A stretch of 64,000 bases of DNA from Pseudomonas tructae (GTDB lineage Bacteria > Pseudomonadota > Gammaproteobacteria > Pseudomonadales > Pseudomonadaceae). This document shows positions 1 through 64,000 of the stretch, piece by piece. Position 1 is the first letter of the stretch. Each line of letters starts with the position of its first letter. Both the position numbers and the translations under genes were made by a program. The notes beneath the pieces are model-generated. The model was not told where the DNA came from. It worked only from the letters and a program-made list of their open reading frames with translations, and did not search any database. The DNA is taken from contig NZ_CP035952.1 of assembly GCF_004214895.1 (NCBI RefSeq), forward strand, positions 868,001-932,000, given 5' to 3'.

Positions 1-72
1 CTGGCGCTGGACGATATTCGCGAGTCGATCAACGAACTGCGCCACTATCGTCAGCACTTCATCAAGTTCTGA
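1..72 (+). CDS. orn: Oligoribonuclease, C-terminal 23 residues (partial)
   Basis: Only the last 23 codons are inside the window, in frame 1, ending at TGA 70-72. The tail reads LALDDIRESINELRHYRQ and ends HFIKF, which matches the conserved C-terminus of the DEDD-family exoribonuclease Orn. Orn degrades 2-5 nt RNAs, and pGpG from c-di-GMP turnover, in the cytoplasm. The catalytic residues lie upstream of the window. The neighbouring queG and nnrD agree with the usual Pseudomonas order. Confidence 0.85.
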   Translation: MALDDIRESINELRHYRQHFIKF

Positions 73-172
73 TCGCAACGCCGCCGGCTTGTACAGACAA
101 TCCGTGCGGCGCCCTCTTTTGGTGCCTGTGGCAACTGGTTAGACTGCGCGCCCCATTGCACGGATCTGCGCC

Positions 173-784
173 ATGTTGTTGATGCTCTACCTCATTGCTA
201 TCACCGCTGAAGCCATGACTGGCGCGCTGTCTGCCGGGCGTCGCGGCATGGACTGGTTCGGTGTGGTGCTGATCGCCTGCATTACCGCCCTGGGCGGCGG
301 TTCGGTACGCGATGTGCTGCTGGGGCATTACCCGCTGACCTGGGTCAAGCACCCGGAGTACCTGGTGCTGACCAGCTTTGCGGCGCTGATGACCATTTTT
401 ATCGCGCCACTGATGCGCCACCTGCGCTCGCTATTCCTGGTGCTCGATGCCCTGGGGCTGGTGGCCTTCACCCTGATCGGTTGCATGACCGCGCTGGAAA
501 TGGGCCAGGGTATGCTGGTGGCATCGATCAGCGGGGTGATCACCGGGGTCTTCGGCGGCATTCTTCGGGATATCTTCTGTAACGATATTCCACTGATCTT
601 CCGTCGCGAGTTGTATGCCAGTGTCTCGTTCGCTGCGGCCTGGTTCTACCTGGGTTGTGTGTACTTCAATGTACCGGGCGAGCAGGCGATTCTGCTGACC
701 TTGTTTGGTGGCTTCCTGCTAAGGCTGTTGGCGATTCGTTTTCACTGGGAAATGCCCAAGTTTCACTACAACGACGAGCATTGA
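173..784 (+). CDS. TRIC-like (UPF0126/YadS-type) inner membrane channel protein
   Basis: This 203-residue hydrophobic protein has about seven predicted membrane segments. It carries two copies of a Gly-rich repeat: GGGSVRDVLLG near residue 45 and GVFGGILRDIFC near residue 127. These are the hallmark of the bacterial trimeric intracellular cation (TRIC) channel family, formerly UPF0126. Family members conduct monovalent cations, but the physiological role in Pseudomonas is not established. ATG 173 is used; ATG 182 is a possible alternative. The gene stands alone between orn and queG and converges on queG across a REP element. Confidence 0.85.
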   Translation: MLLMLYLIAITAEAMTGALSAGRRGMDWFGVVLIACITALGGGSVRDVLLGHYPLTWVKHPEYLVLTSFAALMTIFIAPLMRHLRSLFLVLDALGLVAFTLIGCMTALEMGQGMLVASISGVITGVFGGILRDIFCNDIPLIFRRELYASVSFAAAWFYLGCVYFNVPGEQAILLTLFGGFLLRLLAIRFHWEMPKFHYNDEH

Positions 785-798
785 GTCGATAACCGTAT

Positions 799-860
799 CG
801 CGGGGCAAGCCCGCTCCTACAGGCCGGCGCTAATCCCTGTGGGAGCGGGCTTGCCCCGCG
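799..860. repeat. REP-type inverted repeat pair
   Basis: Two inverted copies of the Pseudomonas REP core lie at about 799-821 and 838-860, separated by about 16 nt: CGCGGGGCAAGCCCGCTCC and its complement. The pair lies between converging genes, where it could act as a bidirectional terminator or transcript stabiliser. Unusually, the queG stop codon (817-819) is inside it, so the repeat is partly coding. Confidence 0.9.
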
Positions 861-1917
861 AAGAATGTTGCCCTAACGCCCACTGCACATGCTCGCGCAC
901 CAGCTCTGACGGGTATTCCTGCCGCGCCTTGAGCGCCTCCAGCACCTGGATAGTCGATGGCGCGTTGCCAAGCCCCACCGCCAGGTTGCGCAACCAGCGT
1001 TCATACCCGGCGCGGCGCAGCGGTGAGCCTTCGGTACTGTCGAGGAAAGTCTGCTCATCCCACAGGAACAGCTCGGCAAGCCCGGCGCTGTCGAGGTTGT
1101 GTCGGGGCTTGAAGTCGCTTTCGCCGGAGGGGCGGGCGAAACGGTTCCACGGGCAGACGATCTGGCAGTCATCGCAGCCGAACACCCGATTACCGATCAA
1201 CGGTCGCAGATCCTCGGGAATGGCGCTTTTCAGCTCGATGGTCAGGTACGAGATACAGCGTCGGGCGTCCAGTACATAAGGGCCGACAAAGGCCTGGGTC
1301 GGGCAGATGTCCAGGCAGGCGCTGCAACGTCCGCAGTGCTCGCTGGCCTGTGGCGGGTCGACTGGCAATGGCATGTCGACGAACAGTTCGGCAAGGAAGA
1401 AGTAGCTGCCAGCCTTGCGGTTGAGCAGCAGGGTGTTCTTGCCGATCCAGCCTAGGCCGGCCTGCTCGGCAATCGCCTTTTCCAGTACCGGGGCGCTGTC
1501 GACGAAGGCTCGAAAGCCAAACGGGCCGATGTCCTTCTGAATGCGTTCGGCCAGATGCTGCACGCGCTTGCGCACCAGTTTGTGGTAATCGCGGCCCAGG
1601 GCATAGCGCGAGATATAGGCTTTTTCCGGTTGGGCCAGCTGCTGGGCCATGCGCGTATCGCCGGGCAGGTAGTCCATGCGCAGCGACACCACGCGCAAGG
1701 TGCCGGGCACCAGCTCATCCGGGTGCGAGCGCTTGCTGCCGTGAGCACCCATGTAGTCCATTTCGCCGTGGTAGCCGGCCTCGAGCCAACGCTCCAGGTG
1801 TTTTTCGTGCACGCCCAGGTCCACCCCGGTGATGCCGACGTGGGCAAAACCAAGCTCTCGGCCCCAATCCTTGATCGATTGGGCCAGTGCGGGGAGATCG
1901 GGGGCAGAAGCAGACAT
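817..1917 (-). CDS. queG: Epoxyqueuosine reductase
   Basis: QueG catalyses the last step of queuosine synthesis, reducing epoxyqueuosine to queuosine in tRNA, using cobalamin and two [4Fe-4S] clusters. The 366-residue protein shows the two ferredoxin-like Cys clusters: CGRCSACLDICPTQAF near residue 197, and CDDCQIVCPWNRFA near 248. The DSAPVLEKAIAEQAGLGWIGK segment typical of the family comes before them. The start chosen is ATG at 1917 (MSASAPDLPAL). The frame stays open upstream to 2004, but that would run into the nnrD start. The last 14 or so codons (ending RGKPAPTGISAGL) are encoded by a REP element, so the natural C-terminus is probably about residue 350. Confidence 0.93.
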   Translation of the reverse strand: MSASAPDLPALAQSIKDWGRELGFAHVGITGVDLGVHEKHLERWLEAGYHGEMDYMGAHGSKRSHPDELVPGTLRVVSLRMDYLPGDTRMAQQLAQPEKAYISRYALGRDYHKLVRKRVQHLAERIQKDIGPFGFRAFVDSAPVLEKAIAEQAGLGWIGKNTLLLNRKAGSYFFLAELFVDMPLPVDPPQASEHCGRCSACLDICPTQAFVGPYVLDARRCISYLTIELKSAIPEDLRPLIGNRVFGCDDCQIVCPWNRFARPSGESDFKPRHNLDSAGLAELFLWDEQTFLDSTEGSPLRRAGYERWLRNLAVGLGNAPSTIQVLEALKARQEYPSELVREHVQWALGQHSSRGKPAPTGISAGL

Positions 1918-1979
1918 GGGAATAAGGCAATACGGACTCAGGTGCGTATAATTCTGCCAGACATCAGAGCCTTTGACCC

Positions 1980-2840
1980 ATGCCTCAGACCAAACACCCC
2001 GCAAACGAGCCGCAGCGGCTCACCAGCGTCACCCTTGCGCCCCTGGCGCCACGGCCTGCTGACGCCCATAAGGGTGACTTCGGCCATGTGCTGGTGGTGG
2101 GAGGTGATCGCGGTACCGGCGGCGCCGCGCTGCTCAGTGCCGAGGCCGCCTTGCGCTGCGGCGCCGGGCTGGTATCGCTGGTAACCCGGCCTGAGCATGT
2201 GCCGGCGGCCATGGCGCGCCTGCCCGAGGTGATGAGCCTGGGGGTGCATTCTGCCAACCAACTGATGACCGTCATTGAACGCGCTTCGCTGCTGGTCGTT
2301 GGCCCGGGCCTTGGCCAGGCGGCCTGGGGGCGCAGCCTGTTGTCGGCGCTGGCCAGCAGCCAGGCGCCGCAGGTGTGGGATGCCGATGCCCTGAACCTGC
2401 TGGCACGCCAACCATTACCGTTGCCCAAGGGCAGCATCATCACCCCGCATCCGGGGGAGGCGGCGCGTCTGCTCGGCGTGTCGACCGAAGCGGTGCAGGC
2501 CGATCGGCCGGGCGCTGCGCGCAAACTCGCACGCAAATATGCGGTCGTATGTGTGCTCAAGGGCTCTGGCACCCTGGTTGCCGACCCGTTCGGGCAGTTG
2601 GCACTGTGCTCGCGCGGTCACCCGGCCATGGCGGGTGCCGGCCTTGGGGATGTGCTCAGTGGCGTGCTCGGCGCCTTGCGCGCTCAGGGCATGTCGGCCT
2701 GGGAGGCGGCCTGCCTGGGTGTCTGGCTGCATGCCTGCGCCGGCGAGCGCCTTGGCGTACAGGGCCGCGGCCTGGCGGCCAGCGATATGGTCCCGGCAAT
2801 TCGTCAATTATTGGAGGAGCACTCAGCGTGTCTGGCATAA
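1980..2840 (+). CDS. nnrD: ADP-dependent NAD(P)H-hydrate dehydratase
   Basis: NnrD repairs hydrated NAD(P)H (NADHX/NADPHX) using ADP. The 286-residue protein is the C-terminal, ribokinase-fold half of YjeF. Motifs include GDFGHVLVVGG (about residue 32), ITPHPGEAARLLG (about 155) and the nucleotide/catalytic loop GAGLGDVLSGVLGAL (about 221), which holds the catalytic Asp. The N-terminal NnrE epimerase domain fused in E. coli YjeF is absent. The gene is divergent from queG (62 nt apart) and overlaps tsaE by 13 nt, the first link of the tsaE-amiB-mutL-miaA-hfq series. Confidence 0.93.
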   Translation: MPQTKHPANEPQRLTSVTLAPLAPRPADAHKGDFGHVLVVGGDRGTGGAALLSAEAALRCGAGLVSLVTRPEHVPAAMARLPEVMSLGVHSANQLMTVIERASLLVVGPGLGQAAWGRSLLSALASSQAPQVWDADALNLLARQPLPLPKGSIITPHPGEAARLLGVSTEAVQADRPGAARKLARKYAVVCVLKGSGTLVADPFGQLALCSRGHPAMAGAGLGDVLSGVLGALRAQGMSAWEAACLGVWLHACAGERLGVQGRGLAASDMVPAIRQLLEEHSACLA

Positions 2841-3298
2841 CCCTGTTTTTGGCCGATGAAGAGGCCATGGTGCGCTTGGGCTATCGCATTGCCGAAGTGA
2901 CCCAAGGTCACGGCGTGATTTTTCTTGAAGGGGACCTGGGGGCCGGCAAAACCACTCTGTCGCGGGGCATTATTCGCGGCCTGGGGCATCAAGGTGCGGT
3001 AAAAAGTCCTACTTTTACAGTGGTTGAGCCTTACGAGATTGGTAAAATTCGCGCCTTTCACTTCGACCTCTACCGCCTGGTCGATCCCGAGGAGCTGGAG
3101 TTCATGGGCATCCGCGATTATTTCGAACAAGATGCCCTGTGCCTGTTCGAATGGCCCCAGAATGGGGCGGGCATTTTGCCAAAGCCCGACCTGACCATTA
3201 CCATAAGCCCCCAGGCGAATGGTCGTTCGCTCAACCTGTCGCCGCAGGGGGCACGTGGCGAAGCCTGGTGTGCCGCTCTGGCCTTGGAATTCAAATAG
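2828..3298 (+). CDS. tsaE: tRNA threonylcarbamoyladenosine biosynthesis ATPase TsaE
   Basis: TsaE is the P-loop ATPase that works with TsaB and TsaD to make the t6A modification of ANN-decoding tRNAs. The 156-residue protein has a Walker A motif GDLGAGKTTLSRG (about residue 38), SPTFTVVEPY (about 62), HFDLYRL (about 78) and the LFEWPQNG motif (about 104). The start is GTG 2828, preceded by GGAGGAG at about 2813. A longer open frame upstream overlaps nnrD and is not credible. Translational coupling to nnrD is likely because the genes overlap. Confidence 0.93.
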   Translation: MSGITLFLADEEAMVRLGYRIAEVTQGHGVIFLEGDLGAGKTTLSRGIIRGLGHQGAVKSPTFTVVEPYEIGKIRAFHFDLYRLVDPEELEFMGIRDYFEQDALCLFEWPQNGAGILPKPDLTITISPQANGRSLNLSPQGARGEAWCAALALEFK

Positions 3299-3313
3299 AA
3301 AATGGGGATAGGT

Positions 3314-4726
3314 ATGCGCATTCGCGCACTGGTTTCTGTCGTAGGACTGCTGCTTACGGTAGTAACCGTCGACGCGCTGGCCGTCACGCAAGTCAAAAGC
3401 GTGCGTTTATGGCGAGCGCCGGATAACACGCGGCTGGTCTTTGACCTTTCAGGCCCTGTGCAGCACAGCGTATTTACCCTGAGCGCCCCGGACCGCCTGG
3501 TGATCGACATCAATGGCGCGACCCTGGCTGCGCCCTTGACCGTGTCCACCTCCAATACCCCGATTACCAGCGTGCGCTCTGCCCAGCGCACGCCAACCGA
3601 TCTGCGCGTGGTGGTCGACCTGAAGAAATCGGTGACGCCCAAGAGCTTCACCCTGGCGCCCAATGCCCAGTACGGCAACCGCCTGGTGGTCGATCTGTTC
3701 GACCAGGAGGCTGATGCCGCGCCGGCACCGCCTACCCCGCCCGTGGCGACCACGCCAGCGGTCCCGGTCACCCCGGCGCAACCGGCGATCAAGCTGCCAC
3801 CGGTGCCCAACGGCAAGCGTGACATCGTTATCGCCATCGACGCCGGTCACGGTGGTGAAGACCCCGGTGCTTCCGGCTCGCGCGGCCAGCACGAAAAAGA
3901 CATCGTCCTGGCCATCGCCAAGGAGCTGCAGCGCCAGATCAACACCGAGAAGGGCTTCCGTGCCGAACTGACCCGCACCGGCGACTACTTCATCCCGCTG
4001 CGCAAGCGTACCGAAATCGCCCGCAAGAAGGGCGCCGACCTGTTCATCTCGATCCACGCCGACGCGGCGCCGTCCAAGGCCGCCTTCGGTGCTTCGGTGT
4101 TCGCCCTGTCCGATCGCGGTGCCACCTCGGAAACCGCGCGCTGGTTGGCCGACAGCGAAAACCGTTCCGACCTGATCGGTGGCGCCGGCAACGTCAGCCT
4201 CGATGACAAGGACCGCATGCTCGCCGGTGTGCTGCTCGACCTGTCGATGACCGCCTCGCTCACCTCCAGCCTCAATGTCGGGCAGAAGGTGCTGGGCAAC
4301 ATGGGTCGGATCACGCCGTTGCACAAGCAGCGCGTCGAGCAGGCCGGGTTCATGGTATTGAAGTCGCCGGACATCCCGTCGATCCTGGTGGAAACCGGCT
4401 TTATCTCCAATGCCAACGAAGCTGCCAAGCTGGCGACCCCGAGCCACCAGCAATCGCTGGCGCGTTCGATCCACAGCGGCGTGCGCCAGTTCTTCCAGCA
4501 GAACCCACCTCCGGGCACCTATGTGGCCTGGCTGCGTGACAGCGGCAAGATTGCCCAGGGGCCGCGCGACCACTCGGTGCGACCGGGTGAGACCCTGGCG
4601 ATGATTGCCGTGCGCTATCAGGTCAGCGTTGCCAGCCTGCGCAGCACCAACAGCCTGAAAACAGACGAACTGAAAGTCGGCCAGCACCTGAATATTCCGA
4701 CTGCGGCACTGGCGGTCCAGCAATGA
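3314..4726 (+). CDS. amiB: N-acetylmuramoyl-L-alanine amidase, AMIN + amidase_3 + LysM
   Basis: This periplasmic zinc amidase cleaves peptide stems from peptidoglycan during cell separation. It has a signal peptide of about 23 residues ([16 protein letters not shown]...), an AMIN domain (about 25-125) that localises it to the septum, and a Pro/Val-rich linker. The amidase_3 domain (about 170-395) carries [14 protein letters not shown] with a Zn-binding His, then SIHADAAP, and VETGFISN with the catalytic Glu. A C-terminal LysM motif (about 420-463) follows. ATG 3314 is preferred because GGGGATAGG precedes it; ATG 3302, four codons upstream in frame, is possible. The gene overlaps mutL by 4 nt (ATGA). 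Confidence 0.93.
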
Positions 4727-6624
4727 GTAGCAGTGCCCGTATCGAACTGCTCAGCCCACGGCTGGCCAACCAGATTGCCGCCGGTGAGGTGGTTGAGCGC
4801 CCGGCCTCGGTGATCAAGGAATTGCTGGAAAACAGCCTGGACTCCGGTGCCAGGCGTATCGACGTGGAAGTCGAGCAGGGCGGCGTCAAGTTGCTGCGGG
4901 TGCGCGACGACGGTGGCGGCATCGCAGCCGATGACCTGCCGCTGGCGCTGGCCCGGCACGCCACCAGCAAGATCCGCGACCTTGAAGACCTTGAACGGGT
5001 CATGAGTCTGGGCTTTCGTGGTGAAGCCCTGGCGTCGATCAGCTCGGTCGCCCGCCTGACTCTGACCTCGCGTACCCGTGACGCCGAGCAGGCCTGGCAG
5101 GTGGAAACCGAAGGCCGCGATATGGCCCCGCGGGTCCAGCCTGCGGCGCATCCGGTCGGAACCTCGGTGGAAGTGCGCGACCTGTTCTTCAACACCCCGG
5201 CACGGCGCAAGTTCCTCAAGACCGAGAAAACCGAATTCGATCACCTGCAGGAAGTGATCCGCCGCCTGGCGCTGGCGCGCTTTGACGTGGGCTTTCACCT
5301 GCGCCATAACGGCAAAAGCATCCTCAGCCTGCACGAAGCCCACGACGACACCGCCCGCGCCCGGCGCGTAGCGGCCATTTGCGGCCCGGGCTTCCTTGAG
5401 CAGGCGCTGCCGATCGAGGTCGAGCGCAATGGCCTGCACCTGTGGGGCTGGGTCGGTTTGCCGACCTTCTCGCGCAGCCAGGCCGACCTGCAGTACTTTT
5501 TCGTCAACGGTCGTGCGGTACGCGACAAGCTGGTTGCCCACGCTGTGCGCCAGGCCTATCGGGACGTGTTGTTCAATGGCCGACACCCGACCTTCGTGCT
5601 GTTTCTCGAGGTCGACCCCACGGGGGTCGACGTCAACGTGCACCCGACCAAGCACGAAGTGCGGTTCCGTGACGGGCGCATGGTGCATGACTTTCTATAT
5701 GGCACCTTGCACCGCGCCCTAGCCGACGTGCGCCCGGAAGACCAGTTGGCCGCGCCCGCTGCGACCAGCGAGATCATTCGCCCCAGTGGCCTGCAGGCCG
5801 GTGAGTTTGGCCCCCAGGGCGAGATGCGCCTGGCCGCCAACCTGCTCGAACAGCCACCTGCCGAGCCGGGTCTGCGCCCCTCCATGGGCAGCAATGGCAG
5901 TGGCGCTGGCTATCAATATCAGTACACGCCACGGCCAGCCCAGGCATTGCCTGCGGCCGAAGCCCAGGGGGTGTACCGTGAATTTTTTGCCCCGCTGAAC
6001 GAGGCCGCGCCTGCTGCGTTGCCCGAAGGTCAAGGCGATATTCCGCCGCTGGGTTACGCTCTGGCTCAGCTCAAGGGCATCTATATCCTTGCTGAAAATG
6101 CCGTCGGCCTGGTGCTGGTGGACATGCACGCCGCCCACGAACGGATCATGTACGAGCGCCTCAAGGTGGCCATGGCCAGTGAAGGCCTCAGCGGCCAGCC
6201 GCTGCTGGTGCCCGAATCCCTGGCCTTGAGCCAGCGCGAAGCCGATTGCGCCGAAGAGCACGCCGAGTGGTTCCAGCGCCTGGGCTTCGAGCTGCAGCGC
6301 CTGGGCCCGGAAAGCCTGGCAATCCGGCAGATTCCGGCGCTGCTCAAGCAGGCCGAGGCCAATCGCCTGGTCCAGGACGTGCTGGCCGACCTGATGGAGT
6401 ACGGCACCAGCGACCGAATTCAGGCACACCTGAACGAACTCCTCGGGACCATGGCCTGTCACGGCGCCATTCGCGCCAACCGACGCCTGGCCATCGCGGA
6501 AATGAACGGCTTGCTGCGCGACATGGAAAACACCGAGCGCAGCGGTCAATGCAACCATGGCCGACCGACCTGGACCCAGATGGGCCTGGACGATCTGGAC
6601 AAACTGTTTTTGCGCGGTCGATGA
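4723..6624 (+). CDS. mutL: DNA mismatch repair protein MutL
   Basis: MutL links MutS mismatch recognition to strand incision. In Pseudomonas, which lacks MutH, it is itself an endonuclease. The 633-residue protein has the GHKL ATPase N-terminus with [20 protein letters not shown] (about residue 17), RDDGGGI (about 61), ATSKI and [11 protein letters not shown] (about 95). A variable linker (about 340-430) follows, then a C-terminal dimerisation domain with [12 protein letters not shown] (about 467), which includes the DXHAAXERXXYE endonuclease-type motif. The gene sits between amiB (4-nt overlap) and miaA (1-nt gap). Confidence 0.96.
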
Positions 6625-6625
6625 C

Positions 6626-7597
6626 ATGAGCGGCAACCCCCCCGCGATATTCCTGATGGGCCCGACGGCGGCGGGCAAGACTGACCTTGCCATCGAGCTG
6701 ACCAAGGTGCTGCCGTGCGAGCTGATCAGTGTCGATTCGGCGCTGGTCTACCGTGGCATGGACATTGGCACCGCCAAACCGTCCAAAGAGATCCTCGCGG
6801 CCCATCCCCATCGGCTGATCGACATCCTCGACCCGGCCGACAGCTACTCGGCCGCCGATTTTCGCCGTGATGCCCTGGAGGCCATGGCCGACATCACCGC
6901 GCGTGGCAAGATTCCGCTGCTGGTGGGCGGCACCATGCTCTATTACAAGGCATTGCTCGAAGGTCTGGCGGATATGCCGCCGGCTGACCCGCAGGTGCGC
7001 GCCGAGCTCGAAGACGAGGCCCAGCGCCAGGGCTTGCACGCCCTGCACCAGCAACTGGCGGCGGTTGACCCGGAATCGGCGGCGCGGATTCACCCCAATG
7101 ACCCGCAGCGGTTGATCCGTGCGCTAGAGGTCTACCGGGTCAGCGGTGTGACGATGACGTCACATCGCCAGCGTCAATCGGCGCAAAGTAGCGTTGCAGG
7201 CGCGTCCGCAGCGAGCCAATTGCCCTATACTGTCGCCAGCCTGGCCATTGCGCCTGCCGATCGACACGTATTGCACGAGCGGATTGCGCTAAGATTCGGG
7301 CAAATGCTGGAACAGGGCTTCGTTGACGAGGTCCGATTGCTGCGAGCCAGAAGTGACTTGCATGCGGGCCTGCCGTCTATACGGGCGGTGGGTTATCGCC
7401 AGGTCTGGGATCACCTTGATGGCAAGTTGACTTCAGTTGAAATGCAGGAGCGCGGCATTATTGCCACTCGCCAATTGGCGAAGCGGCAGTTCACCTGGTT
7501 GCGTAGTTGGGCTGACCTGCACTGGTTGGACAGCCTGGCCTGCGACAATCTGCCTCGCACCTTGAAATACCTGGGATCGGTCTCCATATTGAGCTGA
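6626..7597 (+). CDS. miaA: tRNA dimethylallyltransferase
   Basis: MiaA adds a dimethylallyl group from DMAPP to N6 of A37 in tRNAs that read UNN codons. The 323-residue protein has a P-loop [11 protein letters not shown] (about residue 11), the [19 protein letters not shown] substrate motif (about 36) and [13 protein letters not shown] (about 98). The C-terminal [13 protein letters not shown] and [13 protein letters not shown] motifs of the family are also present. The start is ATG 6626, two nt after the mutL stop; the open frame extends upstream into mutL and is ignored. The miaA-hfq arrangement is standard in gamma-proteobacteria. Confidence 0.95.
7562..7590 (+). promoter_or_regulatory. Candidate sigma-70 promoter for hfq
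   Basis: TTGAAA (7562-7567) is followed after 17 nt by CATATT (7585-7590). It lies at the end of miaA, about 100 nt before the hfq start. Internal hfq promoters are known in other gamma-proteobacteria. The match is suggestive only. Confidence 0.3.
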
Positions 7598-7692
7598 GTC
7601 CTTGCAATTGCCGTCTATCCTTGGGGTGGGGCGGCTTGAGCCATCTGATTTTCTTTGTTTTTTTACTATTGATCCTTACAGGAGTGCGGCAT

Positions 7693-7953
7693 ATGTCAAA
7701 AGGGCATTCGCTACAAGACCCTTACTTGAACACTTTGAGAAAAGAAAAAGTTGGGGTTTCGATTTATCTGGTAAACGGCATCAAGCTGCAAGGCACGATC
7801 GAATCCTTCGACCAGTTCGTGATTCTGCTGAAGAACACCGTCAGCCAGATGGTTTACAAACACGCCATCTCGACAGTTGTCCCTGTGCGTCCGATCCGTC
7901 TGCCTAGCGCAACCGAATCCGAGCAAGGCGACGCTGAGCCAGGTAACGCCTGA
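7693..7953 (+). CDS. hfq: RNA chaperone Hfq
   Basis: Hfq is the hexameric Sm-like RNA chaperone. In Pseudomonas it also mediates catabolite repression together with Crc on A-rich targets. The 86-residue protein has [20 protein letters not shown] at the N-terminus, Sm1 with [15 protein letters not shown], and Sm2 with [10 protein letters not shown]. The C-terminal tail is short and acidic (residues 70-86), as is usual in Pseudomonas. The start ATG 7693 is preceded by CAGGAG at about 7680. The open frame extends upstream but without similarity. hflX starts 12 nt downstream. Confidence 0.97.
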
Positions 7954-7965
7954 TAGGAGTCTGCT

Positions 7966-9267
7966 TTGTTCTTTGAGCGCCACGGTGGTGGTGAGCGGGC
8001 AGTCCTCGTTCACTTGGAAGGTCAGAGCCCTGAGGCGCGCGAAGATCCGCAGGAGTTTCAGGAGCTGGCACTGTCGGCTGGGGCCGATATCGTCGCGTTC
8101 GCCAATGTGGCGCGACATCAGCCCACCGCTAAATACCTGATTGGCAGCGGCAAGGTCGAAGAGTTACGCGACCTGGTCAACGCCGAGCAGGTAGATTTGG
8201 TGATTTTCAATCACACCCTCACTCCCAGTCAGGAACGTAACCTCGAACGAGTCTTCGAGTGTCGCGTGCTTGACCGCACCGGTCTGATTCTCGATATCTT
8301 CGCCCAGCGGGCGCGTACCCATGAAGGCAAGCTGCAGGTCGAACTGGCCCAGCTCGAGCACATGAGCACGCGGCTGGTGCGTGGCTGGACCCACCTTGAG
8401 CGGCAAAAGGGCGGTATTGGCCTGCGCGGCCCGGGTGAAACCCAGCTGGAAACCGACCGCCGCCTGCTGCGGGTCCGCCTGCGTCAGATCAAGGCACGCC
8501 TGGAGAAGGTCCGCAGCCAGCGCGAGCAGGCTCGCCGTGGCCGCAAACGCGCGGATATTCCTTCGGTTTCCCTGGTCGGCTACACCAACGCCGGCAAGTC
8601 GACCCTGTTCAATGCCCTGACCCAGTCCGAGGTCTACGCTGCCGACCAGTTGTTCGCGACCCTCGACCCGACCCTGCGCCGGCTCGAGCTCGACGACCTC
8701 GGGCCGATCGTGCTGGCCGACACCGTGGGCTTCATTCGTCACCTGCCGCACAAGCTGGTCGAGGCATTTCGGGCTACGCTCGAAGAGTCGAGCAACTCCG
8801 ACCTGCTGCTGCACGTGATCGACGCCCATGAGCCTGAGCGCATGGCGCAGATCGAGCAGGTCGTGGCGGTACTGGGTGAGATCGGTGCAGAAGGCTTGCC
8901 GATCCTTGAGGTCTATAACAAACTCGACCTGCTTGAAGGCGTCGAACCGCAGATTCAGCGCGATGCCGATGGCAAGCCGCAACGGGTCTGGGTTTCGGCC
9001 CGCGATGGTCGGGGGTTGGAGCTGGTGGGGCAGGCGGTCGCCGAATTGCTGGGGGATGACCTGTTTGTCGGGACCTTGCGTCTTGAACAGCGTTTTGCCC
9101 GGTTGCGTGCGCAGTTCTTTGAACTGGGCGCGGTGCAGAGCGAAGAGCATGACGATGAAGGCAGCAGTTTGCTGGCTGTGCGACTGCCGCGGGTGGAGTT
9201 GAATCGCCTGGTCAGCCGGGCAGGGTTGCAGCCGCTGGAGTTCATCGAGCAACATACTTTGCAATAA
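7966..9267 (+). CDS. hflX: Ribosome-associated GTPase HflX
   Basis: HflX is a GTPase that binds the large ribosomal subunit and splits stalled ribosomes under stress. The 433-residue protein has an N-terminal GTP-binding-protein N domain, a coiled-coil linker with ERQKGGIGLRGPGETQLETD (about residue 145), and the G domain. The G domain shows SLVGYTNAGKSTLF (G1, about 202), the DTVGFIRHLP G3 motif (about 250) and the NKLD G4 motif (about 320). The start is TTG 7966, preceded by AGGAG; this is the start normally used in Pseudomonas. The hfq-hflX-hflK-hflC order is conserved. Confidence 0.95.
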   Translation: MFFERHGGGERAVLVHLEGQSPEAREDPQEFQELALSAGADIVAFANVARHQPTAKYLIGSGKVEELRDLVNAEQVDLVIFNHTLTPSQERNLERVFECRVLDRTGLILDIFAQRARTHEGKLQVELAQLEHMSTRLVRGWTHLERQKGGIGLRGPGETQLETDRRLLRVRLRQIKARLEKVRSQREQARRGRKRADIPSVSLVGYTNAGKSTLFNALTQSEVYAADQLFATLDPTLRRLELDDLGPIVLADTVGFIRHLPHKLVEAFRATLEESSNSDLLLHVIDAHEPERMAQIEQVVAVLGEIGAEGLPILEVYNKLDLLEGVEPQIQRDADGKPQRVWVSARDGRGLELVGQAVAELLGDDLFVGTLRLEQRFARLRAQFFELGAVQSEEHDDEGSSLLAVRLPRVELNRLVSRAGLQPLEFIEQHTLQ

Positions 9268-9363
9268 ATGCCCGGCGACGCGGTCGGGCAGCCGTGACAG
9301 GCATTCTGTAGCATTGGACGGCGCGCCGTGGGCGCGTCTTTGCTTTATCAGATGGAGAGCGCT

Positions 9364-10530
9364 ATGGCTTGGAATGAGCCGGGTGGCAACTCGAACAATC
9401 AAGATCCGTGGGGCGGGCGCCGTGGTGGCGACAAAAAAGGGCCACCGGATCTCGACGAGGCCTTCCGCAAGCTGCAGGACAGCCTGAACGGCATGTTCGG
9501 CAGTGGCAAGAAACGCGGTGGTGATGGCGGTATCGGCAAGGGCGGTGGCTTCGGCCTGCTCGGCATCGGTCTCGCCGTGCTTGCAGCTATCTGGCTGTAC
9601 AGCGCAGTGTACGTGGTCGACGAACAGGAGCAGGCAGTCGTGCTGCGCTTCGGCAAATACTACGAGACCGTAGGGCCGGGCCTGAACATCTACTTCCCGC
9701 CGATCGATCGCAAGTACATGGAGAACGTTACCCGCGAACGTGCCTACACCAAGCAGGGGCAGATGCTGACCGAAGACGAGAACATCGTCGAGGTGCCGCT
9801 GACCGTGCAGTACAAGATCACCAACCTGCAGGATTTCGTGCTGAACGTCGATCAGCCTGAAGTCAGCCTGCAGCACGCGACCGACAGTGCCCTGCGTCAC
9901 GTGGTGGGTTCCACCGCGATGGACAAGGTGCTGACCGAAGGCCGTGAGCAGATGGCTGTGGAAATCAAGGAGCGCCTGCAACGCTTCCTCGATACCTACC
10001 GCACCGGTATCACCGTCACCCAGGTCAACGTACAGAGCGCGGCAGCCCCGCGTGAAGTGCAGGAAGCCTTCGACGACGTGATCCGAGCCCGTGAAGACGA
10101 GCAGCGTGCCCGCAACCAGGCCGAGTCCTACGCCAATGGCGTGGTGCCGGAAGCCCGTGGTCAGGCCCAGCGGATCATCGAGGACGCCAACGGTTACCGC
10201 GACGAAGTCGTCTCGCGTGCCAAGGGTGAGGCCGACCGCTTCACCAAGCTGGTCAGCGAGTACCGCAAGGCCCCTGAAGTGACCCGTCAGCGCCTGTACC
10301 TGGACACCATGCAGGAAGTCTACAGCAACACCAGCAAGGTCCTGGTTTCCGGCAAGGACGGCCAGAGCAACCTGCTCTACCTGCCGCTCGACAAAATGGT
10401 CCAGAGCGGCCGTTCCGGCGCGGCTCCGGTCACCAGCGTTGCGCCTTCGGCCAATGCCGATGCGGCCAATCGCGCGGCGGCGGAGCTGCAACAGCAGCAA
10501 ACACAGTTGCGCACTAGGGAGAGCCGCTGA
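9364..10530 (+). CDS. hflK: FtsH protease modulator subunit HflK
   Basis: HflK is an inner-membrane SPFH/prohibitin protein. With HflC it forms a large complex that encloses and modulates FtsH. The 388-residue protein has a Gly/Lys-rich cytosolic N-terminus, one membrane segment (LLGIGLAVLAAIWLYSAVYVV, about residues 62-82) and the SPFH domain. A long coiled coil (about 250-300) and a Gln-rich tail follow. ATG 9364 is chosen because GGAGAGC precedes it by six nt; an in-frame ATG at 9352 and an upstream start at 9328 are weaker. The gene overlaps hflC by one nt (TGATG). Confidence 0.95.
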   Translation: MAWNEPGGNSNNQDPWGGRRGGDKKGPPDLDEAFRKLQDSLNGMFGSGKKRGGDGGIGKGGGFGLLGIGLAVLAAIWLYSAVYVVDEQEQAVVLRFGKYYETVGPGLNIYFPPIDRKYMENVTRERAYTKQGQMLTEDENIVEVPLTVQYKITNLQDFVLNVDQPEVSLQHATDSALRHVVGSTAMDKVLTEGREQMAVEIKERLQRFLDTYRTGITVTQVNVQSAAAPREVQEAFDDVIRAREDEQRARNQAESYANGVVPEARGQAQRIIEDANGYRDEVVSRAKGEADRFTKLVSEYRKAPEVTRQRLYLDTMQEVYSNTSKVLVSGKDGQSNLLYLPLDKMVQSGRSGAAPVTSVAPSANADAANRAAAELQQQQTQLRTRESR

Positions 10531-11399
10531 TGAGCAATAAATCGCTGATCGCCCTGATCGTGGCCGTGGTGCTGGGGATCGTGGCCTGGAACAGCTTCTA
10601 CATCGTTGCCCAGACCGAGCGTGCGGTACTCCTGCAATTTGGTCGTGTGGTCCAGGCTGATGTCCAGCCCGGCCTGCATGTGAAGGTTCCATACGTCAAC
10701 CAGGTGCGCAAGTTCGACGCCCGCCTGATGACCCTGGACGCCCCGACCCAGCGCTTCCTGACCCTGGAAAAGAAAGCGGTGATGGTCGATGCCTACGCCA
10801 AATGGCGGGTCAAGGACGCCGAGCGTTTCTACACCGCGACCTCGGGCCTCAAGCAGATTGCCGATGAACGTCTGTCGCGCCGTCTGGAAAGCGGCCTGCG
10901 TGACCAGTTCGGTAAACGCACCCTGCATGAAGTGGTTTCCGGTGAACGTGACGCGCTGATGGCTGACATCACCGCTTCGCTGAACCGCATGGCCAGCAAG
11001 GAGCTGGGTATCGAAGTGGTCGACGTTCGCGTCAAGGCCATCGACCTGCCCAAGGAAGTCAACCGCAGCGTGTTCGAGCGGATGAGCACCGAGCGTGAGC
11101 GTGAAGCTCGCGAGCACCGTGCCAAAGGTAACGAACTGGCTGAAGGTATTCGTGCCGACGCCGATCGTCAGCGCCGGGTACTGCTGGCTGAAGCCTACCG
11201 GGAATCGGAAGAAACCCGCGGTGATGGCGATGCCCAGGCGGCCTCGATCTACGCCAAGGCCTACGGTCAGGACCAGGACTTCTACGCGTTCTACCGCAGT
11301 CTCAAGGCTTACCGCGAGAGCTTTGCCGACAAGAGCGACGTACTGGTGCTCGACCCAAGCAGCGAGTTCTTCCGCTTCATGGGCAAGACCAAGCCATAA
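10530..11399 (+). CDS. hflC: FtsH protease modulator subunit HflC
   Basis: HflC is the partner of HflK in the periplasm-facing complex that regulates FtsH. The 289-residue protein has one N-terminal membrane anchor (SLIALIVAVVLGIVAWNSFYIV), followed by the SPFH domain (QTERAVLLQFGRVV onwards). A charged coiled coil (RMSTEREREAREHRAKG) and a C-terminal region ending RFMGKTKP follow. It starts at the ATG that overlaps the hflK stop codon. Transcription probably ends at the hairpins in 11407-11494. Confidence 0.95.
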   Translation: MSNKSLIALIVAVVLGIVAWNSFYIVAQTERAVLLQFGRVVQADVQPGLHVKVPYVNQVRKFDARLMTLDAPTQRFLTLEKKAVMVDAYAKWRVKDAERFYTATSGLKQIADERLSRRLESGLRDQFGKRTLHEVVSGERDALMADITASLNRMASKELGIEVVDVRVKAIDLPKEVNRSVFERMSTEREREAREHRAKGNELAEGIRADADRQRRVLLAEAYRESEETRGDGDAQAASIYAKAYGQDQDFYAFYRSLKAYRESFADKSDVLVLDPSSEFFRFMGKTKP

Positions 11400-11470
11400 G
11401 CATCTACCCCGCCGGGCGGCTAAAACGCTTGGCGGGGTGATCCCGTAAGAAAACGGGTGTATGATGCGGC

Positions 11471-11494
11471 AGCCGGGAAATTCCCGGCTTTTTT
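11471..11494 (+). terminator. Rho-independent terminator after hflC
   Basis: The stem AGCCGGGAA/TTCCCGGCT is followed by a run of T residues (11489-11494). Two further short hairpins lie between hflC and this one (arms CCCCGCC 11407-11413 with GGCGGGG 11431-11437; CCCGT with ACGGG at 11442-11457). It ends the hfq-hflC transcript ahead of hisZ. Confidence 0.8.
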
Positions 11495-11674
11495 GCGTCT
11501 GCAAGATCGAACGGTTCAAACCCGGCTCGGGTCTACAGAGCAGCCCAAGGTATTCGAGGGTATAGGCACGGCGGTAGCGCTGGAATCGGTGCTGCGCGCC
11601 ATTGTTTGCCGATACCTGCTTCACTCAAGGCTCGCCTGCTGGCAAGCCGCCCGGACCATAGGGGAAATGGCGTA

Positions 11675-12862
11675 ATGGCAACGGTAGACCGCTGGCTGCT
11701 GCCAGATGGCATCGAAGAAGTACTGCCACCTGAGGCGGCGCGCATCGAGATCGCGCGTCGACAGGTGTTGGATCTGTTCCAGAGCTGGGGTTATGACTTC
11801 GTCGTGACCCCGCATATCGAGTACCTGGAATCGCTGCTCACCGGTGCCGGCCAGGACCTGGACCTGCGGACTTTCAAGGTCATCGACCCGCAATCGGGCC
11901 GGCAGATGGGCTTTCGTGCCGACATCACTCCACAGGTTGCGCGCATCGATGCGCATACCCTGCGCCGTGAGGGGCCGAGCCGCCTGTGTTATGCCGGCAG
12001 CGTGCTGCATGCCTTGCCGCGGGCGCTGTCGACTTCGCGCAGCCCGATCCAGCTGGGTGCCGAGCTGTACGGCGACGCCAGCCCGGTCAGCGACGTCGAG
12101 GTGATCAGCCTGATGCTGGCCATGCTGCAACTGGCCGATGTGCCGGATGTGCACATGGATCTTGGCCATGTCGGTATCTACCGCGGCCTGGCCCGTGCTG
12201 CCGGCCTTTCGGGGGCGATCGAGCAGCAGTTGTTCGACGCCCTGCAGCGTAAGGCCATCGACGAAGTGATCGAGCTGACGGCCAAGCTGCCAGCGGACCT
12301 TGCGGCCATGCTGCGCTCGCTCACCGAGCTGTGCGGTGGTCGTGAAGTGCTGGCCGAGGCGCGCGTGCGCCTGGGCCGCGCACCGGCTGCGGTATTGGCA
12401 GCACTGGATGACCTGATGGCGATTGCCGAGCGGCTGGCCACGCGTTACCCCGAGCTGCCGCTGTATTTTGACCTGGGCGAGTTGCGCGGTTACCACTACC
12501 ACACCGGTGTGGTGTTTGCCGTGTTCGTCCCGGGTGTAGGTCAGTCGATCGCCCAGGGCGGTCGTTACGACGACATCGGAGCAGACTTTGGCCGGGCGCG
12601 TCCGGCCACCGGTTTCTCCACGGATTTGAAGACCCTGGTCACACTGGGGCGAGCCGAGGTGGTGTTGCCGTCTGGCGGGATCTGGATGCCCGACAGCAGC
12701 GATGCGGCACTCTGGCAGTTGGTCTGCCAATTGCGCAGTGAAGGTCAGCGGGTGGTTCAGGCCTTGCCTGGGCAGCCGTTGACTGCCGCCGTCGAGGCGG
12801 ATTGCGATCGGCAATTGATTCAGCAAAACGGGCTTTGGCAGGTTCTGCCGCTGGCCATTTGA
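11675..12862 (+). CDS. hisZ: ATP phosphoribosyltransferase regulatory subunit HisZ
   Basis: HisZ is a catalytically inactive paralogue of histidyl-tRNA synthetase. It pairs with the short form of HisG to give an active, histidine-regulated first enzyme of histidine synthesis. The 395-residue protein has the class II synthetase-like core: [17 protein letters not shown] at the N-terminus, [26 protein letters not shown] (motif 2 region, about 65-90) and [14 protein letters not shown] / GGRYDDIG near 290-310. It lacks the anticodon-binding domain of HisRS. ATG 11675 follows GGGGAAATGGCGTA. purA lies 54 nt downstream. Confidence 0.93.
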
Positions 12863-14206
<1,344 letters not shown>

Positions 14207-14223
14207 TCCGCGATTGATGTAAA

Positions 14224-14253
14224 GACAAAGGCCCCTCTGTAGGGGCCTTTGTC
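14224..14253 (+). terminator. Terminator after purA
   Basis: A perfect 13-bp stem, GACAAAGGCCCCT / AGGGGCCTTTGTC, with loop CTGT is followed by a short T-rich stretch. It ends hisZ-purA transcription before the chemoreceptor gene. Confidence 0.85.
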
Positions 14254-14344
14254 GTTTCTGTCGGCTGTTCGGCACAACCTTTGCTGTAAGAATCGCTCCA
14301 GCGGTGCCATCACTGTAATGGCCCCAGAAGTAGAGGGTTCTTTC

Positions 14345-16279
14345 GTGTCTGCCGTTCTCTCACTGTTACGAAGCCGCCTGTTGCGGCCTGTCTTTGTTGC
14401 GCTTGGTATCGCTCTTTTGGTGCAGGTGCTGGTCGCGGTCGCGCTGACCCGGAGCACGGTCACTGCACTGGAGGCCGATCTGGGTAACCGTCTGTCTGCC
14501 GACAGCCAGAAACTTTCCGCCGAACTCGAACAGGCAGGCAGGGAGGTCAGCTCCGGGCTCGACAGCCTCTCCGCCAGTACCCGCCAGCGCCTCACGGCCG
14601 GTCTCTCCACGCGCTTGCAGGATGAACAGGCGCAGTTGCGTGCAACCCTGGAGAAGAATCTCAAGGATTCGGCCAACGACATGGCCGAGCTGCTCGCCTC
14701 GGTAGCGCCGCGGGCCATGTGGGACAACGACGTGCCGACCCTGTCGGAGTTCTCTCGGCGGGCCCAGCGCAACCCCAACGTGCTGTTCGTAGTGTATGAC
14801 GATGCCCAGGGCCAGCACCTGACCCGTTACCTCAACCGGCAGAACCCGATTAACCAGGCACTGCTGGAAAAGGGCCAGGGCGAACGGGCGCTGGACAAGG
14901 TGCTGGACGCCGCGCGCAACGACCCGTCGGTGTATTTCGTCGAAGCCTCGATCAACCCCAATGGTGTCGAGATCGGCAAGGTGTTGATGGGGGTTTCCAC
15001 GGCGGTGGTCGACCACGAGCTGGTGGCGCTGGACAAGCGCTTCTCGGCGCTGATTGCCAGTGGCGATCAACTGGTCGGCGACAGCCTGGTAGGCGCTGCG
15101 GCAGACAGCAACAAAGCACTGCGCGCACGTCTGCAGGCGGCCCAGGCCAGTGCCGCGGGCATGCAGGCCAATACCTCGCACAGCGTCCAGGATGCGGCGG
15201 CCACCCTGCGCTGGAACATCGGCCTCGGCCTGGCCCTGGTCGGCCTGGGTGTGCTGCTGGTGGTTGCCGTGGTGCTGGGGCGGCGGGTGGTCAACAAACT
15301 GCGGCTGCTGATTGCGGCGTTGAATGACCTGGCGGCGGGCGAGGGTGACCTGACCAAGCGCGTCTCCATCGACAGTCGCGACGAGATCGGTGACATGGCG
15401 GCGGCAGTCAACCAGTTCGTTGCCAAGCTGCAACCGATCGTCCGCGAGGCCGGCGAGGTGGCCCAGCGTACCGGCATCGAGATCGGCGCCATGGCCCAGC
15501 GTAATGCCGGTGCCGACGCTGCTGCCGAACTGCAGCGCGATGAAGTCGCCGCCAGCCTGCGTGACCTGTCGAGCATGGCCGATGAGGCCCAGGCCGAAAG
15601 CCAGGCCATGCAGTCGGCCTTGCAGCAAGTGGTGGACATTCGTCAGGCCACCGACGAGAACAGCCGCACCTCAACCCAGGTGGCCAAGCTTATCGAGGAC
15701 CTGGCCGGGCAGGTCGAGACCGGTTCCAAGGTTATCGAGCGTCTGGCGCAGCAAAGCGAGCAGATCGAGGTGGTGCTGACCGTGATCCACGGCATTGCCG
15801 AGCAGACCAACCTGCTGGCGCTCAACGCTGCCATTGAAGCGGCGCGGGCCGGGGAAACCGGACGTGGCTTTGCCGTGGTGGCTGACGAGGTCAGGGCCCT
15901 GGCGAGCAAGACCCAGAGCTCGACGGGGGATATCCAGGCGCATATCGGTGCGTTGCAGCAGGGGGCGAAGGAGGCGGTGGCGGCGATCAGCCAGGCCGGG
16001 CGTCAGGCCAGCGAAGGCCTGCTGGTACTACGCGACAATGCGCGCCTGCAGCAGTCGGTACAGGTCTCGGTCGAGCAGGTGCATGCGGCGATCGGCCTGG
16101 CCACCCGTGCAGCCGAGCAGCAGGCCCATGGGGCGCAGGCGGTGCGTGGCAGGGTGCAGACGATTCATGAACAGGCTGAGCGGGCTGCCGAAGTGGTGAT
16201 GCAAACCACCGCCAGCAGCAAGGTGCTCGATAACCTGGCGGGGCAGCTCAAGGCCAGCCTCGGGCAGTTCAGGGCCTGA
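14345..16279 (+). CDS. Methyl-accepting chemotaxis protein
   Basis: This 644-residue transmembrane chemoreceptor has a first membrane segment at about residues 13-35 and a long, helical periplasmic sensor region (about 36-290). The second membrane segment is [19 protein letters not shown] (about 293-311). A HAMP domain (about 312-365, [17 protein letters not shown]) and the MCP signalling domain follow, with the hairpin tip [18 protein letters not shown] near residue 485. The sensor does not show a recognisable Cache signature, so the ligand is unknown. GTG 14345 is preferred (TAGAGGG upstream); ATG 14318 is the alternative. No CheW/CheR-binding tail is seen. Convergent with the iron permease. 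Confidence 0.92.
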
Positions 16280-16286
16280 GGAAAAT

Positions 16287-16333
16287 CGCGGGGCAAGCCC
16301 GCTCCCACACTGTGGGAGCGGGCTTGCCCCGCG
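16287..16333. repeat. REP-type inverted repeat
   Basis: CGCGGGGCAAGCCCGCTCC and its complement face each other across a very short loop (CACACTGTG). The repeat lies between the convergent chemoreceptor and iron permease genes and probably folds into a long hairpin that ends both transcripts. Confidence 0.9.
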
Positions 16334-16348
16334 AAGCTTTTAACAGCG

Positions 16349-17917
16349 TCAAGCGCGGTTCAAGTACATCCGCGTAGTCAGCAGATACACCGGCAATCCC
16401 GATACCAGAATCAGCAACGCCGCATAAGGCGCCGCCGCCGCAAACTCGACATTGGCGGTATGCGCCCATACCTCGGTCGCCAGGGTGGTCATGCCCGTCG
16501 GGCTGAGCAGCAGGGTTGCCGTCAGCTCTTTCATGGCATCCAGGAATACCAGGGCAAAGGCTGCGGCCAGGGCCGGAAAGATGATCGGCAGGGTTACCCG
16601 GCAGAACGCGCTGAACTGCGTCGCACCGAGCGTGCGGGCGGCTTCTTCGAGCTGCGGCGCGGCCTTGTTCAGTGCCGTGCGCACTGGCGCCTGGGCCAGC
16701 GGCAGAAACAGCAGGGCATAGGCTAGCAGCAACAAGCCGGTGGTCTGGTACAGGGCCGGTACGTAGTGCAGGGCGAAGTACACCAGGGTCAGGGCAATCA
16801 CCAGGCCGGGCAGGGCATGCAGTAGGTACGGCAGGCGCTCGGCCCAGATCGCCAGGCGGCCTTTGTAGCGCACCACCAGGAAGCTGACCGGCAGGGCCAG
16901 CAACAAGCTCAAGCCGGCGCCACCCAGCGAGAGCGATAGCGACGAGACCAGCGCGCGGCTGATGTCGGCAACCGGGAAGGCAGCAGACGAGCCGACGCTC
17001 AACCAGTAGCCGAGCATTCCCAACGGAATGCCGCTGCCCAGCAGGGCCAGGATCAGGCAATACAACTGGCCCATCGGCATCCACCGGCGCAGGCGTATCG
17101 GCGGACCGCGCCGTGCTACACCCTGACCGATTCGCACATGCCGGGCCTTGCCGCGTACGCGCAATTCCAGCCAGAGCATCAACAGGCACATGAACAGCAG
17201 CACCGCCGAAAGCATGGCCGCGTTGGCGTTGCTGAACTCCAGTTCGAACTGCTGGTAGATCGCTGTGGTGAAGGTCTGCAGGCCAAGAATCGACAGGGCG
17301 CCGAATTCCACCAGCATGTGCAGGGCAATCAGCAGGCTGCCGCCGATGATCGACGGCCACAGCAACGGCAGGGTGATGCGAAAGAACACGCCCCAGCGTG
17401 TCTGGCCCAGGGTGCGCGCCGACTCTTCCAGCGAGGTGTCGAGGTTGCGCAGGGTTGCCGCCACCGGCAGGAACACCAGTGGATACTTGGACAGGCTCAT
17501 CACCAGGATGGCGCCGCCCAGGCCTTCGAAGCGCGGGCTGAGCGATACCCAGGTAAAACCGCTGACAAAGGCCGGTACGGCAAACGGCAGGCACAGGATC
17601 ACCCCCCACAGGCGCCGCCCTGGCAGGTCACTGCGCTCCAGCAGCCAGGCCAGGGACACGCCCAGGGCCATGCAGGCCAGGGTCACCCCGGCCATCAGCA
17701 TCAAGGTGTTGCGCAGCAGCCCCCAGACGAAAGGGCGCCAGAGCAAGTGCAGGGCTTCCCGCCAGCCCGCTTCCCAGGCTTTCAGGGCCACATACAGCAG
17801 GGGTAGCAGGCTCAGTCCGACCAGCAGCAGTACCGGCAGCACCACCCAGATCGACGGGCGCTTGCGCTTGGGTATGTAGCGGCTGGCCAGTGTGGCCGCA
17901 GGCAGGGCTGCACTCAT
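16349..17917 (-). CDS. Ferric iron ABC transporter permease (FbpB/SfuB type)
   Basis: This 522-residue inner membrane permease is made of two fused homologous halves, with about twelve membrane segments. Each half carries a cytoplasmic EAA loop: LEESARTLGQTRWGVF (about residue 165) and LEEAARTLGATQFSAF (about 427). This is the FbpB/SfuB/HitB architecture for Fe3+ uptake. The start codon overlaps the stop of the binding-protein gene by one nt, showing an operon. No ATPase gene follows in the window, so the ATPase must be encoded elsewhere. Confidence 0.92.
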   Translation of the reverse strand: MSAALPAATLASRYIPKRKRPSIWVVLPVLLLVGLSLLPLLYVALKAWEAGWREALHLLWRPFVWGLLRNTLMLMAGVTLACMALGVSLAWLLERSDLPGRRLWGVILCLPFAVPAFVSGFTWVSLSPRFEGLGGAILVMSLSKYPLVFLPVAATLRNLDTSLEESARTLGQTRWGVFFRITLPLLWPSIIGGSLLIALHMLVEFGALSILGLQTFTTAIYQQFELEFSNANAAMLSAVLLFMCLLMLWLELRVRGKARHVRIGQGVARRGPPIRLRRWMPMGQLYCLILALLGSGIPLGMLGYWLSVGSSAAFPVADISRALVSSLSLSLGGAGLSLLLALPVSFLVVRYKGRLAIWAERLPYLLHALPGLVIALTLVYFALHYVPALYQTTGLLLLAYALLFLPLAQAPVRTALNKAAPQLEEAARTLGATQFSAFCRVTLPIIFPALAAAFALVFLDAMKELTATLLLSPTGMTTLATEVWAHTANVEFAAAAPYAALLILVSGLPVYLLTTRMYLNRA

Positions 17918-18930
17918 TACAGCAGGCCAACTTCGCGTTCAAGCTCCAGGGCTTCTTCGGCGTTGCCCAGGTCGGCCGGAGTGATTTTCGGTGGACGCAG
18001 GTCTTCGAAGGGTTTCAGGCCCCGGTCCGAGACCATACCTTTATGCAATGGATACTCGGCAGTGGTCTGGGTGATCACCCGCTGGCCTTCTTCGCTGGCC
18101 ATCCAGGCCAGCAGGGCCTGGGCTTCTTTGGGGTGCTTGCTGGCTTTTACCGCGGCGGCGCTGGAGATGGTCACCAGGCCGCCGGCGTCGCCGTCGGCCA
18201 GGTAATAGAGTTTCGAATCCAGCTGGCCGCGCTCTTTCTTCAGGGCATACCAGTAATAGTTGTTCACCAGCACGGCAGCCACTTCGCCGTTCTCCACGGC
18301 TTTGAGCGCCACCATGTTGTTGGAGTAGGTCTTGCCGAAGGCCTTGAGGCCGGTTAGCCATTCTTCGGCGGCGTCACGGCCGTGCAGTTTGAGGATGGCC
18401 ACGGCCTGCTCCTGGAAGGCACCGCTGGTCGGTACGAAACCGATCTTGCCTTCCCATTCGGGGTCGGCGAAATCCATCACCGAGGGCGGCAGGTCTTTCT
18501 CGTCGATCACCTTTGGGTTGAAGGCAACCACGCGGGTACGCGCCGTCACGCCCATCCAGGTGCCATTGCTGGCGACGTATTCCTTGGGGAGGACCTGCAG
18601 GGTCGAATCATCGATCTTGGCCAGCAGGCCCAGCTCGCCGAGGTTGTTCAGCGGTGGCGATTCTTCGGTATAGATGACGTCGGCAGGGGAGCGATCACCC
18701 TCTTCGATGATCTGGCTGGCCAGCTGGTTGCTGCTGCCCTTACGGATATTGATGCGGATGCCGGTCTTGGCCTCGTAGGCCTTAGCAATGGCTTCGCCGA
18801 TTTCCTTGTGTTGACCGTTGTACAGGGTCAGTGCCACGGAGTCGGCGGCCATGGCAGCCGGGGTGCCCAGCAGCATGGCAAAAACAGAGACGGCCAGGCC
18901 GCGCAACAGGGGGTTATTGCGGAACGTCAT
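17917..18930 (-). CDS. Ferric iron ABC transporter periplasmic binding protein (FbpA type)
   Basis: This 337-residue class D solute-binding protein has a signal peptide ending APAAMAA-like (GTPAAMA, about residue 28). It begins the mature part with ALTLYNGQHKEIGEAIAKAY and contains ADVIYTEESPPLNNLGELGLL. The VNNYYWYALK segment (about residues 225-234) holds the adjacent Tyr residues that bind Fe3+ in this family. The start is ATG at 18930 with a strong GAGGAAG upstream. A Fur-box-like sequence lies 36-54 nt upstream, which suggests iron repression. The permease gene follows with a 1-nt overlap. Confidence 0.93.
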   Translation of the reverse strand: MTFRNNPLLRGLAVSVFAMLLGTPAAMAADSVALTLYNGQHKEIGEAIAKAYEAKTGIRINIRKGSSNQLASQIIEEGDRSPADVIYTEESPPLNNLGELGLLAKIDDSTLQVLPKEYVASNGTWMGVTARTRVVAFNPKVIDEKDLPPSVMDFADPEWEGKIGFVPTSGAFQEQAVAILKLHGRDAAEEWLTGLKAFGKTYSNNMVALKAVENGEVAAVLVNNYYWYALKKERGQLDSKLYYLADGDAGGLVTISSAAAVKASKHPKEAQALLAWMASEEGQRVITQTTAEYPLHKGMVSDRGLKPFEDLRPPKITPADLGNAEEALELEREVGLL

Positions 18931-18965
18931 GCGGGTACTTCCTCGCTTGCGGCTACATATCTGGA

Positions 18966-18984
18966 AACAATGATAATCGATATC
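18966..18984 (-). promoter_or_regulatory. Fur box upstream of the ferric iron transporter
   Basis: AACAATGATAATCGATATC matches the 19-bp Fur consensus GATAATGATAATCATTATC at 15 of 19 positions by eye. It lies just upstream of the iron-binding-protein gene, where Fe-Fur would block transcription. Confidence 0.75.
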
Positions 18985-19197
18985 GCTTCTCAAATGGCCT
19001 TGCGCGGGAAAATTCATGAGCTGGCTATCGATTTAAGTCATCTCCGATAAGGTCTTAGGCGAGGTCCGTCAGACCGAAAAATTCTGTCAAGAATTGCTCA
19101 ACGTTCAAGATTTCAAGGGCTTGTGGATCGGTCGTATAGTGCTGCCATTCGATAACTGTTCTTGTTACTGCCGGGCCAATCTAGCCAGGAGCTACAC

Positions 19198-19485
19198 GTG
19201 ATTCCCCTTCAAGGGTTGCTGGGGGCATCGGTCTGTCGTGAGAGCCAGCCTTTCAATGTCGGGGGAGAACTGCTTCAAATGAGTGATTTTCAGGAACGAA
19301 AACTGACAAGAAGGGAAGTTGAGGTTCTGGAGTTCCTGCTACTGGGGAAAAGTAACAAGCAGATCGGACTTCTGCTGGATATAAGTGATTTCACTGTCAG
19401 GGATCATGTGTCGTCGTTATTGAGGAAACATGGAGTTGAGGGGCGCGGTGCTCTCATGCGCCTCAAACTGAGTGAGTCGAAGTAA
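19198..19485 (+). CDS. Small LuxR-family (GerE-type HTH) regulator
   Basis: This 95-residue protein consists almost entirely of a LuxR-type helix-turn-helix (about residues 32-92): KLTRREVEVLEFLLLGKSNK, then QIGLLLDISDFTVRDHVSSL and LRKHGV. There is no receiver or autoinducer domain, so its activating signal is unknown. GTG 19198 is chosen because CCAGGAG precedes it; an upstream in-frame start at 19162 is weaker. It is the first gene of the microcin-like island and is followed by a perfect palindrome, so it probably regulates the downstream export and precursor genes (inference). Confidence 0.85.
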   Translation: MIPLQGLLGASVCRESQPFNVGGELLQMSDFQERKLTRREVEVLEFLLLGKSNKQIGLLLDISDFTVRDHVSSLLRKHGVEGRGALMRLKLSESK

Positions 19486-19497
19486 ATTCATTGGTAT

Positions 19498-19513
19498 CCC
19501 TACACGTGTAGGG
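19498..19513. promoter_or_regulatory. Perfect 16-bp palindrome, candidate operator
   Basis: CCCTACACGTGTAGGG is a perfect inverted repeat 12 nt after the LuxR-type gene and 135 nt before the HlyD-type gene. It has no T-run and no loop, so it looks like a dimer-binding site rather than a terminator. The likely ligand is the adjacent regulator, by position only. Confidence 0.5.
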
Positions 19514-19647
19514 TGGTGGTGTGGCGTGCGGGTTACTAGTATTTGTCCAACGGCCGTTTGGTTGTCGGAACATTGGGACTACGCTGTGTAATTGTTTCCG
19601 CTGTTGTTCTTAATTGCAATTGGATGAATCTATGCACAGAGTGATTG

Positions 19648-20925
19648 ATGACGGCGAATGTTCTATTCCGTCCAGAAGCAATAGAGGCTGCTAGTGCTCA
19701 GCGTTTGGGCGTCGTATTGATCCACCAGCCTTGGGGCTATCGAGTTGCAGGAGGGTTGGCCGGTGTCTTGATTATTCTGATCCTTGCGTTTGGCTACTTC
19801 GGTACCTACACACGGAAGGCGACGGTCAGCGGCCTACTGATGCCAGAGCAAGGCATGTTTCGCTTGACGGCCAGCAGTGCGGGACTGCTGGCCAACGTAA
19901 AAGTTGTTGAAGGGCAACAGGTAAAGGCTGGAGAAGTGCTTTTCGTGGTTTCCGGCGAGCGCCTCTCCAATGCAGGAGGAGCCCAGAAGCTCATTTCCAA
20001 ACAACTCCGCGAGCGCTTGCAATTGTTGGAGCGTAACCGTGCTGTTGCAAACGACCGGCTCGCAGAGCAAGGGCGCATGGCCGAGGATCGCCTCGCAGTT
20101 ATTGCTCAGGAGCTACGTCAGTTCCAGGAAGAAATCCGTCTTCTAGCGCGCCGTAGGGAGCTGGCACACGCTCAGATGCAGCGACAGCAAACGCTGGTAA
20201 AAGCTGGTTTCATTTCGATTGCCCAGCTTCAGCAGGCCGAAGCAGAGCACCTGATGATCGAAGGGCAGCAACAAAGTACACAGCGTGCTCGAAACAGCCT
20301 TGATCGTGAACGCACAGTGTTGCAGGCGCAACGCCAGGACATCGTGTTAAGGCATTTGGCAGAAATATCGGATGTCGACAAAAGCATCGCGCTGGTTAGG
20401 CAAGAGCAGGCTGAAAACGATGCGCGTGAAGAGCAGATATTCGTTGCGCCGTTTGACGGTACTGTTACTGGGTTGAATGTACAGGCAGGTCAGCATGTTG
20501 CATCAGGGAGTTTGCTCGCCAGTTTGATTCCGGTCGGAACTGTGTTGACGGCTCATCTCTATGTCGAGTCCCGGCGTGCCGGATTTATTGAGGTAGGTCA
20601 AGCCGTATTAATGAGGTATTCCGCATATCCGTACCAGAAATTTGGAATGGGGCGCGGAAAGGTAATCGGTCTTACGAAAAGTCCTTACGCGGCTTCAGAG
20701 TTACCTCTCCATGTTGTCAGTGCGGTCGGAATTGGAGGTGGTGTGACGACGCTCTACTATCGGGTAGTGGTTGAACTGGATTCTCAGAGTGTAGACGTTT
20801 ACGGACGGCATCAACCTTTGCAAGTAGGTATGTTGCTGGAGGGGGATGTGAAACAGGACACCCGGCGTCTCTATGAGTTTGCACTTGAGCCGATTTATTC
20901 GGTGATAGGGAAGCGCCGCGGATAG
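19648..20925 (+). CDS. HlyD/CvaA-family membrane fusion protein
   Basis: This 425-residue periplasmic adaptor of a type I secretion system has a single N-terminal membrane segment (VAGGLAGVLIILILAFGYFG, about residues 33-52). A biotinyl/lipoyl-like half (SAGLLANVKVVEGQQVKAGE), a long Gln/Arg-rich coiled-coil hairpin (about 110-255), the second lipoyl half (APFDGTVTGLNVQAGQHV) and a beta-barrel region follow. This is the CvaA layout used with peptidase-containing exporters. ATG 19648 is used; a TTG directly in front could also initiate. It couples the C39-ABC exporter to the TolC-like protein encoded further downstream. Confidence 0.9.
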   Translation: MTANVLFRPEAIEAASAQRLGVVLIHQPWGYRVAGGLAGVLIILILAFGYFGTYTRKATVSGLLMPEQGMFRLTASSAGLLANVKVVEGQQVKAGEVLFVVSGERLSNAGGAQKLISKQLRERLQLLERNRAVANDRLAEQGRMAEDRLAVIAQELRQFQEEIRLLARRRELAHAQMQRQQTLVKAGFISIAQLQQAEAEHLMIEGQQQSTQRARNSLDRERTVLQAQRQDIVLRHLAEISDVDKSIALVRQEQAENDAREEQIFVAPFDGTVTGLNVQAGQHVASGSLLASLIPVGTVLTAHLYVESRRAGFIEVGQAVLMRYSAYPYQKFGMGRGKVIGLTKSPYAASELPLHVVSAVGIGGGVTTLYYRVVVELDSQSVDVYGRHQPLQVGMLLEGDVKQDTRRLYEFALEPIYSVIGKRRG

Positions 20926-20935
20926 GGCGCGGCGC
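20913..20935 (+). terminator. GC-rich hairpin over the HlyD stop codon
   Basis: GCGCCGCG (20913-20920) pairs with CGCGGCGC (20928-20935) around the TAG stop. There is no T-run after it. It may attenuate transcription or protect the 3' end between the adaptor gene and the small genes that follow; its role is uncertain. Confidence 0.4.
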
Positions 20936-20985
20936 ATCTCTCGATGCACTCAAAGCGGTATGGTAACAGTTAAGTTGATAATGAG

Positions 20986-21264
20986 GTGTTGTTCGCCAGC
21001 GTGTGTCTTATGTTTTTATGGGGGGCAATGGCTACTATGTATGTGAAGAGAATATTAACATTTGATAGGTTTATGGTTGTGTATAAGGTACTGCTCGGAG
21101 GGCTCGTGTTGGCTAGCGCTGGCTTGACAATCTTGTCCGTATTTCAAGGGAGTTGTCGAGAGGCGTTAGATTTGTTTAAAAGCTTGACTATATATTCGTT
21201 TTTTCTGTGGTACGGTTTTAATGTGCGCCAAATAGAGGCTTGGGTTTCTGAAGATATAAAGTGA
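20986..21264 (+). CDS. Small integral membrane protein, immunity candidate 1
   Basis: No family is recognised. From GTG 20986 the frame encodes 92 residues with three hydrophobic stretches: residues 1-18, VVYKVLLGGLVLASAGLTIL and LTIYSFFLWYGF. ATG 21037 (MYVKRILTF, with GGGGGG about 10 nt upstream) is a plausible start and leaves two to three membrane segments. It overlaps the next gene by one nt (TGATG). Position directly before a microcin precursor, small size and membrane location make it a possible immunity protein. Codon use is much more AT-rich than in the flanking chromosome. Confidence 0.6.
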   Translation: MLFASVCLMFLWGAMATMYVKRILTFDRFMVVYKVLLGGLVLASAGLTILSVFQGSCREALDLFKSLTIYSFFLWYGFNVRQIEAWVSEDIK

Positions 21265-21533
21265 TGTTTTTAGATGCGGAGTTGCCGGTGCAAATCAGTG
21301 AGGAGGCTATTAGTGTTTTCAGATTTAATTTTACCTGCGCGGGTTGTCGTGTGGTTTTGATTGATTTTTTATGTTTTGTTTTTGTGTTTCTGTGTGCGTT
21401 TGGTGCTTTATTTGGGCTGCGATTCGTATTCGGTTGGAAATTTGGCCTGAGGGATTTTGGAGTGTTTCTTCAGTTGTTACTGCTTTCTGGGATTTTGGGT
21501 CGTGTACTACGGGAAGCTATTGTTGGGTGGTAA
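21264..21533 (+). CDS. Small integral membrane protein, immunity candidate 2
   Basis: This 89-residue protein has two strongly hydrophobic segments: VVLIDFLCFVFVFLCAFGAL (about residues 30-50) and FGVFLQLLLLSGILG (about 68-82). It is unrecognised. Its ATG overlaps the stop of the preceding small membrane gene, so the two are translationally coupled. The first microcin precursor starts 36 nt downstream. An immunity or secretion-accessory role is inferred from the position only. AT-rich codon use marks it as part of the transferred island. Confidence 0.6.
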   Translation: MFLDAELPVQISEEAISVFRFNFTCAGCRVVLIDFLCFVFVFLCAFGALFGLRFVFGWKFGLRDFGVFLQLLLLSGILGRVLREAIVGW

Positions 21534-21569
21534 GCTAATTTCTTATATTTCTAGGCTGGAGTGAATAAA

Positions 21570-21905
21570 GTGCGTGAGTTATCTATTGGTGATGTCGAGT
21601 TGATTTCTGGTGGGGTTGGGCCTGTTGGGGCTGCTCTAGGAGGCGTTGCGGGTGGGGCTCAATATATAGGGTACAGCGCAGTTAGAGGAGATGGTGGTTT
21701 TACTGGTTTAGTTGGAAGTGTTGTGGCCGGGGCTGCATTGGGGTTTGTAGCGGGGCCTGCCGGTCTGTCGGCGATGCAGGCTGGGGCGGCGGCAATAGTA
21801 AGTGGGCAGGCAGGTGTGTACTCTGGAATGGCAGGAGGATATATCCATAATGCGCTTGACTCGGCAGGAACTGACTACAATGTAGATGGATGCAACTACA
21901 ATTAA
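21570..21905 (+). CDS. Class II microcin-like precursor 1, double-glycine leader
   Basis: The start GTG 21570 gives a 111-residue precursor beginning MRELSIGDVELISGG, a canonical 15-residue double-glycine leader (Leu -12, Ile -4, Gly -2, Gly -1). GGAG lies eight nt upstream. A GTG nine nt earlier is in frame but worse placed. The mature part (96 residues, starting VGPVGAALGG) is Gly/Ala-rich with many GxxxG-like helices, one Cys, and a polar tail SAGTDYNVDGCNYN. This matches gene-encoded, ribosomally made antibacterial peptides of the microcin V / E492 type. The C39-ABC exporter encoded 2 kb downstream is the likely processor. Target and activity are unknown. Confidence 0.8.
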   Translation: MRELSIGDVELISGGVGPVGAALGGVAGGAQYIGYSAVRGDGGFTGLVGSVVAGAALGFVAGPAGLSAMQAGAAAIVSGQAGVYSGMAGGYIHNALDSAGTDYNVDGCNYN

Positions 21906-21976
21906 ATATATTTATGGTCGAGTGTGGGGGTTTAGGGTTTTTAGGGTTATTTAAATTAATGGCAGAGGGTAAGGTG

Positions 21977-22465
21977 ATGTCTAGTGCTGGATTTCTGTCG
22001 TGGGGTAAGTGTTCAAAAAAAATTGAGCAGTTGTTTTATAATAAATTAATGGTCATTTCCGGTTGGGGGGCGGGACTAGGAGTGCTTTTTTCACTTTTCA
22101 GTCATCGAGTCAGTATTTCCTCTGGTGCCTTTATGTTGTTGGATGGTGCCCTGGCATTATCTACAGCTGTGTTCTTTTTGTTGTTGGTTTATGCCTTCGC
22201 TACTTTTATTTCTATTCCCGTTGAGAGGTTGGAGGCTGGTGGTTTACGTATCTATCCAGTAGGCCGATCTAGGCGGGTTGTTGGGGTGGGGGTTTCTTTA
22301 TTTATGATGCTGAGTGGCTTGCTTTTGCTTGGCTATTGTCAAGGTAACAAGGATGTTACAAAAACGGCAGTGGTATTAGGTGGGCAAGTGTTCGGCGTTG
22401 GTTTTATATTTTGTTGTGTTGGTGTAGTGCAACTTCTGCGGAGGGGGAGTAATGAGAATTCTTGA
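21977..22465 (+). CDS. Four-helix membrane protein, immunity candidate 3
   Basis: This 162-residue protein has four clear hydrophobic segments: VISGWGAGLGVLFSLF; LLDGALALSTAVFFLLLVYA; GVGVSLFMMLSGLLLLGYC; and GVGFIFCCVGVVQLL. It is not recognised. The start ATG 21977 has AGAGGGTAAGG just upstream; the frame is open back to 21890 but overlaps precursor 1. It ends 14 nt inside precursor 2, so it is translationally coupled to it. Its place between two precursors suits an immunity protein; that is inference. Confidence 0.65.
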   Translation: MSSAGFLSWGKCSKKIEQLFYNKLMVISGWGAGLGVLFSLFSHRVSISSGAFMLLDGALALSTAVFFLLLVYAFATFISIPVERLEAGGLRIYPVGRSRRVVGVGVSLFMMLSGLLLLGYCQGNKDVTKTAVVLGGQVFGVGFIFCCVGVVQLLRRGSNENS

Positions 22466-22781
22466 AGTTAGAGAGCTATGTTTTATTGGGGGTGGAGATG
22501 GCGGTGCCGGTCAAGCTGCAGCCGCTGGTGTGGGAGGTGCTGTTGGGGGCGCCGCAGGGAAAGCTGCCGGAGGTGTTGCAGGTGGTTACTTGGGCGGGTT
22601 TGTGGGATCGGTGTTTGGCCCACTTGGGACGGTTGGAGGTGCTGTTGCAGGTAGGGCTGCTGGACAGTTTGTTGGCGGCGCGGTGGGCGCAGGGCTAGGA
22701 GGCTATGGCGCTTCGGAGGCCTACGAGAAAGCTGGAACCAATTACTCAGGGAATGACAGTGACGGCACCGGCTATAACTAA
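22452..22781 (+). CDS. Class II microcin-like precursor 2, double-glycine leader
   Basis: This 109-residue precursor begins MRILEVRELCFIGGG. If cleaved after the third Gly, the leader is 15 residues, as in precursor 1, with Leu -12, Glu -8, Leu -7 and Ile -4 at the canonical positions. The mature part (94 residues, DGGAGQAAAAG...) is extremely Gly/Ala-rich with repeated GxxxG spacing. It ends KAGTNYSGNDSDGTGYN, which parallels the AGTDYN...NYN tail of precursor 1. A strong GGAGGGGGAG ribosome site precedes ATG 22452. The gene overlaps immunity candidate 3 by 14 nt. The two precursors may form a two-peptide bacteriocin. Confidence 0.8.
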   Translation: MRILEVRELCFIGGGDGGAGQAAAAGVGGAVGGAAGKAAGGVAGGYLGGFVGSVFGPLGTVGGAVAGRAAGQFVGGAVGAGLGGYGASEAYEKAGTNYSGNDSDGTGYN

Positions 22782-22808
22782 GTTTCCTGACGGTTGAAGG
22801 TGCAGTGA

Positions 22809-23963
22809 ATGAGTATTGATTTTAAGATTTCGGCATCAGATTTTATTGAGCATTACCAGGAGAAAAAGCCACTGTTGTTGAAGAAAGCTGTATCTGTTGA
22901 GTATTGTTCTTGGAGAGATGCTAACGAAATTATGCAGTGGAGCAATGTGGGGTCCAGTGATTTCAAGCTTGCTCTGGGCGGGGTGCTGCCAAAGCATGAG
23001 TATGTGGAAAGCTATATGGATATCGGCACGCTCCGTCATAGACTCATCAAGCCAGCGGTCTACGACTATCTGCGCAAGGGCGCTACGCTGATCGCCAACA
23101 AGATAAGCAATCACCCGGTCATCAATCGCTATGCGCGACAGATTTCCGACTTTACCGGGCGGCAGGTAGTTAGCAGTGCGTATGCCGCGTTCGGAACCGA
23201 GGATTCTTTTCGCTGCCATTGGGATACCCGTGATGTATTCGCCATTCAACTGATCGGGCGAAAACGGTGGACGGTATATGAGCCCTCGCTGATATCACCT
23301 CTGTATACCCAGCAGAGTAAGGACTATGAACAACAGCACCCATGTCCTGTGCAGCCTTACATGGACTTCATCCTTGAAGCAGGCGATGTGTTCTATTTAC
23401 CTCGAGGTTGGTGGCATAACCCGCTGCCCGTGGGGGAGCCGACGTTTCACTTGGCACTGGGGACCTTTCCTGCTTTCACGATGGACTATTTGAGCTGGAT
23501 GCTGAAGCAACTGCCCGCGTTCGTGGGGGCGCGACAATCGCTTGTCGGCTGGGAGAGTGACCGAAACAACCTGGCTGCAGTCGCTCGCTGCATCAGTAGC
23601 TTTGTTGCGGAGCCTGATAATTATCGTACTTTTATGGATGAGTTTGTTGGTGCGACGCGTGTGGAGTCAAGCCTGGCAATGGAAATGCTGGGCGATCCGA
23701 ATTGCCCTGTGGTACCGGATGACGCGAGAGTCAGACTGTGTGCCAGTAGGCCGTACGGTCTTGCAGACAACTATGTGATTGCCAACGGCACCAAGCTGAA
23801 GTTGGACGAGCAAGGTGGGCGTTTGATCAATCACATTGCGCATCAACCGGGCATCAGCTTGGGAACCTTATGTGCGGATTTTCCGGAATTGGATGCCGTT
23901 GCGTTGCGTAAGCTGATTACCGGTCTGTGCCGTCAGGATGTGCTGGAGTTAACGCCTTATTGA
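22809..23963 (+). CDS. JmjC/cupin-type 2-oxoglutarate Fe(II) oxygenase (ribosomal-oxygenase-like)
   Basis: This 384-residue protein resembles the RoxA/YcfD-MINA53-NO66 group of JmjC hydroxylases. The iron triad is visible: His137 and Asp139 in CHWDTRDVFAIQLIGRKRW and His203 in FYLPRGWWHNPLPVG. The N-terminal KKPLLLKKAV segment is also family-like. The C-terminal part (about 310-384) looks like the dimerisation / winged-helix tail. Known relatives hydroxylate Arg or His in ribosomal proteins. Here the gene is directly after precursor 2 and before the exporter, so a peptide-modifying role is more likely (inference). The housekeeping RoxA would normally lie elsewhere. Confidence 0.85.
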   Translation: MSIDFKISASDFIEHYQEKKPLLLKKAVSVEYCSWRDANEIMQWSNVGSSDFKLALGGVLPKHEYVESYMDIGTLRHRLIKPAVYDYLRKGATLIANKISNHPVINRYARQISDFTGRQVVSSAYAAFGTEDSFRCHWDTRDVFAIQLIGRKRWTVYEPSLISPLYTQQSKDYEQQHPCPVQPYMDFILEAGDVFYLPRGWWHNPLPVGEPTFHLALGTFPAFTMDYLSWMLKQLPAFVGARQSLVGWESDRNNLAAVARCISSFVAEPDNYRTFMDEFVGATRVESSLAMEMLGDPNCPVVPDDARVRLCASRPYGLADNYVIANGTKLKLDEQGGRLINHIAHQPGISLGTLCADFPELDAVALRKLITGLCRQDVLELTPY

Positions 23964-23995
23964 CCGCGCACTGCCGCCTCGGGGTATATCGATTC

Positions 23996-26074
23996 ATGAG
24001 AGTAACATTGCAAGCAGAAAGTTCGGAGTGTGGCCTGGCTTGTTTGGTCATGGTGGCCGGGTTTCACGGTCTGTACCTTGATTTGATGAATATGCGCCGG
24101 CGCTTTTCGGTCTCGATCAAGGGTATCAGCCTGACTCAATTAATACAGTACGCAGAACATCTGGAATTTTCCTGTCGGCCGTTGCGTCTTGAATTAGACG
24201 ATATGTCAAAACTCCGGACGCCTTGTATTTTGCATTGGAATATGAATCATTTTGTTGTGTTGGAGCGGGTTCGCGACCGATGCGTCTATATCCTCGATCC
24301 GGCGGTGGGTTGTCGAAAACTCACCCTGGCTGAAATCAGTACTCACTTTACTGGCGTAGCGCTTGAGTTGATCCCAACCGCCAAGTTTCGTCCGACACGA
24401 CACAAAGCTCGTATCAGATTGACCGAGCTGACCGGGCGGATGACCGGTTTCAAACGAGCATTGGGCAATATCTTTCTACTCGCCCTGGCACTTGAGCTGG
24501 TTGCCTTGACGGTACCTCAAGTTACGCAGTGGGTCGTCGACGTAGCGTTAGTCTCTGCTGATTATGATCTGCTGCTATTGGCGGTCTTGGGTGGCTGCTG
24601 GTTGATGGCAACCGACTTTATCTTGCGTATGGGCCAGGGTTGGATGGCGCTGCGCTTGAACCAGCAATTGATGCTGCAATGGACGGCAAACCTGTTCAGT
24701 CATCTGTTGCGATTGCCATGGCCCTTTTTCGAGAAACGACAACTCGGGGATATCTCCGCGCGCTTCCAGTCGCTGGGCGCGATTCGGAATGTACTGACCA
24801 ATGGTGCTATCACCGCAGTACTTGACGGGCTGGTAGTACTGATTACCTTGGGCATGATGTGGCTCTATAGCTCAAGCTTGGCGGGAATCGTTCTGGTCGC
24901 GCTGGTCTTGTATGCCTCGTTGCGGATGATTTTTTACCGGCCTCTACGCAATGCTTCAGAGGAACGTATTGTTCTGGCGGCCAGAGAAAATTCCTATTTT
25001 CTGGAGACAATCCGCGCCGCCTTGCCGCTCAAACTGTTCAACGTCACTTCACTACGCCTGGCGACCTGGCAAAACCTGGTTGTGGATGTGCAGAACCGGG
25101 ACGTAACCACCCAGAAAATGCAACTGACTTTCGCCTGCTTCAATACCTTGATCTTCGGTCTGGAGGGCATGTTGTTGCTGTACGTCGGCGGCACGCTCGT
25201 GCTGGGTGGCGGGATGTCGCTCGGGATGTTGTTGGCGTTCATTGCATACAAGAGCCAATTCACCGCGCGTGCGAGTAAGTTAATCGACCTCGGCGTCGAG
25301 CTTCGAATGCTTTCACTGCATGCCGAACGTTTGGCTGATATTGCGCTTGAGCAGACGGAGCCACAAAGTCTGGTGGAAACCGACGTGAGTCGGCTCGAGC
25401 CTCGAATTGAGTTCAGAGGCGTATCTTTCCGCTATGCCGAAGGTGAGCCCTGGATTCTACGAAGCTTGTCGATTGTCATTGAGGCGGGAGACTCCGTGGC
25501 AATTGTGGGGCGTTCGGGGTGTGGCAAAACGACGATGTTCAAGCTCATGATCGGCATACTCAGCCCCACTGAGGGGGAGATTCTGGTTGGCGGCATACCC
25601 CTCCGGCAATTGGGGTTGCCGGTATTACGCAGCCTGGTGGGGGCAGTTATGCAGGAGGATCATCTGCTGGCAGGTTCGTTATCAGAAAACATTGCATGCT
25701 TCGACCCAGAAGCGAGCCAGAGTCGGGTAGAGGAAGTCGCGCGGCAAGCCAATATTCATCAGGCTATTGTGCGCATGCCTATGGGTTACCAGACCCTGGT
25801 CGCTGAAATGGGCACTGGCCTTTCGGGTGGGCAGAAACAACGTGTGCTGTTGGCGCGAGCGTTGTATCGACAGCCGAAGATCCTGGCACTGGACGAGGCC
25901 ACCAGTCACCTGGACATTCACAGTGAGCAGCATGTTGTGCGGGCCTTGCATGGAATGGCGGCTACACGCATCGCCATCGCTCATCGCCGCGAAACTGTCG
26001 CTCTGGCAAAACGACTGATCTGTCTGGAAAAGGGAGAAGTTGCCGAGGACGTCCGTCTGGATCAACTGCCATGA
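23996..26074 (+). CDS. Peptidase-containing ABC exporter (C39, CvaB type)
   Basis: This 692-residue protein has three domains. The N-terminal C39 cysteine peptidase (about 1-130) shows Cys12 in SSECGLACLVM, His85 in HWNMNHFVVL and Asp101 in ILDP: a complete catalytic triad for cutting double-glycine leaders. The transmembrane domain (about 155-440) is followed by an ATPase domain with Walker A GRSGCGKTTM (about residue 505), the signature LSGGQKQR (about 609) and Walker B ILALDEA. ATG 23996 is used; the open frame upstream overlaps the oxygenase gene. It overlaps the TolC-like gene by 4 nt. It should both process and export the two precursors. Confidence 0.93.
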   Translation: MRVTLQAESSECGLACLVMVAGFHGLYLDLMNMRRRFSVSIKGISLTQLIQYAEHLEFSCRPLRLELDDMSKLRTPCILHWNMNHFVVLERVRDRCVYILDPAVGCRKLTLAEISTHFTGVALELIPTAKFRPTRHKARIRLTELTGRMTGFKRALGNIFLLALALELVALTVPQVTQWVVDVALVSADYDLLLLAVLGGCWLMATDFILRMGQGWMALRLNQQLMLQWTANLFSHLLRLPWPFFEKRQLGDISARFQSLGAIRNVLTNGAITAVLDGLVVLITLGMMWLYSSSLAGIVLVALVLYASLRMIFYRPLRNASEERIVLAARENSYFLETIRAALPLKLFNVTSLRLATWQNLVVDVQNRDVTTQKMQLTFACFNTLIFGLEGMLLLYVGGTLVLGGGMSLGMLLAFIAYKSQFTARASKLIDLGVELRMLSLHAERLADIALEQTEPQSLVETDVSRLEPRIEFRGVSFRYAEGEPWILRSLSIVIEAGDSVAIVGRSGCGKTTMFKLMIGILSPTEGEILVGGIPLRQLGLPVLRSLVGAVMQEDHLLAGSLSENIACFDPEASQSRVEEVARQANIHQAIVRMPMGYQTLVAEMGTGLSGGQKQRVLLARALYRQPKILALDEATSHLDIHSEQHVVRALHGMAATRIAIAHRRETVALAKRLICLEKGEVAEDVRLDQLP

Positions 26075-27387
26075 GGTGGCTCCAGTGGTTCTGTGTATCT
26101 CTAGCCATTATCACTCCGCAGGGCGCAGCACGGGCCGACGAGTTGATGAGGCACTACCGGAATGCGCTGGCGTACGACGCTCAGTTTTCCGCAGCTCGGG
26201 CTTTGAGTCAGGCGCGGGATGAGGAGCCGGCTCTTGCGCTTTCGGCTCTGCTTCCGAGCATTTCTCTGGATGCGCAAGTCAATTGGAGTCAAGCCTGGAG
26301 TCAGACCGCTGACGCTAGTCTTAAGCATCGTCGGCAGACGAATAGCTATGGAGTCCAGCTCCGGCAGCCAGTTTTTCGTTGGCAGAGTTGGGTGCAGTAT
26401 CAGCAAGGGCAACAACAGCAGGCCCTTGGGCGTTTGCAACTTGGGGTTGCTGCTCAGGCGCTGATAGTGCGTGTGGCGAAAGCCTATTTTGATGTGCTGA
26501 GTGCCAATGAGGTGCTTGGGGTGCTGAGTCGGCAGCGTGAAGTGGACGCCGAGCAACTGGCTGGAGCAAAAAAGCAATTCGAGTTGGGCGGCGTCAGTAT
26601 TGCTGATGTGCATGAGGCGCGGGCCAGTTTTGATCTTGTATCCGCGCGCCTTGTCGCAGCCCGGAGTGCGCTTGGCCTGGCTTGTCATGAGTTGAGTCGG
26701 ATCACGGGGGTTCCAGTGGGGGCGTTGCGTGGAGGCGCGAGCCGGCTGGGACCGGTGCGGCTGTTGCCTGCAGAGGCCGATGTCTGGGTAGTCTCTGCCA
26801 TGCGAAACAGCCTTGAGGTCCAGGTGCAGGAAGTGCTTGTGGCTGTGGCGAAGTATGAAGTTCAGAGCCGCAAAGCCGAGCACTTGCCGTCTGTTGATCT
26901 GGTCGCAAGTAAAAATGTACAGCAAGCCCCCAATGCCGGCATCGAGCGAGGTGGTGCGGCTAACATCGGTCTGCGTATGAGTATGCCGCTCTACGCTGGA
27001 GGTGGGACCAGCGCCGGTGTGCGCAAGGCCAAGGCGCTGGCGGCTAGAGCCGAGTATGAGCTTGAAGATGCGAGGAGAGCGGCCGCGTCACTGGCGCGTG
27101 AGGCCTGGGCCGGGGTGATTGATGGAAACGAGCAGGTGAGGGCGTTGGAGGCTGCGAAAATATCAGCAGAGTCGGCGCTTGCGGCCAACCAGCTCGGCTA
27201 CAAGGTCGGGGTGCGCACAGGAAGGGATGTGTTGGAAATGCAAAGTCAGTACAGCGAAACGCTTCAGCGGTTGTCTAGCGCTCGTTTTGGGACATTGCTG
27301 GCGCAGCTGCGTCTGAAGGCCGCCGTGGGGGCCTTGAGTGAGGCCGACCTGGCCGAGGTAAGCGGCCTGTTGTTTCAAAAAACTTGA
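26071..27387 (+). CDS. TolC-family outer membrane channel
   Basis: This 438-residue outer membrane efflux protein has a signal peptide (WLQWFCVSLAIITPQGAARA) and two repeated TolC-type halves. Typical elements are the N-terminal ADELMRHYRNALAYDAQFSAAR segment and the long helices with AYFDVLSANEVLGVLSRQRE and GVRTGRDVLEMQSQY. It forms the trans-envelope tunnel for the HlyD/C39-ABC pair, completing a type I secretion apparatus. Having a dedicated TolC inside the locus makes the island self-contained. It starts at an ATGA overlap with the exporter. Confidence 0.92.
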   Translation: MRWLQWFCVSLAIITPQGAARADELMRHYRNALAYDAQFSAARALSQARDEEPALALSALLPSISLDAQVNWSQAWSQTADASLKHRRQTNSYGVQLRQPVFRWQSWVQYQQGQQQQALGRLQLGVAAQALIVRVAKAYFDVLSANEVLGVLSRQREVDAEQLAGAKKQFELGGVSIADVHEARASFDLVSARLVAARSALGLACHELSRITGVPVGALRGGASRLGPVRLLPAEADVWVVSAMRNSLEVQVQEVLVAVAKYEVQSRKAEHLPSVDLVASKNVQQAPNAGIERGGAANIGLRMSMPLYAGGGTSAGVRKAKALAARAEYELEDARRAAASLAREAWAGVIDGNEQVRALEAAKISAESALAANQLGYKVGVRTGRDVLEMQSQYSETLQRLSSARFGTLLAQLRLKAAVGALSEADLAEVSGLLFQKT

Positions 27388-27400
27388 AAGGTAATTGGGG

Positions 27401-27526
27401 CAGAAACGAAAAAAAGCGCTTTCGGGGGAGGGGGGGAACTGAATTGGTGTCCAGAAGAAGACTCGAATTTCCACGACTTCACGGCCATGCATGGAGAGAG
27501 CTTCCACCTGATTCACCATCTGTTTC
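27401..27526 (-). pseudogene. Decayed tRNA-Leu copy with its terminator region
   Basis: On the minus strand this segment resembles the intact tRNA-Leu genes and downstream terminator at 28620-28746. CAGAAACGAAAAAA (27401-27414) is identical. The 3' half of the tRNA (27445-27477, CCA end, acceptor and T arm) differs at two positions. The anticodon and D-arm regions are badly decayed, and the 5' end is lost near 27526. The terminator stem is replaced by a G-rich run. It abuts the end of the microcin locus and looks like an attachment-site scar or lost tandem tRNA. Confidence 0.7.
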
Positions 27527-27669
27527 GTGCCATTTCGTATTGGAAGCTCAAGAAAGCTCATCGGATCCTGTTGATGTCGCGAATGCGGGGTTTTGCGTAT
27601 TTTTTGTTGTACCGTCGATGTGGGCTGGAATTTTATCGAACGACAAAGCAGCGACAGGGGGCGTTATCA

Positions 27670-28569
27670 ATGCAAGCTAACTTCAGGAAAGGCATCCTCT
27701 TTGCACTCTCTGCTGCTGCGCTGAACGCAACAATCGGCGTGCTCAGTAAAGTGCTCATGAGCAATGGATTTACAGCCAGTAGTGTTGCCGTTATCAAGAC
27801 TGTCCTGGGTTGCCTGTTGCTTTCGGTCTTGTTGCTGTTTCTCAAGCGCCAGGCGACGCCGGCCAAATGGACCCAGGCGGCGATCTGCGCGTTTCTCGGC
27901 ATCTTCGTATTGTTCCATTTCGAGACCTCGGCCTATCAGCATTATGCGGCGGCGGGTGTAGTGGTGGTGCTGATGGCCAGTGCTTCCATCTCGTCAATCC
28001 TGCTTGGGCGAATGTTCCTCAAGGATGCCATCACCGCGAATGCAACCGTGGGTGCGACACTGGCCATCGCCGGGATTGCGGTGATCTTCGGAGTAGATTT
28101 GCAGCAGGGGTTCACCCTGCAAGGTGCTACGCTCGCGTCCATTGCCGGATGCGGCTACGGGGCATTTTCAGTCGCGATGAAGCGGATGAGGGTGTCCGGG
28201 GGACTGCACTTCACCCGCCAGCTACTGTTCTTCGGAAGCCTGTATTTGCTGATGCCGGCCGCGGCCGATGGTTTCGTGATCGGTGAGCTGTCGTTGATGG
28301 CAATTGCTGCACTTTTGGCGCTGGCTGCGCTGCCGACCATCCTCGGCTTCTTTTGCACCACGAAGGCTATCGAGTATCTCAAGCCATCTCAGGTGCAGGC
28401 GTTGGAGCTGACCGAGCCGCTGTTCGCCGCGTTGCTGGCGTTCATGGTGCTCAATGAAGTGCCACAAGAAAGCCTGTACGCGGGGGCGGCACTGATCATC
28501 GTCGGATTGTGTTTTTCCAATGAGCTGATTTGCTTGAGCAGGAAAACGCCAGTGGCCTCGAGCGAGTGA
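27670..28569 (+). CDS. EamA/DMT-family transporter
   Basis: This 299-residue membrane protein has about ten membrane segments and two EamA halves, for example ALNATIGVLSKVLMSNGFTAS at the N-terminus and EYLKPSQVQALELTEPLFAALLA near residue 240. It belongs to the drug/metabolite transporter superfamily; the substrate is unknown. ATG 27670 is preceded by AGGGGGC. The frame is open further upstream through the decayed tRNA, which is not coding. It is flanked by the decayed and the intact tRNA-Leu copies, so it may have entered the chromosome with that duplication. Confidence 0.88.
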   Translation: MQANFRKGILFALSAAALNATIGVLSKVLMSNGFTASSVAVIKTVLGCLLLSVLLLFLKRQATPAKWTQAAICAFLGIFVLFHFETSAYQHYAAAGVVVVLMASASISSILLGRMFLKDAITANATVGATLAIAGIAVIFGVDLQQGFTLQGATLASIAGCGYGAFSVAMKRMRVSGGLHFTRQLLFFGSLYLLMPAAADGFVIGELSLMAIAALLALAALPTILGFFCTTKAIEYLKPSQVQALELTEPLFAALLAFMVLNEVPQESLYAGAALIIVGLCFSNELICLSRKTPVASSE

Positions 28570-28624
28570 AGGCGAGATCAGTCGCTGCTTGGGTTGGCTG
28601 GCGTGGAAAACGCAAACGCCAGAA

Positions 28625-28651
28625 ACGAAAAAACCCGCTTTCGCGGGTTTT
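28625..28651 (-). terminator. Terminator of the tRNA-Leu transcript
   Basis: AAACCCGC / GCGGGTTT with loop TTTC; on the minus strand it is followed by a T-run (complement of 28628-28633). It lies 9 nt after the tRNA 3' end. It is roughly symmetrical and could also end the EamA transcript. Confidence 0.8.
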
Positions 28652-28659
28652 ATCTGAAT

Positions 28660-28746
28660 TGGTGCCCAGAAGAAGACTCGAACTTCCACGACCGTAAGGT
28701 CACCAGCACCTGAAGCTGGCGTGTCTACCAATTTCACCATCTGGGC
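28660..28746 (-). tRNA. tRNA-Leu (anticodon CAG), copy 1
   Basis: The minus strand reads GCCCAGATGGTGAAATTGG at the 5' end and closes with CTGGGC plus an encoded CCA. The anticodon stem CCAGC/GCTGG holds the loop TTCAGGT, anticodon CAG. A long variable arm (class II tRNA) and a T arm with GTTCGAGTC follow. It is 87 nt with CCA. Confidence 0.96.
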
Positions 28747-28843
28747 AAAATGAAGCGGTGTAGCTTGTAGCAAAAACAGTGTAGCGTGTTGTAGCGTGTT
28801 GCAGTAAATCTCAGAAGCCAGAGGCTGTTCTAAGATTTGAAAT

Positions 28844-28930
28844 TGGTGCCCAGAAGAAGACTCGAACTTCCACGACCGTAAGGTCACCAGCACCTGAAGC
28901 TGGCGTGTCTACCAATTTCACCATCTGGGC
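28844..28930 (-). tRNA. tRNA-Leu (anticodon CAG), copy 2
   Basis: Identical over its full 87 nt to copy 1, which lies 97 nt downstream on the same strand. The pair is probably co-transcribed from a minus-strand promoter in 28931-29050. Tandem tRNA-Leu genes next to rnr are, from memory, usual in Pseudomonas. Confidence 0.96.
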
Positions 28931-29196
28931 ATTTCGCTGAGGAACATGATGCTTCACATCCTGCTGCTTCTCAACTATAACGACGGTGTCCGTCGCTGTG
29001 GTGCGCACTATACGGATGCGCCTGGGGGCTGTAAACCCCCGTTCAGAAAAAATCTTAAAAAATTCAAGTCGTTGTTCCTTATGATGGTTTTGGCAGCATC
29101 CAGGGGGCTGCGACAGGGCTGTCCAAGCCTGAAATTTCCGGTTTCAATACGCCTATGCCAAACTAACCCTTATATAGACAAGGTGAACCCCTCCTA

Positions 29197-31788
29197 ATGG
29201 CCGATTGGCAGTCCCTCGATCCCGAGGCCGCTCGTGAAGCGGAAAAATACGAAAACCCTATTCCTAGCCGTGAGCTGATCCTCCAGCGTCTGGACGAGCG
29301 CGGCTCGCCGGCTGCTCGCGAGCAGTTGGTCGAAGAGTTCGGCCTGACCACCGAAGACCAGATCGAAGCCCTGCGCCGCCGCCTGCGCGCGATGGAGCGT
29401 GACGGCCAGCTGATTTATACCCGGCGCGGCACCTATGCCCCGGTAGACAAGCTCGACCTGATCCTCGGCCGCATTTCCGGCCACCGCGACGGTTTCGGCT
29501 TCCTGGTCCCGGATGACGGCAGCGACGATCTGTTCCTGAGCCCGGCGCAAATGCGCCTGGTGTTCGATGGCGACCGCGCCCTGGCCCGGGTTTCCGGCCT
29601 GGATCGTCGTGGCCGCCGTGAAGGCGTGGTGGTCGAAGTGATCTCCCGGGCTCACGAAAGCATCGTCGGTCGCTACTTCGAAGAAGGCGGCATCGGCTTT
29701 GTCACCCCCGACAACCCCAAGGTCCAGCAGGAAGTGCTGATCACCCCGGGCCGTAATGGCGGTGCCCGGGTCGGTCAGTTCGTCGAGGTCAAGATCACCC
29801 ACTGGCCGACCCCGCGCTTCCAGCCTCAGGGCGATGTCACCGAAGTGATCGGCAACTACATGGCTCCGGGCATGGAAATCGACGTTGCCCTGCGCAGCTA
29901 CGATATTCCGCATGTCTGGCCAGAAGCCGTGATCAAGGAAGCCCGCAAGCTCAAGCCGGAAGTCGAAGAGAAAGACAAAGAGCATCGCATCGACCTGCGC
30001 CATCTGCCGTTCGTCACCATCGACGGTGAAGATGCCCGTGACTTCGACGATGCGGTGTATTGCGAGAGCCTGGGCAAATTGCGCCTGTTCTCCGGTGGCT
30101 GGCGCCTGTACGTGGCCATTGCCGATGTCTCCAGCTACGTGCGTCTGGGCTCTGCCCTGGATGCCGAAGCCCAGGTGCGCGGCAACTCGGTGTATTTCCC
30201 CGAGCGCGTGGTACCGATGCTTCCCGAAGAGCTGTCCAACGGCCTGTGCTCGCTGAACCCGCACGTCGACCGTTTGGCGATGGTCTGTGAAATGACCATC
30301 AACAAGTCCGGACAGATGGTCGATTACCAGTTCTACGAAGCGGTGATCCACTCCCATGCGCGCCTGACCTACAACAAGGTCAGCAGCATGCTCGAACACG
30401 CCCGTACCCGCGAGGGCAAGGCCCTGCGTGAGCAGTACAGCGAAGTGGTGCCGGACCTCAAGCAGCTTTATGCGCTGTACAAGGTGCTGCTGGCGGCTCG
30501 TCATACCCGCGGCGCGATCGACTTCGAGACCCAGGAAACCCGGATCATCTTCGGTTCCGAGCGCAAGATCGCCGAAATCCGCCCGACTGTGCGCAACGAT
30601 GCCCACAAGCTGATCGAGGAGTGCATGCTGGCGGCCAACGTGGCAACCGCCGAGTTCCTCAAGAAGCACGAAATCCCTGCCTTGTACCGTGTTCACGACG
30701 GTCCGCCGCCGGAGCGCCTGGAAAAACTGCGCGCCTTCCTCGGTGAGCTGGGCCTGTCCCTGCACAAGGGCAAGGATGGTCCGTCGCCGAAGGATTACCA
30801 GGCACTGTTGGCGAGTATCGCCGACCGTCCGGATTTCCACCTGATCCAGACCGTAATGCTGCGTTCCCTGAGCCAGGCGGTGTACAGCGCCGACAACAAC
30901 GGCCACTTCGGCCTGAACTACGAGGCATATACCCACTTCACTTCGCCGATCCGTCGCTACCCGGACCTGCTGACCCACCGGGCCATCCGCAGCGTGATCC
31001 GTTCGCGCCAGGAAACCCCGCACGTCAAGCGTGCCGGTGCGATGAGCATCCCCAAGGCGCGCATCTATCCGTACGACGAGGCGACCCTGGAGCAGCTCGG
31101 CGAGCAGTGCTCGATGAGCGAGCGGCGTGCCGACGAGGCCACCCGCGACGTGGTCAACTGGCTCAAGTGCGAGTACATGAAAGACCGCGTCGGCGAGAGC
31201 TTCCCGGGTGTGATCACTGCGGTGACCGGTTTTGGCCTGTTCGTCGAACTGACCGACATCTACGTCGAAGGCATGGTGCATGTCAGTGCCTTGCCGGGTG
31301 ATTACTATCACTTCGACCCTGTGCACCACCGCCTGGCCGGTGAGCGTACCGGGCGCAGCTTCCGCCTGGGCGACACCGTCGAAGTGCGGGTGATGCGCGT
31401 CGATCTGGAGCAGCGCAAAATCGATTTCGAGATGGCCGAGAACACCCTCAAGGCGCCGATTGGCCGCAAGCAGCGTGGCGAAGGCGTGCGTCCACAAGAC
31501 GGCAAGCCGGTACCGGTGCTCGACAAGGCTGAAGTGACCAAGGCTGCAGAGCCTGCGCGCCGCAGCAAGAAGAACGAAACCGCCGAAGCCTATTTCCCCT
31601 CCCACGCCGCGGCGAAAAACGCCGAAGTGCGCAAGAGCCGGGAGATGAAGAAGGCCTTGATGTCCGATGCCAAGCACGCAGGCGGCAAACCTGCGGCCAA
31701 GTCGGGCAAGTCGGAAAAACCGAGCAAGCACCGTAAAGGGCCGCCCAAAGCCGGCTCTGCGTCACGTAAACCCAAGGCCAAGTCATGA
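29197..31788 (+). CDS. rnr: Ribonuclease R
   Basis: RNase R is a processive 3'-5' exoribonuclease able to degrade structured RNA; it is involved in mRNA and rRNA quality control and cold response. The 863-residue protein has an N-terminal helix-turn-helix region, two cold-shock domains (about 70-240), and the RNB catalytic domain with the Asp-rich motif DGEDARDFDDAVY (about residue 276). An S1 domain (about 665-750, GVITAVTGFGLFVELTDIYV) follows, then a basic Lys-rich tail (about 755-863) typical of RNase R rather than RNase II. rlmB overlaps its end by 4 nt. Confidence 0.96.
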   Translation: MADWQSLDPEAAREAEKYENPIPSRELILQRLDERGSPAAREQLVEEFGLTTEDQIEALRRRLRAMERDGQLIYTRRGTYAPVDKLDLILGRISGHRDGFGFLVPDDGSDDLFLSPAQMRLVFDGDRALARVSGLDRRGRREGVVVEVISRAHESIVGRYFEEGGIGFVTPDNPKVQQEVLITPGRNGGARVGQFVEVKITHWPTPRFQPQGDVTEVIGNYMAPGMEIDVALRSYDIPHVWPEAVIKEARKLKPEVEEKDKEHRIDLRHLPFVTIDGEDARDFDDAVYCESLGKLRLFSGGWRLYVAIADVSSYVRLGSALDAEAQVRGNSVYFPERVVPMLPEELSNGLCSLNPHVDRLAMVCEMTINKSGQMVDYQFYEAVIHSHARLTYNKVSSMLEHARTREGKALREQYSEVVPDLKQLYALYKVLLAARHTRGAIDFETQETRIIFGSERKIAEIRPTVRNDAHKLIEECMLAANVATAEFLKKHEIPALYRVHDGPPPERLEKLRAFLGELGLSLHKGKDGPSPKDYQALLASIADRPDFHLIQTVMLRSLSQAVYSADNNGHFGLNYEAYTHFTSPIRRYPDLLTHRAIRSVIRSRQETPHVKRAGAMSIPKARIYPYDEATLEQLGEQCSMSERRADEATRDVVNWLKCEYMKDRVGESFPGVITAVTGFGLFVELTDIYVEGMVHVSALPGDYYHFDPVHHRLAGERTGRSFRLGDTVEVRVMRVDLEQRKIDFEMAENTLKAPIGRKQRGEGVRPQDGKPVPVLDKAEVTKAAEPARRSKKNETAEAYFPSHAAAKNAEVRKSREMKKALMSDAKHAGGKPAAKSGKSEKPSKHRKGPPKAGSASRKPKAKS

Positions 31789-32537
31789 GTCAGTTGGAAA
31801 AGATCTACGGCGTGCATGCCGTGGAAGCCCTGTTGCGTCATCACCCCAAGCGGGTCAAGCAGATCTGGTTGTCCGAAGGACGCAGCGAGCCGCGCCTGCA
31901 GCCACTGCTGGAGCTGGCCGCACAGAACCGTGTGGCGGTCGGTCAGGCCGAGCGCCGCGAGATGGATGCCTGGGTTGAAGGCGTGCACCAGGGCGTGGTG
32001 GCTGAAGTCAGCCCGAGCCAGGTCTGGGGTGAGGCGATGCTCGAAGAGCTGCTTGATCGCACCGAAGGCGCACCGCTGATCCTGGTACTCGACGGCGTCA
32101 CCGACCCGCACAACCTCGGCGCTTGTCTGCGCACCGCCGATGCGGCCGGTGCCCTGGCGGTGGTGGTGCCCAAGGACAAATCGGCGACCCTGACCCCGGC
32201 GGTACGTAAAGTGGCCTGCGGCGCAGCCGAAGTCATCCCGCTGGTGGCGGTGACCAACCTGGCGCGGACCCTGGAGAAACTCCAGCAACGTGGCCTGTGG
32301 GTGGTCGGCACTGCTGGCGAGGCCGAGCAGGAGTTGTACCAGCAGGACCTGACCGGGCCGACCATCCTGATCATGGGCGCCGAAGGCAAGGGCATGCGCC
32401 GCTTGACCCGCGAGCACTGTGATTTTCTGGTCAAATTGCCGATGGCCGGTAGTGTCAGCAGCCTGAACGTGTCGGTGGCAACGGGCGTGTGCCTGTTCGA
32501 GGCCGTTCGTCAGCGGCAGGCCAAAGCCAAGCCTTGA
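31785..32537 (+). CDS. rlmB: 23S rRNA (guanosine-2'-O)-methyltransferase RlmB
   Basis: RlmB methylates the ribose of G2251 in the 23S rRNA P loop using S-adenosylmethionine. The 250-residue SpoU/TrmH protein has the N-terminal substrate-binding domain (IYGVHAVEALLRHHP). The SPOUT motifs are DPHNLGACLRTADAAGA (about 107), ILIMGAEGKGMRRLT (about 195) and the knot motif LPMAGSVSSLNVSVA (about 219). Overlap with rnr (ATGA) shows co-transcription. A REP element follows. Confidence 0.95.
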   Translation: MSQLEKIYGVHAVEALLRHHPKRVKQIWLSEGRSEPRLQPLLELAAQNRVAVGQAERREMDAWVEGVHQGVVAEVSPSQVWGEAMLEELLDRTEGAPLILVLDGVTDPHNLGACLRTADAAGALAVVVPKDKSATLTPAVRKVACGAAEVIPLVAVTNLARTLEKLQQRGLWVVGTAGEAEQELYQQDLTGPTILIMGAEGKGMRRLTREHCDFLVKLPMAGSVSSLNVSVATGVCLFEAVRQRQAKAKP

Positions 32538-32543
32538 TGCATT

Positions 32544-32605
32544 CGCGGGGCAATCCCGCTCCCACAGGGTCAACACGATCCCTGTGGGAGCGGGATTGCC
32601 CCGCG
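32544..32605. repeat. REP-type inverted repeat pair
   Basis: CGCGGGGCAATCCCGCTCCCACA and its complement flank a spacer of about 16 nt. It lies between rlmB and the rpsF promoter and may terminate or stabilise the rnr-rlmB mRNA. It carries the CAATCCC variant of the core. Confidence 0.9.
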
Positions 32606-32641
32606 ATGCATTTGTAACTGTTCAATAATTCACCAATGACC

Positions 32642-32670
32642 TTGCTTGTCCTTCGGCGCTTCTCTACAAT
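32642..32670 (+). promoter_or_regulatory. Sigma-70 promoter of the rpsF operon
   Basis: TTGCTT (32642-32647), 17-nt spacer, TACAAT (32665-32670). It leaves a leader of about 110 nt before rpsF. The leader contains the short hairpin CCACC/GGTGG (about 32752-32763) followed by CCCG near the ribosome site, which could be an S6:S18 autoregulatory element; that part is only a guess. Confidence 0.65.
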
Positions 32671-32789
32671 TGCGCCCCTTGCCGTGTTGGCAGGCGTTCA
32701 CGCGCCTTTTCCCGGGGCAAGACATACAAGTGTCATTCACTCCTTGTCTGACCACCCTGGTGGCAGACTACAACCCGTAAGGAGCATTC

Positions 32790-33215
32790 ATGCGTCATTA
32801 CGAAATCATCTTTCTGGTCCACCCTGACCAGAGCGAGCAAGTCGGCGGCATGGTTGAGCGTTACACCAAGCTGATCGAAGAAGACGGCGGCAAAATCCAC
32901 CGTCTGGAAGACTGGGGCCGTCGTCAACTGGCCTACGCAATCAACAATGTTCACAAGGCTCACTACGTGATGCTGAACGTTGAGTGCACCGGCAAGGCCC
33001 TGGCCGAGCTGGAAGACAACTTCCGCTACAACGATGCCGTGATCCGTAACCTGGTCATCCGTCGCGACGAAGCCGTTACCGGCCAGTCCGAGATGCTCAA
33101 GGCTGAAGAGAACCGCAGTGAGCGCCGTGAGCGTCGCGACCGTCCTGAGCATGCTGAAGGCGCCGATGGCGACGACAGCAATGACAGCGACAACAGCGAT
33201 AACGCTGACGAGTAA
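32790..33215 (+). CDS. rpsF: 30S ribosomal protein S6
   Basis: S6 forms a dimer with S18 on the platform of the 30S subunit. The 141-residue protein starts [18 protein letters not shown] and contains [21 protein letters not shown] and a C-terminal acidic tail (Asp/Asn/Ser-rich, after residue 110). Acidic tails on S6 are known substrates for glutamate ligation by RimK in other bacteria, but this tail ends in DE. It is preceded by TAAGGAG and followed after 28 nt by rpsR. Confidence 0.97.
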
Positions 33216-33243
33216 TCCACGGACCTTTTGAGGAGCCTATTAC

Positions 33244-33474
33244 ATGGCACGTTTCTTCCGTCGTCGTAAATTCTGCCGCTTCACTGCTGAAGAAGTGAAA
33301 GAGATCGATTACAAAGATCTCAACACCCTGAAAGCTTACGTATCCGAAACCGGCAAAATCGTTCCAAGCCGTATCACCGGTACCAAAGCTCGTTATCAGC
33401 GTCAGCTGGCTACCGCTATCAAGCGCGCCCGCTTCCTGGCCCTGCTGGCCTACACCGACAGCCACGGCCGCTGA
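33244..33474 (+). CDS. rpsR: 30S ribosomal protein S18
   Basis: S18 binds S6 and 16S rRNA on the 30S platform. The 76-residue protein begins [20 protein letters not shown] and ends in [34 protein letters not shown] is the conserved core. It has AGGAG at about 33230. It lies in the rpsF-rpsR-(DUF2232)-rplI operon. Confidence 0.98.
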
Positions 33475-33510
33475 GACCGGGTCGTCGACAAGTAGCAAAG
33501 GATAGAATGC

Positions 33511-34410
33511 ATGCGCGCCTTGGCTGATTTCATCATGCGCGGTCGCGTGCAAGCCACCCTCGTGGTGGTGGGTTGTGCGGCATTGCCGCTGTTGTTCTGG
33601 TTGAGTGCCGCCGCCGGGAGCCTGGTGTTCCTGCGGCGCGGTTTCAAGGATGCCTCCGGTGTCCTCGCCTGGGCGTTGTTGCCGGCGTTGGCCTGGTGGT
33701 TCTTCGGTGAGCCGCGCACCTTGATGGTGTTGCTGGGTACGCTGGGTCTGGCTGCGCTGTTGCGCGCCGGGCAGTCCTGGAACCGGGTGCTGTTGTTCAG
33801 CATCGGCATGGGCCTGGTGTATGGGGTTGTACTGGGGTCGGTGTTCCGCGAACCGATTGAAGCTCTGGCTGGAGCGCTTGAAAAAGCCCTGCCGCAGATG
33901 CTCGACGGTCTCTACCAACAGTTATCGGTAGAGGAGCGGGCCCGCCTGGGTAGCCTTATCGCACCCGTGCTTGTAGGCCTGATAGCGGCGTTGTTGCAAG
34001 CCGTCAGTGTGTTGGCCCTGATGTTGGGTCGTTACTGGCAGGCGTTGTTGTATAACCCGGGTGGTTTTGGTCGCGAGTTTCAAGCGGTCAGGCTCCCCCT
34101 GGCGCCGGCGCTGGTGCTGGTGGTGCTCATGCTGGTGGGGCCGAATTTTGGTCCTGAACTGGCGATGTTGACGCCGCTGTGCAGCGTACCGCTGATGTTT
34201 GCAGGGCTTGCCCTGATGCATGGGCTGGTGGCGCAAGGTCGATTGGCCAAGTTCTGGCTGGTCGGGTTGTATGTGACGCTGCTGCTGTTCATGCAGCTGA
34301 CTTATCCGTTGCTCGTGGTCCTGGCCATTGTCGACAGCCTGATTGATTTTCGCGGTCGCAAGGCGCCTCCAAAGGGTGCCGATAACGATTCCGCGAACGG
34401 TGAAGGTTAA
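33511..34410 (+). CDS. DUF2232 (YybS-like) membrane protein
   Basis: This 299-residue hydrophobic protein has about eight membrane segments, for example VVVGCAALPLLFWLSAAAGS and LVVLMLVGPNFGPELAM. It looks like the DUF2232 membrane protein found between rpsR and rplI in Pseudomonas. No molecular function is established. ATG 33511 is used, 36 nt after rpsR; rplI follows after 21 nt, so it is co-transcribed with ribosomal proteins. Confidence 0.8.
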   Translation: MRALADFIMRGRVQATLVVVGCAALPLLFWLSAAAGSLVFLRRGFKDASGVLAWALLPALAWWFFGEPRTLMVLLGTLGLAALLRAGQSWNRVLLFSIGMGLVYGVVLGSVFREPIEALAGALEKALPQMLDGLYQQLSVEERARLGSLIAPVLVGLIAALLQAVSVLALMLGRYWQALLYNPGGFGREFQAVRLPLAPALVLVVLMLVGPNFGPELAMLTPLCSVPLMFAGLALMHGLVAQGRLAKFWLVGLYVTLLLFMQLTYPLLVVLAIVDSLIDFRGRKAPPKGADNDSANGEG

Positions 34411-34431
34411 AAGTTAAGAGGTTAATACCAA

Positions 34432-34878
34432 ATGGAACTGATCCTGCTGGAAAAAGTCGCCAACCTGGGCAACCTGGGCGATAAGGTAAATGTTAAGGCC
34501 GGTTACGGTCGTAACTTCCTGCTGCCATTCGGCAAAGCCACCGCTGCGACCGCTGCCAACCTGGCTGCGTTCGAAGAGCGTCGTGCTGAGCTGGAAAAAC
34601 TGGCTGCAGAGAAAAAAGCGTCGGCTGAAACTCGCGCTGCCCAACTGGCTGAGCTGGAAGTGACCATCACTGCCACCGCCGGTGACGAAGGCAAGCTGTT
34701 CGGTTCGATCGGCACCCACGACATCGCTGATGCCCTGACCGCCTCCGGCGTTGAAGTGGCCAAGGCTGAAGTTCGTCTGCCGAACGGCACCATCCGTAAC
34801 GTCGGCGAATACGACGTTGCCGTGCACCTGCACAGCGACGTTGAAGCCACCGTTCGCGTGGTTGTTGTCGCAGCCTAA
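34432..34878 (+). CDS. rplI: 50S ribosomal protein L9
   Basis: L9 binds 23S rRNA near the L1 stalk and limits frameshifting. The 148-residue protein has the N-domain [19 protein letters not shown] with [13 protein letters not shown], a long connecting helix (about 40-75), and the C-domain with [23 protein letters not shown] lies just upstream. It is the last gene of the operon and is followed by two hairpins. Confidence 0.97.
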
Positions 34879-34889
34879 GCTGTACCTAT

Positions 34890-34914
34890 CGGCTGGCACC
34901 TTGAGTGCCAGCCG
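34890..34914 (+). terminator. Hairpin after rplI
   Basis: CGGCTGGCAC / GTGCCAGCCG with a 5-nt loop, a perfect 10-bp stem. It lacks a clear T-run and stands 10 nt before a second, better terminator. Confidence 0.6.
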
Positions 34915-34923
34915 GTTAACATC

Positions 34924-34964
34924 GGGCACGATCCTGCTTTGCAGGTCGTGCCCTTTGTTTTTTT
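34924..34964 (+). terminator. Rho-independent terminator of the rpsF operon
   Basis: Stem GGGCACGA-CCTGC / GCAGG-TCGTGCCC with one bulged T, followed by a T-rich stretch to 34964. It ends the ribosomal protein operon before dnaB. Confidence 0.85.
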
Positions 34965-34988
34965 CATCACCCTGATTCCTGCGTGGCC

Positions 34989-36386
34989 ATGAACGAGATA
35001 TCCGCCCCCGAGCAATATGATCTGCAAACCGCTGCCCTGAAGGTGCCGCCGCATTCCATCGAGGCCGAACAGGCCGTGCTCGGTGGCTTGATGCTGGACA
35101 ACAACGCCTGGGAGCGCGTGCTCGATCAAGTTTCGGACGGCGATTTCTATCGGCATGACCACCGCCTGATCTTCCGCGCCATTCACAAGCTCGCCGACCT
35201 GAACGCCCCGTTCGACGTGGTGACCCTGCACGAGCAACTGGACAAGGAAGGCGTGAGCTCGCAAATCGGCGGCTTGGGCTACCTGGGCGAGTTGGCCAAG
35301 AACACCCCATCGGTGGCCAACATCAAAGCTTATGCTGCGATCATCCGCGAGCGGGCGACCTTGCGTCAGCTGATCAGCATCAGCAGCGAGATCGCCGACA
35401 GTGCCTTCAACCCCCAGGGGCGCAATGCTGCGGAGATCCTTGATGAGGCCGAGCGGCAGATCTTCCAGATCGCCGAAGCGCGGCCGAAAACCGGTGGGCC
35501 GGTGGGCGTCAACGACCTGCTGACCAAAGCCATCGACCGCATCGACACGCTGTTCAATACCGACAGCGCGATCACCGGCCTGTCCACCGGCTACACCGAC
35601 CTCGACGAGAAGACCAGCGGCCTGCAGCCTGCCGACCTGATCATCGTCGCCGGTCGTCCATCGATGGGTAAGACCACCTTCGCCATGAACCTGGTGGAGA
35701 ACGCGGTACTGCGCAGCGACAAGGCGGTGCTGGTGTACTCGCTGGAGATGCCAGGCGAATCGCTGATCATGCGTATGCTCTCTTCGCTTGGTCGCATCGA
35801 CCAGACCAAGGTGCGTTCCGGTCAGCTTGAAGACGATGACTGGCCACGCCTGACCTCGGCGGTCAACCTGCTCAACGACCGCAAGCTGTTCATCGACGAT
35901 ACTGCCGGCATCAGCCCCTCGGAGATGCGTGCGCGCACCCGGCGCCTGGTGCGCGAGCACGGCGAGGTCGGCCTGATCATGATCGACTACCTGCAGCTGA
36001 TGCAGATCCCGGGCTCCAGCGGTGATAACCGGACCAACGAGATTTCCGAGATCTCCCGCTCGCTCAAGGCCCTGGCCAAAGAGTTCAACTGCCCGGTCGT
36101 GGCCCTGTCACAGCTCAACCGCTCCCTCGAACAGCGACCGAACAAGCGCCCGGTGAACTCCGACTTGCGCGAATCCGGTGCGATCGAGCAGGACGCCGAC
36201 GTGATCATGTTTGTCTACCGCGACGAGGTGTACCACCCGGAGACCGAACACAAAGGCATTGCCGAGATCATCATCGGCAAACAGCGGAACGGCCCGATCG
36301 GCTTTATCCGCCTGGCCTTCATCGGCAAGTACACGCGCTTCGAAAACCTGGCGCCGGGTAGCTATAACTTTGACGATGACGAGTAG
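34989..36386 (+). CDS. dnaB: Replicative DNA helicase DnaB
   Basis: DnaB is the hexameric 5'-3' helicase at the replication fork. The 465-residue protein has the N-terminal DnaG-interacting domain (HSIEAEQAVLGGLMLDNNAWE) and the RecA-like C-terminal domain with Walker A GRPSMGKTTFAMNL (about residue 221). It also has Walker B LIMIDYLQLM (about 330) and the arginine finger region RESGAIEQDADVIMFVYRDE. ATG 34989 is the standard start; a GTG six nt upstream is ignored. No intein is present. From memory alr often follows dnaB in Pseudomonas; here the toxin-like pair takes its place. Confidence 0.97.
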   Translation: MNEISAPEQYDLQTAALKVPPHSIEAEQAVLGGLMLDNNAWERVLDQVSDGDFYRHDHRLIFRAIHKLADLNAPFDVVTLHEQLDKEGVSSQIGGLGYLGELAKNTPSVANIKAYAAIIRERATLRQLISISSEIADSAFNPQGRNAAEILDEAERQIFQIAEARPKTGGPVGVNDLLTKAIDRIDTLFNTDSAITGLSTGYTDLDEKTSGLQPADLIIVAGRPSMGKTTFAMNLVENAVLRSDKAVLVYSLEMPGESLIMRMLSSLGRIDQTKVRSGQLEDDDWPRLTSAVNLLNDRKLFIDDTAGISPSEMRARTRRLVREHGEVGLIMIDYLQLMQIPGSSGDNRTNEISEISRSLKALAKEFNCPVVALSQLNRSLEQRPNKRPVNSDLRESGAIEQDADVIMFVYRDEVYHPETEHKGIAEIIIGKQRNGPIGFIRLAFIGKYTRFENLAPGSYNFDDDE

Positions 36387-36388
36387 GT

Positions 36389-36415
36389 AACGACCGCCTC
36401 ATGGCGACGGTCGTT
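36389..36415. terminator. Hairpin between dnaB and the toxin-like gene
   Basis: AACGACCG / CGGTCGTT with an 11-nt loop, symmetrical, located 2 nt after the dnaB stop and 17 nt from the convergent gene. It probably serves as a bidirectional terminator. Confidence 0.6.
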
Positions 36416-36431
36416 GTCATCGCAGGTACTA

Positions 36432-39400
36432 TCAAGCGGTACCGGCCAGTCTAAACAGCTCGCCAGCGCTGGTGCGGTCGATGGTTTCACGCCAGATCGG
36501 CGTTATCGTTGTCCCCGCTTGCTCCTGGCCCGTCTGCTGAGATTGCCCCTGGGTGTCCTGATCGAGGCGCTTGAGGTGACCCCCTTTCAAGCCAAAGTCC
36601 AGGATGCGGCTGTCGCTCTTGGGGTAGTGAAAGTGCGCTGTCCAGAGTTTCTGATCCGTGCCCTTGTCGTAGATGTAATAGACATCTAGAAAACTCTTGC
36701 TCGCCCCTTTGCCTATGCGCTTGCGTTCGACTTCGCGTTTTACCCTGACCTCGTCGTTATCGATCAGGTAGCGCAGGCGCGGTACGCTGAGCACGTTCGT
36801 GTCCTTGTAGCCGCTGATCAGCAGCACTTTGGCTTGCGTCAGCAGTTCGACGCTTTTGGTTTCGAGTTGAGTGACCAGGGAGCCGTTGTCAGTTTGGCTG
36901 TCCTGTTTCAAGATGTCCGTCTGCTCTTGCAACTGGGCTGCCTTGCGTTCCAGGAACTCATACACATTGATAGGCAGTTGTTTCTTTCTGATCATTTCTT
37001 TGGCCTGGACAAGGGCACTGGCAGATTGCTGCAACAGCGTGCTGGCCTGTTGGCGGGCAGCTGAGTAGTCGGAGGTCGCTGGAACCGTTTTGGATGATGC
37101 AGTCCATTGATTATTGTGCTTGCTGTACGTCTGAACGATCTCACCGGTGTCCGGCTGCTTCACCCTGACCTGATCCTGTGCATCGGGATTCACTTCGGCA
37201 GTCACCCGGACTCCACCTTGTGGGCGGTTGAGGCGAATGACCTTTCTGGTAGAGCGTGCAGGCGGCACAGGGCCGGTTTGCGCAGGAATAAAGTCGAAGT
37301 CGATGTCTTCATTGCCGCGATTGAGTGCATCGGCTTCCGAAATGGAGTCAAACAGCGTGGCTATTCGCTCATCGGCAAGGCCCAGGTAATATTGCACCTG
37401 CTCGATGACTTCTTTCAGATGAGACTTGTCGCTTTCAAGGGAGAGACTTTCGCTCTGGTTCTGTAGTTGCTCAAGTTGGGCCTCCAGGGCCAACTGGGTG
37501 TCCTCCAGCAGGGGCAGGCGGTGTTCGCGTGGAACCTTAGAGGCCTCATCAAGAGCAATTACAGCGAGGCGTATTTGAGGATCGATTTTTTGAAATATGG
37601 GCTGCAAAAAGTAGGGGGCGGAAGGGTCAACAGTGTCACTGACGTACAGCAGACTGAGGCGAAAGAAGATGCCGGCATACCGTAGATAGTAGCTGACGGG
37701 CGGTTTGTGAGTCTCATAGTCGTCGAGGTGTTCTTGCTGTTTCTCGAGCGCCGCTTGTGCGCCCTCGTCGTGCTGGTATTGTTTGAGATTGGCAAGCTCT
37801 TCCTTGAATGCTGCGATCGACTGTTCGGCTTTTTCGGCATAGGGCAGTTTGTACTTGATTGTACTGATGTTTTCCCGACTCAAACGCCGAATGTTTAAAG
37901 GGTTTGAGAGCGGATCAAAGTCACCCAGACCGCTGACTCTTTCGTTAAGCTTGACTTGTTCTATCGTCGTTTGTGCGTAAAGTGCCGAGGCATGAAGCAT
38001 CAAGGTGGTTGCGCGGTCGCTGAAGAAGTCCACGCGTGTCGTGATGTTCTTTGCCAGTAGTGGCGCATGTTTCTTGTAGAGTTGTAAGTTCTGTTCCAAG
38101 AGGTTGGTCTTCCTCTCGTTCAGGCCAATCAAGCGCTCCAGGACGCTGTGGATTTCAGGACCAAGAACCGGGTTGGTGTGTGAGTCGACCTGAGCATTCA
38201 AGTTAGTGATCAGGTCTTCCAGGACGACGATCTGCCGACCGTTGCTTGCAAGCTCCATCATTGCCTTGAGTATTTTGGCCTGGGTCTTCGCGTCAGCCCG
38301 CTTCATCCCTCCGGCGCCCGCAACGACGAGACCGACCCATTGGTCGTCGAAATTACGAATGACCGCTTCGCTGCGACCCGGGCGGCTGGCTACATAACGG
38401 TTCGATTCATCTTGCGCCACCGCGTCAGCGGGACGGACTATGCGCCAGACAGCGCGCTGAGGTGTCGAGGCGCCCTCATCCTTGAGCACCTGGTAAGCCT
38501 GCCCGTCATGCAGGATGTAGCGCTTGCCGTCCTGTCGATAGACCCCATCGTTGTTGATGCTGTTGGCCCTGATAGTCACAACGCTGTTGAACCCGGCAAG
38601 GCGTTTGCTGCTCAGGGTATAGGTGGTGTCATGGCTCAGCAGTCCAGGCCATAGCCGCGGATGCCTGCTGATGACATCAACCAGGTCCTTGGCCAGCCCT
38701 TTACTGTCCTGTATCGAATAGCCGAGCTTGTTGCGTTGGGTATTGTCCAGGGCCCGGAGCATGGCCGACACCAGGCTGTTCTGGTCTGGATAGGGTTGCA
38801 CCACCGCCTCGCTACGCAGGTCGTAGGCGGTGTAGCTATTGTCCGTTTTGACCAGTTCGATAAAGCGTTGTGCCGACTCATCGCCATACTGCGCCAGTAC
38901 CTTTTCACCTTTTCTGATGCCACTGTCACTGCGAATGCCGTTAAAGACCTTTATGCCAAGGGATTCAGCCCAGTTCGGCAGCGCGCTGAGCCAATGGGCG
39001 AAGACGGATTCAGTGTCATGGCCCATACCACGATCGTTGGCATCTTCCAGGCTGGTCAATGCTTGCCGCGTGCGGCTTTGCGTACGGATCTCGGTGATTC
39101 GGTCAAGCTGCTCCGAGGGGAACACGGTCGAAGGGTCGAATGTATTCTGCGGATATTCACGCACCACCTGGACGGCAGCGCTGTGGGTCAGGTCGGGGAA
39201 GTGTTGCAGCAGGTTGTTCAGCGTTGCTTGTGAATCGTTGCTTGGCGGCGCCGTGCGAGAGAAGGGATAGGCGGGCTGTTGCGGGTCCAGTTCGGATCGT
39301 GGCCGATCTTCCAGCAAGGCCTGATAGAGTGCCGGTCGTTGGCGCTTGAACTCGGCGCTCAACAGGCTGCGCAAATGATCGACGCGATGCTGGAAATGCC

Positions 39401-41492
39401 CGTCGAGCGCGAACTCTCCCCGTTTGCCTAGCGTGCCGTCCGGCTGGAGTCGTTCATGCTCTTGCAGCACAGCCGCGATAAGGGGCAGGCTGGTGTCTCG
39501 GGGGTCTGCTATGAACGGGTTGTATCGGTTGTTTCCATTGCGGACCAGTACGATATCAGGCACAGAAGGATTGGCCGGCTGATACTGGGCCTGTAGGGTT
39601 TTCCTGTCGCTGTCATAGATCCTGATGTTAGCGTCGGCCTTGATCGCCAACAGCGGCGGCAACACCTTGTCGGCCAACGTGGGCAGCGGGCTGGCGTGTT
39701 GATCAAGCGCAGTGTCAAGGTCGTCCAGGCGAACGCGTAGCTGCTGTGCGTCCATTGCTTCGCGCAAGGCCCAGGGAGCATCTTGTTCGCCAGCCCAGAT
39801 TGCATTGAGCGTTTTACGCGTGGTGTCGGTGATCACTAACAGCCGCTGCAATTGGCTGTCTGTCATAGCGGGTAGCTCTGGGGAACGCATCTTGTTCAGT
39901 AACTGTGTATCACTGAGTGAGTCAACATTGCTGGTCGTTGTCGATGCTGGTGCGGAACGGGTCCAAGCCAACGTGGTAGTCCCGGCGTTATCTGTTGCCA
40001 AGCGTGGATTGCGCAATGCCTTGATCAGGTTGCGCGTACGCAGTGCCGATACTTTCCCGCCAAGCCCTTGAAGGGCTGCGGATATGGCCAGGTCAAAGAT
40101 GTCGGCCATGGCCTGAACGAACTCGCTGCGCCCGCCTTGGGACAGGGCCACGCTGGCGACGAAGGTCTGATAGCCCAAAGCTCCGAGTGACGCTGTCATC
40201 ATCAGTGTGCTAAGGCCGGTGACTCCGCCTGGTGCAGGAATCAGCAACAGATCAACGACTTCGCTGATAATCGAACTCGCACCTTTGACCCAGGTGTCAT
40301 GGTCAAGATCAGAGACCGGTTGATAGTCTTTCAAGGCATCGCTGTAGAACCTCAGGGCTCCATTTTTGTAAATGGCAGTGCTCAGCGCGTCGAACGAGGT
40401 GCTCAGTTGGATATCCAGCCGCGAACCTTGGGGGCTGTCATCACCCAATAGCTGGAAAAGTTGATGGGAGAGCCAAGACAGTTGTGTGGTGTCGACCTGT
40501 GGCGTTTTCAGAAAGCGTTGGAGTTTGAGCTGATCACGGACCGCCAGTTTCCTGAGAAACCAGGGAATATGCGAGTTCGTAGACGTTGTCCGCAGGCTGA
40601 TACGAGCCGACTCCAGCGCGCTGGCAATTGAACCGTGCCGCTTGATCTCTCCTTCCGGGCGCCCGGGTAAATAGCTGAAGGTTGGCGTATCTGGCAGATG
40701 GGTGATTTGGCGGATGAACAAGTCAAGGGCGGCGCGTTCGCTACCAAAGGTTAACGAATAGGTGGACCAGGGGGTGTCTGGGTTCGTGGTGTTGGTGTTC
40801 AGGTGGTTGTATTCGGCCAGATTGATTTCACCCTGGCGCAAGGCCTCAAGCAATGCCAGCTTCAGGCTTGCCGTCTGGTAGGCGATCAATTGCGGTTTGA
40901 TATCGTTGTTGAAGTGTTGTTCGAAGAACGTAAGGAATTTTCCACCCAGGTCCACTTCGCGAACCAGGTCAACAAAGTCCTGGGAGGTTAGCGCCTTAGC
41001 GCCTGAGGGAATATCGGGTTCAAGAATGCTTGAGTTCTGGTGGAATCTGTCACTGGAGCCAGGTGACCAGCGGCTTCCTTGGTGGAAACCGAAGTTCTTC
41101 CGGGCGGCATCCCACAGGCGCATTTCGACGGTTTGATAGTGGACGCTGAATGTGTTCTCACTCGGTGTCTCGATTTGCGTCAGCAGTTTGCTGCTGAAAA
41201 GATCCACAGGTCTGCCCAGGTGGTTTTCCAACGCCAGTGACAAGTGCGATATGGCATGCGTGTCGACTCGCTGAATGAACTGACGCATGGCCTGGCCCAG
41301 CGCCTCCTTGAGGTCAGGTGCCTCGAGACACAAGTCCGCGTACATTTTCTTGAGGTCGGGCGTCAAGGTCGCCAAGGCGCTTTGTGTCTGTTGGATAATC
41401 CAATGCAGGGTCTGGCTATCGTTGCTGGCCTGTGCCGACTGGATGAAGTCATCACTGCGGCCGACAAGGGTTGAGGCTCGTGGGGATGGCAT
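36432..41492 (-). CDS. Giant dermonecrotic-toxin-domain-like protein, paralogue A
   Basis: This 1686-residue protein has the look of the Pseudomonas DUF6543 / dermonecrotic-toxin-domain family; its biochemical function is not known to me. Residues about 60-250 are a conserved N-region (RLWDAARKNFGFH, TSQDFVDLVREVDLG). A hydrophobic stretch follows (about 404-475, with LLLIPAPGGVTGLSTLM) that could insert into membranes. Leu/Gln-rich coiled coils lie near 1170-1420, then DFIPAQ and a C-terminal domain ending in a conserved LWTAHFHYPKSDSR-type motif. There is no signal peptide. ATG 41492 is preceded by CGGAG. It is paralogous to the next upstream gene and convergent with dnaB. Confidence 0.75.
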   Translation of the reverse strand: MPSPRASTLVGRSDDFIQSAQASNDSQTLHWIIQQTQSALATLTPDLKKMYADLCLEAPDLKEALGQAMRQFIQRVDTHAISHLSLALENHLGRPVDLFSSKLLTQIETPSENTFSVHYQTVEMRLWDAARKNFGFHQGSRWSPGSSDRFHQNSSILEPDIPSGAKALTSQDFVDLVREVDLGGKFLTFFEQHFNNDIKPQLIAYQTASLKLALLEALRQGEINLAEYNHLNTNTTNPDTPWSTYSLTFGSERAALDLFIRQITHLPDTPTFSYLPGRPEGEIKRHGSIASALESARISLRTTSTNSHIPWFLRKLAVRDQLKLQRFLKTPQVDTTQLSWLSHQLFQLLGDDSPQGSRLDIQLSTSFDALSTAIYKNGALRFYSDALKDYQPVSDLDHDTWVKGASSIISEVVDLLLIPAPGGVTGLSTLMMTASLGALGYQTFVASVALSQGGRSEFVQAMADIFDLAISAALQGLGGKVSALRTRNLIKALRNPRLATDNAGTTTLAWTRSAPASTTTSNVDSLSDTQLLNKMRSPELPAMTDSQLQRLLVITDTTRKTLNAIWAGEQDAPWALREAMDAQQLRVRLDDLDTALDQHASPLPTLADKVLPPLLAIKADANIRIYDSDRKTLQAQYQPANPSVPDIVLVRNGNNRYNPFIADPRDTSLPLIAAVLQEHERLQPDGTLGKRGEFALDGHFQHRVDHLRSLLSAEFKRQRPALYQALLEDRPRSELDPQQPAYPFSRTAPPSNDSQATLNNLLQHFPDLTHSAAVQVVREYPQNTFDPSTVFPSEQLDRITEIRTQSRTRQALTSLEDANDRGMGHDTESVFAHWLSALPNWAESLGIKVFNGIRSDSGIRKGEKVLAQYGDESAQRFIELVKTDNSYTAYDLRSEAVVQPYPDQNSLVSAMLRALDNTQRNKLGYSIQDSKGLAKDLVDVISRHPRLWPGLLSHDTTYTLSSKRLAGFNSVVTIRANSINNDGVYRQDGKRYILHDGQAYQVLKDEGASTPQRAVWRIVRPADAVAQDESNRYVASRPGRSEAVIRNFDDQWVGLVVAGAGGMKRADAKTQAKILKAMMELASNGRQIVVLEDLITNLNAQVDSHTNPVLGPEIHSVLERLIGLNERKTNLLEQNLQLYKKHAPLLAKNITTRVDFFSDRATTLMLHASALYAQTTIEQVKLNERVSGLGDFDPLSNPLNIRRLSRENISTIKYKLPYAEKAEQSIAAFKEELANLKQYQHDEGAQAALEKQQEHLDDYETHKPPVSYYLRYAGIFFRLSLLYVSDTVDPSAPYFLQPIFQKIDPQIRLAVIALDEASKVPREHRLPLLEDTQLALEAQLEQLQNQSESLSLESDKSHLKEVIEQVQYYLGLADERIATLFDSISEADALNRGNEDIDFDFIPAQTGPVPPARSTRKVIRLNRPQGGVRVTAEVNPDAQDQVRVKQPDTGEIVQTYSKHNNQWTASSKTVPATSDYSAARQQASTLLQQSASALVQAKEMIRKKQLPINVYEFLERKAAQLQEQTDILKQDSQTDNGSLVTQLETKSVELLTQAKVLLISGYKDTNVLSVPRLRYLIDNDEVRVKREVERKRIGKGASKSFLDVYYIYDKGTDQKLWTAHFHYPKSDSRILDFGLKGGHLKRLDQDTQGQSQQTGQEQAGTTITPIWRETIDRTSAGELFRLAGTA

Positions 41493-41602
41493 GTAAAAGC
41501 GCTCCGTTGTTGAATGGAGCACCTATTCGAGCCGGTTGGTGAGCGGGTTGTGCGCTAGATAGTTATGCCATGCCCGTTTGCACGGACACGGTATCACCAC
41601 AC

Positions 41603-44600
41603 TTAGCCAACCGTCGCGGCGCTGAACAGCAGCCGTGCTGCCTGGGGGCTGAAGGCTGCGCGCCAGATCGGGACATGCGCTTGCCCTTCACGTTCTGCCT
41701 GAGCCTGCGATGCAGAACCCAGGCGTGCTTGCGCCAGGGTTTTCAAGTGTGCGCCTTTGAGTTGGAACTGATCCATGGCCGTTGTGCTTGTACTGTAGTG
41801 AAAATGCGCTTCCCAAAGCACCGGGCGATGGCCTTGGGCATCACGGATTTCGTAAACATCGAGAAAGTGCTTGTTCCTGCCTTTACCCCTCGGCGCGCGC
41901 GCCAGTGTCTTGTGCACACTCACTTGCTGATGCTCCATCAGGTACAGTAGACGACTGATATCGAGCGTCTCCGGCGATTTGTAGAGCATTATGCGCAATT
42001 CTTCACCGTGCCGGCGCAAGCGCTGTGCGGCTGCGCGCAGGCGTTCGAGCAGCGTACGCTGTTCTGCATTCGGGCTTGAAGAGTTGATGCCATGCGCCAA
42101 TACGTCCAGTGCCCCGGCGTGACGCTCAAGAGACTCGACGATGTTGGTAGGGTTTTGTTTCTTCTGTGCATCCTGGCGCGCCGCGCCCAGTTGCTGCTCG
42201 ACTTGGTCTACTAGTCTGTTGGCCTCGGCGACCTGGGGAGCCAGTGATGCAGGGGGGCGGGCCGGTTGGCGATCAGTGGGCAGAAGTTGCCAGTAGCCGT
42301 CCACCGGGTTGGCATAGCGTTGCACCCTGGGACCGGAAACGATGCCGGGGCTGATGATCTCGACCACGGCCAGGCCCTGATCGCTGGTATGCGTTTCCCC
42401 GACTTTTAGCACGGTTGTGCCCTGTTGCCTGACTTTGATCACGCGCTTGCGTGGTCGTGCAACCGGTTGCCGGGACGACTGGGCGGGCAGAAAGTCGGTG
42501 TCCAGGGCCTGTGGGTCAAGCGTCAGGAGTGCGTTGCTTTTCAGGTCCCGATACATCGACTCAAGACGCTGCTGTATCTGTTGAATGAGCTTCCCTAACG
42601 CTTGGTCGATATCGCGTAGATGAGTTTTATCCAGCGTGGCAGCCGTGTCCTGCATGGATTTGAGCGCGCCCTGCTGGCTTTCGAGCTGGCGTTGTAGATC
42701 GTCTAGCAGTGAGAGATGGTAGTTGTCCGGAAGGCTGTCCAGTTCGGTATAAGTAGTGAGTATGTCGTGCAGTTGCACCAGGTGTTCCGCAGCCTGCGCG
42801 TTGAACAGTACCGGGGCTTGGGTATCCAGGGGGTCGCCGATCACGAGCAAGTCCATCTTGAACAGAATCATTGCTGCCTCCCGCATCAGCGGGGTGGCGG
42901 GGAAGTCCTCCTTGGCTTGTGCGATGAACGTCTCGGTCCGATCGTCGGGGAAGCGGTGAGCGAGCGTCTGCAGATAGTCGGCGTGCCTGTCGAGGAAGGG
43001 GCGCTTCTCTTCAAGATGCTGAAGAATCCTTCGGCGTTGTTGGCGATATCGGTAATGTTCGCCCTGATGGGGGTTGGTTAGAAACTCCCCGGTTTCACTG
43101 GTGAAGGCGAGGTCCTGGCTGAGCATGATCTTTTGCAGGCAGTGAAGCCGATATTCATGCATATCTCGTTGTTGGGGCAGCGTCTGTGAGTCGTCAAACG
43201 CTTCAAGCAGTTGGATTTTCGCAGAGATGTGCTTAATGGCTTTCCAGTAAGTGACGACCAGCGTCACGACGGCCTGCTGCTGTGCGTCAGAGCCTTCAAT
43301 CGCATCGTTGACCTGTGCAGTGACTTGTGTCATCTGGGCGGCGGTCGCCAGCAGGGCCTGGTTGAGCTCGCTCAGTTGTTGACGAGTATTTTGCCGCTGC
43401 TGAAGTTGCGCTGCGTGCTGGGCTGTCGCCGCCGCACGGTTTTGCTCCTGCAGCTGCGCCAGGCGGCTCCCGCGTCGGGGCATGCCGGCGGCGCCTGGCA
43501 GCCGGGCGTAATACCAGTGCTGGCGGTACAGATCGATTGCAGGGCTATCGGAGCGCGGGCTGTCGGCCAGTCGCCATACCGGCCACTCTGGGGTGGATGC
43601 CTGGGCGTCAGGCACTATCGGGTAAGCCGCGCCCTCGATCATGGCGTAGGTTGTGCCCTCGTGGATATGAATCCCGGTATCAGGCGCGGTGGTGTCACTG
43701 GGCAGCGGCCGGGGGCCGACCCTCAAGCGCTGGGGTGAAAGCGCCTGCAGCGCGGGCTCTGCCAGCAGTTGCGGGAGCAGCTCGCGGTTGCGCAAGGCGA
43801 TGTCGAGCAAGTGTTCGCGCAGCGCGGCCACGCTATCGCCTTGGGCTAACGGGCTATGCGGATGCTCGCGCAAGGCCTGCAGCAGAGGAACGGCTGGCAT
43901 GTCCTGGTGGTGATAGAGGCTGCCGGTGCGGGTCAGGCGCAGGTAGTCAGTGGCGCCGAGTGCACCGAAGTACTGAACTGGCGAGGCAGGGGTGAAGCCC
44001 GCGCCCGGCGGGCTCTGAAGATTCTCCTCAATGCGAATACCCAGAGTGCCTGGCCAATCGGGATGGGTGGCGAGCAATTGGCAGCACAACGCTTCGGTAT
44101 CCCGGTCGGGGGCGGCTTTGTCATCGTCAAGCTTGCAAAGCGCCAGCAGGCTGCGGCTTTCTTCCTCAAACTCGAGCAAGGTCGCAATGGGGCCTGGATC
44201 GATCAGGCTGTCCGCTGCCGCCTGCTTGAGTTCAGGATGGCGCCGCAGGGCTTCGTGCGCGCCCGCGGGCGACAATCCGGGGAAGCGTATGGCAAGCGCG
44301 GCAGTGGCGGTGTTGCTTTCACCCGTGGTTGGCTGTTGCCATTGCATTACGCAGCGCAATTGCCAAGGTAGTTCAGCCCCAGTGCTCCATGCTGCATCCA
44401 GTTGTTCGCGTGGTACACCGCTCAGGCGCAAGGCAGAGGCAATTTCCTGTGGGGGGAGCTGTGGCAGCAGGTGTTCCAGCAATCTGGCATCGCTCCAGTC
44501 GCGGGGGTCCAGGCGGCGGGCCACTTGCGCCTTAATCGCCGGCGAGGGGCCAAGGGCTGCCACAAGCTGTCGGGAGCGGCGCGCCGAGAGTTGCGCGCCG

Positions 44601-46135
44601 AGGCCCTGAAGCCTGGCGCTGATCATCAGATCGACGATATCGGCCGCTGCCTGGACCGCTTCGCTGGAGCGCCCGGACAGCAGCGCATTGGCTGCCGAGA
44701 TCGACTGGAAACCGAGGCTGGCGAAGGTGGCGGTGAGCATGGCGCGATTGAGTCCGGTGGCGCCGCCGGGTACGGACAGTGTCAGAAGTTCCAGCACTTC
44801 GCTGACCACGAAGAGGACGCCTTTGCGGAACGTGTCGAAATCCACGCTGTTATTACTGATCGCCATCAGGGAAAGATCGACGGCGATCCCGTGTCGCTGT
44901 TCCTGGGCGATGACCTGCAGCAGCGATTGCTGCCCCCAGGGGCTGTGCGAGTTTTCGACGATATCGAGCAGGGCGGTGGAGGGCTGGGTGGCGAAGGTGT
45001 CGTACAGCCATTTTGCCAAGGTAGTGAGATCGTTGCGGTCAACGTTGTCAGGCTTGAGCAGCGTCGACAGCTTCTGCTGTAGCGCCAATGGCATCCACTG
45101 ATAAAGCCAATGCAGCTCGCTGCTGCTATTTGCCTGGTGAATCTGCCCGCGTAGCGAGTCGATGGCTTCGTGGGTCGAGGCGTGAGGGCGCCAGGCGCCG
45201 CCCGGGCGCTCAGGAAAATAACTGAAGACCCCATTGTCCAGCTTCACCACGAAGAACGGCAGGGGTATCAGGTTGCCCGCCAGGGTTTGCGCCATGCGTT
45301 GGCTGGACAGTGGGTCCAACGCCTGCTTCAGCGACTGCAGCGGCAGTGCGGCCCGGGCCAGCCGGAGCAGGTGCTCGAAGACATCATCCGGTAACTTCAA
45401 GCTGAAGTAATTCCACTGCAGCGCCCCGGGGCGTTCGCAGGCAGTTTGCAGTTTGGCCAGTTGTTCGCGATTGAAGTCGTGATCCTCGGTGCTGCGGTAG
45501 GCTTCCAGTAGGGCAAACCGCAGCAGGGCAGCGTGATAGTCGGTGACCGCTTGGCCGATCACGTCGGGTAGTTTCTGCTGCAGCCAGTCTTGCAAGCGCT
45601 TGCCCAGGTCAAGGCTGCGCACCACCTCGACGAAGGTGCTGACCGGGACCAGCGTGTCGCGCCCGCCCGACGTTCGGGTATTGATGCTGCTGGCCTTGAG
45701 GAAATCCAGGCCCGAGCCACTTTGCAAGGCAATGTTGAAGCCGAAGTTGCCCTGGGCCGCCTGCCAGAGGCTGCGGGTCTGCAGGTGTTCAGTTTCCTTG
45801 TGGGGGAATTCGCGCTCAATCTGCAGCGAGTAGGTGTGCAGGTAAGTGGTCAGCGGGTCCAGCGCCAGGCCTGACGCCTGGGCCAGTTGTTGGCGCAGGT
45901 CGTCCAGCGCCTGTGTCTCGAACGCGCTGCGAAACTGGCGCAAAGCATCGCTCAAGCGCAGTCGGCATTGCGGGCCCAGGCGGGCCAATTGCAGGTACTG
46001 GTGCTGTTCCTGTTCATCCAGGCTTTGCAGGCCCTGGAGCAGATGCTCCTCGATCAGGTCCAGCGTCAGCCGGTCCGACCAGCGCTGGTGGTCGTTGGGT
46101 ACAAGCGGGTCCTGGTCGGCAGTCGAATTGGTCAT
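41603..46135 (-). CDS. Giant dermonecrotic-toxin-domain-like protein, paralogue B
   Basis: This 1510-residue paralogue of the downstream gene has the same order of parts: N-region with SLWQAAQGNFGFNIA and STFVEVVRSLDLGKRLQ, and the hydrophobic segment (about 435-510, TLSVPGGATGLNRAML). The central coiled coils, the linker DFLPAQSSRQPVARPRKRV, and the C-terminal HFLDVYEIRDAQGH and LWEAHFHYSTST follow. It is about 175 residues shorter, mostly in the middle. ATG 46135 is chosen (GGAGA eight nt upstream); ATG 46150 is possible. No signal peptide, T6SS marker or immunity gene is seen next to it. The two are 110 nt apart and may be co-transcribed. Confidence 0.75.
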   Translation of the reverse strand: MTNSTADQDPLVPNDHQRWSDRLTLDLIEEHLLQGLQSLDEQEQHQYLQLARLGPQCRLRLSDALRQFRSAFETQALDDLRQQLAQASGLALDPLTTYLHTYSLQIEREFPHKETEHLQTRSLWQAAQGNFGFNIALQSGSGLDFLKASSINTRTSGGRDTLVPVSTFVEVVRSLDLGKRLQDWLQQKLPDVIGQAVTDYHAALLRFALLEAYRSTEDHDFNREQLAKLQTACERPGALQWNYFSLKLPDDVFEHLLRLARAALPLQSLKQALDPLSSQRMAQTLAGNLIPLPFFVVKLDNGVFSYFPERPGGAWRPHASTHEAIDSLRGQIHQANSSSELHWLYQWMPLALQQKLSTLLKPDNVDRNDLTTLAKWLYDTFATQPSTALLDIVENSHSPWGQQSLLQVIAQEQRHGIAVDLSLMAISNNSVDFDTFRKGVLFVVSEVLELLTLSVPGGATGLNRAMLTATFASLGFQSISAANALLSGRSSEAVQAAADIVDLMISARLQGLGAQLSARRSRQLVAALGPSPAIKAQVARRLDPRDWSDARLLEHLLPQLPPQEIASALRLSGVPREQLDAAWSTGAELPWQLRCVMQWQQPTTGESNTATAALAIRFPGLSPAGAHEALRRHPELKQAAADSLIDPGPIATLLEFEEESRSLLALCKLDDDKAAPDRDTEALCCQLLATHPDWPGTLGIRIEENLQSPPGAGFTPASPVQYFGALGATDYLRLTRTGSLYHHQDMPAVPLLQALREHPHSPLAQGDSVAALREHLLDIALRNRELLPQLLAEPALQALSPQRLRVGPRPLPSDTTAPDTGIHIHEGTTYAMIEGAAYPIVPDAQASTPEWPVWRLADSPRSDSPAIDLYRQHWYYARLPGAAGMPRRGSRLAQLQEQNRAAATAQHAAQLQQRQNTRQQLSELNQALLATAAQMTQVTAQVNDAIEGSDAQQQAVVTLVVTYWKAIKHISAKIQLLEAFDDSQTLPQQRDMHEYRLHCLQKIMLSQDLAFTSETGEFLTNPHQGEHYRYRQQRRRILQHLEEKRPFLDRHADYLQTLAHRFPDDRTETFIAQAKEDFPATPLMREAAMILFKMDLLVIGDPLDTQAPVLFNAQAAEHLVQLHDILTTYTELDSLPDNYHLSLLDDLQRQLESQQGALKSMQDTAATLDKTHLRDIDQALGKLIQQIQQRLESMYRDLKSNALLTLDPQALDTDFLPAQSSRQPVARPRKRVIKVRQQGTTVLKVGETHTSDQGLAVVEIISPGIVSGPRVQRYANPVDGYWQLLPTDRQPARPPASLAPQVAEANRLVDQVEQQLGAARQDAQKKQNPTNIVESLERHAGALDVLAHGINSSSPNAEQRTLLERLRAAAQRLRRHGEELRIMLYKSPETLDISRLLYLMEHQQVSVHKTLARAPRGKGRNKHFLDVYEIRDAQGHRPVLWEAHFHYSTSTTAMDQFQLKGAHLKTLAQARLGSASQAQAEREGQAHVPIWRAAFSPQAARLLFSAATVG

Positions 46136-46250
46136 ACTGTGCGTCTCCATGGGGGAAAACGCAGATCAGAACGCGATGCGGATGGTGACGAGCGGTAAAT
46201 AGTTGTTGAAGCGGATTCCGACCACCACCGTCGGATTTGGTCAATTTTTG

Positions 46251-46259
46251 TGCTATATT
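46251..46259 (+). promoter_or_regulatory. Candidate extended -10 promoter for ygiQ
   Basis: TGCTATATT has the extended -10 form TGnTATATT, 43 nt before the ygiQ start. No convincing -35 is seen. The 166-nt gap is shared with the divergent toxin-like gene. Confidence 0.45.
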
Positions 46260-46301
46260 CCGCGCCCGCGATTTTTCATCGATTAGCTACCGGTCACTGA
46301 C

Positions 46302-48602
<2,301 letters not shown>

Positions 48603-48607
48603 CACTG

Positions 48608-48635
48608 AAACGCCAGCCTTCGGGCTGGCGTTTTT
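48608..48635 (+). terminator. Terminator after ygiQ
   Basis: ACGCCAGCC / GGCTGGCGT with a TTCG tetraloop and a five-T run; a classical rho-independent terminator. Confidence 0.9.
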
Positions 48636-48804
48636 GTTAGCGTCGCTGGCAAAGCCTCAAATCTGTGCAAGGCTTGCACGGCGGCCTCGCTACGGTGCGC
48701 TTTTGCTGCGACTGTGCAGGCTGCATGCAGGGAATCGCAGGCCTGGGCCCATGGCACAAGTCTTGCGCGGTTCCGCTACCGCCCAGGCTCGCAGGAGGCC
48801 CGCC

Positions 48805-51800
48805 GTGTCGATTCATGTCGCCTTGCACCATGTCACCGAGTACCGCTACGACCGTGCGGTTGAACTGGGCCCGCAAATCGTGCGCCTGCGCCCGGCTGCC
48901 CACAGCCGCACGCGGATCCTCTCCTACGGGCTGAAGGTGCAGCCGGCCGGACACTTCATCAATTGGCAGCAGGACCCGCAGGGCAATTACCTGGCGCGTC
49001 TGGTGTTCCCAGAGAAAGCCGACAGCCTGCGCGTGGAAGTCGACCTGGTCGCCGAGATGGCCGTGTTCAACCCGTTCGACTTCTTCCTCGAACCCTACGC
49101 CGAGCAGATTCCCTTCAGTTATGGCCGCGACGAACGGCATGAGCTGATGCCTTACCTGGAACAGCTGCCGTTGACGCCGAAGTTCGCCAGCTACTTGCAC
49201 CGCATCGAGCGCAAGCCGCAAGCCAGCGTTGACTTCCTGGTTGCCCTCAACCAGCGCCTGAGCGAAGACGTCAGTTACCTGATCCGTCTCGAACCTGGCG
49301 TGCAAACCCCGGAACAGACCCTGGAACTGGGCTCGGGCTCCTGCCGCGACTCGGCCTGGCTGCTGGTACAACTGTTGCGTCATTTGGGCCTGGCGGCGCG
49401 GTTTGTCTCCGGCTATCTGATCCAGTTGGCTACCGACATCAAGGCGCTGGACGGCCCGTCCGGTACCGAAGAGGACTTCACCGACCTGCATGCCTGGTGC
49501 GAGGTGTACCTGCCTGGGGCCGGCTGGATTGGCCTGGATGCCACCTCTGGTCTGTTTGCCGGTGAAGGTCATATCCCTTTGGCGTGTAGCCCTGACCCGA
49601 CGTCGGCGTCGCCCATCAGCGGTCTGGTCGAGCCCTGCGCAAGCACCCTGCAACATGAAATGCGGGTCGAGCGTGTGTGGGAGTCGCCACGGGTGACACT
49701 GCCCTACAGTGATGAGCAGTGGCAGGCCATCGTCGCCCTCGGGCGCCAGGTCGATCGCGACCTGAACGCTGCGGATGTACGCCTGACCATGGGCGGCGAG
49801 CCGACCTTCGTGGCCATCGACGACCCAGAGGGCGCCGAATGGAACACCGCCGCCTTGGGGGCGAACAAGCGGCGTCTGGCGGGTGAACTGTTCCAGCGTC
49901 TGTATAAACATTACGCGCCCCAAGGCCTGGTGCACTTCGGCCAGGGCAAGTGGTACCCGGGCGAGCAGTTGCCGCGCTGGTCGCTCAACTGCTTCTGGCG
50001 GCGCGACGCAGTACCGCTGTGGAGCAATCCGGCGTTGCTGGCCGATGAACGGGAGGACCTTGGCGCCGACAGCGATATGGCCGGGCGCTTCCTGGCCAGT
50101 GTCGCCGAACGGCTGAAGCTGGCGCCGCGCTATGTCTTCGCCGCTTATGAAGACGCGCTGTATTACCTGTGGCGCGAGGGCGGCCTGCCGTCCAATGTGC
50201 GCCCCGACGATGCGCGCCTGAACGATGAGATGGAGCGTGCAAGGCTGCGCAAGGTATTCAGCCAGGGCCTGGACAAGGTCATTGGCCAGGTGCTGCCGCT
50301 GGCCCGCAGCGCCGATGAACAACGCTGGCAGAGTGGGCGCTGGTACCTGCGTGACGAGCATTGCCGCCTGGCGCCCGGCGACTCGCCGCTGGGCTATCGC
50401 TTGCCGCTGGCGGCGCAGCCCTGGGTCAAGGCCGCTGAATACCCCTATGTGCATCCTGCCGATCCCAATCAGGCACTCGGCGACTTGCCTGGCCGTGATG
50501 AGTTGCTCAACGCCAGTGCCGGGCATGCGGTCGATGAGCAGGAACGTGCGGCCCCCGTGATCGATGCCTCGGCGCACTGGCTGACCCGTACTGCACTGTG
50601 CGCCGAGCCACGCGAGGGCCGCTTGTACCTGTTCATGCCGCCGTTGTCGCGGCTGCAAGACTACCTTGAACTGGTCGCGGTGATCGAGGCGACTGCGGCC
50701 GAGCTGCATTGCCCGGTTATCCTCGAAGGTTATGAGCCGCCGTCCGACCCGCGTTTGGCCAATTTCAAGGTCACTCCCGACCCGGGCGTCATCGAGGTCA
50801 ACGTGCAGCCTTCGGCCAGTTGGGATGAACTGGTGGAACGCACCGAATTTCTTTACGAACAGGCGCGCCTGACGCGCTTGAGCTGCGAAAAGTTCATGAT
50901 CGACGGCCGTCACACCGGCACCGGCGGTGGCAATCATTTTGTCCTCGGCGGTGCGATGCCGGCCGACTCACCCTTTCTGCGCCGCCCGGACCTGCTGCGC
51001 AGCCTGATCAGCTACTGGCATAACCACCCATCGTTGTCTTACCTGTTTTCCGGCCTGTTCATCGGCCCGACGTCCCAGGCGCCACGGGTGGATGAAGCAC
51101 GTAACGACGCGCTCTATGAACTGGAGATCGCCTTCGCCCAGATGCCCGCACCTGACGAGGAGTGCCCGCCGTGGCTGGTCGACCGGCTGCTGCGCAACCT
51201 GCTGATCGACGTCACCGGCAATACCCACCGCGCCGAGTTCTGCATCGACAAGCTGTACTCACCCGACGGTCCGGCCGGACGCCTGGGGTTGCTGGAGTTG
51301 CGCGCCTTCGAGATGCCGCCCCATGCGCGCATGAGCCTGGTCCAGCAACTGCTGCTGCGCGCCCTGGTTGCGCGGTTCTGGCGTGAGCCCTATGCACCCA
51401 AGCGCCTGACCCGCTGGGGCACCGAGCTGCACGACCGTTTCATGCTGCCGCACTTTATCGAGCAGGACTTTGCCGATGTGCTGATCGAACTCAAGGCCGC
51501 AGGCTACCCGTTGCGCGCCGAGTGGTTTGCCGCACACCTGGAGTTTCGCTTTCCCAAGGTCGGTGACTATGCCGTCAATGGTATCGAGCTGGAGCTGCGC
51601 CAGGCCCTGGAACCCTGGCATGTCCTGGGCGAGGAGGGCAGTGGCGGTGCCAGCGTGCGCTATGTCGATTCGTCGCTGGAGCGCCTGCAGGTCAAGGTCA
51701 GCGGTCTGCCGCCGGAACGCTACCAACTGACCTGCAATGGTCGGGCGCTTCCCTTGCAACCCACCGGTCGGGTCGGTGAGTTCGTCGCCGCCGTGCGCTA

Positions 51801-52089
51801 TCGCGCCTGGCAGCCAGCCAATTGCTTGCAGCCGACCATCGCGGTGCAGGCGCCGTTGGTGTTCGACCTGCTCGACACCTGGATGGGCCGTTCGCTGGGC
51901 GGTTGCCAGTACCATGTGGCGCATCCGGGTGGGCGCAATTACGAGACTCTGCCGGTTAATGCCAATGAGGCCCAGAGCCGGCGACAGGCGCGCTTCTTCC
52001 GCCTCGGGCACAGCCCGGGTGTGCTACAGATTCCAGTGCCGCAGGTGAATCCGGAACTGCCCTTTACCCTGGATTTGCGTCGCGACTGA
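48805..52089 (+). CDS. Transglutaminase-like protein with DUF2126
   Basis: This 1094-residue protein has an N-terminal bacterial transglutaminase-like region (HHVTEYRYDRAVELGPQIVR) and a transglutaminase core with the catalytic Cys near residue 180 (GSGSCRDSAWLLVQLLRHLG). His (DLHAWCEVY) and Asp (GLDATSG) complete the triad. The large C-terminal DUF2126 region starts near residue 330 (RLTMGGEPTFVAIDD). GTG 48805 is the start, with AGGAGG seven nt upstream; a longer frame to 48508 overlaps ygiQ. It heads a cluster with the fused ATP-grasp/alpha-E gene and a second transglutaminase. Comparative genomics in the literature proposed such clusters as peptide-ligating or -modifying systems; the substrate is unknown. 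Confidence 0.88.
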   Translation: MSIHVALHHVTEYRYDRAVELGPQIVRLRPAAHSRTRILSYGLKVQPAGHFINWQQDPQGNYLARLVFPEKADSLRVEVDLVAEMAVFNPFDFFLEPYAEQIPFSYGRDERHELMPYLEQLPLTPKFASYLHRIERKPQASVDFLVALNQRLSEDVSYLIRLEPGVQTPEQTLELGSGSCRDSAWLLVQLLRHLGLAARFVSGYLIQLATDIKALDGPSGTEEDFTDLHAWCEVYLPGAGWIGLDATSGLFAGEGHIPLACSPDPTSASPISGLVEPCASTLQHEMRVERVWESPRVTLPYSDEQWQAIVALGRQVDRDLNAADVRLTMGGEPTFVAIDDPEGAEWNTAALGANKRRLAGELFQRLYKHYAPQGLVHFGQGKWYPGEQLPRWSLNCFWRRDAVPLWSNPALLADEREDLGADSDMAGRFLASVAERLKLAPRYVFAAYEDALYYLWREGGLPSNVRPDDARLNDEMERARLRKVFSQGLDKVIGQVLPLARSADEQRWQSGRWYLRDEHCRLAPGDSPLGYRLPLAAQPWVKAAEYPYVHPADPNQALGDLPGRDELLNASAGHAVDEQERAAPVIDASAHWLTRTALCAEPREGRLYLFMPPLSRLQDYLELVAVIEATAAELHCPVILEGYEPPSDPRLANFKVTPDPGVIEVNVQPSASWDELVERTEFLYEQARLTRLSCEKFMIDGRHTGTGGGNHFVLGGAMPADSPFLRRPDLLRSLISYWHNHPSLSYLFSGLFIGPTSQAPRVDEARNDALYELEIAFAQMPAPDEECPPWLVDRLLRNLLIDVTGNTHRAEFCIDKLYSPDGPAGRLGLLELRAFEMPPHARMSLVQQLLLRALVARFWREPYAPKRLTRWGTELHDRFMLPHFIEQDFADVLIELKAAGYPLRAEWFAAHLEFRFPKVGDYAVNGIELELRQALEPWHVLGEEGSGGASVRYVDSSLERLQVKVSGLPPERYQLTCNGRALPLQPTGRVGEFVAAVRYRAWQPANCLQPTIAVQAPLVFDLLDTWMGRSLGGCQYHVAHPGGRNYETLPVNANEAQSRRQARFFRLGHSPGVLQIPVPQVNPELPFTLDLRRD

Positions 52090-52128
52090 GCGCTACTCTG
52101 AACTGACCTGTGGCCTTCGAGCATTGCC

Positions 52129-54615
52129 ATGCCTGCCCTGTTTGATGCTTACCCGCTCAGTGCGGGGACCTATCACGAGATGCTCGCAGGCCAGGGGGCT
52201 GTGCGCGAGCACTGGCAACCGTTGTGCGCCTACCTGCAGCGCAGCGGGGCGGCGCAATTGGCCCAGCGCCAGGCTTCGTTGACCCGCCAGTTGCGCGAGA
52301 ACGGTGTGACTTACAACATCTACGCCGACCCCAAGGGCGCCGACCGGCCCTGGGAGCTGGACCTGTTGCCCCATGTGCTGCCCGCTGCGCAATGGCAGCA
52401 ACTGGCGGCCGGGGTTGCACAGCGCGCGCGCCTGCTCAATGCGCTGCTGGCCGACATCTACGGGCCGCAGCAACTGATCAGTGAGGGCCTGCTGCCGGCC
52501 GAGCTGGTCTATGGCCATAACAATTTCCTTTGGCCCTGCCAGGGTATTGCCCCGCCCGAAGGGACCTACCTGCATGTCTACGCAGTGGATCTTGCCCGCG
52601 CGCCAGACGGCCGCTGGTGGGTCACAGCCGATCGCACCCAGGCACCGTCGGGCGCCGGCTACGCGCTGGAGAACCGCACCATCGTCTCGCGGGCTCTGCC
52701 TGAGTTGTACCGTGATCTGCAGGTGCAGCACCTGACCGGTTTCTTCCGCACCTTGCAGCAAACCCTGGCGCGTCTGGCGCCCAGCGACAAAGACGCACCG
52801 CTGGTGGTGTTGCTGACCCCAGGGCGTTTCAACGAAAGCTATTTCGAACACCTGTACCTAGCCCGACAGCTGGGTTATCCATTGGTCGAGGGCAGCGACC
52901 TGACCGTGCGCGATGCCACCGTCTACCTCAAGACTTTGAGCGGCCTGCGCCGGGTACACGCGATCATGCGTCGTCTGGATGATGATTTCTGCGACCCGCT
53001 GGAGCTGCGCACGGACTCGGCCCTGGGTGTGCCCGGCCTGCTCGATGCCGTACGCCAGGGCCGGGTCCTGGTGGCCAACGCGCTGGGCAGTGGGGTGCTG
53101 GAGTCGCCGGGCCTGCTGGGCTTTTTACCGGCGATCAACCAGCGCTTGTTCGCTGAAGAATTGAGCCTGCCGTCCATCGCCACCTGGTGGTGCGGTGAGC
53201 CACCGGTGATGGCCCGGGCGCTGGAGCAGTTGCCCAAATTGCTGATCAAGCCGGCATTCCCCTCGCAGAGTTTCAGCCCGGTATTGGGCCGTGATCTCGA
53301 CCCGGCCCAGCGTCAGGCGTTGGCTGCGCGTATACAGGCGCGACCCTATGCCTACGTGGCCCAGGAACTGGCGCAGCTATCCCTGGCACCGGTATGGCAG
53401 GCCGAGCACGGCCAGTTGCAGGCGCGCCCCATCGGTATGCGGGTGTATGCCGTGGCGTCGGCTGAGGGCTATCGTATCTTGCCCGGTGGCTTGACCCGGG
53501 TCGCGGCCCAGGCCGATGCCGAAGTGGTGTCGATGCAGTGCGGTGGAGCCAGCAAGGACACCTGGGTGCTCGGTGAAACAGCGGCACAGGGCGAGCAATG
53601 GCGGGCCCAGCGCAGCATCGGCGTGGCCGATCTGATTCGCCAGGACCCATACCTGCCATCGCGGGTGGTGGAGAACCTGTTCTGGTTCGGACGCTACTGC
53701 GAGCGTTGCGACACCAGTGCGAGGCTGCTGCGGATCATCCTCACCCGCTACCTTGATGGCGATGACCCGCTGGCCTTGCAGGCCGCGGTGGAGTTGGCCG
53801 ATGAACTGTCGCTGCTGCCGGAGGAAGGCGACTTGCCCGAGCGCCTGCAGGTAGCACTGGACGATGCCGACTGGGCCTTCAGCCTGCGCGCCAATCTGCA
53901 GCGCCTGCAGTGGGCGGCTTCGCAAGTGCGCGGCAAGCTCTCGCGGGAAAACTGGCAGGCGTTGCTTGAGCTGCAACGCGAAGCGCAGAGCCTGGAAGAC
54001 GCCGAAGCGGATTTTGGCGAGCGGGTGGATTTTCTCAACCGCCTGGTGATGTCGCTGGCGGCGCTGTCCGGTTTTGCCCTGGACGACATGACCCGCGACG
54101 AGGGTTGGCGCTTCTTGATGATTGGCCGGCGCATCGAGCGTCTGCAGTCACTGTGCAGCAGCCTGGCGGCGTTTCTGCGCGGGCCGGCGGTGTACGACCA
54201 GGCGGGGCTCGAGTGGTTGCTGGAACTGGGCAACAGCAGTATCACCTACCGTTCGCGCTACCTGGCCGTCGCGCAATTGATCCCGGTGCTCGACCTGCTC
54301 TTGCTCGACGAACAGAATCCCCATGCCGTGCTGTTCCAGCTCAAGTTGCTGGTGCGTGCCAACCAGCGTTTGAGCGAGGAGTTCGACAGCCCTCGCGATC
54401 CGGCCCTGGCCCTGCTGGCCGAGCAGTTGCGTCTGTTCGACTTGCGCAGCCTGGAAGACCCTTTGTTCGGCAGCGCCAGTGTCCAGGCCGTGCTGTCCGG
54501 GCTTGCCGACCTGCTGCAAGCGGTCGCCCTGGCCAGTGGCGAGCTTTCCGAGCGGCTGGTGCTGCGCCATTTCGCTCACGTCGATGATGTCAGCCAACAG
54601 ACGGTATCGCTGTGA
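52129..54615 (+). CDS. Circularly permuted ATP-grasp fused to alpha-E (DUF403) domain
   Basis: This 828-residue fusion has an N-terminal circularly permuted ATP-grasp ligase (about 1-490; YADPKGADRPWELDLLPHVL, LVYGHNNFLWPCQGI, TPGRFNESYFEHLYLARQLG). The C-terminal alpha-E domain (about 505-825) starts near DPYLPSRVVENLFWFGRYCERCD and is all helical. In many bacteria these are two separate genes. The pair is predicted to form amide or peptide bonds with ATP, with the transglutaminases acting as peptidases or transferases. It is 39 nt after the DUF2126 gene and overlaps the next gene by one nt. Confidence 0.88.
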   Translation: MPALFDAYPLSAGTYHEMLAGQGAVREHWQPLCAYLQRSGAAQLAQRQASLTRQLRENGVTYNIYADPKGADRPWELDLLPHVLPAAQWQQLAAGVAQRARLLNALLADIYGPQQLISEGLLPAELVYGHNNFLWPCQGIAPPEGTYLHVYAVDLARAPDGRWWVTADRTQAPSGAGYALENRTIVSRALPELYRDLQVQHLTGFFRTLQQTLARLAPSDKDAPLVVLLTPGRFNESYFEHLYLARQLGYPLVEGSDLTVRDATVYLKTLSGLRRVHAIMRRLDDDFCDPLELRTDSALGVPGLLDAVRQGRVLVANALGSGVLESPGLLGFLPAINQRLFAEELSLPSIATWWCGEPPVMARALEQLPKLLIKPAFPSQSFSPVLGRDLDPAQRQALAARIQARPYAYVAQELAQLSLAPVWQAEHGQLQARPIGMRVYAVASAEGYRILPGGLTRVAAQADAEVVSMQCGGASKDTWVLGETAAQGEQWRAQRSIGVADLIRQDPYLPSRVVENLFWFGRYCERCDTSARLLRIILTRYLDGDDPLALQAAVELADELSLLPEEGDLPERLQVALDDADWAFSLRANLQRLQWAASQVRGKLSRENWQALLELQREAQSLEDAEADFGERVDFLNRLVMSLAALSGFALDDMTRDEGWRFLMIGRRIERLQSLCSSLAAFLRGPAVYDQAGLEWLLELGNSSITYRSRYLAVAQLIPVLDLLLLDEQNPHAVLFQLKLLVRANQRLSEEFDSPRDPALALLAEQLRLFDLRSLEDPLFGSASVQAVLSGLADLLQAVALASGELSERLVLRHFAHVDDVSQQTVSL

Positions 54616-55529
54616 TGAGTGCCCGTTACCAGATCATTCACGACACCCATTACCGCTACGACAGCCCGGTTTCCCTGGCCCAGCAGTTGGCGCACCTGTG
54701 GCCACGGCCCTGCGCGTGGCAACGCTGCGAGGCCCAGGACCTGCAGGTCAGTCCCGCGCCCAGCCAGCGTCGTGACGAGTGGGATGTGTTTGGCAACCCG
54801 CTGACCCGCCTGGCCTTCGAACGCCCGCATGAACAGTTGCGAGTGGTGGCGCGCTTGCAGGTCGACGTACTGCAGCGGGCCGTGCCGGACTTTACCGCCT
54901 CGCCCGCCTGGGAGCGGGTGCGCGATGCCTTGACCTATGGTGGTCAGCCGCTGACGAGCGAGCACCTGCAAGCATGCCGTTTTCGATTCGAGTCGCCGTA
55001 TGTGCGGCTCAAGCAGCGCTTCGTGGCGTTCAGCGACGCCTGTTTCGAACCCGGACGGCCACTGCTCGAAGGCGTGCAGGGGTTGATGGAGAAAATCTTC
55101 GGCGAATTCACCTTCGACGCTGATGCGACTCAGGTCGCCACGCCGCTGGTGGAGGTGCTGGAGCGCCGCCGTGGCGTGTGCCAGGACTTCGCCCACCTGA
55201 TGCTCGCCTGCCTGCGTTCGCGTGGCCTGGCGGCGCGCTATGTCAGTGGTTACCTGTTGACCCGGCCACCACCCGGCCAGCCGCGGTTGATCGGCGCCGA
55301 TGCCTCGCATGCCTGGGTATCGGTGTTCTGCCCGGGGCAGGGCTGGATCGACTTTGACCCCACCAACAACCTGCGCCCGGCGCTGGAACACATTACCCTG
55401 GCCTGGGGCCGGGACTTTTGCGATGTGTCGCCATTGCGCGGGGTGATCCTCGGTGGCGGCAGCCATGACCCGCAGGTGCAGGTCACCGTGACGCCGCTGG
55501 ATGAGGCTGCTACCACACCGCTCTTGTAG
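54615..55529 (+). CDS. Transglutaminase-like cysteine peptidase family protein
   Basis: This 304-residue protein has an N-terminal transglutaminase-associated region (IIHDTHYRYDSPVSLAQQL) and a core with Cys in RRGVCQDFAHLMLACLRSRG (about residue 190), His in DASHAWVSVF and Asp in IDFDPTNN. These form the catalytic triad. ATG 54615 overlaps the ATP-grasp stop. Its last codon and stop lie at the very start of a REP element. It is the third member of the transglutaminase/ATP-grasp cluster. Confidence 0.88.
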   Translation: MSARYQIIHDTHYRYDSPVSLAQQLAHLWPRPCAWQRCEAQDLQVSPAPSQRRDEWDVFGNPLTRLAFERPHEQLRVVARLQVDVLQRAVPDFTASPAWERVRDALTYGGQPLTSEHLQACRFRFESPYVRLKQRFVAFSDACFEPGRPLLEGVQGLMEKIFGEFTFDADATQVATPLVEVLERRRGVCQDFAHLMLACLRSRGLAARYVSGYLLTRPPPGQPRLIGADASHAWVSVFCPGQGWIDFDPTNNLRPALEHITLAWGRDFCDVSPLRGVILGGGSHDPQVQVTVTPLDEAATTPLL

Positions 55530-55631
55530 GAGCGGCTTGCCCCGCGATGAGGCCGATACAGCCAGTACATCAAGGGTTGCCTGGATTGCGAGCGCTGCGC
55601 GCTCGATCGCGGGGCGAGGCCCGCTCCCACA
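55524..55631. repeat. Divergent REP pair
   Basis: TTGTAGGAGCGGCTTGCCCCGCG (55524-55546) faces CGCGGGGCGAGGCCCGCTCCCACA (55608-55631), with about 61 nt between. The left copy has lost a few bases of the core. It separates convergent genes. Confidence 0.8.
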
Positions 55632-55650
55632 GGATCTGCGCAGTTGCAGG

Positions 55651-56238
55651 TCAGTCAGGCTGCTTGTCGACCCACTTGGGCAGTACCGGGGCCTCGAAGC
55701 TGTCCATGGCGTCGAGCAGCTGGGCGGGCGAATCGGCCAGCTGTAGCATGGCGCGGTGTTGCGGGCGCACGAAGCCTTCTGCCACCACATGGTCGAGAAA
55801 GCTGCCCAGCTTGCTGTAGAAGCCGTTGACATCGAGCAGGCCCAGCGGCTTTGCGTGGTAGCCCAGTTGCCCCCAGGTCCAGACTTCGAACAGCTCTTCC
55901 AGGGTCCCCAGGCCACCCGGGAGGGCGACGAAGGCGTCACTCAGTTCAGCCATGCGCGCCTTGCGCGCGTGCATGCCGTCGACCACTTCCAGGCGGGTCA
56001 GGCCGGTGTGGCCGATTTCGGCATTCTTCAGGGCTTCAGGAATGATACCGATCACTTCGCCACCGGCAGCCATGGCCGCATCGGCAACGATACCCATCAG
56101 GCCCACGGCGCCACCGCCATAGACCAGGGTCAGGCCGCGCTCGGCGATGCTCCGGCCAAGGTGGATGGCCGCTTCGCGATAGGCCGGGTTGACGCCGCTG
56201 CTGGCGCCACAGAACACACAAATGGAACGTACGGGCAT
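55651..56238 (-). CDS. LOG family protein (cytokinin riboside 5'-monophosphate phosphoribohydrolase type)
   Basis: This 195-residue Rossmann-like protein has the LOG motif [20 protein letters not shown] (about residue 107) and GGGAVGLMG near residue 43. LOG enzymes hydrolyse the N-glycosidic bond of cytokinin nucleotides or nucleoside monophosphates such as AMP. In Pseudomonas the cellular role is not established. ATG 56238 ([15 protein letters not shown]) has GGAGAGAAGCA just upstream; a longer start at 56265 is not needed. Confidence 0.9.
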
Positions 56239-56316
56239 TGCTTCTCTCCGGTTACAAGCGCACACAGAGTAAGGCGCACGGCCCGCGCTTCCAAGTTCAT
56301 AATGCCGGCCGCCTGG

Positions 56317-56412
56317 TCACTGCGGGCGCGCGAACTCGCACGAAGCACCCGCCGCGCCGCAGGCATAAGCCGCCAGCAAACTGTTGATCATGCTACCCAA
56401 GGACATAGTCAT
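56317..56412 (-). CDS. Possible 31-residue small protein
   Basis: Between the LOG gene and azurin, the minus strand encodes MTMSLGSMINSLLAAYACGA followed by 11 more residues. The ATG at 56412 is preceded by CAGGAG with five nt spacing, which is the best ribosome site in this gap. The peptide is Ala-rich, with two Cys and a partly hydrophobic N-terminal half. It is too short to judge by composition; it may be a real small protein or chance. The rest of the 363-nt gap holds the Anr-like box and azurin promoter. Confidence 0.35.
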   Translation of the reverse strand: MTMSLGSMINSLLAAYACGAAGASCEFARPQ

Positions 56413-56525
56413 TGACTCCTGAATGAGAGGTTGTCTCATCCTCGCCCAAAGGTGCATGATGGGCACTTAGATTTCCTGTATACAATCCATAGAACAAATT
56501 CACTGCCTGGCTCTTCGGCCAGCGC

Positions 56526-56539
56526 TTGACCCACATCAT
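56526..56539 (+). promoter_or_regulatory. Anr/FNR-like box upstream of azurin
   Basis: TTGACCCACATCAT matches the Anr/FNR palindrome TTGAT-N4-ATCAA at 8 of 10 fixed positions. It lies about 63 nt before the azurin start. Anr control of azu is reported for P. aeruginosa; here it is inferred from the site. Confidence 0.55.
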
Positions 56540-56601
56540 GGGCCGGCCTTGCGGTTTCAGGCAGTCTGCAAACTGATAAAACCCTGCCATGGAGATTCAC
56601 G

Positions 56602-57048
56602 ATGTTTGCCAAAGTTGTCGCAGTATCCTTGCTGACCCTCGCCAGCGCTCAGGTATTTGCCGCTGAGTGCAAGGCGACGATCGACTCCACCGACCAGATG
56701 TCCTTCAACACCAAGGCCATCGAAATCGACAAGAGCTGCAAGACCTTCACTGTCGAACTGACCCACTCCGGTTCGTTGCCCAAGAACGTCATGGGCCACA
56801 ACCTGGTCATCAGCAAAGAAGCTGACATGCAGCCGATCGCCACCGACGGTCTGACTGCCGGCATCGACAAAAATTATGTGAAAGACGGCGACGAGCGCGT
56901 GATCGCCCACACCAAGATCATTGGCGCCAAGGAAACTGATTCGGTGACCTTCGACGTGTCCAAGCTCAAGGCGGACGAGAAGTATGGCTTCTTCTGCTCG
57001 TTCCCTGGCCACATCTCGATGATGAAAGGCACTGTTACCCTGAAGTAA
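56602..57048 (+). CDS. azu: Azurin, blue copper protein
   Basis: Azurin is a periplasmic type 1 copper electron carrier. The 148-residue precursor has a signal peptide of about 20 residues ending VFAAEC. The copper ligands are visible: Gly-His in NVMGHNLVI, Cys in FFCSFPGH, the second His in that motif, and the axial Met in HISMMKG. The structural disulfide Cys pair ([10 protein letters not shown] and SCKTF) is also present. GGAGATTCACG precedes ATG 56602. A REP element follows. Confidence 0.97.
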
Positions 57049-57064
57049 TTCCGGGCAACCCTAT

Positions 57065-57115
57065 CGCGGGGCAAGCCCGCTCCCACAGACTTTGTGGGAG
57101 CGGGCTTGCCCCGCG
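57065..57115. repeat. REP-type inverted repeat
   Basis: Two REP cores face each other (CGCGGGGCAAGCCCGCTCCCACA and its complement) across a 5-nt loop. It lies between the convergent azu and nadE genes and probably ends both transcripts. Confidence 0.9.
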
Positions 57116-57121
57116 ATGCTT

Positions 57122-57949
57122 TCAAGGCGCGAACGGCATCTCGCGCTTGTGCTGGGTCTTGCGGTAGGTGGCGCTGATGATGTCGAAGGCTTCCTGGCTC
57201 ACCGGCTCGCCATGCAGGAACGCATCGATCTGCGCATAGGTTACGCCGTGGGACGCTTCGTCCGGCTTGCCGGGTGCCAGGTCTTCCAGGTCTGCGGTCG
57301 GGACCTTCTCCACCAGTGACTCCGGCGCACCAAAGCTGCGCGCGATAGCCCGTACCTGGTTCTTCACCAGGCCACTGAGCGGCGCCAGGTCGCAGGAACC
57401 ATCACCAAACTTGGTAAAGAAGCCCATCACCGCTTCAGCGGCGTGATCAGTGCCGATCACCAGGCCCTGGCGGGCGCCGGCGATGGTGTATTGGGCGACC
57501 ATGCGCATGCGCGCCTTGGTGTTGCCGACGACGAAGTCGACCAGCGCCGGCGAGCCATTCTCCAGAGCCTTGACCTCGCCCGCCAGGGCGCGCACGGCCG
57601 GGGCGATGTCGACAGTGTGTACCTCATCGGCCTTGATCACCTCCAGGCAAGCCTGGGCGTCGTGCTCGTCGTGCTGCACCTGATAGGGCAGGCGCACGGC
57701 AATGAAGCGGTACTGCTCGTCACCGGTCTCGTTGCGCAGCTCATTGACCGCCCGTTGCGCCATCAGCGCTGCGGTCAGCGAATCGACGCCGCCACTGATG
57801 CCCAACACCAGGGTCTTGAGCCGTGCGTTGCTCAGGCAGGTCTTGATGAAGGCCACGCGCCGGGTCACTTCGGCTTCGAGCGCGGCGCTGTCGGTGAACG
57901 GCGGCTGGACCTTGAGCGCTTGGGCAATCTCTCGCTGGACAGCTTGCAT
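57122..57949 (-). CDS. nadE: NH3-dependent NAD+ synthetase
   Basis: NadE amidates nicotinic acid adenine dinucleotide to NAD+ with ammonia and ATP. The 275-residue protein has the PP-loop [18 protein letters not shown] (about residue 49). A later [20 protein letters not shown] (as [12 protein letters not shown]..., about 175) and [14 protein letters not shown] also mark it. It lacks the glutaminase domain of the long form, so ammonia is the donor. It starts 3 nt after the pncB stop, in the same operon. Confidence 0.96.
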
Positions 57950-57952
57950 GAA

Positions 57953-59155
57953 TTACTCCTTGGACACTTTGAAGACGTGGCGCAGGTAGGCGACGAAGTT
58001 CTCGTCGCGGCATTGGGTCTTGGCCGCCTCATCGGAAATCTTGGCGACGGGCTGGCCGTTGCAGTCGGTCATTTTAAGCACGATGCTCATCGGCGCCACC
58101 CCAGGCAGGTCGCAGGTGAGGTTGGTGCCAATGCCGAAACTGACGTTGATCCGCCCGCGCAGGGCACGGAAGATCTCCAGCGACTTGGTCAGGTTCAGGC
58201 CGTCGGAGAACACCAGGGTCTTGGTCATCGGATCGATCCCCAGCTTGCGGTAGTGGGCGATGGCCTTTTCCGCCCACTGCACCGGATCGCCCGAGTCATG
58301 GCGCAGGCCGTCGAACAGCTTGGCGAAGTACAGGTCGAAATCGTTCAGGAAGGCATCCATGGTGATGCAATCGGTCAGCGCGATGCCAAGCAACCCACGG
58401 TATTCGCGGACCCAGCAGTCGAGCGCGGCGATCTGGCTGTCGATCAGCCGCGGCCCCAGTTGCTGGTGGGCCATGATCCATTCATGGGCCATGGTCCCCA
58501 GGGGTTTGATATCCAGTTTCCGCGCCAGGTGTACGTTGCTGGTACCGACGAAGCGCGCCGGGAAGTCGTCCTTGAGTACCCGCACCACTTCTTCCTGAAC
58601 CTTGTAGGAGAAGCGCCGACGAGTACCGAAATCGGCGACCTGCAATTCGGCCAGTTCCTCGCTGCTGGCATTGGCCTTGAGCCAGTCGAACTTGCGGTAC
58701 AGCTGGTCGCGGGCATCGCTGAGTTTGGCCTGGGGATGGCGATGGCGGTTGCGCACTTCGCTGATGATCGCAAGCAAAGGCACTTCAAACAGGATCACGT
58801 GTAGCCAGGGCCCGCGCAGGCGCAGGTACAGCTGGTCGTTCTCGACTCCCAGTTGCAGGTAGCGCAGGTTGAAGCGGAACAGCCCGAGAAAGCGCAGGAA
58901 GTCCGGTTTCATGAAGCTGATCTGTTCCAGGAAGCCCAGCTGGCCGTTACCCAGGCTCAGTTCGCACAACTGCTCGATCTGCTCGCGGATCTGCGCCAGG
59001 TATGGGCGCAGGTCTTCACCATTGCGGCAGCGAAACTCCCATTCAACGTCGACGTTGGGGTAGTTGTGCAGCACGGCCTGCATCATGGTCAGCTTGTAGA
59101 AATCGGTGTCGAGCAGGTTCTGCACGATGCGATCGGCAAATGCACTCTCGCTCAT
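57953..59155 (-). CDS. pncB: Nicotinate phosphoribosyltransferase
   Basis: PncB makes nicotinate mononucleotide from nicotinate, PRPP and ATP, the entry of NAD salvage. The 400-residue protein has the N-terminal [35 protein letters not shown] (about 185), [22 protein letters not shown] (with the His that is phosphorylated in the family) and the C-terminal [17 protein letters not shown] 59155 (MSESAFAD) is preceded by GGAGCC. The start at 59167 is less likely. pncB-nadE form a salvage operon. Confidence 0.96.
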
Positions 59156-59272
59156 AGGGGGCTCCAAAGGGGGCGCGCGCCATCACCGCCAGCGACGGCG
59201 CACAGACCTGCGCATTGTGCCAGCCTTTGCCTTGATCAGGGCAGGCCGGGGCCGGGGTAATTCGGTAGCAGG

Positions 59273-59315
59273 CTACAGGTAGCGGCGCTTTTAGCGCTCA
59301 GCGGCTAGCCTGTAG
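59273..59315. other. Extended imperfect hairpin in the pncB-braC gap
   Basis: CTACAGGTAGC on the left pairs with GCTAGCCTGTAG on the right, with an inner GGCGCTTTTAGCGCT stem-loop. It lies about 118 nt upstream of pncB (minus) and 310 nt upstream of braC (plus). It could be a transcript feature, a REP-like relic or a small RNA terminator; nothing decides. Confidence 0.35.
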
Positions 59316-59336
59316 TTGTGCCCGCTGTAGCAGTCG

Positions 59337-59353
59337 CGCACCAAGGATGTGCA
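59337..59353 (+). promoter_or_regulatory. NtrC-like site upstream of braC
   Basis: CGCACCAAGGATGTGCA fits the NtrC enhancer pattern TGCACC-N5-GGTGCA with one mismatch per half. It sits about 200 nt upstream of the -24/-12 element, the usual enhancer distance. Confidence 0.45.
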
Positions 59354-59357
59354 GTTC

Positions 59358-59394
59358 GGTTACGCATCCTGTTACAGGCTGGTTGCACGTAACC
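59358..59394 (+). promoter_or_regulatory. CbrB-like GTTAC/GTAAC cluster upstream of braC
   Basis: GGTTAC (59358-59363), TGTTAC (59370-59375) and GTAACC (59389-59394) lie within 37 nt. CbrB of P. putida is reported to bind inverted TGTTAC-type half-sites; the spacing here (13 nt) is close to but perhaps not the same as the published site. It lies about 160-190 nt upstream of the sigma-54 promoter. Confidence 0.4.
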
Positions 59395-59551
59395 ACAACC
59401 CAGGGTTGCAATGATGGCACTTCATGGTTGCTCTTTTTTGCGGAATCGAGTGGCGCTTGCCGTGAGGCAGACGGTTGCACGACCCGTAAAAAAAGGCCAC
59501 GAATTCGCGCTGTGCAACTTGTTCACGAGTTTTTCCAGAATAAAAAACCAC

Positions 59552-59567
59552 TGGCACGGCCCTTGCT
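59552..59567 (+). promoter_or_regulatory. Sigma-54 (-24/-12) promoter of braC
   Basis: TGGCACG-GCCC-TTGCT matches the RpoN consensus TGGCAC(G)-N4-TTGC(A/T) perfectly, with GG and GC exactly ten nt apart. It stands 58 nt before the braC start. Confidence 0.85.
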
Positions 59568-59599
59568 CAGAGCAATTGCTGAAAGTTGTAGTGCCAACC

Positions 59600-59607
59600 A
59601 AAAAAAA
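59600..59607 (+). promoter_or_regulatory. A-rich Hfq/Crc-type motif next to the braC ribosome site
   Basis: Eight consecutive A residues in CCAACCAAAAAAAACTCC fit the AAnAAnAA Hfq/Crc recognition pattern. They lie 3 nt before the AGGAG ribosome site, where Hfq with Crc would block translation. Inference from motif and position. Confidence 0.45.
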
Positions 59608-59625
59608 CTCCAGGAGCACCACCTC

Positions 59626-60762
59626 ATGTCGCAGACGTTTTACAAGAAAGGCTTTCTGGCCCTCGCCGTGGCTACGGCGCTGGGCGTTTCTTCGTATGTT
59701 CAGGCCGACATCAAGATCGGCGTAGCGGGCCCGATGACCGGTGCCAACGCAGCGTTTGGCGAGCAGTACATGAAAGGTGCACAGGCAGCGGCTGACAAGG
59801 TCAACGCTGCGGGCGGGGTCAATGGCGAGAAGATCGTGCTGGTCAAGGGTGACGATGCCTGCGAGCCCAAGCAGGCCGTGGCCGTGGCCAACCGCCTGGT
59901 CGACCAGGACAAGGTAATCGGAGTGGTCGGGCACTTCTGCTCATCCAATACCATCCCGGCGTCGGAGGTGTACGACGAAGCGGGTGTCATCGCCATCACT
60001 CCAGGTTCGACCAACCCCCAGGTTACCGAGCGTGGCCTGAGCGCCATGTTCCGCATGTGCGGGCGTGATGACCAGCAGGGCATCGTCGCCGGCGACTACA
60101 TCGTCGATGTGCTCAAGGGCAAGAAGGTCGTGGTGCTGCACGACAAAGACACCTACGGCCAGGGCCTGGCGGATGCCACCAAGGCGCAACTGACCAAACG
60201 TGGCGTGACGCCGGTGCTGTATGAAGGCCTGACCCGTGGCGAGAAGGATTTCAGCGCGGTGGTCACCAAGATCCGTGCTGCCGGTGCCGACGTGGTCTAT
60301 TTCGGTGGCCTGCACCCGGAAGCTGGCCCGCTGGTCCGTCAACTGCGTGAGAACGGTCTGAAAGACGTCAAGTTCATGTCCGATGACGGCATCGTCACCG
60401 ACGAGCTGGTGACCACCGCCGGTGGCGCGCAGTACGTCGATGGTGTGTACATGACCTTCGGCGCCGACCCGCGCCTGCTGCCTGACAGCAAGGCGGTGGT
60501 GGAAGAATTCCGCAAAGGCGGCACCGAACCTGAAGGCTACACCCTGTACGCCTATGCCTCGGTTCAGGCCCTGGCCGCAGCCTTCAATGGTGCCAAGTCG
60601 AACAAGGGTGAAGACGCGGCCAAATGGCTCAAGGCCAATCCGGTGCAAACCGTGATGGGTGAGAAGAAGTGGGACAGCAAGGGCGACCTGACGGTCTCCG
60701 ACTATGTGGTCTACCAGTGGGACAAGGACGGCAAGTATCACCAACTGGAAAAACAAAAATAA
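59626..60762 (+). CDS. braC: Branched-chain amino acid ABC transporter binding protein
   Basis: BraC captures leucine, isoleucine and valine (also alanine/threonine in P. aeruginosa) in the periplasm. The 378-residue precursor has a signal peptide ending SSYVQA (about residue 26). The mature part begins DIKIGVAGPMTGANAAFGEQ and contains KGDDACEPKQAVAVANRLV. It also has FCSSNTIPAS, and the hydrophobic ligand-pocket segment VVYFGGLHPEAGP. ATG 59626 has AGGAG eight nt upstream. The frame is open upstream but without a signal. The upstream region carries a sigma-54 promoter. It is 160 nt before braD. Confidence 0.95.
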   Translation: MSQTFYKKGFLALAVATALGVSSYVQADIKIGVAGPMTGANAAFGEQYMKGAQAAADKVNAAGGVNGEKIVLVKGDDACEPKQAVAVANRLVDQDKVIGVVGHFCSSNTIPASEVYDEAGVIAITPGSTNPQVTERGLSAMFRMCGRDDQQGIVAGDYIVDVLKGKKVVVLHDKDTYGQGLADATKAQLTKRGVTPVLYEGLTRGEKDFSAVVTKIRAAGADVVYFGGLHPEAGPLVRQLRENGLKDVKFMSDDGIVTDELVTTAGGAQYVDGVYMTFGADPRLLPDSKAVVEEFRKGGTEPEGYTLYAYASVQALAAAFNGAKSNKGEDAAKWLKANPVQTVMGEKKWDSKGDLTVSDYVVYQWDKDGKYHQLEKQK

Positions 60763-60771
60763 CAACGGTAG

Positions 60772-60797
60772 GCGACCTGGGCTTGTGCCCGGGTCGC
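60772..60797 (+). terminator. Intra-operon hairpin between braC and braD
   Basis: GCGACCTGGGC pairs with GCCCGGGTCGC (one G-T pair) around a TTGT loop. No T-run follows. Such hairpins after binding-protein genes stabilise the upstream mRNA and lower expression of the membrane genes. Confidence 0.6.
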
Positions 60798-60922
60798 TAC
60801 CCGGTTTTGCGCCGTACCTGTCTTTTCTCGTAGATCTGCACAACCCTGCGCTGCGAGGGCCGCTTCATCCGGGGCTCACCGTAGTCGGCGCTTGTGCAAT
60901 CTCAAATACGTGAGATTGCGTT

Positions 60923-61837
60923 ATGGATGGTATTTTCCTGCAGCAACTGGTCAACGGTCTGACCCTCGGGTCGGTCTATGGCTTGATCGCCATCGGCTAC
61001 ACAATGGTCTATGGCATCATCGGCATGATCAACTTCGCGCACGGCGAGGTGTATATGATTTCCGCGTATCTGGCGGCAATCAGCCTGGCATTGCTGGCGT
61101 ATTTCGGTATCGAATCCTTCCCCTTGCTGATGCTCGGGACGCTGATCTTCACGGTGGTGGTCACCGGTGTCTACGGCTGGACCATCGAACGCATCGCCTA
61201 CAAACCCCTGCGTAACTCCACCCGCCTGGCCCCCTTGATTAGCGCCATCGGCATTTCGCTGATCCTGCAGAACTACGCACAGATCAGCCAGGGCGCACGC
61301 CAGCAAGGCGTTCCGACCCTGCTCGAAGGCGCCTGGCGCATGGAAGTGGGCACCGGCTTCGTCCAGCTGACCTACACCAAGATCTTCATCCTGGTGGCAG
61401 CCTTCGTCGGCATGGCCGCGCTGACCTACATCATCAAGTTCACCAAACTGGGGCGCATGTGCCGGGCCACCCAGCAGGATCGCAAGATGGCTTCGATCCT
61501 CGGTATCAACACCGACCGGGTAATCTCCTATGTGTTTGTGATCGGTGCAGTGATGGCGGCCCTGGCCGGCGTGCTGATCACCATGAACTACGGCACCTTC
61601 GACTTCTATGCCGGCTTCATCATTGGTATCAAGGCCTTCACCGCCGCAGTCCTCGGTGGCATCGGCTCATTACCGGGCGCGATGCTTGGCGGGATCATCC
61701 TCGGCATTTCCGAGTCGTTGTTCTCCGGGCTGATCAATTCCGACTACAAAGACGTGTTCAGTTTCTCGCTGCTGGTGCTGATCCTGATCTTCCGTCCCCA
61801 AGGCCTGCTGGGTCGCCCACTCGTGGCGAAGGTGTAA
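60923..61837 (+). CDS. braD: Branched-chain amino acid ABC transporter permease LivH/BraD
   Basis: This 304-residue inner membrane permease has eight or so membrane segments. It begins MDGIFLQQLVNGLTLGSVYG and carries the family signature FTKLGRMCRATQQDRKMASI LG near residue 170, as the cytoplasmic EAA-like loop. The GGIGSLPGAMLGGIILG segment near residue 247 is also typical. It pairs with BraE to form the channel. braE starts two nt after its stop. Confidence 0.95.
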   Translation: MDGIFLQQLVNGLTLGSVYGLIAIGYTMVYGIIGMINFAHGEVYMISAYLAAISLALLAYFGIESFPLLMLGTLIFTVVVTGVYGWTIERIAYKPLRNSTRLAPLISAIGISLILQNYAQISQGARQQGVPTLLEGAWRMEVGTGFVQLTYTKIFILVAAFVGMAALTYIIKFTKLGRMCRATQQDRKMASILGINTDRVISYVFVIGAVMAALAGVLITMNYGTFDFYAGFIIGIKAFTAAVLGGIGSLPGAMLGGIILGISESLFSGLINSDYKDVFSFSLLVLILIFRPQGLLGRPLVAKV

Positions 61838-61839
61838 GT

Positions 61840-63123
61840 ATGTCTGCTGCCAAATCTACTTCATTCGATATCAAGCGCAGCCTGATCGATGCGATTCTCG
61901 CCGGGCTGATTTCCCTGATCGTCTTCGGCCCCATCGTCGGCGTAGTGCTAGACGGCTACAGCTTCAACCTCGAACCCACACGTGTTGCCTGGCTGGTGGC
62001 CGGAGTGATGGCCGGGCGTTTCCTGCTCAGCCTGTTCTTGCAGACGCCCAAGGGGCAGTCGATCCTGCAGGGTTTCGAGGGCAGTGGCTCCGGTGTGCAT
62101 GTGCTGGCGCCGGACTACAAGTCGCGGCTGCGCTGGATCATCCCGGCACTGATCGTGATCGCCATCGTCTTCCCGTTCTTCGCCAACAAATACCTGCTGA
62201 CGGTGGTCATCCTCGGGCTGATCTACGTGCTGTTGGGCCTGGGCCTGAATATTGTGGTCGGCCTGGCCGGTTTGCTTGACCTGGGGTACGTAGCCTTCTA
62301 CGCCATTGGCGCCTATGGCCTGGCGCTGGGTTATCAGTACCTGGGCCTGGGTTTCTGGACCGTGCTGCCGCTGGCCGCCATCGCGGCGGCTTTAGCCGGG
62401 TGCATATTGGGCTTCCCGGTGCTGCGGATGCATGGCGACTACCTGGCCATCGTCACCCTGGGCTTTGGTGAGATCATCCGGCTGATACTGAACAACTGGT
62501 TGTCGTTCACCGGTGGCCCCAACGGCATGCCGGTGCCTTCGCCAACCTTCATGGGCCTGGAGTTCGGTCGCCGGGCCAAGGACGGTGGCGTGCCGTTCCA
62601 TGAGTTCTTCGGCATCGATTACAACCCCAACCTGAAGTTCCTGTTCATCTACATCGTGCTGTTCCTGGTAGTGCTGGCCGTGCTGTACATCAAGCACCGG
62701 CTGACCCGCATGCCGGTTGGCCGCGCCTGGGAAGCCCTGCGCGAAGACGAGATCGCCTGCCGCTCCATGGGCCTTAACCATGTACTGGTAAAACTCTCGG
62801 CCTTCACCCTTGGCGCCTCCACCGCCGGCCTTGCCGGGGTGTTCTTCGCCAGCTACCAGGGTTTCGTCAACCCGTCCTCGTTCACCTTCTTCGAGTCGGC
62901 GCTGATCCTTGCCATCGTCGTGCTCGGCGGCATGGGCTCCACCGTCGGTGTGGTGATTGCCGCGTTCGTGTTGACCGTGGCGCCGGAGTTGTTGCGCAGT
63001 TTTTCCGAATACCGGGTGCTGCTGTTCGGCGTGCTGATGGTGTTGATGATGATCTGGAGGCCGCGCGGCCTTATTCGTATCAGCCGTACCGGTGTAGTTC
63101 CGCGTAAAGGAGTAGCGCCATGA
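61840..63123 (+). CDS. braE: Branched-chain amino acid ABC transporter permease LivM/BraE
   Basis: This 427-residue permease has an N-terminal extension (about 1-110, with LIDAILAGLISLIVFGPIVG) as in the LivM group, and the transport core. The core contains LGLGLNIVVGLAGLLDLGYV (about 130) and the cytoplasmic loop RMPVGRAWEALREDEIACRS near residue 290. GGMGSTVGVVIAAFVLT follows. ATG 61840 is used; the open frame upstream overlaps braD. It overlaps braF by 4 nt. Confidence 0.95.
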   Translation: MSAAKSTSFDIKRSLIDAILAGLISLIVFGPIVGVVLDGYSFNLEPTRVAWLVAGVMAGRFLLSLFLQTPKGQSILQGFEGSGSGVHVLAPDYKSRLRWIIPALIVIAIVFPFFANKYLLTVVILGLIYVLLGLGLNIVVGLAGLLDLGYVAFYAIGAYGLALGYQYLGLGFWTVLPLAAIAAALAGCILGFPVLRMHGDYLAIVTLGFGEIIRLILNNWLSFTGGPNGMPVPSPTFMGLEFGRRAKDGGVPFHEFFGIDYNPNLKFLFIYIVLFLVVLAVLYIKHRLTRMPVGRAWEALREDEIACRSMGLNHVLVKLSAFTLGASTAGLAGVFFASYQGFVNPSSFTFFESALILAIVVLGGMGSTVGVVIAAFVLTVAPELLRSFSEYRVLLFGVLMVLMMIWRPRGLIRISRTGVVPRKGVAP

Positions 63124-63995
63124 GCGATGAGGTGATTCTCTCGGTCGACAACCTGATGATGCAGTTTGGCGGGATCAAGGCGCTCAGCGATGTCAGCCTG
63201 AAGGTCAAACGCAACTCCATTTTCGCCCTGATCGGCCCCAACGGTGCCGGCAAGACCACGGTGTTCAACTGCCTGACCGGCTTCTACAAGGCCAGTGGCG
63301 GCAAGATCGAGTTGAACATGCGCGGCACCCGAACCAACGTTATCCAGCTGCTGGGTGAGCGTTTCCGGTTCGGTGACTTCGTCTCGCCCAAGCGCTTTAT
63401 CAACCGCCTGCATTACAAGATGTTTGGCGGTACTCACCTGGTCAACCGCGCCGGCCTGGCGCGGACCTTCCAGAACATTCGCCTGTTCCGGGAAATGTCG
63501 GTGGTCGAGAACCTGCTGGTGGCCCAGCACATGTGGGTCAACCGCAATCTGCTGGCCGGCGTGCTCAACACCAAGGGCTACCGCAAGGCTGAAAGCGATG
63601 CCCTGGACCACGCCTTCTACTGGCTGGAGGTGGTTGACCTGGTCGACTGCGCCAACCGCCTGGCCGGTGAACTGTCGTACGGCCAGCAACGACGCCTGGA
63701 GATTGCCCGGGCCATGTGCACGCGACCGCAGATCATCTGCCTGGACGAACCGGCGGCTGGCCTCAATCCGCAAGAAACCGAAGCGCTGAGCAAGATGATC
63801 CGTGTGCTGCGCGACGAGCACGACCTGACGGTGGTGCTGATCGAGCACGACATGGGTATGGTCATGAGCATCTCCGACCATATCGTGGTGCTTGACCACG
63901 GTAACGTGATCGCCGAAGGCGCACCGCAGGACATCCGTCACAACCCGACGGTGATTGCCGCTTATCTGGGCGCCGATGAAGAGGAACTGGTATGA
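63120..63995 (+). CDS. braF: Branched-chain amino acid ABC transporter ATPase LivG/BraF
   Basis: This 291-residue ATPase has Walker A IGPNGAGKTTVFNCLTG (about residue 39), the long insertion seen in LivG between Walker A and the Q-loop, and ARTFQNIRLFREMSVVENLL. The signature LSYGQQRRLEIARAM, Walker B IICLDEPAAGLNP and the switch IEHDMGMVM complete it. It starts at the ATGA overlap with braE, and its own stop overlaps the braG start. Confidence 0.96.
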   Translation: MSDEVILSVDNLMMQFGGIKALSDVSLKVKRNSIFALIGPNGAGKTTVFNCLTGFYKASGGKIELNMRGTRTNVIQLLGERFRFGDFVSPKRFINRLHYKMFGGTHLVNRAGLARTFQNIRLFREMSVVENLLVAQHMWVNRNLLAGVLNTKGYRKAESDALDHAFYWLEVVDLVDCANRLAGELSYGQQRRLEIARAMCTRPQIICLDEPAAGLNPQETEALSKMIRVLRDEHDLTVVLIEHDMGMVMSISDHIVVLDHGNVIAEGAPQDIRHNPTVIAAYLGADEEELV

Positions 63996-64000
63996 GTGCA
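63992..64000 (+). CDS. braG: Start of the second branched-chain amino acid ATPase LivF/BraG (partial)
   Basis: ATG 63992 overlaps the braF stop (TATGAG) and only three codons (MSA) are inside the window. The call rests on the conserved order braCDEFG and this overlap, not on sequence motifs. Confidence 0.6.

Follow-up and report, generated by a model that had tools for sequence, protein, structure and literature searches.

A microcin-type secretion locus in Pseudomonas tructae with a JmjC oxygenase gene and a recurring precursor tail

Genes of the block

The window analysed here is a stretch of 64,000 nucleotides from Pseudomonas tructae (contig NZ_CP035952.1), in which ten open reading frames (ORFs), all on the + strand, span positions 19162-27387. 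Every gene named in the preliminary description was found again among the ORFs and in Pfam and NCBIfam searches. Short overlaps between genes, a few bases each, occur at several junctions (21890/21905, 22452/22465 and 26071/26074), as in an operon, and promoter- or terminator-like sites at the block are no more numerous than in shuffled sequences. The small LuxR-type regulator (19198..19485, +; GerE (LuxR HTH) in Pfam, 2.1e-13) is hardly more than its HTH domain; it may start at GTG 19198, which has AGGAG six bases upstream, or at an internal ATG at 19279, and short ORFs 67-69% identical to it occur in two related loci (L012 and L013).

The secretion genes comprise an HlyD-type periplasmic adaptor (19645..20925, +; Pfam HlyD_3, 8.1e-15) with 58-77% identity to four relatives, a C39 peptidase-ABC exporter (23996..26074, +; Pfam Peptidase_C39, 4.3e-33, with ABC_membrane and ABC_tran) and a TolC-family outer membrane channel (26071..27387, +; Pfam OEP, 1.2e-49; NCBIfam TIGR01844, 277.6 bits against a cut-off of 225.15). 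The block thereby encodes the C39-peptidase ABC exporter, membrane fusion protein and TolC that mark class II microcin systems. The listed exporter ORF is over-extended, with its start at 23927; counted from the corrected start, ATG 23996, Cys12, His85 and Asp101 are all present, and the triad is intact as first described.

Two ORFs encode double-glycine-leader precursors. Precursor 1 (21561..21905, +; 114 aa) has an 18-aa leader (21561-21614), MNKVRELSIGDVELISGG, with the predicted cut before VGP, followed by a Gly/Ala-rich core and the tail SAGTDYNVDGCNYN at 21861-21902. Precursor 2 (22452..22781, +; 109 aa), to which P0001 is 54% identical, has a 15-aa leader (22452-22496), MRILEVRELCFIGGG, with the predicted cut before DGG, followed by a GxxxG-rich core and the tail AGTNYSGNDSDGTGYN at 22731-22778. 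The two cores differ, and the tail is common to both. Assuming cleavage after the double glycine, the predicted mature masses are 8886 and 8175 Da, respectively, below the 10 kDa bound of class II microcins. Precursor 2 contains 16 GxxxG motifs, a count reached by 1.5% of shuffles, and precursor 1 contains 8, reached by 13.9%; because shuffles reach the latter count, precursor 1 was dropped as a proven glycine zipper.

Three small ORFs beside the precursors encode candidate immunity proteins with membrane segments predicted from hydropathy. Two have two segments each: the product of 20986..21264 (+), with a weak match over 33-35 aa in the related locus L008, and that of 21261..21533 (+), with 44-47% identity over 51-54 aa in the same locus. 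The third (21890..22465, +; 191 aa), with about five segments, is a candidate immunity partner of precursor 2, and L067 and L068 likewise have multi-segment membrane ORFs, by hydropathy, immediately 5' of their precursor. Near their precursors, the window and all eight relatives compared (L008, L010-L013, L015, L067 and L068) have mechanically called ORFs with predicted membrane segments. Neither the precursors nor these three proteins have a Pfam or NCBIfam family above cut-off; weaker matches of the precursors to Pfam MccV and DmpG and to the NCBIfam cerein-7B model were set aside.

The JmjC oxygenase and the precursor tail

The remaining gene of note encodes a JmjC 2-oxoglutarate oxygenase of ribosomal-oxygenase architecture (22809..23963, +; Pfam JmjC_2, 6.4e-27). 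Its HxD...H iron site consists of H137, D139 and H203, which, together with K152, are invariant in an alignment of 83 rows, and from its sequence the enzyme looks intact. The predicted model (pLDDT 93.3) matches the fold of NO66, MINA53 and YcfD/RoxA over nearly its whole length, with 16-18% identity across the top 17 structural alignments. Ribosomal oxygenases act on ribosomal proteins. The block protein shares their fold and iron site but differs in this low identity, in its adjacency to toxin precursors and in the presence of a second JmjC_2 gene in the genome (G000:C1:2391701), which scores better (7.0e-43, against 2.6e-27 for the block gene in the same comparison) and is likely to be the L16 hydroxylase. 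The block protein is thus not the genome's top match to the L16-hydroxylase family, and its ROXA-like_wH score of 15.1 bits lies below the cut-off of 22.

Comparison across loci links this gene to the precursor tail. In all ten JmjC loci counted, a precursor ends in one or two copies of G-x-[N/D]-Y, and of 13 C39 loci that lack a JmjC gene but have a clear precursor, none shows such a tail. The rule was framed after the tails had been seen and requires the motif within 4 residues of the end; a looser first version also flagged the control L045, which the final rule does not. The controls were drawn from 20 fetched loci, of which 7 were left out as having no clear precursor; clear leaders were picked by eye, near copies are included (L050/L055/L056 and L052/L053/L054), and four stretches end at contig ends (L044, L047, L049 and L058). 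A looser G-x-[N/D/G/S]-Y occurs further inside 5 of the 13 control precursors: GGNY 15 residues from the end in L045, GGSY 10 residues from it in L054, and GGSY and GAGY 18-26 residues from it in L050/L055/L056. Across the fetched loci, minus two duplicates, the final rule picks out 25 among 2707 ORFs that are 60-150 aa long. JmjC loci account for 24 of these, all precursors (12 of them distinct, the others repeats from overlapping loci), and one is a chance match.

Four JmjC loci stand outside the ten. L007, a 35% JmjC match in G127 with 1.5-kb flanks, has neither a tail ORF nor an exporter within those flanks, and counting it would give 10 of 11; L014 has a split JmjC gene; and in L069 and L070 the gene is interrupted or shortened by insertion elements, the former retaining a tail precursor and the latter having no tail ORF that we found. 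In L016, which is among the ten, the precursor is broken, its leader and tail being read in different frames. The tail is kept while the rest varies: the core in L015 is short and unrelated, the exporters of L067 and L068 are only 48% identical to that of the window, and in L011 JmjC gene and tail occur together in a cassette with no exporter nearby. JmjC loci fall into three groups of the exporter tree; the three changes on this tree were not taken as proof of repeated transfer of the JmjC gene, as a single origin may also explain them. The tail-JmjC pairing is described in none of the papers cited here, and it is this pairing that is new in the locus.

Distribution and known relatives

Other Pseudomonas genomes contain homologous gene sets, which places the set beyond chance. 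The JmjC-linked form is uncommon among Pseudomonas, occurring in 5 of 298 sampled genomes, that of the window included; a scan of genome contigs with one protein returned one locus, and a pattern probe aimed at betaproteobacterial genomes hit 0 of 30. At the same chromosomal spot in P. akapageensis, identity is 87-96% for six flanking proteins and 73-86% for the exporter, adaptor, oxygenase and channel (78% for the JmjC protein), but falls to 48% for precursor 1 and to 36-44%, over 33-54 residues, for two of the small membrane proteins. As judged from these sequences, the fast divergence of precursor 1 and the membrane proteins is a toxin-immunity pattern. Beyond Pseudomonas, related JmjC genes adjoin C39 exporters on Acinetobacter baumannii plasmids, on Moraxella catarrhalis pLQ510 and on a gonococcal chromosome.

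By gene content, the nearest characterised relative is the Acinetobacter baumannii microcin Mcc17978 (mcaABCD), which is antibacterial and requires Fiu/PiuA; it combines a microcin gene with a GA/GG leader with cupin-like, HlyD and C39-ABC genes (PMC10333792), and precursor, JmjC, HlyD and C39-ABC genes likewise lie within the one block here. The A. baumannii plasmid record L015, which agrees with mcaABCD in gene order, has a precursor ending in AGNDYCEDGGNY and a JmjC protein 35% identical to that of the window over 99% of the query. The window differs from Mcc17978 in its two larger Gly/Ala-rich precursors, LuxR-type regulator, own TolC, several membrane ORFs and lack of a clear Fur box at the block. 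The best Fur-like site, the only one near the block (15 of 19 positions, at 18966), adjoins a divergent transport gene, and the top-scoring sites of nine relatives reach 12-14 of 19, inside the shuffled range; Fur control of the block is thus unsupported.

The Caulobacter Cdz system, a contact-dependent glycine-zipper bacteriocin, resembles the block in its pair of small precursors, which are rich in glycine and have G[GAS] leaders, in its type I exporter and in its membrane immunity protein, for which the block has candidates, but its cluster, as described, has no TolC of its own, unlike the block; the main text of that paper does not use the term 'JmjC' (PMC5380434). Since Mcc17978 has the same gene types, cupin included (PMC10333792), and Cdz-like candidates had been listed in P. 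aeruginosa (PMC5380434), the initial view of the locus as new outside Enterobacteriaceae was overstated. The M. catarrhalis mcbABCI locus on pLQ510 likewise has HlyD, C39-ABC, double-glycine precursor and immunity genes, and its McbC kills though tail-less (PMC2761928). Directly upstream lies a JmjC relative (44.5% identity over 69% of the query), split into two ORFs; the precursor lacks the tail, and McbI is by eye unlike the immunity candidates of the window.

A conserved C-terminal tail is also found in the class IIb microcins MccE492 and MccH47, where it serves siderophore-receptor entry, is Ser-rich and carries enterobactin (PMC11634061). The tails in the window are not Ser-rich siderophore-attachment motifs, and Pfam and NCBIfam recognise no siderophore attachment genes among the ten ORFs. 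JmjC/cupin-like hydroxylases are known to act on a ribosomal precursor peptide in biphenomycin-type RiPPs, where BpmG and PbsQ modify ornithine made by an arginase (PMC12257519), but the block has neither such a motif nor the partner enzymes.

Proposed role and alternatives

Best supported is the original reading, in which a self-contained secretion locus of class II microcin type may also encode a tailoring enzyme; the link between JmjC gene and precursors is now backed by comparison. We consider it somewhat probable that the block encodes a microcin-like bacteriocin of two peptides, made by a system of the Mcc17978 type. Two double-glycine-leader precursors would be made, and while these are still in the cytoplasm their common G-x-[N/D]-Y tail would be hydroxylated by the JmjC oxygenase, Asn/Asp or Tyr being the simplest site; JmjC enzymes are not known to hydroxylate aromatic rings. 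The exporter, judging from its family and intact triad, would cleave after the double glycine and pass the peptides out through HlyD and the dedicated TolC. By analogy with the use of Fiu or PiuA by Mcc17978, the modified tail may then dock on a TonB-dependent siderophore receptor of the target, after which the Gly/Ala-rich core may harm the inner membrane; the small membrane proteins adjoining the precursors would confer immunity.

The tail-JmjC pairing would also be accounted for by an immunity protein that recognises the tail, and the JmjC protein might protect the producer by binding or oxidising the incoming toxin through it, or by modifying the target. A plasmid carrying the cupin gene mcaB alone protected A. 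baumannii from Mcc17978, and McaB was named an immunity protein by its authors (PMC10333792). We nevertheless think this role unlikely in the block, where, as in all eight relatives, predicted membrane ORFs near the precursors could serve instead; those of the window diverge fast, as immunity genes do, and the JmjC protein is well conserved. It would also be odd for a membrane-active peptide to be countered by an oxygenase that keeps its iron site and is presumably confined to the cytoplasm, and one JmjC protein would have to serve two different cores.

Tail conservation could come from receptor binding alone, and the block might then encode a class II or Cdz-like bacteriocin of the ordinary, unmodified sort, with a tail that only binds a receptor or retains the peptide at the surface and a JmjC protein that is either a passenger or has its substrate among host proteins. 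The modelled fold, shared with oxygenases of ribosomal proteins, is consistent with this, as are the precursors, whose lengths (within 60-151 aa), G[GAS] leaders and short polar or charged C-termini agree with the Cdz-like criteria (PMC5380434). It is made doubtful by the joint occurrence of JmjC gene and tail despite different exporters, and even with no exporter nearby, and by the better-scoring second JmjC_2 gene of the genome. Still less probable is a non-toxin role, in which the glycine-rich peptides would be secreted as signals, form surface amyloids or act in autolysis: double-glycine peptides act in autolysis in the nap island (PMC11798529) and in biofilm control (PMC4997328), but the candidate immunity genes, the antibacterial activity of the Acinetobacter relative (PMC10333792) and the speed at which precursor and membrane-protein genes diverge argue against it.

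If the oxygenase of the proposed bacteriocin system does modify the tail, the locus would represent a modified microcin class outside Enterobacterales, the unexplained cupin gene of Mcc17978 would gain a testable substrate, and the finding would bear on the modification question left by the authors of that study (PMC10333792). The tail itself is a simple signature for finding further members.

A more speculative extension, to which we give little weight, is that the G-x-[N/D]-Y tail is an encoded iron-receptor ligand: JmjC hydroxylation would create iron-binding groups, either beta-hydroxy-Asn/Asp or a catechol from Tyr, and the toxin would mimic a siderophore while dispensing with the pathway by which class IIb microcins attach enterobactin. 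If true, such a tail would define a third class of modified microcins, across Pseudomonas, Burkholderia, Acinetobacter and Neisseria.

Carriage of the block by a phage or plasmid was set aside: nothing in the plasmid collection matched it closely, and viral contigs gave no relative. Just past the block lies a 33-base tRNA-Leu fragment with 94% identity (27445..27477), and two whole, identical tRNA-Leu genes are found on the - strand at 28660-28746 and 28844-28930.

Gene content and chromosomal setting of the block

Ten plus-strand ORFs occupy 19.2-27.4 kb of the window. Family scans recognize among them a LuxR-type HTH protein, an adaptor of the HlyD type, a JmjC protein, a C39-ABC exporter and a channel of the TolC family; for the precursors and for three membrane ORFs, the same scans give no family above the cut-off. 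Counted from the exporter start at ATG 23996, Cys12, His85 and Asp101 are all present, and the block genes and intact C39 triad of the preliminary description are thus borne out. The block has a lower GC content (53% overall, 47% between 20.9 and 22.85 kb) than its flanks (61-64%).

The genome is assembled as one 5.69-Mb contig. To the left of the block lie a chemoreceptor gene and a divergent gene pair for a solute-binding protein and a permease, judged from sequence to be of iron type, and to the right an EamA-type transporter, tRNA-Leu and an RNase R gene. A related block sits at the same chromosomal spot in P. akapageensis. Between the two genomes, six flanking proteins are 87-96% identical and the adaptor, oxygenase, exporter and channel 73-86% identical, as compared with 48% for precursor 1 and matches over only 33-54 residues for two small membrane proteins. 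No match to precursor 2 or to the 191-aa protein occurs in the P. akapageensis block, and no DNA alignment extends across about 20.9 to 22.85 kb. At the sequence level, this divergence is the pattern expected for putative diversifying toxin-immunity genes carried on conserved machinery.

The P. akapageensis block region is without the solute-binding protein and permease gene pair. In the window, a Fur-box-like site (18966-18984; 15/19, with 14 the best of 100 shuffles) lies upstream of the divergently oriented gene for this solute-binding protein (17917-19017). Directly after the block, in the 27445-27570 region, a 33-base tRNA-Leu fragment is followed by the start of the next ORF, which has a weak similarity, below the cut-off, to part of a fatty-acid desaturase. 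Two tRNA-Leu(cag) genes of identical sequence lie at 28660 and 28844. Together, these features point to a past insertion or rearrangement at the tRNA-Leu site.

Distribution of the JmjC protein and its associated tail

At E <= 1e-30, the JmjC protein was found at 7 places in 5/298 Pseudomonas genomes, the window's own among them. At 1e-40 it was found in 1/369 class genomes (its own), and the alignment A2, used as query at 1e-60, detected 2/398 genomes sampled from the phylum (G841 and its own), 1/293 in the order (its own), 2/53 in the genus of G841 and 1/255 in the family of G841 (G841 itself); these samples overlap. The protein database yielded 238 relatives of the JmjC protein (E <= 0.001); source names within the top-scoring 120 include Pseudomonas, Burkholderia, Achromobacter, Comamonas, Herbaspirillum, Thauera and Cellvibrio, and the plasmid collection has ten records with a match (seven Acinetobacter, two Neisseria, one Moraxella). 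Alongside a full block (L012), genome G127 encodes a JmjC protein paired with a precursor (L011) that has no exporter closer than about 9 kb.

Degraded loci were also observed. A gonococcal record filed as a plasmid (L016; NZ_CP119142.1, 2.17 Mb) is chromosome-sized and carries a JmjC-C39 locus with a broken exporter and a broken precursor. In two A. baumannii plasmids (L069, L070), insertion elements interrupt or shorten the JmjC gene, and the HlyD and exporter genes are kept.

Precursor searches returned one relative of precursor 2 and, with the alignment A1, 16 proteins. The C-terminal tail G-x-[N/D]-Y ends 15/15 newly found proteins, a result that is partly built in because A1 itself includes the tail. 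Gly103, Thr104 and Tyr106 are invariant in the nine rows of A1, as are Gly103 and Tyr106 in the 16 rows of alignment A5. Across 27 tails, some of them near-identical, two copies occur in 16 and one copy in 11, and the third position is Asn or Asp in 26/27 first and 13/16 second copies; the constancy of Gly and Tyr among them is uninformative because the regular expression fixes both.

Tail, oxygenase and exporter lineages

The exporter query (E <= 1e-130, three candidates scored per genome) matched 25 places in 22/298 Pseudomonas genomes. Five of these, at 69-100% identity, are JmjC loci; the other 20, at 39-52%, have no JmjC match within the stretch fetched, four stretches being shortened by contig ends. 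A clear double-glycine precursor is present in 13 of these 20 control loci, some Gly/Ala-rich like those of the block (L049, L059, L060, L063). The terminal tail was found in 0/13 of these loci versus 10/10 JmjC loci (Fisher's exact p = 8.7e-7, a value that ignores relatedness and concerns a rule framed after the tails were seen). A looser form of the motif lies 10-26 residues from the end in 5/13 controls, with Asn in one (L045, GGNY).

The exporters of loci L067 and L068 are 48% identical to that of the window, no closer than JmjC-less exporters, yet their precursors carry the tails SGANYQDGSNYQK and SGTNYQDGSSYQ. Because the tails are present despite such distant exporters, the tail, as judged from these comparisons, goes with the oxygenase and not with the exporter. 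The exporter tree places the JmjC loci in three groups that need three changes, with one change sufficing in 5% of 200 bootstrap trees; the JmjC loci may still have a single origin.

The window's own genome encodes a second C39-ABC/HlyD system without JmjC (L055, G000:C1:2557300-2575300; exporter at G000:C1:2565369). Its double-glycine peptide, on the opposite strand, begins FSVSAGSWTLTGG and is nearly unchanged in L050 and L056.

Relation to known microcins

The A. baumannii operon mcaABCD makes Mcc17978, which is raised by low iron and has Fiu or PiuA as its receptor (Bisaro et al. 2023, PMC10333792). In the excerpts of that paper, the cupin McaB alone protects, and the authors commit to neither the class nor the modification of Mcc17978. 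The Pseudomonas locus is new as a variant; the group, though very small, was already known (Mcc17978, PMC10333792), and the block is a new form inside it. We consider it very likely that the block's putative microcins are antibacterial, and a modification of their tail is likely too, if with distinctly less confidence. A siderophore-receptor route, by analogy, would be a tentative and somewhat doubtful proposal.

RiPP precursors in which ornithine is hydroxylated by a JmjC-type enzyme are described in excerpts of PMC12257519. The pairing of JmjC with the tail in microcins was not found in titles and abstracts of the 20 or 40 best-matching open-licence PMC papers per search, and the word JmjC is absent from the excerpted description of Cdz (Garcia-Bayona et al. 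2017, PMC5380434). In M. catarrhalis pLQ510, a relative of the JmjC gene, divided between two ORFs (L014:39-1120), lies upstream of mcbABCI, outside the four-gene operon as described in the portion consulted of Attia et al. 2009 (PMC2761928).

The A. baumannii plasmid locus L015 shares the mcaABCD gene order and a GA leader with Mcc17978 as excerpted (PMC10333792). We liken it to Mcc17978 without equating the two, because its GA lies at residues 14-15, whereas 15-16 is stated for Mcc17978. Directly before its precursor, and outside the record's gene table, an ORF of 76 aa, predicted to have two membrane segments (L015:7456-7686), is a candidate immunity gene.
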